42,012 bases of DNA from Solobacterium sp. GTDB taxonomy: Bacteria; Bacillota_I; Bacilli_A; Erysipelotrichales; Erysipelotrichaceae. The position numbers and the translations under genes are program-made. The notes under the pieces were generated by a model. That model was not told where the DNA came from. It saw only the letters and a list, made by a program, of their open reading frames with translations, and did not search any database. The DNA lies in the NCBI GenBank assembly GCA_017536885.1, contig JAFWCM010000224.1, forward strand, positions 1-42,012. Reading direction: 5' to 3'. Below are positions 1 to 42,012 of this stretch, piece after piece. Numbering within the stretch: the first letter of the stretch is position 1; the number at the start of each line of letters is the position of its first letter.

Positions 1-180
1 AGCTTCGACTGTCACCTGATCATCGGTTTCATCCCGGTGCTCGAGACCGAGGTCATAGTATTCCGTGTTGAGATCGATGTACGGAAGAAGAAGTTCCTCT
101 TTGATCATCTTCCATAGGATCCGGGTCATCTCATCTCCGTCGATCTCGACCAGCGGTGTTTTCATCTGTATTTTTGCCAT
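1..180 (-). CDS. icd: NADP-dependent isocitrate dehydrogenase, N-terminal 60 residues (partial)
   Basis: The reverse strand reads 60 codons from an ATG at 178-180 to the left edge, with no stop. The product begins [20 protein letters not shown] and continues through [16 protein letters not shown] and a [20 protein letters not shown]-like stretch. That is the N-terminus of the eukaryote-like homodimeric NADP isocitrate dehydrogenase family (about 400 aa), which oxidatively decarboxylates isocitrate to 2-oxoglutarate in the cytoplasm. A GGAG ribosome site lies 9 bases upstream of the ATG. Only the first seventh of the protein is visible, so the catalytic residues cannot be checked. It is a housekeeping gene at the edge of the accessory region and has no obvious tie to the polysaccharide locus. 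Confidence 0.9.
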
Positions 181-368
181 GAGAGTTTTCTCCTGTCTGC
201 CTGTTACTTTACCACAGGTATCCGCCTGTTTTCCATGGCGAAACACCATGGACTGCTTCTCTCTGGCTTTTTACTGCGGCGATTGCCCGCGGATCAGGGG
301 ATTTTCTCAAAGATCAGCGCCGTTCTCCCTGAAGTATTCATGCATGCCCGCGGCGCTGTGCATGCATG
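181..368 (-). promoter_or_regulatory. icd upstream region with several inverted repeats; promoter uncertain
   Basis: This is the non-coding stretch upstream of icd. It holds a CATGCATGC inverted repeat (339-347/360-368), an 8-bp CAGCGCCG/CGGCGCTG pair (315-322/351-358) that crosses it, a 7-bp TCCATGG/CCATGGA hairpin (231-252) and a CCTGT/ACAGG pair (202-220). The best promoter candidate on the minus strand is a weak extended -10, TGG-TAAAGT, inside the last pair, 25 bases before the ATG. No good -35 is seen. The crossing repeats could form alternative structures if transcription starts further upstream. No known riboswitch was recognised. Confidence 0.3.
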
Positions 369-392
369 TTTTGCTGCGGCGGGGTTCAGGGT

Positions 393-432
393 TTTGAAAA
401 AACTAAAGAAAATGTGCACTGCACATCTTCTT
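393..432 (-). terminator. Rho-independent terminator after the solute-binding protein gene
   Basis: On the minus strand, 25 bases past the stop codon at 457, the sequence forms a near-perfect 13-bp inverted repeat (406-418 with 420-432, one mismatch) around TGTGCA-C-TGCACA. It is followed by a T-rich tail (TTTAGTTTTTTC). This fits an intrinsic terminator for the operon at 457-4283. Confidence 0.7.
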
Positions 433-456
433 AACTGTGATAATTGAAGCTTTGTT

Positions 457-1752
457 TTACTCGAAGCTGCCGTACTTCTTCACGGCGTCATCGATTGTGA
501 TCTCCCCTTTTCCGACCTGATAGGAAGCGATGCGGATCTGAACGGTAAGGGGATCGGTAATGCCGAGCACCTCTGGCGAGATCGTGCGCTCCGCGGGAAC
601 CTGGCCAAACGGGGCATAGACCGGATCGAGAGAGAAATCCGTGGTCGGTGTGACCAGACGCTTCATGCTTGCCATCTGATTGAGCTCTTCGCTGGTGATC
701 AGGAAGCGCATGAATTCATTGGTCATATCCAGGTTGTCGCAGTCCTTGTTTACGGAGAACTGCACGGAAGGACTGTCGATGAAATATCCGCCCTGATCAC
801 TCAGAGGGATCGGGTGGAAGGTGTATTTGAACGGAGATGCGGTGAATGCCTCGGACTGGCTCTCCCGCTTTTTGGTTCCCGAGACGGTATCGCCGGTGCA
901 GATCATCATCGGCACATCGCCTTCAAAGAAGCGCAGGATCACCTGGGTGTAGTTGTCTTCGATCTTGTCGCATTCCGCAAGGTCGATACAGCCGCTTTCG
1001 ATCAGCCGCTCTACCGCGCCAAGCGCCGGACGCATGGATTCTCCCGCCGCGGGATCGAGAGCATTGGCCTTGGCAAGGGCATCCGGGTCTTTGGCAAGCG
1101 TCGCCGTAAACTGCGGATAGGCAACCGTGTTCATGAAGCAGCCGGAAGATTTCTGGGTGTATCCCATCATCGGGCTCTTAATCCCCTTTGCCTTGAAGGC
1201 ATCACATACCTTGATCATCTCATCAAAGGAAGTCGGAATTTTCTGGCCTTCCTTTTCAAAGAGATCGTTGTTTACAAGCATTCCGTAGGTTCTGGAGAAT
1301 ACCGGAACAAGCATGACCTTCCCGTCGGCGTCATGATTGAGAAGACCGGGACGGATACAGGAAAGATTCAGGCCGAGAGCAGTGTCCGAGAGTTCTTCCA
1401 TATGGGCGACAACCGGCTTGTACTGATCATTTCCGATCATCCAGGTGTAGGAAAAGAAGATGTTCGGTCTGTCATTTCCTTCCAGCACCGTGGCAAGCAC
1501 GTTGTTGTAGTCATCGAGCTTGACATAGTTCAGCTGGACGTTGGGATAGAACTTGTTGAAGCGGTCGAATTCCGCCTCCAGCGCCTCGAAGTTGTCATAG
1601 CTTCCGGCAACCGTGATCTTGCATTTTTCCTCGGTGCTGAGTTTCGGCGCAAAGCCGGCCGCTGCCTCTTCCTTCGGTTTGGGGGCAGTGCCGCAGGCAC
1701 AAAGTGTAATCAGCGGTAAGACGAATAACATCGTGCAGAGCAGTCGTTTCAT
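457..1752 (-). CDS. Extracellular solute-binding lipoprotein (ABC family 1 type)
   Basis: This 431-aa protein has a lipoprotein signal peptide: a charged start (MKRLL), a hydrophobic core and a lipobox L-C-A-C with the modified cysteine at residue 20. The mature part resembles sugar-type family 1 solute-binding proteins: a KITVAGSYDNFEALE-like first strand, NIFFSYTWMIG, a domain-crossing VPVFSRTYGMLVNNDLFEK segment and a C-terminal helical lobe. It would sit on the outer face of the membrane. Its ATG overlaps the stop codon of the upstream hybrid kinase by 4 bp (ATGA), and AAGGAG lies 7 bases before the start, so the two are translationally coupled. No permease or ATPase genes are nearby. I infer that it works as a ligand-binding partner of the kinase or serves a transporter encoded elsewhere. 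The ligand is unknown. Confidence 0.85.
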   Translation of the reverse strand: MKRLLCTMLFVLPLITLCACGTAPKPKEEAAAGFAPKLSTEEKCKITVAGSYDNFEALEAEFDRFNKFYPNVQLNYVKLDDYNNVLATVLEGNDRPNIFFSYTWMIGNDQYKPVVAHMEELSDTALGLNLSCIRPGLLNHDADGKVMLVPVFSRTYGMLVNNDLFEKEGQKIPTSFDEMIKVCDAFKAKGIKSPMMGYTQKSSGCFMNTVAYPQFTATLAKDPDALAKANALDPAAGESMRPALGAVERLIESGCIDLAECDKIEDNYTQVILRFFEGDVPMMICTGDTVSGTKKRESQSEAFTASPFKYTFHPIPLSDQGGYFIDSPSVQFSVNKDCDNLDMTNEFMRFLITSEELNQMASMKRLVTPTTDFSLDPVYAPFGQVPAERTISPEVLGITDPLTVQIRIASYQVGKGEITIDDAVKKYGSFE

Positions 1753-4283
1753 GATTTCTTCTCCTTGATTCTGCGAATTTCCTTGACGACAAGCTTAATG
1801 TCGATCGGTTTTGCGATATGGCCGTTCATGCCGGCATTCAGGCACTCGGTGACATTTTCCGAGAAGGCGTCCGCCGTCATCGCGATGATCGGGATCGATG
1901 ACGCCCACGGATCTTCCAGCTTTCTGATATTGCGGGTCGCTTCAAGACCGTTCATCTCCGGCATCTGGATATCCATGAAGATGAGATCATAACTACCCTT
2001 CTTCGCCTCTTTCATCTTCTCGACGCAGATGCGTCCGTTCTCGGCACGCTCCGAGGTGATGCCGAACATTTCGAGCATGGCGGAGATGATCTCCCAGTTG
2101 ATATCGTTGTCCTCCGCAATCAGGATATTCATTCCCTGCAGATCGGAGTAGTCATTCTCCGGCTCGACGGACTTGACCTCCTTGCCCAGGAGTGCATTGA
2201 TCTTATCATACAGCTTGGAGCGGAACAGCGGCTTGCTTACAAAGCCGCTGGCACCGGCTTCTTTCGCCAGTTCCTCCATGTCCGCCCAGTCATAGGCGGA
2301 TATCAGCAGGATGGGAAGCTCTGTTCCGATTTCCTTCCGGATCCGGCGGGTCGTTTCGATGCCGTCAAGCCCCGGCATCTTCCAGTCCAGGATCACGATG
2401 TCATAGTCCTTTCCGCTCTCATGGCGGGCTTTGATCAGTTCCAGCGCTTCCTGGCCGCTTCGTGCCGGGAAGGCCGTTACGCCCAGGGACTGCAGGGCAT
2501 CGACGACGGTATCGAGAAGGATCTGATCATCATCGGCGACCAGCACATCCATCGGATCCAGTTCCATATCTTCCCGCTGCCGCTCGGCAATCGGAAGATC
2601 GAGGACCACGGTGAATGTCGTTCCCTTGCCCTGCTCACTCTGGCAGTCAATGATGCCGCCCATGAGATCGACCATCTGCTTGGTGATCGCAAGACCGAGA
2701 CCTGTTCCCTGAATGCTGTTGACGCGGCTGTCGGTCTGGCGCGAGAACGGCTGATACATGGTTTCCATGAATTCGGGACTCATTCCGATGCCGGTGTCAC
2801 TGACCCGGTAGGTCAGCTTCACGCATCCCGGCTTCTCACTTTCTTCTTCATAGATATCGACACTGACCCTGCCGCCGGGCTCGGTGTATTTGATCGCGTT
2901 GGACAGGATGTTGATATAGATCTGGTTCAGCCGCAGCTGGTCGGCATAGAGATACTCCATATCCATCTTCCCGACGCGGAAATTGAATTCGATGTTCTTT
3001 TCCTTGACCATCGGCTGCGAGAGGTTCACGAGGTTCTCGACCGTCTCGACGATGGAGAAGGTCAGCGGGCTGAGGCTCAGCTTGCCGCTTTCGACCTTGG
3101 AGATGTCGAGAATATCATTGATCAGCGTGAGCAGATGATTGCTCGCCATCGAGATCTTCTGCAGGTGCTCCCCGACTGCGGCAGGATCGTTGAGATTCTT
3201 TTCCGCGATGGTGGTTAAGCCGATGATCGCATTCATCGGGGTGCGGATATCATGCGACATCGTAGACAGGAAGTCGGTCTTTGCCTTGTTTGCGGCTGCG
3301 GCTTCCCGGGCTGCCACCTGAAGCTGTTTATTGATGCCGAGGATGACCGAGAGATCAAATACGAACAGGATCAGAAGGCCGGCGGAAACAAACCCGATTA
3401 ACATCCAGTTCTCGTTGTTTACGATGAGATCCTTCATCGGCATCATGTTGAGCAGTGTCCAGCCCCCGGCCGCGGCAATCGGGGTGTAGGCGAGAATGCA
3501 TTCCTCCCCGCGGGAGTTCTGCATCGTAAAGTAACCGGTCGACGAAGACAGCTTCTGTTCGAGCTCCTGCATGAAGGCAGGATCCGCCTGATTGTAGGAG
3601 CGGTAGAATTCAAAGAAGCTCGAATTCTTGAAGGAATGTCCCTTGATGATATAGTCGCCGTCATCGTCGATCATGGAGAGCTCGGCGTTTGAGAATTCCT
3701 CCTGGGGGAAGACCCACTTCTCTTCCAGTTCCGATAACGGAAGCACTCTGAGCAGGATCGCTTTTTTCGGTTCCCCGGTTTCTTCATCGTGAAGCGTAAC
3801 GGCATTGCAGAAAGCGATGGACTGTTCGCCGTTGACCGGGTTGGTATAGGCCCGGGAGATATTGATGGATTCGCCGATCGCTTTAATCCAGCTCACATCA
3901 TTCAGAAGACCTATCCTTGCATAGGAGACCGAATAATCCTCTGAGCCTTCGCTTTTTGCCCGGGTGGAAAGACCCGACAGCGTATCTTCATATACGATAT
4001 GCGCCGAGGCATTGGGCAGAACATGGGAAATGCGGATGAAGGAAATCGCATCCTCCATCGTCATCTCCTTGGAGTTGATATAGCGCGCCCACACGTCGCA
4101 GATGCGCTGTTCGCCCTCGAGATAATTCTCGGTGACATGTTCCATTGTGATGGTGGTGTTTTCAAAATGCTCGATCTGCCTCTGAGTCGTATTCCTGCTC
4201 GTTTGGTTGGAATAAATCACGACGAAGGAAAGCATTGCAAGCATGATGATCACATTGACGAAAATGATCCAGTATTTTTTCAT
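1749..4283 (-). CDS. Hybrid sensor histidine kinase with two receiver domains
   Basis: An 844-aa protein if started at the ATG at 4283, which I choose because GGAGGGAG lies just upstream and TM1 follows at once; a 33-residue upstream in-frame extension has no such support. Order: TM1 (about 4-24), a 270-residue extracytoplasmic sensor of probable dCache type, TM2 (293-316), HisKA with the H-box SHDIRTPMN (His344), HATPase with N-box (Asn462), G1 DTGIGM (496) and G2 GTGLGL (526). REC1 has phosphoacceptor Asp633 (VILDWKMPG) and REC2 has Asp771 (IFMDIQMPEMNG). No HAMP or Hpt domain and no DNA-binding output domain is seen, so a partner must relay the signal. It is co-transcribed with the solute-binding lipoprotein, which suggests it senses an extracellular small molecule through that protein. 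Confidence 0.92.
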   Translation of the reverse strand: MKKYWIIFVNVIIMLAMLSFVVIYSNQTSRNTTQRQIEHFENTTITMEHVTENYLEGEQRICDVWARYINSKEMTMEDAISFIRISHVLPNASAHIVYEDTLSGLSTRAKSEGSEDYSVSYARIGLLNDVSWIKAIGESINISRAYTNPVNGEQSIAFCNAVTLHDEETGEPKKAILLRVLPLSELEEKWVFPQEEFSNAELSMIDDDGDYIIKGHSFKNSSFFEFYRSYNQADPAFMQELEQKLSSSTGYFTMQNSRGEECILAYTPIAAAGGWTLLNMMPMKDLIVNNENWMLIGFVSAGLLILFVFDLSVILGINKQLQVAAREAAAANKAKTDFLSTMSHDIRTPMNAIIGLTTIAEKNLNDPAAVGEHLQKISMASNHLLTLINDILDISKVESGKLSLSPLTFSIVETVENLVNLSQPMVKEKNIEFNFRVGKMDMEYLYADQLRLNQIYINILSNAIKYTEPGGRVSVDIYEEESEKPGCVKLTYRVSDTGIGMSPEFMETMYQPFSRQTDSRVNSIQGTGLGLAITKQMVDLMGGIIDCQSEQGKGTTFTVVLDLPIAERQREDMELDPMDVLVADDDQILLDTVVDALQSLGVTAFPARSGQEALELIKARHESGKDYDIVILDWKMPGLDGIETTRRIRKEIGTELPILLISAYDWADMEELAKEAGASGFVSKPLFRSKLYDKINALLGKEVKSVEPENDYSDLQGMNILIAEDNDINWEIISAMLEMFGITSERAENGRICVEKMKEAKKGSYDLIFMDIQMPEMNGLEATRNIRKLEDPWASSIPIIAMTADAFSENVTECLNAGMNGHIAKPIDIKLVVKEIRRIKEKKS

Positions 4284-4362
4284 ATCGCTTTCCGCTCCCT
4301 CCGCTGATTCTTTTCCATACGGGCAGGCCAATGCGTGGCTGGAGTATCCATCGTTATTCAGA

Positions 4363-4371
4363 ATTATACCA
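4363..4371 (-). promoter_or_regulatory. Extended -10 promoter of the kinase operon
   Basis: The minus strand carries TGG-TATAAT, a perfect -10 with an extended TGn, about 80 bases before the kinase ATG. There is no recognisable -35 at 16-18 bp. Just upstream lie a CTCTC...GAGAG hairpin and a TTGAC-N10-GTCAA inverted repeat (about 4404-4424), either of which could bind a regulator. Confidence 0.55.
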
Positions 4372-4471
4372 TACCAGGCCAAAGGCTCTCTTTCGAGAGA
4401 GAGGTTTGACAGGATAAAGGGTCAATTTTCTTTCGGCACTGCCCCTTTCAGACGCAGGCCCGGCAGAAAGC

Positions 4472-4508
4472 GAAAAAAAGAAGATGTACTTTGCCTGTAC
4501 ATCCTCTT
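4472..4508 (-). terminator. Terminator after the secreted repeat-protein gene
   Basis: On the minus strand a 12-bp stem (AAGAGGATGTAC with GTACATCTTCTT, one G-U pair, 7-base loop) is followed by seven T residues. It lies about 20 bases past the stop codon at 4529. Confidence 0.8.
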
Positions 4509-4528
4509 CTTCCGTTTCCTGAAAATTC

Positions 4529-5503
4529 TCAGCCGTAGACGGCGTAGAGGGTCAGATCGTTGCCGGTGTTCTTAATGGAAGCGCCCGGTTTCCATCTGAC
4601 ATATCCTGTGCCTTCCGCATAGTCCCAGCCGATCAGCTTTGTGCCGGCAGGGCACCAGGACACGGTGGTCGGAGCCTTCCAGTACTGGCCGACATAGACG
4701 GTTGTGCTGCGGCCGTCAGCGGTCATCGTGTTGGTACGGCTGTAGTCAACGCCGGAATTCGGATTGGCGTCTCCGCCCTGTCCGCCCGGGTTCACACTGC
4801 CGCTGCCCTTTTTGACCATGTGCGGCGTTCCGTCGCTGCCGAACCACCAGAAGTTTCCGTAGTCATCGGTGTAGATGTAGTAACCGTCATTGCTTCTGTA
4901 GGAGAAGTAGTATGTGTAGTTGTGTACATCTGTTCTCCAGTAGCTGCCGTTCTGATATCCGTAGGTCCACCGGTTGGGAATTCCGCCGGCCGCAAACCAC
5001 CAGGTGTTGCCGTGGTCATCGGTGTAGATGTTGTATCCCTGCGGAGACGTGTAGGAATAGTAGAAGGTGTAGTTGCCCACACTCGGAGTGGGCTGCGGCT
5101 TCGGCTGCGGGGTATTGCCGCCGTTGACGAGTGTCAGCTGGCCGCTGTCGCTTACGGTGTAGAGCTTGCCGTCCGGATTGGTGTAGACAGTCATGCCGTT
5201 GTAGTTGCCGTAATAGGTCAGCTTGTACTGCGTGATGGTCTTTGCGGCTGATGCGGTAACACCATAGAGCTGGTTTCCGTAGGAATCGAGATAGGTTCTG
5301 TGTCCATAGTCATCATAGATCCAGGAATAGCCATTCTGAGAATAGATCGTCCATCCTTTTCCGTTGATTTCCCATGTATAGTAACCGTCGATATCCCCGT
5401 ACGGACCACCGCCGTTTACCTGGGCCTGGACGGGTGCTGCGAACAGCGTTACGGCAATGACTGCCGCCGCTGACGCAAGGAATCGGTTCAGATATTTCTT
5501 CAT
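4529..5503 (-). CDS. Secreted Tyr/Trp-rich repeat protein with C-terminal InlB-like repeat
   Basis: A 324-aa exported protein with a Sec signal peptide (KKYLNRFL, a hydrophobic Ala/Val core, cleavage after VQA near residue 27). It has degenerate repeats rich in Tyr and Trp. The two best copies share YIYTDD-x-GN-x-WWF and span residues 146-177 and 197-228 (numbered from the first of two ATGs), with two weaker ones before them. A Pro/Gln linker (QPKPQPTP) separates the halves. The last 60 residues (TVSWCPAGTKLIGWDYAEG..., LTLYAVYG) resemble an InlB B-type / Listeria-Bacteroides repeat. There is no LPXTG anchor or catalytic motif. The second of two adjacent ATGs is preferred because it stands 6 bases after AGGAGG, against 3 for the first. 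I infer a surface adhesion or wall-associated role; the repeat may bind wall glycans, but this is unproven. Confidence 0.8.
   Translation of the reverse strand: MKKYLNRFLASAAAVIAVTLFAAPVQAQVNGGGPYGDIDGYYTWEINGKGWTIYSQNGYSWIYDDYGHRTYLDSYGNQLYGVTASAAKTITQYKLTYYGNYNGMTVYTNPDGKLYTVSDSGQLTLVNGGNTPQPKPQPTPSVGNYTFYYSYTSPQGYNIYTDDHGNTWWFAAGGIPNRWTYGYQNGSYWRTDVHNYTYYFSYRSNDGYYIYTDDYGNFWWFGSDGTPHMVKKGSGSVNPGGQGGDANPNSGVDYSRTNTMTADGRSTTVYVGQYWKAPTTVSWCPAGTKLIGWDYAEGTGYVRWKPGASIKNTGNDLTLYAVYG
4823..5071 (-). repeat. Two intragenic coding repeats (YTDD-x-GN-x-WWF units)
   Basis: Two copies of about 96 bp (4976-5071 and 4823-4918) encode matching 32-residue units with the common pattern Y-T-[FY]-[FY]-S-Y, IYTDD-[HY]-GN and WWF. 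The DNA is also similar, which suggests internal duplication. The units are separated by a 19-residue Tyr/Trp-rich linker. Confidence 0.7.
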
Positions 5504-5533
5504 CATTTTCCTCCTTTTCTGAACACCATTCTA

Positions 5534-5550
5534 ATGAGTTTCAAACTCAT
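5534..5550. promoter_or_regulatory. 17-bp perfect palindrome upstream of the secreted protein gene
   Basis: ATGAGTTT-C-AAACTCAT is a perfect 8-bp-arm palindrome centred at 5542, about 40 bases upstream of the start codon. On the minus strand a TAGAAT box follows it directly and TTTTAA precedes it, so the palindrome would sit in the spacer of a weak promoter, as an operator would. I know of no regulator for this site. Confidence 0.45.
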
Positions 5551-5614
5551 TTAAAACCTGAATCAAAGTAAATCCTGTGGCTCTGCTCTTCTGAATCCGC
5601 TTACAAAGCGGCGT

Positions 5615-6106
5615 TCAGACGTTGTATGCAAGCCGGTTCATCTTTTCGCGCAGGATAATCACGCCTTTTTCGATCTGGCTCATCGATTTGATGCCCCTTA
5701 ATTCCAGAATCTTTTTCATCACCTCTTCGTACTCCATGGCGTGATACTCGGGGTACATGGCCCTCAGGGCCGTAGCGGAAAGCTCGGTGTAGATCTTTCT
5801 GCTCGGCAGTTCATAACAATACGCCCAGTAGCGGTACAGCTCGCCGATCCATCTCAGCTCTTCTCTCGAATAAATGGAAGAGCCATAGGGTTTCATTCCG
5901 TACTGCCGGCTGACATCATCGATCATTGTCGATACCGTGTCGCTTTCGGCGCCGACAGAACAGGAATCAAACCGCTTTGCCGTTTCGGAATACATGAACC
6001 GGCGGATAAATACGGCTGAGCCGGATGCGCAGTGCTGCGCGGACTGTTCAAACAGAGACCCTTGAAGGTCACAGAGGTATTTTCCCATTTCATCCCATCT
6101 TCTCAT
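5615..6106 (-). CDS. Small partner protein of the DUF3990 protein (putative antitoxin)
   Basis: A 163-aa soluble, mostly helical protein. Its segments FIRRFMYSETAKRFD, ELRWIGELYRYWAYCYELPS and LRAMYPEYHAMEYEEVMKKI match a recurring small-protein pattern that I recall beside DUF3990 genes in Firmicutes. There is no signal peptide or membrane segment. Its ATG overlaps the TGA of the upstream DUF3990 gene (ATGA, 6103-6106), so the two are coupled. The nearest GGGGAGG is 18 bases upstream, which is long; translation may rely on coupling, or start at the ATG at 6088. I infer a neutralising partner of the upstream protein, but no antitoxin activity can be read from the sequence. Weak inverted repeats downstream (about 5590-5616) could end transcription but lack a T run. 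Confidence 0.6.
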   Translation of the reverse strand: MRRWDEMGKYLCDLQGSLFEQSAQHCASGSAVFIRRFMYSETAKRFDSCSVGAESDTVSTMIDDVSRQYGMKPYGSSIYSREELRWIGELYRYWAYCYELPSRKIYTELSATALRAMYPEYHAMEYEEVMKKILELRGIKSMSQIEKGVIILREKMNRLAYNV

Positions 6107-6942
6107 GACAGCAGCTGATCTATGGTCCTCCCCTCTTCTTTTCGCTTGTTTTGCGTGAATGTATTTTCTTCACTTCTCCCCTTTCTCATATCCTCCTTTT
6201 CTTTTTCCGCAAGATAACAGCGCGTCAGAAGACTTACATGCTTCAGCGCCCGTTCGGAAAGAAACACATACTCATTTCCGAGATTCCTGCGGGCGATTGC
6301 CTCACAGCACTGCCGGTCGGTAATCCTTCCTTCGGCAAACGCATCCAGAAGCATAAACATCCGATTGTCTGCGGCGGGAGCGATGACATAGTCATACCTC
6401 TTCAGTTCCTTCCGCAGTTCTTCGAGTTTCGGATGGTCCGCATATCGTTCCAGCCGCCCCCGGCACAGGGCCACCGTCAAAATCCAGTCGAGGTCGCAGA
6501 GATACTGTTTCATCTTCAGATCGCGGCTCTTTTCAAAGCGCACGATATACACCGATGCGTGCGGATATCCGCAGACAAACATCGAAGACTGCCGGAAAGT
6601 ATCACCGCAGTAAAACCCTCTGCCGAAATCATTGATCCGTCTGGATTTCTCGATCGTGATCTCCCCTTCCACGGCATTTCTTGCGCCATGGAAGAGAATC
6701 ACATGGTTCTCGTCCTGATAGTCCTCGGTAAACAGCCGCTCCTTGATCCGGTTGAGACGGATCCCCGACTGATAGGCAAAGGAATAGAACTGGTTCAGAT
6801 TCTGGACGGAGATCTGCTGGGGGCGAAGACGCCATCTTGAAAGCGTCATCGGTGTAACCCCGATGCCCGAGGCAAGATCTGCTTCATTCAGGTTCAGAAG
6901 TTCTTTAACCGTATCGAGATCTTCAACATAACGAAACTGCAT
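6103..6942 (-). CDS. XRE-type HTH + DUF3990 protein (ADP-ribosyltransferase-fold candidate toxin)
   Basis: A 279-aa protein. The ATG at 6942 is chosen because GGGAGGAGG lies 8 bases upstream; a TTG 21 bases earlier would lie inside this site. Residues about 8-60 form a Cro/XRE-like helix-turn-helix (LNEADLASGIGVTPMTLSRW). Residues about 80-230 carry the DUF3990 signature: ILFHGARNAVEGEI, then RINDFGRGFYCG and a late GNEYVFLSERAL segment. As I recall, DUF3990 belongs to the ADP-ribosyltransferase-like superfamily; the FHG, GFYCG and late E motifs fit that layout. The C-terminal 50 residues are charged and look disordered. With the HTH, the palindromic promoter and the coupled small gene downstream, this looks like an autoregulated two-gene toxin-antitoxin or defence unit. 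The target is unknown. Confidence 0.75.
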   Translation of the reverse strand: MQFRYVEDLDTVKELLNLNEADLASGIGVTPMTLSRWRLRPQQISVQNLNQFYSFAYQSGIRLNRIKERLFTEDYQDENHVILFHGARNAVEGEITIEKSRRINDFGRGFYCGDTFRQSSMFVCGYPHASVYIVRFEKSRDLKMKQYLCDLDWILTVALCRGRLERYADHPKLEELRKELKRYDYVIAPAADNRMFMLLDAFAEGRITDRQCCEAIARRNLGNEYVFLSERALKHVSLLTRCYLAEKEKEDMRKGRSEENTFTQNKRKEEGRTIDQLLS

Positions 6943-6965
6943 GAAAAGAACCTCCTCCCCCAAAC

Positions 6966-7006
6966 AAACTTGCTTATATCATATGTTATAGGCAAGTTTT
7001 TGTGAA
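6966..7006 (-). promoter_or_regulatory. Promoter and 34-bp near-palindromic operator of the HTH-DUF3990 operon
   Basis: On the minus strand TTCACA (7001-7006) and TATGAT (6978-6983) are separated by exactly 17 bp, each matching consensus at 5 of 6 positions. The -10 lies at the centre of an inverted repeat at 6966-6999 whose 17-base arms match at 15 positions (outer AACTTGC/GCAAGTT). A dimeric HTH protein bound here would block polymerase, which fits autorepression by the product of the first gene. A run of nine A residues (7011-7019) lies just upstream. Confidence 0.75.
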
Positions 7007-7053
7007 GAAGAAAAAAAAAGAATTGATTGATGAAGATGAAATCCGCAGAGCCG

Positions 7054-7091
7054 TAAAAAAACCGGGGCTTCATTTGAGAAGATACCCGGTT
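7054..7091 (-). terminator. Terminator of the long polysaccharide operon
   Basis: On the minus strand AACCGGG...CCCGGTT with an inner CTTC/GAAG pairing forms a strong stem, directly followed by a T7 run. The stem includes the last codons and the stop of the SGNH gene (stop at 7070-7072). It marks the 3' end of the 15-kb operon that begins near 22459. Confidence 0.85.
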
Positions 7092-8485
7092 CCGTTGGAG
7101 AGATAGTTGCGAACTTCGACGACGTTGTTGTCGCGGTGGCTGATCAGAATCAGAGTTGCCCCCGCATAGTCGTCGATTGCGGCCGGATACCACTGATCCT
7201 TCAGTCTCAGGGCAGTGGTTCCGTCTTCGTTGTTTACAATGGCGATCGTGTCATCCTTTCCGTCATTCTCATTGAAGGAAGCGCCATGCAGTACCTCCGA
7301 GCGCAGGAAGATGTGTTTCCGGTTCATCATCGTCCCGGTATCCTTTGCGCCGGCTTTTGCGGCGAGCGCTTTATCTTCGCTGATCAGTACCGCCGAGAAT
7401 TCCTTTCCCGTGATGCTCTGACAGAGAAGATCGGGCTCTTTCATAAGTTTGAGATATTCGAGCTGTCCGATCACGGTGTCATCGCTCAGCGGCTCTTTGG
7501 AGAAATCATTCGGGAAAGCGGATTTCAGCAGGGCTGAGAATGCCCAGGAGCCGTAGATATTTAAGTGTTCCCAGTCCAGGAAATACCGGTTGTCCATGGT
7601 ATCAACGGCACTGACATAGGTGACATTTTCATAGGTTTCCTCAAGGCCGCGATAGTAGCCGTCCCTGCTGTTTCGGAAGGAATTCTTCAGGAGAGAATTG
7701 CCGGTTTTGGGAAGCGAGACGATCCGCACCTGAATCCCCTTCTCTTTGCAGAGATCGAGAATCTTATGGTAATAGCGGTCATAGAGCGGATTGACGGGAT
7801 AGCTGTCGTAGATGTTCGGATCGGTGTCCATGTACATCTGGCTGGTTAATCCGATATAGGCGCCGCGGTGGAAATCGACGGCCTTGTAAGTCTCTTCGTT
7901 CTGACTCTTACGCTGGCTGAAGCCGGCGTTGAGCAGAGCGGGAAGATAGAGACGCGGGGAATAGAGATGATATTCCACGAGTTTCTCTTCCGCATCACTC
8001 ACGGCGATATTCTCATCCAGGCATTCCCTGGCTTCGGCGAGGATTTCCCTTTCCTGGCTGTCCCGCAGGCGATGGCTGTAGACCGTGCGCTCATAGAACA
8101 TGTTGTCATAGATCAGGTGATAATCCATAAAGGAAAGATAGACCACCCGGGGATTGGCATGCATGCTCAGCCAGTCCTGAAGCACATAGTAGTTTTCCAC
8201 CGGCGTCGTTCCCCCCAGGGAAAGATTGATCGTATCCTCGGAAAGCACCTCGGGAAGATAGGCCGCATTGGCAGCGGAATCGCCGAGGATCACTGTGCTG
8301 TATTCCTTCTTCGACGGCGTCAGGGAGATGTCCCGGTTCCAGAAGTAATACGGCGTTTCGCCGTCGAAATAATGCATCGGAAAGAACGCGATATATCCCC
8401 AGACAAGAACCACAGGCAAAACCACGGCAGGCATTGCCGCAAGGATCTTCACCAGTTCTCTCATCGTATTGCTTTTCTTACTCAT
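7070..8485 (-). CDS. DltD/AlgX-like SGNH-family protein, partner of MBOAT A
   Basis: A 471-aa protein with one N-terminal membrane anchor (residues about 12-35) and an extracytoplasmic SGNH-hydrolase-like domain. Visible motifs are the block I serine in VILGDSAANAAY (Ser70) and a late D-W-E-H (Asp304, His307), completing a Ser-Asp-His set. A block-II-like NLSLGGTTP follows at 87-95. In such systems the membrane MBOAT passes an acyl group across the membrane and the SGNH protein transfers it to a glycan hydroxyl. It lies 11 bp downstream of an MBOAT gene with GGGAG before its ATG, and is the last gene of the operon. The acyl group and acceptor are not known. The C-terminal 140 residues lack recognisable motifs and may bind the glycan. 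Confidence 0.8.
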   Translation of the reverse strand: MSKKSNTMRELVKILAAMPAVVLPVVLVWGYIAFFPMHYFDGETPYYFWNRDISLTPSKKEYSTVILGDSAANAAYLPEVLSEDTINLSLGGTTPVENYYVLQDWLSMHANPRVVYLSFMDYHLIYDNMFYERTVYSHRLRDSQEREILAEARECLDENIAVSDAEEKLVEYHLYSPRLYLPALLNAGFSQRKSQNEETYKAVDFHRGAYIGLTSQMYMDTDPNIYDSYPVNPLYDRYYHKILDLCKEKGIQVRIVSLPKTGNSLLKNSFRNSRDGYYRGLEETYENVTYVSAVDTMDNRYFLDWEHLNIYGSWAFSALLKSAFPNDFSKEPLSDDTVIGQLEYLKLMKEPDLLCQSITGKEFSAVLISEDKALAAKAGAKDTGTMMNRKHIFLRSEVLHGASFNENDGKDDTIAIVNNEDGTTALRLKDQWYPAAIDDYAGATLILISHRDNNVVEVRNYLSNGTGYLLK

Positions 8486-8496
8486 GATTCTCCCTG

Positions 8497-9885
8497 TTAA
8501 AACTGCATGTAGATAAACTCAGTGCCGGAAAGATTCAGCGAGAACAGCACCAGAAGCACCAGTCCCCAGACCAGGATCAGCTGAAGGGGCCGGGAAAGAG
8601 AGAGAAACCACTCCTTCACGGAACTGCTGGCATACTCCTTCGCATCGATTGCGGTGATGATCAGAAGGCCGATCACAAGAAAGCACCAGTTGCGGGCATC
8701 GAGTCCCCAGGAACTGATCATCGGGGTGAAGATGTCGCCATAGTGTTCAATGGACAGGCACCGCAGAAGAACGGAAAGCGCACCGCTGACACTGTCGCTC
8801 TGAAAGAATACCCAGGCGATACTGACCAGCACAAAGGTCAGAACTGCTGCGCCGAAGGACCAGGAGGGTTTTGTCTTTTTCTTAGAAGCGATCACATCCT
8901 CAACGATCTGAAACAGGGCATGCAGGAGGCCCCAGACAAGAAACGTGAGGCCCCGCCCGTGCCAGAAGCCGGAGACGAGAAAGGTGATGATGAGATTCCG
9001 GTATTTGAAGAGCCGGCTGCCATGGCTTCCCCCGCAGGGAATATACACATAATCCCGCAGCCAGGAGGACAGCGAGATATGCCATCTCCGCCAGAATTCC
9101 TTAATCGAAGAAGAGAAGTACGGCTGGCGGAAGTTATCGGGGATCTCGAAGCCAAGCGCTTTGGCAAGCCCCTTTGCGATCAGTGAATAGCCGGCAAAGT
9201 CGGTATAGATCTCCAGACTGTAGAAGATCACCGCAAGCACGACCGGAAATCCCCGCAGCGCTTCGTTTCCATAGACTGCTGAGACAAGCAGCGCACACCG
9301 GCCGGCAATCACCAGCTTCATGACATAGCCGACAAGCAATGTCAGAAATCCGTCCCGCACCGCTTCGTAGGAAAGCGGCTTCTCCTTTCTCATCTCTTCC
9401 GCAAACTCCCCTGCCCGTAAGAGCGGGCCCGAGGTCACAGTCGGAAAAAAGGAAAGAAAGAGCGCGGTTTCGACAAAGGAAAGCCGGTGCTCGATTTTCC
9501 CGCCGCAGAGATCGCTGAGATAGCTTAAGGCATTCAGGGTGTAAAACGAAAGGCCGATCGCCTTGGCCAGAGAAACCGGAAGCGGCAGATGAAACAGCGT
9601 ATTGGTGAGCGGATCCGCAAGCCGGTAGATCACCAGCACCGCGCCGATCAGAATCCAGGCCAGGATCAGAACCGGCTTTGATTTCTTCTTCTCAAGGATC
9701 AGAGAGAATCCATAGGTTAAGGCGATGAAGCCGGCAAGCACCAGCACGGCGGTTTTCGTGAAGGTATAACAGAATAACAGAGAAAGCAAAAGGAAAAACC
9801 AGTTCCTGAACTTTCCGGGAACCAGATACGAAACGAGAACGACGGCCGGTGCCGTCAGGAAGAAATAAAAACTGTCAAACTGCAT
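8497..9885 (-). CDS. MBOAT-family membrane O-acyltransferase A
   Basis: A 462-aa polytopic membrane protein with roughly ten hydrophobic segments and the MBOAT core: SFYTLNALSYLSD (113-125), FPTVTSGPLLR, YTDFAGYS, SSSIKEFWRRWHISLSSWLR (258-277) with the following YVYIPCGG, then SGFWHG (His309, the presumed catalytic His) and a second His at 322 in WGLLHALF. It resembles AlgI/DltB-type acyltransferases that move an acyl group (often acetyl) from a cytoplasmic donor to surface glycan. The weak AGGAA before its ATG and the 6-bp gap from the GT2 gene upstream suggest coupled translation. The SGNH gene 11 bp downstream is its probable transfer partner. This is one of two such pairs in the operon. 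Confidence 0.9.
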   Translation of the reverse strand: MQFDSFYFFLTAPAVVLVSYLVPGKFRNWFFLLLSLLFCYTFTKTAVLVLAGFIALTYGFSLILEKKKSKPVLILAWILIGAVLVIYRLADPLTNTLFHLPLPVSLAKAIGLSFYTLNALSYLSDLCGGKIEHRLSFVETALFLSFFPTVTSGPLLRAGEFAEEMRKEKPLSYEAVRDGFLTLLVGYVMKLVIAGRCALLVSAVYGNEALRGFPVVLAVIFYSLEIYTDFAGYSLIAKGLAKALGFEIPDNFRQPYFSSSIKEFWRRWHISLSSWLRDYVYIPCGGSHGSRLFKYRNLIITFLVSGFWHGRGLTFLVWGLLHALFQIVEDVIASKKKTKPSWSFGAAVLTFVLVSIAWVFFQSDSVSGALSVLLRCLSIEHYGDIFTPMISSWGLDARNWCFLVIGLLIITAIDAKEYASSSVKEWFLSLSRPLQLILVWGLVLLVLFSLNLSGTEFIYMQF

Positions 9886-9891
9886 AGATTC

Positions 9892-10878
9892 CTAAATATT
9901 GTCCCTGCCGAAGACATGGAAAAACCAGGTCAGGAAGCCGATGTTCCAGTCATATACCATGGAGAAATAGCGGTTTTTCATTCCCCCGAGCGACTTGAGA
10001 TACGGGTTTTTATGCCAGTCGGGAAACTCTCTGTTCAGAAGCTCCCATCCCAGCATCACGGTATTCTTACGGTCAGCCGGATCAGAGATCTTGCACGATC
10101 TCAGAAAGCTGTTTCCCAGGAATGCCTTGATGTGAATATACTCCAGGGCATCCCGGTATTCGTCATAGAGACCGTGCGATTTATAGTAGTCGAGAATGAT
10201 CTCAAAGACATGGATCATGTTCTTGACCTGTTCGTTGTTGTTGTGGGTGATGGAGTTCTCCTGCTGCACATAGCGCACATATCCCCTGCCCAGGGTAAAG
10301 CCGATCTTCGAAAGATGGGGCACCATGCAGTACAGATAGCAGTCATCCTCATAGCGGTAGCCTTTGGGAAAGCGGATATCGAGAGAGCGGATGAAATCGG
10401 TGCGGTAGAGCTTGTTCCAGAGCACCGCAAACAGTTTCACCATCATATCCTGCCCGCAGGCATAGGGACCTTCATTCTGAAGTCTCTCCCCTTTCGAATT
10501 CACCCAGTAGAAATCCGAGATCACAAGTTCAAGTTCTTCTTCCTCCGCCTTCTCCGAGAGGTCCCGATACATTCCGGGTGCGGTGTAGTCATCGCTGTCG
10601 AGAAAGCCGAAGTATTTGCCGCTCACCCTGGCGACACCGAAATTGCGCGTTTCGGCGATTCCCTCATTCTCCTTGGAGTAGATCACGATGTTGACATCGG
10701 GATGATCGTCTTTCCAATGGTTCAGCACATCGAGGGTATGATCGGTGCTGCCGTCGTTGACCGCGACGATCTCAAGGTCTCTCAGGGTCTGTGCCGCCAG
10801 GGAATCCAGCGTTCTTGTCACGGTTTTTTCCGCATTGAAGCAGGGAACGATCACCGATACCAAAGGCCTCTCACTCAT
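9892..10878 (-). CDS. Family 2 glycosyltransferase
   Basis: A 328-aa GT-A enzyme. The N-terminal domain has SVIVPCFNAEKTV (8-20), VAVNDGSTDHT (38-48), AETRNFGVARVSGKYFGFLD and the metal/nucleotide-binding DSDD at 94-97. A helical C-terminal third (FRSMVYDWNIG-like region near the end) probably contacts the acceptor. There is no signal or clear membrane segment, so it acts on the inner face of the membrane on lipid-linked intermediates. It starts inside the end of the polymerase-like gene (8-bp overlap) with AAAGGAGG 6 bases before the ATG, and MBOAT A follows 6 bp later. Donor sugar and linkage cannot be told from the sequence. It is similar in layout to, but clearly different from, the GT2 at 13599-14558. 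Confidence 0.88.
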   Translation of the reverse strand: MSERPLVSVIVPCFNAEKTVTRTLDSLAAQTLRDLEIVAVNDGSTDHTLDVLNHWKDDHPDVNIVIYSKENEGIAETRNFGVARVSGKYFGFLDSDDYTAPGMYRDLSEKAEEEELELVISDFYWVNSKGERLQNEGPYACGQDMMVKLFAVLWNKLYRTDFIRSLDIRFPKGYRYEDDCYLYCMVPHLSKIGFTLGRGYVRYVQQENSITHNNNEQVKNMIHVFEIILDYYKSHGLYDEYRDALEYIHIKAFLGNSFLRSCKISDPADRKNTVMLGWELLNREFPDWHKNPYLKSLGGMKNRYFSMVYDWNIGFLTWFFHVFGRDNI

Positions 10879-12445
10879 GTTCCGCCTCCTTTGCGCGGTT
10901 CAGAAGAATCGCGATGATAAATGCCGTGGGGATCATGGTCAGAAACTGATCGAGATAATGGCCGGACAGCCAGGCACTGCCGAACCCCGCCCCAAGAGCG
11001 ATGAAGAGACATACGTTTTCCAATGTGATCATCTTCTTCCAGTACCGGATCACCATATAAGCGCCATAGAGAAGAATTCCGATCCACGGCAATAACAGAA
11101 TCACAAAGCCGGCATAGCCCAGGGTATAGACCTGCTGGGCGAAGTCCTTTTCGAGAACAATCGATCCGTTCATGAAGGTGCTGTACCCCATGCCGAGAAA
11201 CTTCTCCGCCGGGGTCAGATTTTCGTATTTGTAGTTGAAGAAGATGGTTTCGATCTGCCGGCCGTTGACGCGGTCAAACACCGGGATGTCATAGCAGACA
11301 TGAAACCAGAACCAGGGATCGTGCTGATAGCTGTAATATTCCGTGTAGTACATCGAAGGCACCGACTGGATGTATCTTGCGTTGATGCCGTAAGTCTCGA
11401 AGGCATAGACATAGAAGTTGATCCACTCCTCACTGCCGGGAACGAGATCCTCCGCATTCTTGAGATCATCCGCCGCAAACTGGATGGCGCCGTTGTGAAG
11501 CAGTGCCACATCGTTTTTGGCATCGACCTTCTGGTTCTGAATCGCCGGCGTCCAGTTGAGCACGGCGCCGAAGCACGCCGCCGTCAGCACGCAGAAAATA
11601 CAGATGTTCTTTTTAATCTCATCCTTTTTGAGAATCAGGGTGTTGATGAGATAGAGCACCAGGAACAGGGTCGGAACCACAACCGCGCCATAGGTCGCAA
11701 CCCGGGTTGAAAGCATCATCATCGCCAGGCTCTGCACGATGATCAAAGCACCGATCATCTTTTTTTCCTTTGCGGTTTTCGCCGCCGCAAAGAAGCCGTA
11801 GAGCACCGGCAGGATCATGAACAGAAGAATGCCTACGGTGTTGCCTTCGTTGAAGAAGAACTTCGAGGCAAGGGTGCGGGGATGGTACCAGTCATAGATG
11901 CCGGAGAACCAGGAGAAGAAGTTTCCGACGGTATCGCCGTAATAGGTGGAGCGGCCGAAGACATAGAGATCGCCGAGCACCACCGGAATCGAGATCAGAG
12001 CGGACAATGCCAGAATCACATTGCGCAGTTCCTTCTGACTGAAGTGTTCATGAAAGCCAAGGTAGACCATCGCATAGGGAAAGATCAGCGTCAGAACATA
12101 GGTCAGCTCCTGCCAGGTGCTGAATCTGAAGTTGTCCGTCAGCCATAACCGCTCAACCAGCGCTTCTGCCTGGCGCACATGGAGGACAAAATAGATGATG
12201 AATATAATGCCATAGGCAAGGGCCAGAAAGAAGGTCTGCTTTTTCTTCGGCTCCCGCAGGACAAAGGACAGAAGCACCAATCCGGGAAGCACGAGAAAAC
12301 GGACAATCGTCGCAAGGCGCGGCAGACCGATTGCCTGAAACTGCTCATAGAACAGATAATCCATATCGATCACTGGCTGAATGACCACCAACAGCAGGAC
12401 CAGCCAGTGAAGTGCTTTTTTCAATCGTTCGACAGTGTTTTCCAT
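10871..12445 (-). CDS. O-antigen ligase/polymerase-like membrane protein (Wzy-type candidate)
   Basis: A 524-aa polytopic protein with about ten to twelve membrane segments. There is a large extracytoplasmic loop (about residues 290-410, rich in Tyr and Trp) in the C-terminal half, a hallmark of the WaaL/Wzy superfamily. ASKFFFNEGNTVGILLFMILP and LSTRVATYGAVVVP resemble the conserved stretches before that loop. It would polymerise repeat units on the outer face, or ligate chains to an acceptor. It is the only gene in the window with this topology, which makes it the best candidate polymerase for the Wzx at 39330-40757, although the two are in different operons. It lies 3 bp from the GT4 upstream and overlaps the GT2 downstream by 8 bp. 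Confidence 0.75.
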   Translation of the reverse strand: MENTVERLKKALHWLVLLLVVIQPVIDMDYLFYEQFQAIGLPRLATIVRFLVLPGLVLLSFVLREPKKKQTFFLALAYGIIFIIYFVLHVRQAEALVERLWLTDNFRFSTWQELTYVLTLIFPYAMVYLGFHEHFSQKELRNVILALSALISIPVVLGDLYVFGRSTYYGDTVGNFFSWFSGIYDWYHPRTLASKFFFNEGNTVGILLFMILPVLYGFFAAAKTAKEKKMIGALIIVQSLAMMMLSTRVATYGAVVVPTLFLVLYLINTLILKKDEIKKNICIFCVLTAACFGAVLNWTPAIQNQKVDAKNDVALLHNGAIQFAADDLKNAEDLVPGSEEWINFYVYAFETYGINARYIQSVPSMYYTEYYSYQHDPWFWFHVCYDIPVFDRVNGRQIETIFFNYKYENLTPAEKFLGMGYSTFMNGSIVLEKDFAQQVYTLGYAGFVILLLPWIGILLYGAYMVIRYWKKMITLENVCLFIALGAGFGSAWLSGHYLDQFLTMIPTAFIIAILLNRAKEAEHE

Positions 12446-12448
12446 CCG

Positions 12449-13609
12449 TTACAAAACTTCCATAAACTGGTTCAGAATCTCTTCGTTGGGATAGCGGTAA
12501 TCCCGCTTCAGAAAGTACTTCATATCCTTGAGGTCCCCGATCGAACAGAGGGCGGTCTTCATTCCTTCGGTAAGACCCTGCTGGGTGTTTTCCACGACCC
12601 AGCCGTGATCCTTTTCCGTAATCTGTTCGCGGGCGCCGCTGACTTCCGTCGCAAGCACCGGAGTGCCGACGATCAGGCTTTCCGAGATCACCGTCGCAAA
12701 TCCCTCATAGAGAGAACTCGAGACATAGAGGTCGGCCTTTGCCATATCCGCATAGGGATTCTGGCGGTAGCCGAGGAAGACGACGTTGTTCATGTTCATC
12801 TCTTTGACCATCGTCCGCAGTTTTTCTTCCTCTTCTCCCCCGCCGATGAGATACAGCGTGTGATGGTTTCCCGAGAGATAGGTTTCATGGCTTGCGATCA
12901 GCAGGCGGTCGATGCTCTTCTGGGGATGAAAGCGGGCAACGGTGATCACATTGGGACCGTCGGTCCCATTGATCTCACTGCCGTCATCTTCCTGCAGGCA
13001 GCGCTCAATCCGCCCGGTATCCATCAGATTGTGGATCGTGACGCCGTTGCTTACGCCGAACACCGTTTCATAGGCAGTGAGTGCCTGCTCGCTGTCGGCG
13101 ATGTTGAGATCGATGTGACTCAGCGCCTTCTGCACCAGAGGCATGTGGTTGCGGGAATAGTTGCATACGCTGTAATCCGTCAGGACCCAGTTGATCTTGC
13201 GCCTGCTGTTTCCGCAGGCGGTGAAGATCGTGCAGAACCCCTCCTTGGCAGCGACTTCCACATCGTATCGCTTTTTTAACAGCTTTTTGCGTTCCTTCTG
13301 GATCTTCTTCCAGATCAGCCCCGTCTTCATGTAGGCAAGAAGCCGGAGCTTGCCGGCCATGCCGGCGATGTCCTTTTCCTTCCAGAGAAGTTCGAGGCTC
13401 TGATCGACCGCTCTGAAAAACGGGGTTCCTTCGATGACATGAACCTTTTCCGGGATTTCCTTCAGAAGCATCCCTTCCCGATGCAGGACAAGAAGATCGA
13501 TCTCATATCTGTCCTCGGGCAGTGCGGCCATCAGGGTATTCAGCACCCGGGCTACCCCTCCCATCTGCATCTCATCATTTACAAACAGTATCTTTCTCTT
13601 ATCGGTCAT
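12449..13609 (-). CDS. Family 4 glycosyltransferase (GT-B fold)
   Basis: A 386-aa protein starting RKILFVNDEMQMGGVARVL, the glycine-rich acceptor-side loop of GT4 enzymes. The C-terminal Rossmann half has NVITVARFHPQKSIDRLL, LYLIGGGEEEEKL, MNMNNVVFLGYRQNPY and the donor-binding motif E-G-F-A-T-V-I-S-E (retaining GT4 EX7E), followed by GTPVLATEVSGARE. It transfers a sugar from a nucleotide donor with retention of anomeric configuration, on the cytoplasmic side. GAGGA stands close to the ATG, and the gene overlaps the upstream GT2 by 11 bp. The specific sugar is not deducible. Confidence 0.9.
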   Translation of the reverse strand: MTDKRKILFVNDEMQMGGVARVLNTLMAALPEDRYEIDLLVLHREGMLLKEIPEKVHVIEGTPFFRAVDQSLELLWKEKDIAGMAGKLRLLAYMKTGLIWKKIQKERKKLLKKRYDVEVAAKEGFCTIFTACGNSRRKINWVLTDYSVCNYSRNHMPLVQKALSHIDLNIADSEQALTAYETVFGVSNGVTIHNLMDTGRIERCLQEDDGSEINGTDGPNVITVARFHPQKSIDRLLIASHETYLSGNHHTLYLIGGGEEEEKLRTMVKEMNMNNVVFLGYRQNPYADMAKADLYVSSSLYEGFATVISESLIVGTPVLATEVSGAREQITEKDHGWVVENTQQGLTEGMKTALCSIGDLKDMKYFLKRDYRYPNEEILNQFMEVL

Positions 13610-14558
13610 ATATCCTCAGCACAGCGTCATACATCCCCAGTCCGAGAAGCGTGTAGATGATCTTCTTCCGGAGCGGGGCTTCCTTCATAAACGGATCTTT
13701 TTTATAGTCCGGATAGGCGGCTTTCAGCAGTGCCATGTTTTGCTTGAGAAACGGCACCCTCACTTCCCTGTCGTCCATATCCTTGATTTTCAGGGTTACG
13801 ATATCGAGCCCGTAGATCAGATACATGCGGTTGATCTCATCAAGGATCTCCGGCTCGTTTCCGTGACAAATCACATAACTCTTCAGGCGGTCAACCGCAT
13901 CATAGATATGAAAGATCCTCTCATCCGCCTTATGCTGGATGCTGCCCTCTCTCTGCCGGTAGAAATACAGCGGCTCATTCACCTTGGCTACCGAAGAACT
14001 GCGGTAGATCTGAATCGGCACCGTCGCAAGGTCCTCGTAGAGCTTTCCCTTCGGAAAGCGAATCTCTTCAAAGAGAGAAGTGCGGTAGAGCTTGTTGCAG
14101 GCGGAGTTGTTGATGCGGATCAGTGAAGGCATGGTCTTTGCACTGGCCTGGGTGAACGCACCGCCGCTGCTGTACTCTCTTCTTCCGTCTTCATAGACAT
14201 ATTCCATATCGCAGACGCTGATGTCCGCATCCTGAATCGCGTCATGGAGATGTTCGATAAAAGCCGGGGCGATCGTGTCATCGCCGTCGATAAAGCAGAT
14301 GTATCTGCCCTTTGCCTCTGCGATGCCGAAGTTTCGCGCATCCGAGAGGCCGCCGTTTTCCTTGTCGAGAATGCGCAGGCGGTTGTCCTTTTCGCTCAGG
14401 CGCTCGAGAATGGTGCGGCTCTTATCGGTGCTGCCATCATTGACCGCCAGGATCTCAATGTTCTCATAGGTCTGCGCGAAAAGGCTCTCGACGCATTCCC
14501 GGAGATACTGCTCTACGTTGTATACCGGAATCACCGCGGTAATCAGTTCGTTTTTCAT
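13599..14558 (-). CDS. Family 2 glycosyltransferase
   Basis: A 319-aa GT-A protein beginning MKNELITAVIPVYNVEQYL, with LAVNDGSTDKS, LSDARNFGIAEAKGRY and the DGDD motif at 91-94. The C-terminal region has KLYEDLATVP and YFYRQREGSI, typical of capsule GT2 enzymes. The start is well supported by the family N-terminus, yet there is no ribosome binding site. An extended -10 box (TGA-TATACT) sits 8 bases before the ATG, in the 24-bp gap after the SGNH B gene. It may therefore be translated from a leaderless mRNA in addition to operon read-through. It overlaps the next GT4 by 11 bp. Confidence 0.88.
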   Translation of the reverse strand: MKNELITAVIPVYNVEQYLRECVESLFAQTYENIEILAVNDGSTDKSRTILERLSEKDNRLRILDKENGGLSDARNFGIAEAKGRYICFIDGDDTIAPAFIEHLHDAIQDADISVCDMEYVYEDGRREYSSGGAFTQASAKTMPSLIRINNSACNKLYRTSLFEEIRFPKGKLYEDLATVPIQIYRSSSVAKVNEPLYFYRQREGSIQHKADERIFHIYDAVDRLKSYVICHGNEPEILDEINRMYLIYGLDIVTLKIKDMDDREVRVPFLKQNMALLKAAYPDYKKDPFMKEAPLRKKIIYTLLGLGMYDAVLRIYDR

Positions 14559-14566
14559 GCTTAATC

Positions 14567-14575
14567 AGTATATCA
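14567..14575 (-). promoter_or_regulatory. Internal extended -10 promoter immediately before a GT2 start codon
   Basis: TGA-TATACT on the minus strand ends 8 bases before the ATG at 14558. Transcription starting about 7 bases after the -10 would begin at or next to the start codon. No Shine-Dalgarno sequence lies between. Confidence 0.45.
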
Positions 14576-14582
14576 CGCCGTC

Positions 14583-16097
14583 TCAGCCGCAATTCCAGCC
14601 GTCACAGCCGTTTTTCCAGAACCAGCGGGACGAATAATCGATGCCCAGGGGATTGATCCAGGAGAACTCATCATCGAGAAACACGATCTGCAGTTCGCCC
14701 GGGGTGCCGACCGAGGCGTTTTCGACTTTGATGTCATCTTCGCTCAGGGTGATCTTATGATCCGAAAGGGTCATCTCAAACGGCTCATTCCCGTCTTTGA
14801 GAAGTTCTCCGTCCTTTACGACTGCGTAGTAGTCCTCCTCCTTGTGATTCAGGAAATCGTGATGGAGGCCGAGGTCATTGAGCGCCTGGTTTTCATATTC
14901 GCCGATCGAGCTTTTCTCCTCATTGCCCTTATAGCGGAAGAGAATCGTGCACGGGTATTTCGCCCCTTCTTCCATCAGCCGGTAGATGTTGATGTTGCTT
15001 TTGCTGAGAAGGTCGCGGGCGCTTTTCTGCATGCCGGTCTTCATCAGCAGCTCCATCATCTCCTCTTCCTTATGCTCTTTCAGCCAGCCGTTGTTCTTCA
15101 GCACTTCGGCAAGATGACGGGTTACAATCTCGGCACCCCAGGTATTGTTGTGCCAGGTATCGCCGTCCATATCCATGAACCACTCCAGCTCGGCGGCCCT
15201 GGCGATGAAGTCGATGTAGGGATAGCCTTTCTCATCGAGATACTTCCAGATGGCATCGAGCTTGTTGGCATCTTCCTGGTTTTCAAGATACGGAGTCTTG
15301 AGATAGAGAAGATGGATTTCGTTTTCTCTGCAGAGGTCTGCGATCCGGTCGATCCACAGCTTCTCCTCTTCGCTGAGCGTCACGGTCTCTGTCACGGCAA
15401 AGGTGGTGAGCGGGGTATACTGCAGGATCGTGGGCTGTTCTCTGACATAGCCCATATCCCAGGAATATCCTTCTTTGGCAAGTGCGGTATTCAGAATGCT
15501 CTGCGGGTCGGCGAAGTTCATCCGCTTCCAGTTGCCGTGGTTCATATAGAGATCGAGCGTATAGCTGAGCTTCGTGTCGAAGTCCATGTCTTTCGGCAGG
15601 CCGCCTGCGGCTTCCGTGCGCACCGGCTCGCTCATCATGTCCATCGCAAGATAATACGTTCCGTCCGCATAGCACACCTGGCTCTGCGGCAGAAGCGTGA
15701 ATACATCAAGCAGCACCACCGAGGGATGCTGGGTTTTCAGCGCCTCTTTCAGCATGTAATAACTCTCTGAAAACGGCTGGCAGGAAGACCCCAGAACATA
15801 GCTGTAATAGCCGGTTTCGGCAAAGAAGTTCGCGGGGTTGAAGGCATACTGAATATGTGAGGAACCCAAAGCGATCACATCCACGGTGTGCTCCGGAAGG
15901 TTGCGGAAATAGTCTCCGTCATAGGTGCGGTCAAGCCGGAAATACGGAGTCAGAACCACCCATAGCGCTACCGTGATCACAAGGGCAAGAATCCCCTTGC
16001 AGAAAATGACGAGACCTGTCCATACCGCTTTCCTGATCCGCAGTCTCTTCGGTGCGGATTCCGCATGCATCGGTGCTCTGTCCTCAGAAAGTGACAT
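14583..16097 (-). CDS. SGNH-like membrane-anchored protein, partner of MBOAT B
   Basis: 504 aa if started at the ATG at 16097, which has GGAGGA 8 bases upstream; the same frame stays open 117 bases earlier, but that stretch lies inside the MBOAT B gene and has no site. There is one membrane anchor (about residues 26-50), then an extracytoplasmic domain with IALGSSHIQYAFNP (Ser79/Ser80, His81) as block I and DGDTWHNNTWG (Asp313, His316) as the late D-x-x-H. This GSSH-type serine motif is found in DltD- and AlgJ-related acyl-transfer proteins. The last 150 residues lack known motifs and end in an unusual Trp/Cys-rich tail (WFWKNGCDGWNCG). The gene overlaps MBOAT B by 14 bp and presumably works with it to acylate a surface glycan. 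Confidence 0.75.
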   Translation of the reverse strand: MSLSEDRAPMHAESAPKRLRIRKAVWTGLVIFCKGILALVITVALWVVLTPYFRLDRTYDGDYFRNLPEHTVDVIALGSSHIQYAFNPANFFAETGYYSYVLGSSCQPFSESYYMLKEALKTQHPSVVLLDVFTLLPQSQVCYADGTYYLAMDMMSEPVRTEAAGGLPKDMDFDTKLSYTLDLYMNHGNWKRMNFADPQSILNTALAKEGYSWDMGYVREQPTILQYTPLTTFAVTETVTLSEEEKLWIDRIADLCRENEIHLLYLKTPYLENQEDANKLDAIWKYLDEKGYPYIDFIARAAELEWFMDMDGDTWHNNTWGAEIVTRHLAEVLKNNGWLKEHKEEEMMELLMKTGMQKSARDLLSKSNINIYRLMEEGAKYPCTILFRYKGNEEKSSIGEYENQALNDLGLHHDFLNHKEEDYYAVVKDGELLKDGNEPFEMTLSDHKITLSEDDIKVENASVGTPGELQIVFLDDEFSWINPLGIDYSSRWFWKNGCDGWNCG

Positions 16098-17454
16098 AGA
16101 TAAAATCCTCCGGATGGTAGCCGGGGCCATAGACCCCGAAGATGATCGCAATCGCGATGAGCACTGCGTAGAACCCCCAGCGCAGAAGGATGAACCGGCC
16201 GGCCAGCACCTCAATCATGTCCCACCGGTAACGCAGAATATCCGTGATCACAAGCACCAGCACGATCGCCAGGCACAGGTACCATTCATTTATGACAAGG
16301 CCGGCAGCGGCCGGATCAAAGGAAGCGAGGTTTACAGGGGAAAGCCGCGAGAACACGGAAACGGTGTCCGCCATCGAAGCGCTCTGAAACGGCACCCAAA
16401 GCAATGCGGCAAGGGCAAAATTGATGATCACAAGCAGCGGCTTCAGAACCCTGACCCAGGACTGCCCCCGGAAGAAAGAAGCGATGATGTTTTCGATGAT
16501 ATTCAGGATGCCGTGGCCAAGACCCCAGAGGAGAAACATCATCGTATTGCCATGCCACATACCGCTCACCAGGAATACGATCAGAATATTCAGATATTTG
16601 CGGGCTTTGCCTCTGCGGCTGCCGCCGAGAGGAATATAAATATAATCGCGCAGCCAGGAAGACAGAGAGATATGCCATCTCTTCCAGAATTCCATCAGGG
16701 AAGAAGAACAGTACGGCGCGTGGAAGTTGCGCGCACTGTCAAATCCCATCATGCGGGCGATGCCGATCGCGGTATTGGAATAGGAATCGAAGTCCGCATA
16801 GATGTAAAACGCATAGAGAATCACGGCGATCACCGTGTAGATTCCGCTGAGCCCGGGGGCGTAGAACCGGTCCGTCACAGATTTGAGGAAATCGGCGATC
16901 ACGAGTTTCTCAAACAGACCGAGACACATCTGCAGGAATCCGTTTTTCTGCTTTCGGTAGTCGAAGACAAAGGGACTGTTCAGCGCATCAAAAAACGGCT
17001 GCGGCCTTTGGATGGGTCCTGCCATGAAAAACGGGAAAAAGCAGATGTAGTCGATCAAAGATACGGGATCCTGAACCGGAACGGTTTTCTTATGCACCTC
17101 CGTCAGGAAGGAGATCGCCCGGAAGGTGTAGAAGGAAATGCCCAGCGGCATAAGGATCGAGGTCCCGGTGAAAAAGCCGGCGTATTTGAAAAAGGCAAGA
17201 CCCAGCACCGGCAGAACACAGAGCAGAATCAGGATCTTTCTGTCTTCCTTCTTTGCGGATATCTTCTGCCCGAGGAATATATAAATGCAGAGGACCAGCA
17301 CATAGATGCCGTTGATCGGGCTGGAACTGATCAGAACAAGAAAGATGAGATTGGCGAGAAGCACCAGATACTTTCTCGTCTTATTGTGAAAGATCCACGA
17401 AAAAAACGCCGATCCGAGAGAAAACAGAACATATTGCAGAGACAGGATATTCAT
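16084..17454 (-). CDS. MBOAT-family membrane O-acyltransferase B
   Basis: A 456-aa polytopic protein. The ATG at 17454 is chosen because it overlaps the stop of the HAD gene (ATGA) and lies 8 bases after AAGGAG; a GTG 9 bases upstream would lie within that spacer. MBOAT motifs: LGISFYTFRAISFLTEV, FPFFMAGPIQRP, YADFDSYSN, SSSLMEFWKRWHISLSSWLR and the following YIYIPLGGSRRG, then SGMWHG (His301) and a second His at 314. The FPFFMAGPIQRP and SGMWHG forms are close to AlgI/PatA-type enzymes. It pairs with the SGNH gene that overlaps its 3' end. It differs widely from MBOAT A outside the motifs, so the two pairs probably have different acceptors. Confidence 0.9.
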   Translation of the reverse strand: MNILSLQYVLFSLGSAFFSWIFHNKTRKYLVLLANLIFLVLISSSPINGIYVLVLCIYIFLGQKISAKKEDRKILILLCVLPVLGLAFFKYAGFFTGTSILMPLGISFYTFRAISFLTEVHKKTVPVQDPVSLIDYICFFPFFMAGPIQRPQPFFDALNSPFVFDYRKQKNGFLQMCLGLFEKLVIADFLKSVTDRFYAPGLSGIYTVIAVILYAFYIYADFDSYSNTAIGIARMMGFDSARNFHAPYCSSSLMEFWKRWHISLSSWLRDYIYIPLGGSRRGKARKYLNILIVFLVSGMWHGNTMMFLLWGLGHGILNIIENIIASFFRGQSWVRVLKPLLVIINFALAALLWVPFQSASMADTVSVFSRLSPVNLASFDPAAAGLVINEWYLCLAIVLVLVITDILRYRWDMIEVLAGRFILLRWGFYAVLIAIAIIFGVYGPGYHPEDFIYVTF

Positions 17455-18011
17455 TTCCCCCACTCCTTCAGACGGTCCCCTTTGACAAGATATGCCTTCT
17501 CGGAGATCTCGGCCAGCGGGGTGTCGGAATAGGAATCGGAATAGAACTCCTGAATCTTCCCGTCGGGATACTTCTCATAGAAGCGGCGCACCTTCTCTTT
17601 GCCATGGCAGTTGAGGCCTTCGTATTTCCCGGTATGCATGTTTACCGGGCTGGCCATGCAGGCTTTGATTCCGGTCTTTTCGCAGAAGGATCGGATCAGA
17701 AATTCCGGACTTGCGGAAATGACCAGATCATCTTCTTTCTGGCGCTGCTTATAGAGATCCTTGACGTGATCGAGATGGGAAGAGGTGTATTCGTCGATGA
17801 AGTTTTCCATGTCGTCAACGAAAGTGAACATGTGATACATGTTTTCCTTGAAGGTCTGCTTTTTCATGATATGAAGCACGAAAAGCAGTCCGCAGATCGC
17901 GGTTCTCGGAATCGAAAGCAGCGTCTTTGGCCGGTGGGCATAGGAATAGAGCACCAGTCCGAACGTGCTGTCACCGCGGTAAATCGTGTCATCCCAGTCG
18001 TATACGTTCAC
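17451..18011 (-). CDS. HAD-superfamily phosphatase (HAD-IB type)
   Basis: A 186-aa soluble protein with all four HAD motifs: DWDDT at 5-9 (nucleophile Asp5, acid Asp7), the serine of VISASPEF near 98-102, a lysine in the K-V-R-R region and YSDSYSDTPL near 157-166. The helical cap between motifs I and II resembles phosphoserine-phosphatase-like HAD-IB enzymes. It starts at GTG, supported by GGGGAG 6 bases before it and by the DWDDT motif so near the N-terminus. It lies 3 bp after a DUF6056 gene and overlaps MBOAT B by 4 bp. The substrate may be a phosphorylated sugar, lipid or glycerol compound of the same pathway; this is inference. Confidence 0.85.
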   Translation of the reverse strand: MNVYDWDDTIYRGDSTFGLVLYSYAHRPKTLLSIPRTAICGLLFVLHIMKKQTFKENMYHMFTFVDDMENFIDEYTSSHLDHVKDLYKQRQKEDDLVISASPEFLIRSFCEKTGIKACMASPVNMHTGKYEGLNCHGKEKVRRFYEKYPDGKIQEFYSDSYSDTPLAEISEKAYLVKGDRLKEWGK

Positions 18012-18014
18012 AGT

Positions 18015-19490
18015 TCACTCCCCGAAGATCGTTGTCGCGTTATAATCTTCCAGATAATAGAATATCAGATGCAGGTCCTGATTCAGATCATAATATTCCT
18101 TGAAATAATACATATGCGTATCATCCCCCTCCTGCACGTTGGCGGAGTGGATCGATTCATCCGGGTAGGCAAGAAGCCAGGCGTCGCCGGCATCAGGCCG
18201 GACACGGTAGTATTCGATCTCGGAATACCGTTTGACATTGATCAGATGAACCATGTGGTAAATCTCGTAGAGACCGGCCATGCGGAAGGTCATGCCGGCC
18301 AGAAACAGCACGGCGGCCGCGGCCGTCCCGGCTTTGTTGAGGTCGAGATCATCCGTGTTGTACAGCGCCGCAAGGATCAGAAGATACACCGTGTAAAGAC
18401 CCGAGCGGCTGTCGAAGATCGGCGATACCAGCATCACGAGATCCGCGCCCAAAGCGCATAACAGCATCCAGATCAGAAACCACTTCTTCTTCCGGTCCTC
18501 TTCATAGGCCAGCGTCATGAGCACAATATCGATACAGAGGAAAAGATCCAGTCCCCCGTTCTGCAATACGATCCCCATCGCAAGCAAAGCGATCATCGCC
18601 CAGCCAATCCAGCCGATCCGCTTCCGGTTCTGATAATAGGAAAGGCCGAAGGAAAAAAACACAAATCCCGTGATCCATGCATGTTCGGTAAATGCATGTT
18701 CGAGAAACAGCGGCCAGTTCTGCGCGATCTTCTGCGTCAGGCTCAGGGCGCCGAACGCCGCGTTGTCGCCGCTCATGCGCAGGGCCGCCCCGGGCGAAAG
18801 CAGAATGATCAATGTGCCGGCCAGGGCAAAGACTGTCACCGCTGCCATGGGTTTCAGTTTTCTGCGGTCGGAGAAAAACAGCCAGAGGAGCACCAGAAGA
18901 TCCGATCCCAGCATTAATGCCGCGGCATTTTCCATATAGAGCGGGATGCAGAGATTCAGAATGCAGAGGATCGGAAGACCGAAGCGGATCTGCCGGTTCT
19001 CCAGCAGAATCCAGCGCAGCAGCACCGTCTGGATCAGAAACAGGACCAGGGGCAGAACATAGGTCGTCCCCATGATCCAGGTATATGTCTGCATCCGCAG
19101 ATGATTCGATACCGAAAGCATCAGAAACCCGGCCAGGGCTGTCCGCATGACATCATGCCCTCTTCGTCTTGAAACAAAGACGAGAAGAAACAGGATTGCC
19201 GTAAAGAAAAGCGGATTGAGCACATTCCAGAGCCGCTTGTGCGGGGCCACGAGAAATCCCCAGAGCTCGCTGAGATATCGGCCGCTCCAGGTCTGATACA
19301 TATGAAAGGCCTGCACAAAGGGATTGTTCCATCGGCCGCCGACGGCATACACCCAGTCATCGCCCGAGGCCGGGGTCCAGTGGGTGATCAGAAGGAAAAA
19401 CAGAAAAAACACAACATGGATCGCGATCATGATCCAGGTGGTTTTCTTCAGTTCTTTGAGTTCCGCGCTTTTTTCCTTCAGTTTTGTCAT
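18015..19490 (-). CDS. DUF6056-like polytopic membrane protein (GT-C-like), copy 2
   Basis: A 491-aa membrane protein. The ATG at 19490 follows AGAGGA by about 4 bases, is 17 bp after the stop of the preceding gene, and is just before TM1; the longer reading runs back into that gene. TM1 is followed by SGDDWVYAVGG and YQTWSGRYLSELWGF. An acidic pair right after TM1 is typical of GT-C glycosyltransferases that use polyprenyl-phosphate sugars outside the membrane. About eleven membrane segments follow, then a 75-residue soluble tail. The first 100 residues match the upstream neighbour in pattern (SDDLGY..., MSWTGRSVAH), so the two are tandem paralogues. A sugar transferase role is inferred. Confidence 0.7.
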   Translation of the reverse strand: MTKLKEKSAELKELKKTTWIMIAIHVVFFLFFLLITHWTPASGDDWVYAVGGRWNNPFVQAFHMYQTWSGRYLSELWGFLVAPHKRLWNVLNPLFFTAILFLLVFVSRRRGHDVMRTALAGFLMLSVSNHLRMQTYTWIMGTTYVLPLVLFLIQTVLLRWILLENRQIRFGLPILCILNLCIPLYMENAAALMLGSDLLVLLWLFFSDRRKLKPMAAVTVFALAGTLIILLSPGAALRMSGDNAAFGALSLTQKIAQNWPLFLEHAFTEHAWITGFVFFSFGLSYYQNRKRIGWIGWAMIALLAMGIVLQNGGLDLFLCIDIVLMTLAYEEDRKKKWFLIWMLLCALGADLVMLVSPIFDSRSGLYTVYLLILAALYNTDDLDLNKAGTAAAAVLFLAGMTFRMAGLYEIYHMVHLINVKRYSEIEYYRVRPDAGDAWLLAYPDESIHSANVQEGDDTHMYYFKEYYDLNQDLHLIFYYLEDYNATTIFGE

Positions 19491-19507
19491 GGCATCCTCT
19501 GGATCGT

Positions 19508-21301
19508 TTACTTCTCGGTATAATGGCGGCTTCCCCGCTTCTCCAGCGAACTCCAGGTCACGGAGTCGAGGATTCTTCCGGTGAACCTGTCGATCGTCAC
19601 AATCGAGAGCCCCGGGTTGTCGTTGGTGCATTCAAGATTATCTACCAGAATATCGCAATAGGCGGGATCCTCTGCCGCATTTACGTAGACGAAATGGCCG
19701 TTGAGATCAAAGGCATCAGAAATCGGATTCTCCGACTTCACCACCGCACTGCCGGCGGAGGAGAACGTACCGATGAGATACCCTTCCCCGGCAAAGGAGG
19801 TGCCGAGCTTGGAGTTCACCATCCCGAACAGCGGTGCGTCGGCTTCCCGAAGATGACTGCTTGTCACGATGGAGACGCAGTCGGATCTCGTCAGAAGCGT
19901 ATCGAGATAGGCTTCCAGCTCAAAGAGGTTCATCAGCGTCGGATCGCCAGAGCGGTACAGCGCATTCCACTTGTCGAGCGTTGTGCTGGTTACAAAATTC
20001 AGTCCGTGAGTCAGGGCATAATTGCGGTTATTGACAAAGCCTTCGGATTCCAGGATGTCATTGAGCCCGTACATCGCATTGTACGGGGTGAAGAACTCGC
20101 TGTTGATTTCCGGCACCGTCGGACTCAGGTTCCAGAGATTCTTCTGCGCCTTCACCCAGGCTTCGCGGTTTTCAAACTGGTAGCGGGTATAGGAAAGATC
20201 AATCAGGGCATAGGCGTAATTGCGCAGAGCCAGCACGGAGAGCGCGCCGGCAAGGGCAGCCGAAAGCCAGGCGGTGTTCTTCTCATTCCGCAGAAGACAG
20301 AGAAGAGACAATGCCCCGATGATCACAAAGACGGTAGCGCCGAACATGGAGCGGTCAAACTCCACCGGCACCGGCGAAAGCAGAATCGCAAATACCGCCG
20401 CTGCCCCGGCCAGGGCGTAACATACCGGAATCATAAGCTCCTTCCCGGGTGTCTTTCGCAGCAGCGCCAGCGCAAGGAAGACGCTGAAGGCAATCCAGAG
20501 CGGAAGCTGGGCCCCGCTTTTTCCCAGGACATTGATGAAATTGATAAGATCATGGACCAGGGCATAGGCCTTTCCGCCCGTATTCACAAAATCCTGCGCC
20601 CGGACCGCATTGCCCGGGGATTCGATCATGATCAGAAAACCGAGCACGCAGCCGAAGAGCCCGAAGATCATCCAGGGCTCGGCACTTCCCTTCTCTCTCC
20701 GGTGCAGGCCGAGAAATGCCAGGGCAAGAAGAATACACGCTCCCCCGGTGTTCTCGTTGGTCCACCCTGCCAGCACGCCGAACAGGAAGAACGCCGATGC
20801 AGACAGCTTCGGTTTTTTCGGATGGAAGGGTTCTGCCCGCCGGTAGGTCCAGAGAAAGCCGAGAATGATCGAGGTGGTCCAGAGATAATTGCAGGAGCCG
20901 GTCTCCCAGAGGACGGTCTGTCCGAATACCGGCACAAAGAGAAATACCGCAAGCACCGAAAGAAGGTACAGAAGCGGTGTCACCGCCTCCTTCTTCCCCG
21001 CCGCATGCATCGCAATCAGCCGGCAGAAGACAGTAAATAACAGCGCATTGCAGAGATTGAAGATTCCCTTGGGAAGAGAGAGAAACAGGCGGGCGATGAT
21101 ATGGGCGACGCTTCTTCCCGTCCAGGACATGTACTGCACGTATTCCCGGCGGAAGATATCGATGAGGCCGCTGCTGATCGAATAGCCGAGATCATCCGAC
21201 GTCTTTACGGTCAGAACATTCAGAAGCAGCACAAGAAAAAACACCGCCAAAGAAAGACAGTTGAGTCGGGATTGAAAAAAGGTTCTGATCTTCTGGCCCA
21301 T
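19508..21301 (-). CDS. DUF6056-like polytopic membrane protein (GT-C-like), copy 1
   Basis: A 597-aa protein with TM1 at about residues 12-33, followed by KTSDDLGYSISSGL and YMSWTGRSVAHIIARLF, the DUF6056 signature with acidic residues in the first outer loop. About ten to twelve membrane segments lead to an outer C-terminal domain of about 200 residues (starting near ENREAWVKAQKNLWN and including SSTLDKWNALYRSGDPT-like and LDCILVDNLE-like stretches). The ATG has GGAG 7 bases upstream and its own extended -10 (TGA-TACAAT) about 27 bases before, so it may have an internal promoter. The layout is that of a GT-C glycosyltransferase acting on a lipid-linked or wall polymer; donor and acceptor are unknown. 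Confidence 0.7.
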   Translation of the reverse strand: MGQKIRTFFQSRLNCLSLAVFFLVLLLNVLTVKTSDDLGYSISSGLIDIFRREYVQYMSWTGRSVAHIIARLFLSLPKGIFNLCNALLFTVFCRLIAMHAAGKKEAVTPLLYLLSVLAVFLFVPVFGQTVLWETGSCNYLWTTSIILGFLWTYRRAEPFHPKKPKLSASAFFLFGVLAGWTNENTGGACILLALAFLGLHRREKGSAEPWMIFGLFGCVLGFLIMIESPGNAVRAQDFVNTGGKAYALVHDLINFINVLGKSGAQLPLWIAFSVFLALALLRKTPGKELMIPVCYALAGAAAVFAILLSPVPVEFDRSMFGATVFVIIGALSLLCLLRNEKNTAWLSAALAGALSVLALRNYAYALIDLSYTRYQFENREAWVKAQKNLWNLSPTVPEINSEFFTPYNAMYGLNDILESEGFVNNRNYALTHGLNFVTSTTLDKWNALYRSGDPTLMNLFELEAYLDTLLTRSDCVSIVTSSHLREADAPLFGMVNSKLGTSFAGEGYLIGTFSSAGSAVVKSENPISDAFDLNGHFVYVNAAEDPAYCDILVDNLECTNDNPGLSIVTIDRFTGRILDSVTWSSLEKRGSRHYTEK

Positions 21302-21327
21302 CGCTGTTCTCCATTAACTACTACGGT

Positions 21328-21336
21328 ATTGTATCA
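21328..21336 (-). promoter_or_regulatory. Extended -10 promoter upstream of DUF6056 copy 1
   Basis: TGA-TACAAT on the minus strand, in the 49-bp gap after the 146-aa hypothetical gene. There is no -35 match. It would add a second start site within the operon. Confidence 0.4.
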
Positions 21337-21350
21337 CAGCCCCGTTTTTC

Positions 21351-21791
21351 TTATGCGGCAGGCTCTGCCTCTTTCTTCGCTTTTTCCCTTTCTTCTTTTG
21401 CCTTCTGTTTTTCCTCTTTCAGCTCTGCCGTGCGGGACTTGTCAACATAATGGGTGGCGTAATTTCGTTCGATCGACGGATCGCCGGATTTGGAAAACCG
21501 CAGCCTGCGGGAAGACCCGCTGACACAATAGACGGTATAAGAGGGTTTCAGACCGTGACGCATTGCATAGGCCCGGATCTCCCGCATGATTTTCGTGAGT
21601 TTTGACAGATTCGTCTGGACCACGCGTTCGAGATAATCCACTCTTCCCGCCCGCCAGTTCCGGTAATCCTTTTCGCTGAGCAGTCCAAGCTCTTTCAGCA
21701 CTTCCACGGGGGCCGCAAACCCGCGTTTCCTGCACAGGCTGTCCATGGCCGCATCGACTCTTGCGATGCGCTTCTTATCGTTTTCGTTCAT
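21351..21791 (-). CDS. Conserved hypothetical protein, 146 aa
   Basis: A soluble helical protein with RVDAAMDSLCRKRGFAAPVEVL, EKDYRNWRAGRVDYLERVV and RLRFSKSGDPSIERNYATHY. I recognise this as a conserved hypothetical family that occurs in many bacteria (a short adaptor-like helical part, then a basic RLRFSK segment), but I know no function. The last 30 residues are alternating Lys/Glu and probably form a charged helix. There is no signal peptide. It follows the shikimate-kinase-like gene by 1 bp and has only a weak GGGA site, so it is likely translated by coupling. Its presence in a polysaccharide operon may be incidental. Confidence 0.6.
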   Translation of the reverse strand: MNENDKKRIARVDAAMDSLCRKRGFAAPVEVLKELGLLSEKDYRNWRAGRVDYLERVVQTNLSKLTKIMREIRAYAMRHGLKPSYTVYCVSGSSRRLRFSKSGDPSIERNYATHYVDKSRTAELKEEKQKAKEEREKAKKEAEPAA

Positions 21792-21792
21792 G

Positions 21793-22383
21793 TTAAATTC
21801 CCGGGTCCAGCCGGATTTCCGCTTCCGGCTCTTTCGGACCGCCTCCCTCCTCTTCGATCAGTTCCTTCAGCCGCAGCGCCGCCTCTTCGGGCGAATCATT
21901 GTTCACATTGAATCTGCGCTCGATATGCTTACGGACATTGTTGTAAAAGGTGAAATCCTTTTTGATCTCACGGATCAGGTAGGATTTATGGGCCGTCTTC
22001 CATTCCGGCCTGTCCACCGGATTGTTCTTTTCATCCACAATGATCACCCGTTCAAAGATGTGCTCCGGACTGTCTTCCAGGACGATACTGATCGTATCGG
22101 GACAAAGGACAAAAGGCCTGACCATCGTGTAGTAATACAGGGGCTGCACGGCAATCACCTTGTCTTCCGGATGGGTTTTGAAGATATGTTCCATCGTTTC
22201 TCTCTTGTTCCGGTCATACCCGTCGCCATACGTGCTGCGTGACAGTTCCCAGGAGGTTTTCCCCTTCAGCTTTTCCATCTCTTCCTGCTGGTTGAAAAAC
22301 GGAAGATTCATGAACTCCGCCAGTTTTCTTCCGATCGTATTCTTTCCGACACACGGGATTAAGAATAAAAGTATGTTCATCAT
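21793..22383 (-). CDS. Shikimate-kinase-like P-loop protein with altered Walker A
   Basis: A 196-aa protein from the ATG at 22383, which follows AAAGGA by 6 bases; a longer reading to 22536 runs into the divergent promoter and the YfhO gene and is rejected. The N-terminus, NILLFLIPCVGKNTIGRKLAEFMNLPFF, lines up with shikimate-kinase-type starts (IGxxGxGKSTxGxxLA...MPF). However the Walker A is shortened and lacks its first glycine: PCVGKNT in place of GxxGxGKS. Later segments (SIVLEDSPEHIFERV, PVDRPEWKTAHKSYLIREI) fit a nucleoside/small-molecule kinase lid and C-terminal region. It is the first gene of the long operon. A kinase activity on a sugar or other metabolite is possible, but the altered loop makes it uncertain. 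Confidence 0.65.
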   Translation of the reverse strand: MMNILLFLIPCVGKNTIGRKLAEFMNLPFFNQQEEMEKLKGKTSWELSRSTYGDGYDRNKRETMEHIFKTHPEDKVIAVQPLYYYTMVRPFVLCPDTISIVLEDSPEHIFERVIIVDEKNNPVDRPEWKTAHKSYLIREIKKDFTFYNNVRKHIERRFNVNNDSPEEAALRLKELIEEEGGGPKEPEAEIRLDPGI

Positions 22384-22451
22384 TTCCATTCCTTTCCGAA
22401 CGCATCTTCTTTCCTTTTCCGACAAGACACGAAAAACAGGTTCTTTCCCTG

Positions 22452-22459
22452 TATAATAA
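22452..22459. promoter_or_regulatory. Face-to-face overlapping -10 boxes of two divergent operons
   Basis: On the plus strand a perfect TATAAT (22452-22457) ends 11 bases before the YfhO ATG. On the minus strand TATTAT (22453-22458) could serve the 15-kb operon, whose first start is at 22383. The two boxes cover the same bases, so initiation in the two directions would be mutually exclusive. No convincing -35 is seen for either. A nearby ACAGG/CCCTGT pair (about 22436-22451) might be a regulator site. Confidence 0.5.
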
Positions 22460-22468
22460 CTGTTGTTT

Positions 22469-24739
22469 ATGGATAAGAAAAGAATGCCCGGCTGGGCAGT
22501 GCTTACAATCCTGGTCACATTGATCTCCCTTGTCATCTTTCTGCCTTATTTCATTACGGGAAAGGCTTTTATACTCGGCTGGGACATGCGCACGATCTAT
22601 TCCGGCAACTTTGAAAATCTGCGCACGATGGTTCAGGCGTTCCGGGATCACGGCACTCTTCCCTACTGGTCCTGGGTGAATTTTCTCGGCAATGATTTCT
22701 ATTCCAGCAAGCTGTTCTATTTCAACGACTTCTTTGAATACTTCTTTGCCTTTACCTCCCTTCCCTACAGCACCGCCATCGTATTCATGACCTATCTGCG
22801 CTACCTTACGGCCGCGCTTTCCTTTTATGCCTATTGCCGGTATCAGAAATACAGCGAACACACCTCTGTCCTAGGGTCATTGCTTTTTGCCTTTTCCGCG
22901 TATCTGATCCAGATCATGCGGGATCCCTTCTTCGCCAGTTATGTGACCTTTCTGCCCCTGTATTTTCTATCCGTGGACCGCTATATCCGCGAAGACCGCT
23001 TTTTCTTCTTCATCTTCATGGTCTTCTTCATGTACTTCAACAGCTATTACCTCTTCTACATGACGAGTCTTTTCACGATCCTGTACTTCATCTGGCGATG
23101 GAAAAAACAGTACGGAAATCTCAGAGGCATGATGAAGGAAGCCGTCAAGCTGATCGGCTATTATCTCGTCGGCTTTCTGACTGCGGGCATCATCGTGGTT
23201 CCGGAAATCCTGAATGTCCTGGCCAACAGCCGGGTGGGTGAACGAAGCGCATTGCTGTACTATCAGAGTCCGGTGCCCTATTTCAGCTTTCTGACCGGAC
23301 TGTTTACCCCCACCAGCATCACCGCCTACCGCACCGATGCGATCTCTTCCCTCTACCTCTACGACACCCCCAACCATCAGCTCATGGCCGCCTATCTCCA
23401 TGCCGGCAGCGTCACGGCGCTGTTACTGCCGCAGCTGTTTCAGAAGAAAGAGAGCCACCGGAAGTTTCATATCCTGGTCTTTGCGCTGATCACTGCCTTC
23501 TCTCTGATTCCGATTCTCAACTCCGTCATGCACGGATTCTCCGAGCCTTCCTTCCGCTGGCTGATCAATGCGGTATTCCTGATCATCGCCATGATTCTTC
23601 CGGTCATCGAGCACTATGACCGCATTGACCGGAAGCTGCTTCAGATCACTGCCGTGGTCCTTGCCCTGGCACTGATCATTTCCCCGCTGCTTTTTGCAAG
23701 GCTGATGAATGCCGGCGATATCCGCGAGGGATATTATTACCTTCTTGCCTGTGTTCCCTTCTTCTTCCTATCCGCCTATGCATTGCGAAAGGAATACCGG
23801 GGTCTGCTTACGGCAGTCACCGTGATCGAGATGATGGTGATTACCGGCTTCTCCTGTTACGGCAACGAGACGCAGCGCGAATACTCCAAGGCGGATACCG
23901 ACCGGATGTCGGTGATCCTCGGAGAGAAGAACTACTACAACGGCTGGACGCTGACCCTCGATGAACAAAACAAGGACAGCTTCTACCGCAGCTACATCGA
24001 CCGCGATTCCGTCTATTTCTCAAGAGGCACCAACTACAACCTCGATGAGAACATCATGGGAACCATGGCCTATGACAGCACGTATCTTGCAAGCACGAAC
24101 GATCTTGTGAAACTCGATCCCGAACGGGTCGTGGATTATCTGCCCTGGACCTTCGATATCGAAAACCCGGACATACTGAACCTCGTCTCGGTCAAATATG
24201 CGGTGATCGGAGAAAATGATCCCTGCCCGTTTAAAAACGGCATGCGGGTCGGGACCTTCGCCTCCTGGCCGGTCTATCTCAACCTCGATTACATCAACCT
24301 CGGCAAGACCTATACCGAAGGCGTGATCACCTATGATCAGTACCGGCCTTCGATGTCGGATCTCATCACGAGAACCGTCATCTGTCATCCGGAAGACAAG
24401 GAGGAGATCTATTCCCTGCTTTCCGATGAAGAGGTCATGTGCTACAGCGCCAGTGCCGGAGGGAATCATGTCAGTGCCGGTCTGAAGACGACAAAGCCGG
24501 GATTTGCGGTTTTGTCGGTGCCGTATGATGAGGGCTGGAGGGTCCTGCGCAACGGTCAGGAAGTCAGGACCTACTGCGTCAACGGCGGTATGACGGGCAT
24601 TGCGGTCACGGAGGGAGAAAACGACATCCAGATGTGGTTTACCCCGAAGGGTCTGAATCCCGGCAAGCTCTTCTCCCTTGCGGGTCTTGTGTGCCTGGCC
24701 GGCATCCTGATCTGGCGGGCATTCAAAAAGAACAGATGA
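22469..24739 (+). CDS. YfhO-family membrane protein (GT-C-like)
   Basis: A 756-aa protein with about twelve to thirteen membrane segments and the YfhO pattern: after TM1 comes ILGWDMRTIYSGNFENLR with acidic residues in the outer loop, then repeated aromatic membrane helices. An outer C-terminal domain ends with VLSVPYDEGWRVLRNGQEV, a motif of the family, and a last membrane helix. YfhO is linked in Bacillus and Listeria to glycosylation of lipoteichoic acid together with a polyprenyl-phosphate sugar synthase. The ATG at 22469 is preferred over a TTG 6 bases earlier. No Shine-Dalgarno is present and the -10 ends 11 bases before the ATG, so the mRNA may be leaderless. It stands alone on the plus strand, facing the PTPS-related gene. 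Confidence 0.85.
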   Translation: MDKKRMPGWAVLTILVTLISLVIFLPYFITGKAFILGWDMRTIYSGNFENLRTMVQAFRDHGTLPYWSWVNFLGNDFYSSKLFYFNDFFEYFFAFTSLPYSTAIVFMTYLRYLTAALSFYAYCRYQKYSEHTSVLGSLLFAFSAYLIQIMRDPFFASYVTFLPLYFLSVDRYIREDRFFFFIFMVFFMYFNSYYLFYMTSLFTILYFIWRWKKQYGNLRGMMKEAVKLIGYYLVGFLTAGIIVVPEILNVLANSRVGERSALLYYQSPVPYFSFLTGLFTPTSITAYRTDAISSLYLYDTPNHQLMAAYLHAGSVTALLLPQLFQKKESHRKFHILVFALITAFSLIPILNSVMHGFSEPSFRWLINAVFLIIAMILPVIEHYDRIDRKLLQITAVVLALALIISPLLFARLMNAGDIREGYYYLLACVPFFFLSAYALRKEYRGLLTAVTVIEMMVITGFSCYGNETQREYSKADTDRMSVILGEKNYYNGWTLTLDEQNKDSFYRSYIDRDSVYFSRGTNYNLDENIMGTMAYDSTYLASTNDLVKLDPERVVDYLPWTFDIENPDILNLVSVKYAVIGENDPCPFKNGMRVGTFASWPVYLNLDYINLGKTYTEGVITYDQYRPSMSDLITRTVICHPEDKEEIYSLLSDEEVMCYSASAGGNHVSAGLKTTKPGFAVLSVPYDEGWRVLRNGQEVRTYCVNGGMTGIAVTEGENDIQMWFTPKGLNPGKLFSLAGLVCLAGILIWRAFKKNR

Positions 24740-24758
24740 ATCTTCTCTGTTCTTTTTT
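24725..24758. terminator. Bidirectional terminator between the convergent YfhO and PTPS-related genes
   Basis: A 12-bp perfect stem AAAAAGAACAGA/TCTGTTCTTTTT with a 9-base loop that includes the YfhO stop codon. T runs follow on both strands, so it can end YfhO transcripts and transcripts coming from 27176. Confidence 0.85.
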
Positions 24759-24783
24759 CTGACCTCATGGAAAGCGGTTGTCT

Positions 24784-24880
24784 CCGGTCTGTCTTCTGAT
24801 GGATGTCACGGCGGCATGCAGGCCATGCATTCCTCCTGCGGCAGGCTGATCCATTGACCGCACCTGTGCTGAGAGACCGG
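24784..24880 (+). ncRNA. Structured convergent intergenic segment (candidate RNA element)
   Basis: Three nested inverted repeats occur here: CCGGTCT/AGACCGG (24784-24790/24874-24880), ATGGAT/ATCCAT (24799-24804/24849-24854) and GCAGG/CCTGC (24818-24822/24835-24839). The right arm of the outer pair is also the left arm of a plus-strand terminator at 24872-24908, so the two structures exclude each other. There is no clear promoter; the RNA could come from YfhO read-through. No known riboswitch or sRNA family was recognised. The strand is assigned from the terminator polarity and is tentative. Confidence 0.3.
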
Positions 24881-24908
24881 CTTACAATTCTGCCGTCTCT
24901 TTTTTATT
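24872..24908 (+). terminator. Second plus-strand terminator, overlapping the 3' end of the PTPS-related gene
   Basis: AGAGACCGGC (24872-24881) pairs with GCCGTCTCT (24892-24900), with one bulged base, and is followed by a six-T run and ATT. It lies 115 bp past the first YfhO terminator and antisense to the last codons of the minus-strand gene. Confidence 0.65.
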
Positions 24909-27176
24909 GTTCTTCTCTTTCCCGAATCTTTTTCGAATTCCTCCGGTCATAAGCCAGATGACAGAAAAGAGAGAGATGAGATCTGCGGCTTTGACAAACC
25001 AGGGTGTCACAAACTTCACAGTCAGCCTGCCCTGATGACCGGTCTCAAACAGAATCCTGATCTTGTTGTTGAACCCGGCTTCGGTCGGAAGGACGGTTCC
25101 GTTCTCATCAGTTACCCGGAAATACGGCAGATGGAAGCGCGGGACCTCGAGCCAGCTGTGACTGCCGGCGTCCGCATCCAGAGTGAGATTCACTCCGCTT
25201 TCACTCACCAGGGTGCCGGAGGCGTTTTCGCCCTGGATCTCATAATCGAGCAGACTCACACTCGTATCGGGCAGAGTATATTCCGAAGCTCCTATGGAAA
25301 AGCCCCAGCCGTCCGCACCGGAATAGGAATGCAGTTCCGGCTTGTCGATAATGTGCGTCTGGCCGGTATTGTCCATATAGCTGCTTACAAACACACAAAG
25401 CATGACAAAGCAGAGCAGGATTCCGGTATTCCAGGTATTCTCATTCCAAAGGTTCAGTTCCTCCATCCGCTCAAAGCAATGCCCCGCCAGGATCGAAAGC
25501 GTCGTGACAGCGGGAGCGAGAAACCGCCAGGGATACTGGATCGTCGTGAGAAGAAGCCCCAGCTTAGAGGAATCGGTAACCCAGTTCCACGGGAATAGAT
25601 TGGAGGAGACAAACAGCAGAATGAGGGAAACGGCAAATGTAACATTCAGCTCCCGGGAAGACTGTTTTTTCAGGATCAGATACCCGGCAGAGAGAACCGC
25701 AAGCATCTGCAGCAGGCCCGGGGAGAGCTGAAACCTTCCCGAAACATCACCGCTGGCATATCCGAAGAAATTCCTGAACACCGCGAAATAACCGCTGATA
25801 AAAGCCCCCAGCTGCTGGATATAGTGAGCGGTGCCGGCGGTAGTTGTGATTTCCACTCCGGAAGTGAAATAGTAATGAAGGAACGGAACCACAAAGGCAA
25901 GGCTCAGAGCCAGGCAGATGCCTGCGCTCTTCAGAATCGTCAGAAAGGTTTCCTTTCGGAATGTCTTTCGGAAATTCACCAGGGCAAACACAAAGAGGAT
26001 TTCCATGATGATCTCTGTGGAGAGAATATGCGTATAGATCAGCCCGGCCACGCCAAGTCCGATCCAGAGTGCGTTCTTTCCGTACTGTCTGTCACCGGGA
26101 TCCAGCACGTAGAGATTTCTCATTCCGAGATAGATCAGCGGGAAAAAGACAAATGCGGAATACTCGCCGACGGCAGCGCGAACATAGATATCTAAAAAGC
26201 GGTATCCGGATACCATGTAAGCAGATGAGACCAGGATGGCCGTTTTTTCTTTTTTGAAGATCTTTGAAGCGCAGAAATGAATCGATGCGGCGCTCAGAAG
26301 GCCCACGAAGAAGATATAGAGCTTATAGGAATTAATAACCGTAAAGCCGATGATGCGAAGCAGTGCCGGTACATACAGCAGAAGATCACCGTAGAAAATA
26401 CCGGCCGGGTATCCGTAGTCATCGTTGACGAAGGGATACATTCTGACGGGGAACTGGCCGGATCTGATTCCTTCCGCGATGCCTTCGATCCGGGCCAGAT
26501 GAAAATCCGAATCATGCCCCGGCGCCATGCCTTCAAGAAACAGCATGGCAGAGGTCAGTACGGCAAGGGTGATGACGGTGATGACTGCGGTCCTGTGCTC
26601 TCTGTAAAACCGGCTGAAGAGGACAAAGTTGAGAAACAGACAGGCGATCACCGCAATAAACAGCAGGATCTGAAGATTCTGCGTATTCTGCTCTACCCGG
26701 ACACTGTTCAGCCGGAAGGTTCCCCCGCCGTAATCGAAGAAACAGACTTCCAGATCACTGATATCCTGCTCCAGCCAGAAGTGATATTCCGCCTTCTTTT
26801 TGTTTATGCTCAGATGAAACGGATGGGAATGAAGATATCTTCCTCTTTTTTCGGAGCGAAGACCGCAGAACTGCACTTCCTCGGTGTCATACTGCAGGAC
26901 TAATGTATAGCTTCCTTTCTTCAGATCACCGATCATGCCCGAGACAAACACAGCATCCTCGTCATATTTTTCCGGTGCCTTATCCTGATTCCATTCCTCT
27001 CCCTGAATCAAAATGGAATTACCATCCGGACGCATGATATCGGACTGAAATTCGACGAAATTCATCCATATCTCCTTCCGGTTCAGCGCTTTGAAAAAAA
27101 GTGCGGCCAGAAGTGCAGAAAGAACGATCAGCTCCGCAATTAAAATCCGCTTCTTCAGTTTTCTGATATTTTCCAT
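24882..27176 (-). CDS. PTPS-related-type polytopic membrane protein (GT-C-like)
   Basis: 764 aa. TM1 (about 10-28) is followed by a 150-residue beta-rich outer domain, then about eleven membrane segments. After the second membrane helix comes EGMAPGHDSDFHLARIEGIAEGI, the H-D-x-x-FHLxRIEG signature of the family annotated as 6-pyruvoyl-tetrahydropterin synthase-related membrane protein, which has GT-C topology; the name is historical and no pterin chemistry is implied. Family-typical stretches follow: FPVRMYPFVNDDYGYPAGIFYGD and GEYSAFVFFPLIYLG. A C-terminal outer domain (SGADGWGFSIGASEYTLP, then VSESGVNLTL) and a last helix end the protein. The start has GGGGGAG 4 bases before the ATG. It probably transfers a sugar from a polyprenyl-phosphate donor on the outer face of the membrane. 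Confidence 0.75.
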   Translation of the reverse strand: MENIRKLKKRILIAELIVLSALLAALFFKALNRKEIWMNFVEFQSDIMRPDGNSILIQGEEWNQDKAPEKYDEDAVFVSGMIGDLKKGSYTLVLQYDTEEVQFCGLRSEKRGRYLHSHPFHLSINKKKAEYHFWLEQDISDLEVCFFDYGGGTFRLNSVRVEQNTQNLQILLFIAVIACLFLNFVLFSRFYREHRTAVITVITLAVLTSAMLFLEGMAPGHDSDFHLARIEGIAEGIRSGQFPVRMYPFVNDDYGYPAGIFYGDLLLYVPALLRIIGFTVINSYKLYIFFVGLLSAASIHFCASKIFKKEKTAILVSSAYMVSGYRFLDIYVRAAVGEYSAFVFFPLIYLGMRNLYVLDPGDRQYGKNALWIGLGVAGLIYTHILSTEIIMEILFVFALVNFRKTFRKETFLTILKSAGICLALSLAFVVPFLHYYFTSGVEITTTAGTAHYIQQLGAFISGYFAVFRNFFGYASGDVSGRFQLSPGLLQMLAVLSAGYLILKKQSSRELNVTFAVSLILLFVSSNLFPWNWVTDSSKLGLLLTTIQYPWRFLAPAVTTLSILAGHCFERMEELNLWNENTWNTGILLCFVMLCVFVSSYMDNTGQTHIIDKPELHSYSGADGWGFSIGASEYTLPDTSVSLLDYEIQGENASGTLVSESGVNLTLDADAGSHSWLEVPRFHLPYFRVTDENGTVLPTEAGFNNKIRILFETGHQGRLTVKFVTPWFVKAADLISLFSVIWLMTGGIRKRFGKEKNNKKETAEL

Positions 27177-27229
27177 AGACTCCCCCTCAAAATGTGAACA
27201 AAACAGCCAGGTATGAAAAACGTTCTTTA

Positions 27230-27257
27230 CCGGAATATCACAGAGGATACATTCCGG
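27230..27257 (-). terminator. Possible weak terminator after the lipid-kinase gene
   Basis: CCGGAAT/ATTCCGG stem with a 14-base loop, 11 bases past the stop at 27269. On the minus strand a T5 run appears only about 10 bases later (AAAGAACGTTTTTC), so it may be weak and allow read-through into the gene at 27176. Confidence 0.4.
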
Positions 27258-27268
27258 AAAAGAGGTTC

Positions 27269-28162
27269 TCAGCGAAGAATGGTGATTGCCCGGGGACAGA
27301 CCTGAAACCGAAACACCGTTCCCTCTTCCGCAAAGTCGCCGTCGGTGGTCCAGGCCGTGGGCTCATCGAAGGTGATCTCCGCATTGGAGATTTCGCGGTG
27401 GAGGATCTCCGGACAGCTGTCGATCTCCTGATTGGTTAAGGCGTTGAGAATCGAAGTCACTTCCATGAGATTATCCGGTGCCTTGACCAGAAGCAGATCG
27501 AATTTCCCGTTATCCGGCGTCACCTTGCCAGCCACCTGAAAGCCGCCGATCGTCGCCGCGTTGTAAACAGCGCCGAAGATATACTCGCCATCGGCGTGGA
27601 AGTGATCGGCTTTGATGTGAAGATGACGGCGGTAGCTGAGATTCTCGGCGAAATGGGAGAGGCCGTTGATCGTATACGCCGCATGTCCGAGCATGTTCTT
27701 GGTATTCTGATCGGTAGAGTAGCTGACGGCGGCGAAGGCACCGAAGGCAGCGACATAGTTGAAATACAGGCCGTTGAATTTCCCGATGTCATAGGAAAAG
27801 GGATGCCCGTGCGTGAGCACTTCGATCGCCGCTTCCGGTTCCGTGGGAATCGGAATGACGCGGGCAAAATCGTTTGTGGATCCCAATGGCAGATAGCCCA
27901 GCAGCGGCTTGTTCTTCATCCGCATCAGACTGTTGACCAGATGAAACAGGGTTCCGTCACCGCCGGCGCAGACCACAAGATCGATGTCCTCCCCATACTG
28001 TTCCAGCATCCGGCACGGGTCATAGTTCGTCCGGTCGGGAAGAATCGGCCAGACTTCGGTTCGGAAGCCGGCTGATGTCAGTTCTTCAATCACCTGGTAG
28101 GCATACTGCCGCACCCTGCCCGTCCCGGCAGAGCCGTTGAATATCAGAATTGCTTTTTTCAT
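27269..28162 (-). CDS. YegS/DagK-family lipid kinase
   Basis: A 297-aa protein from the ATG at 28162, which has ACGGAGG 6 bases upstream; the frame is open further upstream but has no site there. Motifs of the diacylglycerol-kinase catalytic domain: FNGSAGTGR (phosphate loop), VVCAGGDGTLFHLVN (GGDGT), GYLPLGSTNDFAR, and a C-terminal beta domain with TTDGDFAEEG. Such enzymes phosphorylate diacylglycerol or a related lipid alcohol on the inner membrane face; in Firmicutes DgkB recycles diacylglycerol released by lipoteichoic acid synthesis. In this setting it could phosphorylate diacylglycerol or polyprenol for the surface pathway, which is inference. It is divergent from the HlpA-like glycosyltransferase at 28276. 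Confidence 0.88.
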   Translation of the reverse strand: MKKAILIFNGSAGTGRVRQYAYQVIEELTSAGFRTEVWPILPDRTNYDPCRMLEQYGEDIDLVVCAGGDGTLFHLVNSLMRMKNKPLLGYLPLGSTNDFARVIPIPTEPEAAIEVLTHGHPFSYDIGKFNGLYFNYVAAFGAFAAVSYSTDQNTKNMLGHAAYTINGLSHFAENLSYRRHLHIKADHFHADGEYIFGAVYNAATIGGFQVAGKVTPDNGKFDLLLVKAPDNLMEVTSILNALTNQEIDSCPEILHREISNAEITFDEPTAWTTDGDFAEEGTVFRFQVCPRAITILR

Positions 28163-28222
28163 GGAGTGCCTCCGTCCATTACCATACCACTTTTCTGACT
28201 TCCTCAACCGCATATTTGGTTT

Positions 28223-28250
28223 TTGTATTTCGAAGAGAACGCGGTATGAT
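28223..28250 (+). promoter_or_regulatory. Promoter of the plus-strand HlpA-like glycosyltransferase
   Basis: TTGTAT (28223-28228) and TATGAT (28245-28250) with a 16-bp spacer; the -10 is preceded by CGG. A 25-base leader with AAAGGAG and a T7 spacer leads to the ATG at 28276. Confidence 0.5.
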
Positions 28251-28275
28251 GAGGGGGATCAAAGGAGTTTTTTTC

Positions 28276-29298
28276 ATGGAGAACTATCTGATTGATGTGC
28301 CGGTAATGGTATTCCTGTGGATTCGTCCCGAATTTCAGAGACGGCAGTTTGAGATCATAAAACAGGCAAAGCCGAGCACGCTGTTTGTCATTTCCGACGG
28401 CGGCAGAACCGAAGAGGAATGGAAGAATATCCGCATCAACCGGCAAATGTACGACACCGAAATCGACTGGAACTGCAGGGTATACAAATACTACAGCGAT
28501 GTGAATCTCGGCACCTACGGCATCATGATCAAACAGCATGAACTGATCTGGAGCCATGTCGACCGCTGCATCATCCTCGAGGATGATATTCTCCCCTCGC
28601 TTTCCTTCTTCCCCTTCTGCGCGGAGCTGCTGGAAAAGTACAAGGATGACGAGCGCATTTACATGATCTGCGGAATGAACCATGAGGGCATTTCGGAAGG
28701 CGTCTCTTCCGATTACTTCTTCTCGCGCTATGGCAGTATCTGGGGCATTGCGACATGGAAGCGCTCCTATCAGGAATATTATGATTTCCGTTATAAGGAC
28801 GATCCTTATACCCTGAAAGCCCTCGAGCGTCTGGCGGAACACAACATGCCGGGACATGAAAAACAGATCGCTTCGGTCGCAAAGCACGGCCGGTACGACG
28901 GCCATATTCCCGGCGATGAGTATTACATGAGCCTGGCGGTGTACAGCCAGAATCAGCTTCTGATCATCCCGAGGAAAAACATGATCACCAACATCGGCTG
29001 CGATCCCAACGCCGAGCACTCCACCAACATCGAAAATCTGCCGAAGGGAATCCGGCGGGTCTTCAACATGATCCGCTGGGAAACCTCCTTCCCGCTGAAA
29101 CATCCGGACTTCGTGTTTCCGGATCTGCGCTATGAACAGGTGCGCAACCGCATCATGGCGTTCGGCCATCCCGTGATCATGGCCTACCGCAATGCCGAGG
29201 CCGTATACCGGAATATAAAAAACGGCAACGGAGACTATGTCCGAAGCCGTCTGTCTAAACTGATCGGTCTGAAACAGGGAACGTTTCACGAGAAGTAA
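28276..29298 (+). CDS. HlpA-like glycosyltransferase (GT-A), copy 1
   Basis: 340 aa from the ATG at 28276, which has AAAGGAG 8 bases upstream; the longer open frame runs into the promoter. The fold begins with VPVMVFLWIRPEFQRRQFE, then LFVISDGGRTEEEW, a WNCRVYKYYSDVNLGTYG segment, ILEDDILPSLSFFPFC (acidic EDD at 102-104) and FFSRYGSIWGIATW. These match the family often annotated as hemolytic protein HlpA-like, in fact a GT2/GT13-like glycosyltransferase. It is closely related to the protein at 36985-38010 along its whole length (shared IRPE-QRRQ, SDGGR-EEEW, LEKYKDDERI, SKRGW-like and IFNM stretches), so the two arose by duplication. It stands alone on the plus strand and ends at a strong terminator. 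Confidence 0.82.
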   Translation: MENYLIDVPVMVFLWIRPEFQRRQFEIIKQAKPSTLFVISDGGRTEEEWKNIRINRQMYDTEIDWNCRVYKYYSDVNLGTYGIMIKQHELIWSHVDRCIILEDDILPSLSFFPFCAELLEKYKDDERIYMICGMNHEGISEGVSSDYFFSRYGSIWGIATWKRSYQEYYDFRYKDDPYTLKALERLAEHNMPGHEKQIASVAKHGRYDGHIPGDEYYMSLAVYSQNQLLIIPRKNMITNIGCDPNAEHSTNIENLPKGIRRVFNMIRWETSFPLKHPDFVFPDLRYEQVRNRIMAFGHPVIMAYRNAEAVYRNIKNGNGDYVRSRLSKLIGLKQGTFHEK

Positions 29299-29303
29299 GC
29301 CGG

Positions 29304-29337
29304 GGAATCCGTCAGTGAACGGGTTCCTTTTCTTTTT
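29304..29337 (+). terminator. Terminator of the HlpA-like copy 1 gene
   Basis: A 9-bp stem GGAATCCGT/ACGGGTTCC (one G-U pair, 6-base loop) followed by TTTTCTTTTT. It overlaps the last codons and stop of the convergent DUF2304 gene. Confidence 0.85.
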
Positions 29338-29848
29338 CCGGAAGAGGAAGCGGCGCAAAGGCTGCCTGCGGCTGTTCCCCTTCTTTTTCCGTTTTCTTCT
29401 CTGCCTGCGTTTCCCTGTGGGGGATCTTTCCGGCGGGAAGCGGGGCGGGAATTGCCGGCGGTTTCTCGCCGGTTTTCTTTTCGGCTGAAGACGCGGAAGC
29501 CGCGGTCTCTATCTGTTCGTAGTCACTGCGCAGGATGGCCGTATCCTGGGTCAGATTCTGAAGTTTGGTATTGAGCTGGGAGATCTTGATGTCCATCTGG
29601 AAAATCCGAAACAACAGCAAAGCGATGATCACGAGATAGACGAGGTTCGATGCCGAAGCGACGCCCAGGGTTCTTGAAAAGAAGAAGGCGATCTGGGGAA
29701 ACAGACCCAGGATCAGCACGATTGCCGCAAAGACAAACCAGTAGATACTGTCGGCGATCACCAGTTTCGAGCGGCGGATATTCACCATGAAAAAGATAAA
29801 GCCGATCACTGCCGCAATCACGAGTACGATTCGGATCGTATCTGACAT
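29312..29848 (-). CDS. DUF2304 small membrane protein
   Basis: 178 aa with three membrane helices (about 5-22, 31-52 and 65-85) in the DUF2304 pattern, including IRRSKLVIADSIYWFVFA, then a short coiled-coil-like stretch (QMDIKISQLNTKLQNLTQD) and a 70-residue Pro/Lys/Glu-rich tail that looks disordered and cytoplasmic. DUF2304 proteins usually sit next to DPM1-like polyprenyl-phosphate sugar transferases, and here the gene is 4 bp after one. GGAGG and GAGGAT precede the ATG. It probably supports or flips the polyprenyl-phosphate sugar for the GT-C proteins of this locus. The long tail exceeds the usual family size (about 110-130 aa) and may be species-specific. Confidence 0.8.
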   Translation of the reverse strand: MSDTIRIVLVIAAVIGFIFFMVNIRRSKLVIADSIYWFVFAAIVLILGLFPQIAFFFSRTLGVASASNLVYLVIIALLLFRIFQMDIKISQLNTKLQNLTQDTAILRSDYEQIETAASASSAEKKTGEKPPAIPAPLPAGKIPHRETQAEKKTEKEGEQPQAAFAPLPLPEKEKEPVH

Positions 29849-29852
29849 ATCC

Positions 29853-30551
29853 TCAATCCTCCAGTTCTATTTTCGGGCGGAAGGCACCGATCACCAGGAT
29901 GCTCGTACAGACATTCATCATATACTGCATGCTTCGCCATGCATTCAGATAGCTCTCCCCTTCCAGCCGCTCATCCATTTCCACCTGCACTTCCGTCACC
30001 TTCGCCCCGCAGCGGATCAGGTAGCTGATCGTGTCGGGCTCCGGCGGCAGATTGATCTCCTCGGCCATGAACCGGATGATCCGCCTTCCGTACATCCGCA
30101 TGCCGGACGTCGGATCGTGGATATTCTTGCCGGTTGTCAGCTTTGTGAACAGCTCGATCATGTTTCCGCCGAACATCCGCATGCTTTTCGGTTTCGGCTT
30201 GTCCACAAAGCGGCTGCCGATGACAATATCATACCCTTCTTCGATTTTCGCGGCCATGGCGGGAATGTATTCCGGCCGGTGCTGGCCGTCGCCGTCAAAC
30301 TGGATCACGGCATCATAGCCGTGTTTCCGGGCGTATTTCATACCGCACTGAAACGTACCGGAAAGACCGAGGTTGATCTTCTGGTCGATCATGTGATATC
30401 CGTGCTGACGGCAGATCCCTGCGGTGTTGTCGGTGCTTCCGTCATTGATGATGACATAGTCATAGTCCGGAAGCACTTCCCGCAGATGTTCGACAACGCG
30501 GACGATGCTTTTCTCTTCGTTGTATGCAGGTATGACAATCAGTGTTCTCAT
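29853..30551 (-). CDS. DPM1-like polyprenyl-phosphate glycosyltransferase (GT2)
   Basis: 232 aa. TLIVIPAYNEEKSI, VIINDGSTDNT, NLGLSGTFQCGMKYA and VIQFDGDGQHRPEYI (DGD at 86-88) are followed by IVIGSRFVDKPKPKS and HDPTSGMRMYGRR, the layout of dolichol/polyprenyl-phosphate mannosyltransferase-like enzymes. No C-terminal membrane helices are present, so the adjacent DUF2304 protein likely provides the membrane part. It would make a polyprenyl-phosphate sugar that YfhO, DUF6056 or PTPS-related proteins use outside the cell. No Shine-Dalgarno is visible before the ATG (AAACCCCT directly precedes it), and a -10 box (TATGAT) is 25 bases upstream, so its leader would be short. Confidence 0.88.
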   Translation of the reverse strand: MRTLIVIPAYNEEKSIVRVVEHLREVLPDYDYVIINDGSTDNTAGICRQHGYHMIDQKINLGLSGTFQCGMKYARKHGYDAVIQFDGDGQHRPEYIPAMAAKIEEGYDIVIGSRFVDKPKPKSMRMFGGNMIELFTKLTTGKNIHDPTSGMRMYGRRIIRFMAEEINLPPEPDTISYLIRCGAKVTEVQVEMDERLEGESYLNAWRSMQYMMNVCTSILVIGAFRPKIELED

Positions 30552-30576
30552 AGGGGTTTGATCTTCTATTTATGGT

Positions 30577-30582
30577 ATCATA
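30577..30582 (-). promoter_or_regulatory. -10 box upstream of the DPM1-like gene
   Basis: TATGAT on the minus strand, preceded by CGG and lying within a short palindrome GGTATGATACC, in the 43-bp gap after the GT2 gene. It suggests a promoter of its own for the DPM1-DUF2304 pair. There is no clear -35. Confidence 0.4.
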
Positions 30583-30594
30583 CCGGACCGGATC

Positions 30595-31545
30595 TCAGCG
30601 GTTCGGTTTGAAGCGGAGGTTGTACAGGATGCCGTAAACCCAGTACAGATGATGGGTTGTCAAAGCAAACAGCAATTTGTCAAATGACGATTCGGGTACG
30701 AAGTACTTCTTTCTTCCGAGCAGATCCCGGATCACGGGATCGCTGATGTGCTTTTCGGGGTGATTGGCAAGCACGGCCATATCCGCCTTGATCATCAGGT
30801 TCTCGGCGCCGTTTCGAAATTCCGGAAAGCGTTCCCGGACCACGGCATATTCCCCTCTTGCCAGGCGCAGGATATCTTCCGCCTTTTTGCCGGAGAAGCC
30901 GGAGCGGGAGAAGGAATCCTCCGCGATCGTATAGCGGTAGACCACCTGGTCGATCAGCTGACAGCGCGGTTTCTTTACGGCAAGATCGAACATGAAGTGA
31001 TTGTCCTCATGCACGGAGGCGGTTTCATCAAAGCGGGTTGATCCGACAAACTCCCTGCGGAACATCGCCGCCCAGACATGATGGGTTGTGATATAGTCCA
31101 GAAGACACATCTCCAGCATCCCGGTGCCGCTCACAAACCGGTGATCCGGTTCATCTGCGGTATCGATCACCTGTCCGTTTTTCACGGTCTCATGGCGCCC
31201 CGAACAGAGATCCGCCTCATTCTCTTCCATGCCTCTGACAAGCCGGAAAACCGCTTCCGGGTTCAGCGCATCATCGGCATCCAGAAACATGAGATACGTG
31301 CCCTTTGCCTCTTCGATCCCTCTGTTTCTTGCGGCGGAGATCCCGCTGTTTTTCTGGGAGAAAAGACGCACGTTTCCCTTTGCCTCATAATCGGAAAGTA
31401 TCTTCCGGGAGTCATCCTCAGAGCCGTCATCGACGCAGAGGATCTCCAGAGGTTCATAGGTCTGTGCCAGCACGGAGTCAATACAGGAACTGAGGTACTC
31501 CTGTTTGTTGTATACGGGAATGATCACCGACACCAGTTCGTTCAT
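30595..31545 (-). CDS. Family 2 glycosyltransferase
   Basis: 316 aa with SVIIPVYNKQEYL (6-18), LCVDDGSEDDS, ISAARNRGIEEAKGTYLMFLD and the DADD motif at 89-92, then HHVWAAMFRREFV and FMFDLAVKKPRCQL, as in capsule-type GT2 enzymes. It is soluble and has no membrane helix. GGAGGAAA lies 11 bases before the ATG, and the gap from the 739-aa membrane protein gene is 4 bp, so the two are in one operon with the epimerase. It adds a sugar to the growing lipid-linked unit; donor unknown. Confidence 0.87.
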   Translation of the reverse strand: MNELVSVIIPVYNKQEYLSSCIDSVLAQTYEPLEILCVDDGSEDDSRKILSDYEAKGNVRLFSQKNSGISAARNRGIEEAKGTYLMFLDADDALNPEAVFRLVRGMEENEADLCSGRHETVKNGQVIDTADEPDHRFVSGTGMLEMCLLDYITTHHVWAAMFRREFVGSTRFDETASVHEDNHFMFDLAVKKPRCQLIDQVVYRYTIAEDSFSRSGFSGKKAEDILRLARGEYAVVRERFPEFRNGAENLMIKADMAVLANHPEKHISDPVIRDLLGRKKYFVPESSFDKLLFALTTHHLYWVYGILYNLRFKPNR

Positions 31546-31549
31546 GCCG

Positions 31550-33769
31550 TCAGTTTCCTCCGTACATATGAACCCAGTACCGGTCTTTGCTCTTGGGCTT
31601 GTTTTCCCATTCCTTGTTCATTCTCAGAACCACCCAGGATTCGTTCATGAAGATATTCTCGCACATGCCGTTATCTACAAGAGCCTGATAGGGCTTATAG
31701 AACCAGCCGCGTTCATCCCAGAGGGCAAGGGTGTTGTTGAGCACGATATAATCCGCACCGCTGTCGAGGAACAGCTGTCCGAGCTTGGAGTAGTCGCCGG
31801 TATCGCCGAAGTCGTCTTCGGTGTACTTCCGGTCGGGATACATCAGAACGATCATCTGTTCCGAGATCGGCTTGTTGTAATCCCCGGAAAGCGCGGAGCG
31901 GTAATCCTCCGTCGAGAACTGCATCACGATGCCCGGCACATATCCCTTGAGGCCGGAATCCTGCGAGAGGATCGAGACGCGGTTGTCCTTCTCGTAGTCG
32001 AGCGGATCAAAGTCCGTGGTCGAAAAGGCGTTGTTGATATAGCGGTACATCTCAAGGGAATCATTGGTGACCTTGGCTTCCCAGTTCCAGTCATCCTTTC
32101 CGACGGTCAGAGCCTTGGAATACGGGGTGATCAGGGTATCATAGCCGAGCTTTGCGCTCCAGGCGGAAATGCCGGCGAGGACCACCCAGGCGACCGGTTC
32201 GATCGGGATCAGCTGATCGAAGGAGTACAGCAGGAAACATAAGGTAAACGGATTGTTCAGAATGTCAAAGACGCGGCTGTATACTCCCAGGGTCAGGAAG
32301 TTGGTCACCGCCGGGCTTACCAGCGGGTTGATGAACAGCAGAAGGATGACATACAGGAAGATCTTGAACTTCTTCCCGGTTTTGAAATTGACAACAGTCA
32401 GCGCAAGCAGCGCATAGAAGATGATGTTGCGGATGAGTTCCGTATTGGAAAGATGCGAGGTCATATTGACCGTCATATCATCGACGCTGCTGGAGCGGAA
32501 GAAATACTGATAGCCGTACTGGCTGTTCCGCCAGGCAAACGATACCCCGAGCAGACCGATCAGAACGATGGGAAAGAGAACCATGAAGATCCGGTCGAGG
32601 ATCAGGATGTTATTGCGCATGAGGTAAGCAACCACGGTAAATACCGCCGGAAACAGGAAGGTCACGGCAAGGATCGGGATATACGGATTCTCTCCCGGCA
32701 TATACACCGCAAGGCCCATCCGCAGCAGCGGAACCAATGACCAGAGGAAGCCCGCCCACCGGGTCCACTTTTTCTCCTTGAAGAATGCCATGGTGAAAAA
32801 GAGGCCGGCGGTGATGATCGCGATCAGAAACATGCTGGAAGAACTCACATCGATGGCCGCAAAATAGGCAACCGTCAGAGGAAGAAAGAGAAGCGAAGAG
32901 CTCTTCTCGCTCAGAATCAGATAGGCAAGCAGCACGCATGCCCCGATCACCGCAGTCCGGATCGTGTTGCCGAAAAAGCCGAGGGTGGTATTGAAGTAAT
33001 TGGTATAATACGGTGCCATGAATCCCAGCAGGAAGATCAGGCCCAGCCACCCTTTTTTCCGGAAGAGCACGCTGGCGGCGCTGACGCTGACCATGCCGAG
33101 AACCATGCCGTAGAGCACGGTTGCGCCCCAGATGTAAATCGGGGTCACGATGTCCTTGAAGCCGAAGAGATTGACAACCCAGCGGATCATCATTCCCCAG
33201 AAGTAATAGTAGCCGGTGTAGTCGTGAAACGGATCGATGCGGATCAGAACATCACCGCGCGGGAACACCATATGCCCGAACAGCTCGTTCCTGGAGCTTT
33301 CCGCCACTTCGGAAAGATAGGTGACGGAGTCGAAGTAGATATTGTTGGTGTTGAGGTTCATCGATCCGTAGACCAGCGCCGCGCAGACCGCGATTCCGAC
33401 AACAAGCGACCCGAGGTTCTTCAGGGTCGGCAGCGGACTCGACCAGGTGATGAGACACAGCAGCGGTGATATCGCGAGAATCCCCGCGATCGCATAGTAA
33501 GCGACGGAGGTGCTGATGTTGTTGGCGACCATGAAGAAGATGAGAATCTGAAACAGCGCCAGGATGAACAGCACCCCGATCAGCGTGCAGTCAATTTTCT
33601 TCAGCGGTTCGATGAACCGGCGGAAGACGCAGCCGTAAAAATAACCGGAAATAAGAACTACGAGTACGATCAGACAGCCGAGGGAAAAGGGATCGCTGTT
33701 CCAGTGCGCGAGATAGTATCCGATTCCCTGCCAGCCTTCTCTGGCCAGAAAATTCAGTGCATGAGCCAT
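31550..33769 (-). CDS. Large polytopic membrane protein, probable GT-C-like
   Basis: 739 aa with about thirteen to fifteen hydrophobic segments in the first 560 residues and a soluble outer C-terminal domain of about 180 residues (VGKDDWNWEAKVTN..., SGADYIVLNNTLALWDERGW). An outer loop after the fourth or fifth helix contains NNIYFDSVTYLSEVAESS and RIDPFHDYTGYYYFWG, rich in acidic, Tyr and His residues. I do not recognise the family with confidence; it resembles DUF6077-like proteins and has the overall GT-C layout. Its ATG lies inside the end of the epimerase gene (16-bp overlap) and has AAGGAG 6 bases upstream. A role in outer-face glycan assembly is inferred from topology and neighbours only. 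Confidence 0.6.
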   Translation of the reverse strand: MAHALNFLAREGWQGIGYYLAHWNSDPFSLGCLIVLVVLISGYFYGCVFRRFIEPLKKIDCTLIGVLFILALFQILIFFMVANNISTSVAYYAIAGILAISPLLCLITWSSPLPTLKNLGSLVVGIAVCAALVYGSMNLNTNNIYFDSVTYLSEVAESSRNELFGHMVFPRGDVLIRIDPFHDYTGYYYFWGMMIRWVVNLFGFKDIVTPIYIWGATVLYGMVLGMVSVSAASVLFRKKGWLGLIFLLGFMAPYYTNYFNTTLGFFGNTIRTAVIGACVLLAYLILSEKSSSLLFLPLTVAYFAAIDVSSSSMFLIAIITAGLFFTMAFFKEKKWTRWAGFLWSLVPLLRMGLAVYMPGENPYIPILAVTFLFPAVFTVVAYLMRNNILILDRIFMVLFPIVLIGLLGVSFAWRNSQYGYQYFFRSSSVDDMTVNMTSHLSNTELIRNIIFYALLALTVVNFKTGKKFKIFLYVILLLFINPLVSPAVTNFLTLGVYSRVFDILNNPFTLCFLLYSFDQLIPIEPVAWVVLAGISAWSAKLGYDTLITPYSKALTVGKDDWNWEAKVTNDSLEMYRYINNAFSTTDFDPLDYEKDNRVSILSQDSGLKGYVPGIVMQFSTEDYRSALSGDYNKPISEQMIVLMYPDRKYTEDDFGDTGDYSKLGQLFLDSGADYIVLNNTLALWDERGWFYKPYQALVDNGMCENIFMNESWVVLRMNKEWENKPKSKDRYWVHMYGGN

Positions 33770-34881
33770 ACAGTTCTCCTTACGATGTCGGTATAGCTCT
33801 GAATGAGCTTCACGACCTTGATCGAAACATTCTCATCCGCGTAATCGCGCGGGTATCCCATGGGTTCGCGGTTTTTGCGCATGGACACCGCCATGTCAAT
33901 CGCCTGTTCCATCGTTTCTTCGGTAATTCCCCCGATGATCACGGAGCCCGCATCAAGGGCTTCCGGGCGTTCGGTGCTGGTGCGGATCAGGACGCCGTTG
34001 AAATCGAGAATGGCGCTTTCCTCACTCAGGGTGCCGCTGTCGCTGATCACGCAGTAGCTGTTCTTCTGCAGGAAGTTGTAATCGAAGAAGCCAAACGGCG
34101 GCAGGTTTTTCACGAGGGGATGAAAGACAAACTTTCTTGCCTCGATGAATTTCCGGGAACGGGGATGGGTGGAATAGATCACGGGCAATTGATAATCCTC
34201 TGCCACGTGGTTGATCGCGTTCATCAAAGACATGAAATTCTCTTCGATGTCGATGTTTTCCTCCCGATGGGCGGAGACCAGGATATACTTTCCGGGTTCC
34301 AGGCCGAGCTCTTCCAGCACCCTGCTCTCGTTGATCGAATCCATGTGTCTGTGAAGCACTTCCGGCATCGGTGAACCGGTCACGAAGATCGTCTTGCCGT
34401 CGATTCCCTCCGAAAGAAGGTAGCGGCGGCTGTTTTCCGTATAGGGGAGATTGATGTCGGAGATGCTGTCGACGATTTTCCGGTTGATCATCTCCGAGAC
34501 ATTCCAGTCCCAGCAGCGGTTGCCGGCCTCCATATGGAAGATCGGTGTTTTGAGCCGCTTGGCGCAGACCGCGGACAGGGCGCTGTTGGTATCTCCGAGC
34601 ACCAGCACGGCATCCGGTTTTTCCTTCAGCATCACATCATAGGTTCTGGAGAGGATGTTTCCCATCGTCTCGCCGAGGTTCTTTCCGGCGCAGTCGAGAT
34701 AGTACTCCGGCTGGCGCAGACCGAGCTCTTCGAAGAAGATGTCGTTGAGCCTTGGATCGTAGTTCTGGCCGGTATGAACCAGGACATGATCGAAATAGGT
34801 ATTGCAGGCCTTGATTGTCTCGGAAAGCCGGATGATTTCCGGTCTTGTGCCGAGTATTGTCATCACTTTCAGTTTTCGCAT
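33754..34881 (-). CDS. wecB: Non-hydrolysing UDP-sugar 2-epimerase, FnlC/CapG-like
   Basis: 375 aa from the ATG at 34881, which has AAGGGA upstream; a TTG 21 bases earlier has no support. KVMTILGTRPEIIRLSE is the glycine-rich start, followed by VLVHTGQNYDPRLNDIFF, VLVLGDTNSALSA, IFHMEAGNRCWDWNVSEMINR, YILVSAHREEN and CVISDSGTLSEESA. The GNRC...INRK form and SYTDIVRRTVW end fit the FnlC/CapG (WbjD) branch, which makes UDP-FucNAc-type sugars from a 2,6-dideoxy-talose intermediate, rather than typical WecB for UDP-ManNAc. In the conserved PEExNR motif it reads SEMINR: the catalytic glutamate is kept but the next glutamate is Met. FnlA and FnlB partners are not in this window. It is the first gene of a minus-strand operon. 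Confidence 0.85.
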   Translation of the reverse strand: MRKLKVMTILGTRPEIIRLSETIKACNTYFDHVLVHTGQNYDPRLNDIFFEELGLRQPEYYLDCAGKNLGETMGNILSRTYDVMLKEKPDAVLVLGDTNSALSAVCAKRLKTPIFHMEAGNRCWDWNVSEMINRKIVDSISDINLPYTENSRRYLLSEGIDGKTIFVTGSPMPEVLHRHMDSINESRVLEELGLEPGKYILVSAHREENIDIEENFMSLMNAINHVAEDYQLPVIYSTHPRSRKFIEARKFVFHPLVKNLPPFGFFDYNFLQKNSYCVISDSGTLSEESAILDFNGVLIRTSTERPEALDAGSVIIGGITEETMEQAIDMAVSMRKNREPMGYPRDYADENVSIKVVKLIQSYTDIVRRTVWLMH

Positions 34882-34901
34882 AACTGTCCCTTTTTCCCCC
34901 A

Positions 34902-34952
34902 ACAGACACGGAAAAAAACAATACGGTCTGTATTCAGTTTCCCATTATATCA
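34902..34952 (-). promoter_or_regulatory. Extended -10 promoter and leader hairpin of the epimerase operon
   Basis: The minus strand has TGA-TATAAT (34944-34952), a perfect extended -10 with no -35 match. The leader starts about 34937 and soon forms ACAGACCG/CGTGTCTGT (34902-34931, one bulge) around a loop with a T7 run, ending about 20 bases before the ATG. The hairpin may protect the mRNA end or affect initiation. Confidence 0.5.
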
Positions 34953-35270
34953 TGAGTCATTCTCTGCGGCCCGCTCCCGGAAGGGAAAAAACCGTGTCCC
35001 AACGGTACGGTTCCGACGGGATCTTCATGCCTGCATGCGCTGTGAGACAGGCACTTCATTTCTTTCAGCAATGACCTGTCTCCCCTCTTTTCCTTTCGGG
35101 TGCGGATTTCACGCTGTATCATATAAACAGAACATCATCATAAGGTGTTTTATTGTTCAGAAGAAGGATTCGGAACAGGAAGCGCCGGAAATTCCCCCGT
35201 CAGAAAAGCGGGACCCGGTTTCGTCCGTGTTCCGCAGAAAGACTGCTTTCAGAAGGAAAAGGAGATTATC
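34953..35270. other. Divergent intergenic region between epimerase and GG-leader gene
   Basis: There is no gene here that I can support. It holds an 8-bp GAGACAGG/CCTGTCTC inverted repeat with a 23-base loop (35044-35082), followed on the plus strand by TCTTTTCCTTT, which could act as a terminator. An ACCGT/ACGGT hairpin lies near 34996. On the plus strand a TATCAT/ATATAA region near 35116-35124 might be the promoter of the downstream gene, but no -35 is convincing. Short open frames on both strands lack ribosome sites. Confidence 0.35.
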
Positions 35271-35771
35271 ATGACAGAAAAAACAAAGACAAGCAGCGAA
35301 ATGCTCGAAGAAGTTCATGGCGGCACAGCCGATGCCTATCGTATTCTCAGGCAGGATGTTCAGGCGATGATTCCCGATGCGGTGAAAGAAAAACTCGCCG
35401 CCGCGAAAAGCGATCCTGAAGCCTGCAGGATTCTCGAAGAGAGCGGCGTAAACCTTGAAGCAATTCAGAAGAAGATCGCCGATGCCGGATTCGGCCGGAT
35501 GAAGAACGGCCTGCAGGAGATCTCCGAAGAAGCGCTTGAAAGCGCTGCGGGAGGCTTCTTTCCGATCAATACCGGGACTGATATCGTATGTACCTGCGGC
35601 GCCAGAAAGAGAGAAGACTTTGCGGTCCAGGCATTTCTTGCACTAACCGGCATAAGCAATTACATGTTTATCTACCGCTGCTTAAAATGCGGCCAGCTGA
35701 TCGGGTTAACCAGCGACGGCAAGGTCGAATACATTGATCTTAGTCTGCCGCTTGGGGGAAAAGGGATTTAA
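35271..35771 (+). CDS. Double-glycine-leader protein with two Cys pairs (RiPP-precursor-like)
   Basis: 166 aa from the ATG at 35271, which has GGAG 6 bases upstream. Residues 1-95 look like an acidic, helical leader: KEKLAAAKSDPEACRILEESGVN resembles Nif11-type leaders, and EISEEALESAAGG (83-95) is a classic double-glycine processing site. The following 71 residues start FFPINTG and contain C-T-C at 107-109 and C-L-K-C at 137-140, which could bind a metal as a zinc ribbon or form disulphides or thioethers. There is no maturase, peptidase or ABC exporter gene within the window, so it is an orphan. A second GG at 17-18 (EEVHGG) is unlikely to be the processing site. It could be a bacteriocin or modified peptide, or a small metal-binding protein that merely resembles one. 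Confidence 0.65.
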   Translation: MTEKTKTSSEMLEEVHGGTADAYRILRQDVQAMIPDAVKEKLAAAKSDPEACRILEESGVNLEAIQKKIADAGFGRMKNGLQEISEEALESAAGGFFPINTGTDIVCTCGARKREDFAVQAFLALTGISNYMFIYRCLKCGQLIGLTSDGKVEYIDLSLPLGGKGI

Positions 35772-35794
35772 CAAACACACGCTTGGATTCGATG

Positions 35795-35840
35795 AAGCGA
35801 TATGAGATCTGCCGATCGGCAATCCGTATCGCTTTTCTTC
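35795..35840 (+). terminator. Terminator of the GG-leader gene
   Basis: AAGCGATA (35795-35802) pairs with TATCGCTT (35827-35834) and encloses the palindrome TGCCGATCGGCA. TTTCTTC follows, 25 bases after the stop codon. Confidence 0.6.
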
Positions 35841-35870
35841 TGCCCCCTGAGCACGTCTTAATTGCCGGGA

Positions 35871-35935
35871 AAACGAAAAAGCGGGCCTTCCCTGAAGCAC
35901 GGGTGCGCTCGGGAAAGGAAACCCGCTTCGTTTTT
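35871..35935 (-). terminator. Strong terminator between convergent genes
   Basis: A long stem with AGCGGG/CCCGCT and inner TTCCC/GGGAA, flanked by AAAACGAA and TTCGTTTTT. On the minus strand the helix ends in CCCGCTTTTTCGTTTT, stopping transcripts of the GT2 gene that ends at 35942. It can also act on the plus strand as a back-up for the GG-leader gene. Confidence 0.8.
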
Positions 35936-35941
35936 GATCTG

Positions 35942-36964
35942 TTACAGGGTCGGATATTTGTTCCGGTCCATGTATTTGCGCTCAAGCCCCAGGCACAGGG
36001 ACAGCCAGTTCTCGACGGTGCGCAGGGTATTGCCGCAGTTGATGTGGTATTTCTGCCACATCTTCATGGCGGGAATCCCGCCCTTCTCGAGGCCGTCTCT
36101 GACCTCCAGGAGCTGCTGTCTCATCTTCAGGGAGATGTCGAGCTTCAGAATGTAGTTGATCGAATCGATCGAGTCGCGGGCGATGAAGGCGTTGTTGTGA
36201 ATTACCTGTTTCACGCCGGCGAGGCTTTTGAGAAAATAGGCCGGCGTGATCTTGTACACCGCTTCTTTGGTCGTGTTGGTGAGATGGCGGCGGTAGGACA
36301 TCAGAACCTTCGGGATGAAGGAGAGATCCGCCTCCAGCGCCACTCCCATCTGATAGGAAAAGTTGTCAAAGGAGATCGACTCATCAAAATCGGGATCCTT
36401 CATGACCTCGCGCAGGGCAAAGTAGATCGAGCGGTCGACGAACATATTGCAGCCAAAGACACGGTGCGTCAGAAAGGCGTCCATGGGATGTCTGATCTCA
36501 TAGGCATAGGAAGACGCAAAGTCAGGATCGACGAGATTTCCGTGCTGATCGATGACTTCCATATTGCAGGTAAAACAGATCGGGGTGTTCTCCCCCTTCT
36601 CTCTCCTGACCTCTTCCGCCTTGTTCACATAGACCTCGAGCTTGTCGGGCTTCCAGACATCATCGTTGTCCATATAGACGTAGTAGTCAAAGGAATCATT
36701 TTTTGTATCGGCGTTGATGATCATATTGCGGTAGTTGCCGTGGGAGCCGTGCCGGCCGGTGTCGTTGCCCATCATGCGGATGCGGGGATCCTTTTCCATA
36801 AAGGAATTGACAATGTCCAGGGTTGCCTGATTGGCATTGTCATTGGCGAACAGAAGCTCCCAGTCCTGATAGGTCTGATCCACCACGCTCTGCACTTCCT
36901 GACCGATGTATTCCTCGCTGTCCCAGAGCGGACAGAGAATCAGAATCTTTCTCTTTTTTTCCAT
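35942..36964 (-). CDS. Family 2 glycosyltransferase
   Basis: 340 aa with ILILCPLWDSEEYIGQEV (7-24), LLFANDNANQATL, GSHGNYRNMIINADTKN, YYVYMDNDDVWKPDKLE (DNDD at 99-102) and CFTCNMEVIDQHGNLVDP, typical of rhamnosyltransferase-like GT2 enzymes. A helical C-terminal region follows. It lies 20 bp downstream of the HlpA-like gene on the same strand, so both are probably one transcript. Only a weak GGGG precedes the ATG. Codons 2-4 contain a run of seven A residues, a possible slippage site right after the start. Sugar specificity is not known. Confidence 0.87.
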   Translation of the reverse strand: MEKKRKILILCPLWDSEEYIGQEVQSVVDQTYQDWELLFANDNANQATLDIVNSFMEKDPRIRMMGNDTGRHGSHGNYRNMIINADTKNDSFDYYVYMDNDDVWKPDKLEVYVNKAEEVRREKGENTPICFTCNMEVIDQHGNLVDPDFASSYAYEIRHPMDAFLTHRVFGCNMFVDRSIYFALREVMKDPDFDESISFDNFSYQMGVALEADLSFIPKVLMSYRRHLTNTTKEAVYKITPAYFLKSLAGVKQVIHNNAFIARDSIDSINYILKLDISLKMRQQLLEVRDGLEKGGIPAMKMWQKYHINCGNTLRTVENWLSLCLGLERKYMDRNKYPTL

Positions 36965-36984
36965 AGTTTGTACCCCAGTCCCTG

Positions 36985-38010
36985 TTATTTCTCGAATTCC
37001 TTATTGTAGGAAGAGCGGCGCTTCAGGATCTTCTTTGCGCCTTCGAAGATATTCTTTCCCGATTTGATATAGAGATACTTCCGCTCGATCTGCCGTTTGA
37101 TCTTCGGCCAGCCGATATCGGCGTAGATCTCGTGAACCCGCTTGTCGTAATAGTAATCCGGCACGAAGTATTCCGGATCCTTCAGCGGGAAGTCATAGTC
37201 ATAGGTCTTCATATTGAAGATCTGCTGGACTTCCTTCGGCAGCTGGCTGAACTCGACAAAATGCGCGGAGTCGGCGGTGGCGCCGATGTTGGAGATGAGA
37301 TTCCGGGTCGGGATGATGGCCAGCTGATGATAGGCAAAGAAGCTGAATTCGAGGAAGAACTCCTCAAAGGCCTTATGTCCCTGATAGTATTCCTGCACGG
37401 CATAGGCATCCATGATCCGCTTCATGGCGGTGTGACTGCCGAGCTCCTTATGGATGAGATCCATGACGTAGGGATCCTTTCCGTAATTGAAGTTGTAGTA
37501 GTTTCTGTAGACCCGCCGCCAGGTCGCAAAGCCCCAGACATGACATGATCTGGAGAAGAAGTAGTCGGCGCTTGGCCGATCGTAATCCCCCAGCACGTTG
37601 AGGCCGGAGATCATCGAGATTCTCTCATCGTCTTTGTATTTTTCGAGCAGCTCGCGGCAGAAGGAAAAAAAGCTCTCGCTCGGCACGTTGTCGTCTTCCA
37701 TGAAGATACAGCGGTCCACCCGCTCCCAGATGTATTCATTCGCATTCATCTGGTTCTGATACATGCCGTAGTTCTTTTCGGAGTAGAGCTTGTGAACTTC
37801 GCAGTTCCAGTCGAGTTCGCTGTCGATCATCTGACGGTTTTCCCTGATCAGCCGCCACTCCTCTTCGTTTCTTCCCCCGTCGGAGACCACGAAAAGAATG
37901 CTTGGCCTGACCTTCTTCAGCACTTCCCATTGGCGCCGCTGGCATTCGGGGCGAATCCAGATATTAAACTGCACCGGCACATCAATCAGCCATTCCTTCA
38001 TCTCACGCAT
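36985..38010 (-). CDS. HlpA-like glycosyltransferase (GT-A), copy 2
   Basis: 341 aa from the ATG at 38010, which has GGGAGGA 5 bases upstream; an in-frame ATG nine bases later is possible. VQFNIWIRPECQRRQWE, LFVVSDGGRNEEEW, WNCEVHKLYSEKNYGMYQ, CIFMEDDNVPSESFFSFC (EDD at 105-107) and CHVWGFATWRRVYRNYYN give the same fold and motif order as the protein at 28276-29298. The two share most motif residues but differ across the region after residue 200. It is the first gene of a two-gene minus-strand unit with the GT2 at 35942. A sugar transferase on the inner face is likely; donor unknown. Confidence 0.82.
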   Translation of the reverse strand: MREMKEWLIDVPVQFNIWIRPECQRRQWEVLKKVRPSILFVVSDGGRNEEEWRLIRENRQMIDSELDWNCEVHKLYSEKNYGMYQNQMNANEYIWERVDRCIFMEDDNVPSESFFSFCRELLEKYKDDERISMISGLNVLGDYDRPSADYFFSRSCHVWGFATWRRVYRNYYNFNYGKDPYVMDLIHKELGSHTAMKRIMDAYAVQEYYQGHKAFEEFFLEFSFFAYHQLAIIPTRNLISNIGATADSAHFVEFSQLPKEVQQIFNMKTYDYDFPLKDPEYFVPDYYYDKRVHEIYADIGWPKIKRQIERKYLYIKSGKNIFEGAKKILKRRSSYNKEFEK

Positions 38011-38037
38011 GGACTTCCTCCCGCTCTTTACGGGAAT

Positions 38038-38046
38038 AGAATACCA
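38038..38046 (-). promoter_or_regulatory. Extended -10 upstream of HlpA-like copy 2
   Basis: TGG-TATTCT on the minus strand, 27 bases before the ATG at 38010. The -10 matches consensus at 4 of 6 and there is no clear -35. Confidence 0.35.
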
Positions 38047-38097
38047 CACAGCCTGCCCCGGGCGGAAAGAGGGAACGCCAGAAGGAGGAAAGTACGG

Positions 38098-38103
38098 TAT
38101 ACT
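38098..38103 (+). promoter_or_regulatory. -10 box immediately before the GT4 start codon
   Basis: TATACT, preceded by CGG, ends 9 bases before the ATG at 38113. A GGAGG at about 38084-38088 lies upstream of the -10, too far away to serve the ATG. A leaderless or nearly leaderless mRNA is likely if this box is used. Confidence 0.4.
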
Positions 38104-38112
38104 TTGGATATT

Positions 38113-39333
38113 ATGAAATACCTACTGATCAATACGTTTTATAACTTTGAAAGCACCGGAAAGCTGATGCACAACTTCCGGAAGTATTTGCTCGAACAGG
38201 GTCACGAAGTGAAGATGCTGTACGGACACGGCAGAAAGCAGAGCGATCCGAATCTCGTCCGGCTGTCCGATGATCTTGAAGGCAAGGTTCATAACCTGCT
38301 GGGAAGAATCAGCGGGATGAACGGCTGCTTTTCCGCGCTTGCCACAAACCGCGCGGTTTCCGAGATCACTTCCTTTGCGCCGGATGTCGTGGTGCTCGGC
38401 AATCTGCACGGCCACTATATCAACCTCTATGATCTGTATGACCATCTGCGGAAGATGAAGCTTCCGGTGATTCAGATCATGTGGGATGAGTATTCCTTCA
38501 CCGGAGCATGCGCGTTTACCTACGACTGCGAAAAATACAAGGATGTCTGCTTTGCCTGCCCCCATCAGAAGGACTATCCGATCAGCTGGTTCTTCGATAC
38601 CAGCCGCACCCTGCAGAAAAAAAAGGCAGAAGCCTACCGGGATCAGAACCTCTGCTTTGTCGGGGTTCCCTATACCGCCGGAAAGGCAAGACAGTCCTCT
38701 CTTCTCAGAGGCTTTGATGTCTTTGCATTGGATGAGGCTGTGGATCAGAAGACGATCTTCTATCCCCGCAAGGCCGATCAGTTACGGCAGGAGCTCGGCA
38801 TCAGAGAAGACCAGAAGGTCATCCTGAATGTCTGCCCCTACCCGAGCATCCGCAAGGGCGGCAAATACTATATAGAACTCGCGGAGAAGTGCCTCGATCA
38901 TAACGATGTGGTATTCGTGCATGTCGGCTTCAGTGCCGATCCCCTCGGGGTTCCCTCCAACTTCTATCCCCTGCGCTATGAATATGACCAGAACCGCCTG
39001 GCGATGTTTTACTCCATGGCCGACCTTTTTGTCTGCACCAGCCTTGCGGAAACCGAACCCAATACCTGCATCGAAGCCCTCAGCTGCGGCACCAGGATTG
39101 CCGGCTTTGATATTTCCGGCGTCCCGAGCTGCGCCCCTGCCCCGTTCGGCACCTATGTCAAGCCTTTTGACACCGATGCATTGAAGGAGATCGTTCTTCA
39201 TACTCCGAAAAAGGACGAAGACTCCGTGCAGAAGACAAGAGCCTATGCCAGAAGCCGCTTTGACGCCGACGAATACAACCGGAAGATGATGGAGCTTGCC
39301 GGAAAAAGAGCCGCCGGAAAGGCAGCGCAATGA
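38113..39333 (+). CDS. Family 4 glycosyltransferase (GT-B)
   Basis: 406 aa. The ATG at 38113 gives the family start KYLLINTFYNFESTGKLM; the frame is open upstream but lies in the divergent promoter region. NLHGHYINLYDL and MWDEYSFTGACAF, followed by a cysteine cluster (YDCEKYKDVCFACPHQK), are typical of colanic-acid-type GT4 enzymes. The donor half has ILNVCPYPSIRKGGKYY and CTSLAETEPNTCIEALSCG (EX7E). There is no Shine-Dalgarno beyond a weak GGA 6 bases before the ATG. A run of eight A residues at 38617-38624 (codons 169-171) could be a slippage site. The Wzx flippase gene overlaps its end by 4 bp, so the two are coupled. Confidence 0.88.
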   Translation: MKYLLINTFYNFESTGKLMHNFRKYLLEQGHEVKMLYGHGRKQSDPNLVRLSDDLEGKVHNLLGRISGMNGCFSALATNRAVSEITSFAPDVVVLGNLHGHYINLYDLYDHLRKMKLPVIQIMWDEYSFTGACAFTYDCEKYKDVCFACPHQKDYPISWFFDTSRTLQKKKAEAYRDQNLCFVGVPYTAGKARQSSLLRGFDVFALDEAVDQKTIFYPRKADQLRQELGIREDQKVILNVCPYPSIRKGGKYYIELAEKCLDHNDVVFVHVGFSADPLGVPSNFYPLRYEYDQNRLAMFYSMADLFVCTSLAETEPNTCIEALSCGTRIAGFDISGVPSCAPAPFGTYVKPFDTDALKEIVLHTPKKDEDSVQKTRAYARSRFDADEYNRKMMELAGKRAAGKAAQ

Positions 39334-40757
39334 AACAGATCAGTTCCCTGCTTGAAAAATACCGGTCTCTCTCAGCTCCGATCAAGGCGAGTTTCTGGGT
39401 GCTCATGTGCTCTGTTTTTCAAAGCGCCTTCGCCTTGTTTACCACGCCGGTGTTCACCCGGGTTCTGACCCAGGCGGAATACGGCATCTATAATCAGTAC
39501 GGAACGTGGCTGGGAATTCTCGGCATTATCATCACGATGAATCTCTCCTACGAGACCTATGTCAAAGGCCTGGCAGATCATCAGGAAGAAGAGGCTGCCT
39601 TTACCTCGACAATGCTCGGATTAAGCATCGCATTGTTTTCGGGGTTTCTGATTCTCTTTCTGCTTGCGCCTTCCTTCTGGGCCGACCTCTTCCATCTTCC
39701 CGAACTGCTTACGGGGCTGATCTTCGTGCATCTGTTTGTCTCTCTTCCCTTTGATTACTTCAAGAGCAGGGAGGAGTTTCATTTCCGCTATAAGCTCTCC
39801 ACCGCCCTTTCGGTCTTTGTGACGGTGTTCTCCTATGCGTTCTCCATCTATGCCGTCCTGCATTATTCCAACCGGCTGGAAGCGAAGATCGAAGCCGACC
39901 TTCTGATCCGCTGCATTGCCGGCCTTCCGATCCTGTTCCTCTTTCTGAAAAACGGCAAACGGCTGTATGACAGGGAGATCTGGAAATACTCCCTTGCCTT
40001 TGCCCTGCCGTTAGTCCCCCATTATCTTTCCAACATCGTTCTGACCTCCTCCGACCGCATCATGATCGGACGGATGGCGGGAGATGCCGAATCGGGCATC
40101 TATTCCATCGCCTATATGATCGCTTCGATGGTTCTGATGATCGTCAACGCCATTAACAGCAGCTTTGTGCCGTATACCTTTCAGCGCCTGCGGGATGAGC
40201 AGTATGAGACGGTCAACAGGAACAGCCGGCTGCTGTATCTCGGCATCGCGCTGCTCTGCGTGGGGGCGATGGGCATGGCGCCGGAAGTGATCCGCATCTT
40301 TGCCGGCGAAAGCTACGCCGATGCGGCGGTCATCGTGCCGAGTGTCAGCGCTTCCGTCTACTTCATCTTCGTCTTTACGATGTTCACCAATGTGGAATAC
40401 CACTATAAGAAAACCAGATGGATCGGGATCGCAACCCTCGCCGCGGCATGCCTGAATGTACTTCTCAACTACATCCTGATCCCGATTTTCGGCTATACCG
40501 CAGCCGGGGCAACCACCCTGCTGTCATATCTCTTCCTGGCGGTGTTTCATTACATCAGCTACCGTTCCATTCAAAAAGAAGAGCACTTTCCCGATATCTA
40601 CGACATTCCCTATGTCGTAAAACTGAGCCTTGCTCTTCTTGGTGTTACGCTGGTGATTCACTTCCTGTATCAGTACGTGGTGATCCGTCTGATCCTGGTT
40701 GCCGTTTCCGTCGGACTGGCCGGATATCTCTTCCTGAAGTTCCGGAAGGGAAACTAA
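39330..40757 (+). CDS. Oligosaccharide flippase (Wzx/MATE-type)
   Basis: 475 aa with 12-14 membrane helices in the polysaccharide-transporter layout. Near the N-terminus are KASFWVLMCSVFQSAF and FTRVLTQAEYGIYNQYGTW, then SRDRIMIGRM-like (TSSDRIMIGRMAGDAESGIYS), and late helices with VEYHYKKTRWIGIATLAAACLNVLLN, all family features. It moves undecaprenyl-diphosphate-linked repeat units to the outer face. The ATGA overlap with the GT4 gene shows they are co-transcribed. Its stop codon overlaps that of the convergent LicD gene (CTAA), leaving no room for a terminator between them. The matching polymerase candidate is at 10871-12445. Confidence 0.9.
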   Translation: MKQISSLLEKYRSLSAPIKASFWVLMCSVFQSAFALFTTPVFTRVLTQAEYGIYNQYGTWLGILGIIITMNLSYETYVKGLADHQEEEAAFTSTMLGLSIALFSGFLILFLLAPSFWADLFHLPELLTGLIFVHLFVSLPFDYFKSREEFHFRYKLSTALSVFVTVFSYAFSIYAVLHYSNRLEAKIEADLLIRCIAGLPILFLFLKNGKRLYDREIWKYSLAFALPLVPHYLSNIVLTSSDRIMIGRMAGDAESGIYSIAYMIASMVLMIVNAINSSFVPYTFQRLRDEQYETVNRNSRLLYLGIALLCVGAMGMAPEVIRIFAGESYADAAVIVPSVSASVYFIFVFTMFTNVEYHYKKTRWIGIATLAAACLNVLLNYILIPIFGYTAAGATTLLSYLFLAVFHYISYRSIQKEEHFPDIYDIPYVVKLSLALLGVTLVIHFLYQYVVIRLILVAVSVGLAGYLFLKFRKGN

Positions 40758-41566
40758 TCCTTATACCAGACGTGATAGGCGTGATGGGTCTTCTGCTTTT
40801 CTTCCGGCGGCAGTTCCATGAAGGTCGGCCCGTAGAAGACATTGAGCACATTCACGTAATCGACGGGAATATAGAAGGCATACTGCTCGAAGGGCTGCAG
40901 GATGCGCTCGCGGTACCACTGCCCTTCCAGAAGCTCGATCTTCATCGCCGCGCAGGGGTATCCCACAAAGGCGCCGAGGTCGACGGACTCATAGGTCCGG
41001 CAGAGTTCATCCTGGGCAAGGATGAGCTTTTTTCTTTTCCCTTTGGGAGAGAACAATTTGATCAGAAAGATGACCGCATTCTTATACCAGCTTCTCTCCT
41101 TGATCAGCTTCCAGTTCTGCACATCGAGCTTTCTGCGGATTTCCAGGGCATCGGCGGTGAGCTTCTCCGCCTGTCGGCGGCTGTTTCCCAGGGTATCCAG
41201 CGGAAACACATCGAGATATACCCCGAGTTTCACCGGGGAGTCCACCGCCTCTTCCATCATGGTTCCGGTATGTACGAGCTTGCCGCTGGAGACATAGAGA
41301 TCCGGTTCGTTATGGAAGGTATAGAAGTAATAGTCCTTTTCCTTTTTCTCATTGTTGTAGATCTTCGAAAAAATCTCATAGTCCTTCCGCGGCATTCCGA
41401 CATCGATGTCATCATCCCAGGGGATATAGCCGCGGTGGCGCACCGCTCCGAGCAATGTCCCGCCGGTGAGATAATAGCGCAGTCCGTGCTCCTGGCAGAA
41501 TTCATGAAAGCTCTTCAGCATTTCGAGCATGATGCTCTTCTGTTCCTGTAAGGAGATCTCTTTCAT
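40754..41566 (-). CDS. licD: LicD-family phosphotransferase
   Basis: 270 aa. YYLTGGTLLGAVRHRGYIPW and the following DDDIDVGM form the LicD nucleotidyl/phosphotransferase core, with the DDDID acidic cluster at about 53-57. VYLDVFPLD, then a basic helical region and FEQYAFYIPVDYVNVLNVFYG follow. LicD proteins transfer phosphocholine, or other alditol or amino-alcohol phosphates, from CDP donors to surface glycans or teichoic acids. The ATG overlaps the stop of the thiamine-diphosphate enzyme gene (ATGA). No CDP-donor synthesis genes (LicC, TarI-like) are in view, so the group transferred is unknown. Confidence 0.9.
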   Translation of the reverse strand: MKEISLQEQKSIMLEMLKSFHEFCQEHGLRYYLTGGTLLGAVRHRGYIPWDDDIDVGMPRKDYEIFSKIYNNEKKEKDYYFYTFHNEPDLYVSSGKLVHTGTMMEEAVDSPVKLGVYLDVFPLDTLGNSRRQAEKLTADALEIRRKLDVQNWKLIKERSWYKNAVIFLIKLFSPKGKRKKLILAQDELCRTYESVDLGAFVGYPCAAMKIELLEGQWYRERILQPFEQYAFYIPVDYVNVLNVFYGPTFMELPPEEKQKTHHAYHVWYKD

Positions 41567-42012
41567 GATTCAAACGCCTTCGCAATCTCTTTCTTCAGCA
41601 CCTCTTCGTCAAGATACGGATAGAGGTTTTCATAGCTCGGCATGATAAAGGTGCCGTCATTTGCGGCGATTGATTTGATTCTCGGCTCGACGTTGAGATC
41701 CTTGGTCACAAAGACTTCGCAGACCACCGGGCCATCCGTGTTCATCGCCCGTTCCACCGTTTCATCGAGCTTTGCCGGATCACTGCAGGAAAGATAGTTC
41801 AGCCCGTAGGCCTTTGTCACCTTTTCGATATCGGGGATCGGCACGCCGTCTTCCGTATCGGTGCCAAACGTCGGGATGATGTCATAGCCCGACTGGCTCA
41901 TGCGCACAAACTGATAGCCGTCATTGGTCACCACAAAGAGCTTGACCGGCATGTTGTATGCATGCAGGGTGGCAAATTCCTGGATGTTCATCTGCAGGCT
42001 GCCGTCGCCGAC
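41563..42012 (-). CDS. Thiamine-diphosphate enzyme, acetolactate-synthase/YerE-like, C-terminal part (partial)
   Basis: The reading frame enters from the right edge and gives the last 149 residues. It begins with VGDGSLQMNIQEFATL and, 24 residues on, VTNDGY, the GDG...N motif that binds Mg and thiamine diphosphate. It ends with GPVVCEVFVTKDLNVEPRI and MPSYENLYPYLDEEVLKKEI, a tail I know from acetolactate-synthase-like enzymes in polysaccharide loci. YerE is the described case, attaching a two-carbon branch to a sugar. Most of the protein (about 400 residues) lies outside the window. A phosphonopyruvate decarboxylase is a less likely alternative. It is coupled to licD by a 4-bp overlap and probably feeds the same glycan. 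Confidence 0.85.
   Translation of the reverse strand, partial: VGDGSLQMNIQEFATLHAYNMPVKLFVVTNDGYQFVRMSQSGYDIIPTFGTDTEDGVPIPDIEKVTKAYGLNYLSCSDPAKLDETVERAMNTDGPVVCEVFVTKDLNVEPRIKSIAANDGTFIMPSYENLYPYLDEEVLKKEIAKAFES

What the first reader, a model, noticed from the sequence alone, without database searches (positions are those of the whole stretch)
35271..35771. Orphan double-glycine-leader protein with CxC and CxxC pairs inside a polysaccharide locus
Residues 83-95 end in a textbook GG processing site after an acidic Nif11-like leader, but the 71-residue remainder is long and looks like a zinc ribbon. No modification, protease or export gene accompanies it. It has its own terminator and a divergent upstream region. 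It may be a new type of secreted, GG-processed peptide, or a leader fold reused for a cytoplasmic protein.
Basis: partly seen in the sequence, partly recalled or inferred. Interest (0 to 1): 0.6.

Follow-up and report, generated by a model that had tools for sequence, protein, structure and literature searches.

The report
Exported zinc-ribbon mini-protein with double-glycine leader
A gut bacterium related to Solobacterium carries a small protein that looks like a zinc-holding module behind a removable export tag; it is one of about 17 such proteins in its genome, and in related bacteria they occur only where a matching tag-cutting exporter is present, except for one copy that has decayed where the exporter is absent.

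Summary
In detail: window 35271-35771 (+) encodes 166 aa, a helical Nif11-like leader ending ...EISEEALESAAGG (94-95), then a 71-aa core with C107-x-C109 and C137-x2-C140. The gene is not a one-off. Homologues occur in 12 of 70 genomes of its genus; all 12 are among the 18 carrying an NHLM peptidase/ABC exporter (TIGR03796; p about 2e-9, uncorrected for kinship). In a family-wide sample 7 of 8 carriers have it; the eighth has no C39 peptidase at all and its copy is a pseudogene that has also lost zinc cysteines. The window's genome has four NHLM exporters elsewhere and about 17 GG-leader/zinc-ribbon proteins. Leaders vary in length and sequence, but the L(-12), L(-7), V/I(-4), GG site and the cysteines persist. 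The core evolves more slowly than the leader, unlike Nif11 RiPP cores. The core profile matches RPA12/RPB9 zinc ribbons. Best reading: an unmodified zinc-ribbon mini-protein cut and exported by an NHLM transporter encoded elsewhere; the polysaccharide setting is incidental. What it does outside the cell is unknown; competition or signalling is a guess.

The parts
35257..35264 (+). ribosome-binding site AAAAGGAG
   Evidence: sequence; supports ATG at 35271
35271..35771 (+). CDS, 166 aa precursor
   Evidence: orthologues start at the same place; dN/dS about 0.17
35271..35324 (+). N-terminal short leader ending EMLEEVHGG (residues 1-18, first GG at 17-18)
   Evidence: sequence; matched in relatives as LEKVDGG / IEKVTGG; absent from the short-form members
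35325..35549 (+). Nif11-like helical leader domain (residues 19-93)
   Evidence: aligned with Nif11-like leaders in A1; AF2 helices 19-77, blocks mostly pLDDT 73-84; TIGR03798 only weak, E 0.15, below cut-off
35520..35555 (+). predicted C39 recognition and cleavage site ISEEALESAAGG (I-12, L-7, A-4, G-2, G-1)
   Evidence: same pattern in about 70 relatives; residues 75-100 pLDDT <50, i.e. a flexible linker; recognition rule from PMC6363468
35556..35768 (+). 71-aa predicted mature core, zinc ribbon
   Evidence: A4 core profile hits RPA12 (E 3.5e-6) and RPB9 1qyp (E 1.2e-4) zinc ribbons; slower evolution than leader
35589..35597 (+). first zinc knuckle C107-T-C109 (then G)
   Evidence: cysteines invariant in A4; most other members have CPxC
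35679..35690 (+). second zinc knuckle C137-L-K-C140 preceded by R136
   Evidence: invariant cysteines in A4
35794..35838 (+). intrinsic-terminator-like hairpin with U-rich tail

Best explanation
The gene encodes the precursor of an unmodified, secreted zinc-ribbon mini-protein. The leader (short GG leader plus Nif11-like helical domain) docks on the C39 peptidase domain of an NHLM-type peptidase/ABC transporter encoded elsewhere in the genome. The peptidase cuts after G95, and the roughly 71-residue core is exported and folds around one zinc ion outside. Shown here by sequence: two-part architecture, GG site, zinc-ribbon signature, presence of the exporter, co-occurrence, and decay where the exporter is absent. 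Inferred: the actual cleavage, export and zinc binding. The most likely role outside is contact with other cells (competition or signalling); that part is a guess.
For: All 12 carriers in the genus lie among the 18 of 70 genomes with a full-length NHLM ABC1 (hypergeometric 1.7e-9, 6e-7 on high-quality genomes only). Family sample: 7 of 8 carriers against 14 of 195; the exception G164 has no Peptidase_C39 at all and its copy has a stop, a frameshift and two zinc Cys changed to Tyr. Exporters of the window's genome score above the TIGR03796 cut-off (C21, C242). GG plus zinc-finger genes lie beside exporters in L116 and L123. The same L-12/L-7/V-4/GG pattern occurs in about 70 distinct members with different leader lengths; those positions are what a C39 peptidase grips (PMC6363468). 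Core profile matches RPA12/RPB9 zinc ribbons. AF2: folded leader, disordered GG linker, beta-ribbon core. Two of the own-genome NHLM loci (C21, C26) show no recognisable modification enzyme among the genes listed (read by eye).
Against: No direct evidence of cleavage, secretion or zinc binding. The gene is not linked to an exporter. Co-occurrence is not corrected for kinship within the genus. The leader scores below the TIGR03798 cut-off. Structure comparison gave no zinc-ribbon match. No immunity-type neighbour was recognised beside the own-genome copies. Two members have AG instead of GG.
Confidence: 0.7

Rival explanations
1. The Nif11-like domain plus zinc ribbon is a cytoplasmic protein (for example a regulator or RNA polymerase-binding ribbon), and the GG is a relic of a borrowed leader.
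For: No linked exporter; core matches RNA polymerase-type zinc ribbons RPA12/RPB9; core strongly conserved; single-gene unit with its own terminator.
Against: 12 of 12 carriers in the genus have the exporter; GG context kept across leaders that otherwise differ; pseudogene in the exporter-less genome.
Confidence: 0.15
2. It is a RiPP precursor whose core cysteines are modified (lanthionine or radical-SAM thioether) rather than zinc-bound.
For: Nif11-like leaders usually serve RiPPs (PMC2887384); the own genome has a PoyD-type radical SAM at one NHLM locus; in G431 a protein with a radical-SAM-type CxxxCxxC motif lies in the exporter operon (motif read by eye).
Against: Cys spacing and flanks (C-x(1-2)-C-G ... 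R-C-x2-C) are those of a zinc ribbon and the cysteines are invariant over diverse cores; core conserved rather than hypervariable; no maturase recognised at the C21 or C26 loci.
Confidence: 0.1
3. Cleavage happens at the first GG (17-18), so the exported product is the Nif11-like domain plus ribbon (148 aa).
For: First GG conserved in most long-form members; in 7 of 7 genomes with such members a second, dead-peptidase NHLM ABC1 is present (p 0.002, post hoc).
Against: Short-form and some long-form members lack the first GG but keep the second; the first site has Thr rather than a hydrophobic residue at -12.
Confidence: 0.15

Closest known systems
Nif11-derived leader peptides, N11P (TIGR03798; Haft et al. 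2010, PMC2887384)
   Same: Helical leader of about 70 residues ending in a LSxEELExVxGG-type site, many paralogues per genome, co-occurrence with NHLM transporters
   Different: Below TIGR03798 cut-off; core is a conserved folded zinc ribbon rather than a short variable region rich in modifiable residues; no dedicated modification enzyme recognised
NHLM peptidase/ABC exporters (TIGR03796/03797/03794) and LahT-type PCATs (PMC6363468)
   Same: Predicted processing machinery; present in four copies in the genome
   Different: Not encoded next to this gene; the HlyD partner is a stub at C21 and C26; one clade of ABC1 has lost the catalytic Cys and His
Class II bacteriocins with double-glycine leader (TIGR01847, Bacteriocin_IIc)
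   Same: Unmodified core behind a GG leader cut by a C39 transporter
   Different: Core is a predicted metal-binding ribbon of about 70 aa; no immunity gene recognised next to the own-genome copies; leader is long and in tandem
RPB9/RPA12/TFIIS-type zinc ribbons
   Same: Two zinc knuckles in a beta ribbon (sequence profile match)
   Different: No RNA polymerase partner known; here sits behind an export leader

Membership tests
N11P (TIGR03798) | profile score above 32.3 bits | tested here: not met
   12.3 bits for the window protein; a long-form relative 22.4 bits
N11P (TIGR03798) | GG site ending the leader | tested here: met
   residues 94-95, conserved
N11P (TIGR03798) | family-wide similarity ends at GG, variable core | tested here: not met
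   core more conserved than leader: dN 0.13 against 0.22; 0.006 against 0.066 for the closest pair
C39/PCAT substrate | hydrophobic -12, -7, -4 and GG/GA at -2/-1 | tested here: met
   I, L, A, GG; relatives L, L, V/I, GG
C39/PCAT substrate | a catalytically intact C39 transporter in the genome | tested here: met
   C21 and C242 with Q/C/H/D intact
C39/PCAT substrate | actual cleavage and export | not testable with these tools
   needs biochemistry
zinc ribbon | two CxxC-type knuckles with RPB9/TFIIS-like profile match | tested here: met
   first knuckle is CxC in this copy
zinc ribbon | fold match of the predicted model | tested here: inconclusive
   no significant Foldseek or VIA match; model pLDDT 75
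class II bacteriocin | profile match above cut-off | tested here: not met
   Bacteriocin_IIc 15.6 bits against 27.1
class II bacteriocin | antibacterial activity | not testable with these tools
   needs assay

The most novel reading that the evidence does not exclude
A two-exporter relay: the dead-peptidase NHLM transporter (C39 with Cys to Asn and His lost) recognises the N-terminal short leader of tandem-leader precursors, the live one cuts at the second GG, and together they secrete a large set of folded zinc-ribbon proteins used between cells.
Probability: 0.15. Interest if true: 0.8.

Novelty: new variant of a known kind. Interest (0 to 1): 0.6.

Why it matters
It points to a class of exported proteins not found described in the literature searched: conserved zinc-ribbon modules behind swappable double-glycine leaders, about 17 in one gut genome, also present in a distant family of the same class. 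It suggests that NHLM/C39 exporters without a recognised modification enzyme may secrete folded metal proteins rather than RiPPs, and gives a directly testable cleavage site.

Tried and rejected
Pfam and NCBIfam searches of the protein gave nothing above cut-off, and the single-sequence PDB search nothing significant; the plasmid search gave only chance-level matches. Foldseek and VIA-align on the AF2 models gave no meaningful match. A link to polysaccharide synthesis was rejected: orthologous loci share only this gene with the window (one distant 22% match between unrelated-position genes aside). Literature searches for zinc-ribbon GG peptides found none; subscription papers are mostly not held.

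Full report
What is there. Window 35271-35771 (+) encodes a 166-aa protein with a ribosome-binding site before the ATG, a terminator-like hairpin behind it and a divergent epimerase gene upstream. It has two double-glycine sites: EMLEEVHGG (17-18) and EISEEALESAAGG (94-95). The 71-aa remainder carries C-x-C and R-C-x2-C. No library names it above cut-off.

It is a family. The first search found E <= 0.01 matches in ten other genomes; the two closest, G011 and G044, are about 71% identical, and two of the weakest (G069, and G032, whose match lies in a transporter-like binding protein) look spurious. Aligned, the members share a Nif11-like segment (SDxExCRILAENGxDxExIEK), a GG followed by F/Y/W, and four cysteines. 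Some members are short (about 110 aa: one Nif11-like leader, GG, ribbon); most long ones have an additional short leader with its own GG in front. Named records place the relatives in Solobacterium and other Erysipelotrichaceae MAGs, several from ruminant guts. The A1 family is confined to two genera of one family in an order-wide sample.

It belongs to a larger set. A profile of short-leader members (A5) finds 17 places in the window's own genome at E <= 0.001; reading the loci gives about 17 GG-leader/zinc-ribbon proteins, including a four-gene tandem array on C261 and two proteins with double ribbons (one place, C313, was not checked). It also finds arrays in a distant family of the same class, where Nif11-like leaders (ELLKGLTEEQIAKVKACK...LTEEQLEAVSGG) precede CPKCGS...C..CG ribbons. 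Of 77 distinct ribbon-pattern hits, 71 have GG or GA upstream, and at the chosen site the leader ends in L-12, L-7, V/I-4, G-2, G/A-1 (where several GGs were present the script picked the one best fitting -7 and -4, which favours the pattern somewhat). These are the positions that dock into the C39 peptidase LahT (PMC6363468).

The exporter. The genome has four NHLM peptidase/ABC transporters: C21 (with ECF sigma factor, HlyD stub and partner ABC2), C26, C277 and C242; the last has a PoyD-type radical SAM and an NHLP-type precursor. No maturase was recognised at C21 or C26 (by eye). Across 70 genomes of the genus, 18 have a full-length ABC1 (counted by me as matches spanning the C39 domain at over 580 bits) and 12 have the A1 family; all 12 are among the 18 (p 1.7e-9; 6e-7 on high-quality genomes). 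In a 195-genome family sample, 14 have ABC1 and 8 carry the family, 7 of them in common (p 1.4e-8). The two samples overlap. The eighth, G164, has no C39 peptidase at all, and its copy has a stop, a frameshift and two zinc Cys changed to Tyr. Kinship is not corrected for, so the p values overstate. Physical linkage exists for analogous genes: GG plus zinc-finger proteins follow the exporters in L116 and L123.

The core. Its profile matches the zinc ribbons of RPA12 (E 3.5e-6) and RPB9 (1.2e-4) in PDB sequences. AF2 shows a helical leader, an unstructured linker holding the cleavage GG, and a beta-ribbon core at moderate confidence; fold searches were uninformative. Selection: dN in leader against core 0.22/0.13 between the window protein and G011, 0.066/0.006 between G011 and G044, with dS about 1.05 and 0.25-0.31. 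Nif11 RiPP precursors show the opposite, with family-wide similarity ending at the GG (PMC2887384).

Dead-peptidase paralogues. The 35 ABC1 proteins compared split into two groups. One of 12, including own C277, has Asn for the catalytic Cys in all 12 and no catalytic His, i.e. a C39-like domain as in HlyB (PMC6363468, PMC10986499). It was seen only together with a live ABC1, except in the 69%-complete G010. Own C26 keeps the Cys but has Asn for the His. All seven genomes whose long-form members have the first GG also have the dead-peptidase exporter; the p of 0.002 is post hoc.

Conclusion. The best model is a cut-and-export precursor of an unmodified zinc-ribbon protein. Cleavage, secretion, zinc binding and function remain untested. 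The polysaccharide neighbourhood is incidental.

Noticed in passing
G000:C277 (L075:8958-11123) and 11 related loci (L116, L117-L122, L191, L194, L198, L199): A clade of NHLM ABC1 transporters with a conserved dead C39 domain (catalytic Cys to Asn in 12 of 12, His lost), seen together with a live ABC1 in all but one incomplete genome.
   Followed up: partly
L078:2617-3872 (G000:C261): Tandem array of four GG-leader proteins with similar CPxC...-type cores; a divergent fifth GG-ribbon gene lies further along the same contig (L175:2454-2735).
   Followed up: partly
L169:6883-7272 and L174:6871-7239: GG-leader proteins with two zinc ribbons in series.
   Followed up: no
L137:8308-8696 (G164): Decayed copy of the family in a genome with no C39 peptidase found: stop, frameshift and two zinc Cys changed to Tyr.
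   Followed up: yes
L138 (G262:C214) and L139 (G262:C43): Two long-form members in one MAG each carry an in-frame TAA, at codon 3 and between the Nif11-like part and the last GG; pseudogenes or assembly error.
   Followed up: no
L025:9755-10039: GG-leader protein with a repetitive ASNKA-type core among the zinc-ribbon paralogues.
   Followed up: no
L107:2516-3232: 238-aa protein with a short GG leader, much larger than usual GG peptides, near an NHLM exporter.
   Followed up: no
L188:5468-17951 (G431:C12): NHLM exporter operon with a radical-SAM-like gene and a short Nif11 peptide, several kb from an array of Nif11 zinc-ribbon genes.
   Followed up: partly
L074:1498-3688 (G000:C242): NHLP-leader precursor next to a PoyD-type radical SAM epimerase: a likely proteusin-type RiPP locus.
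   Followed up: no
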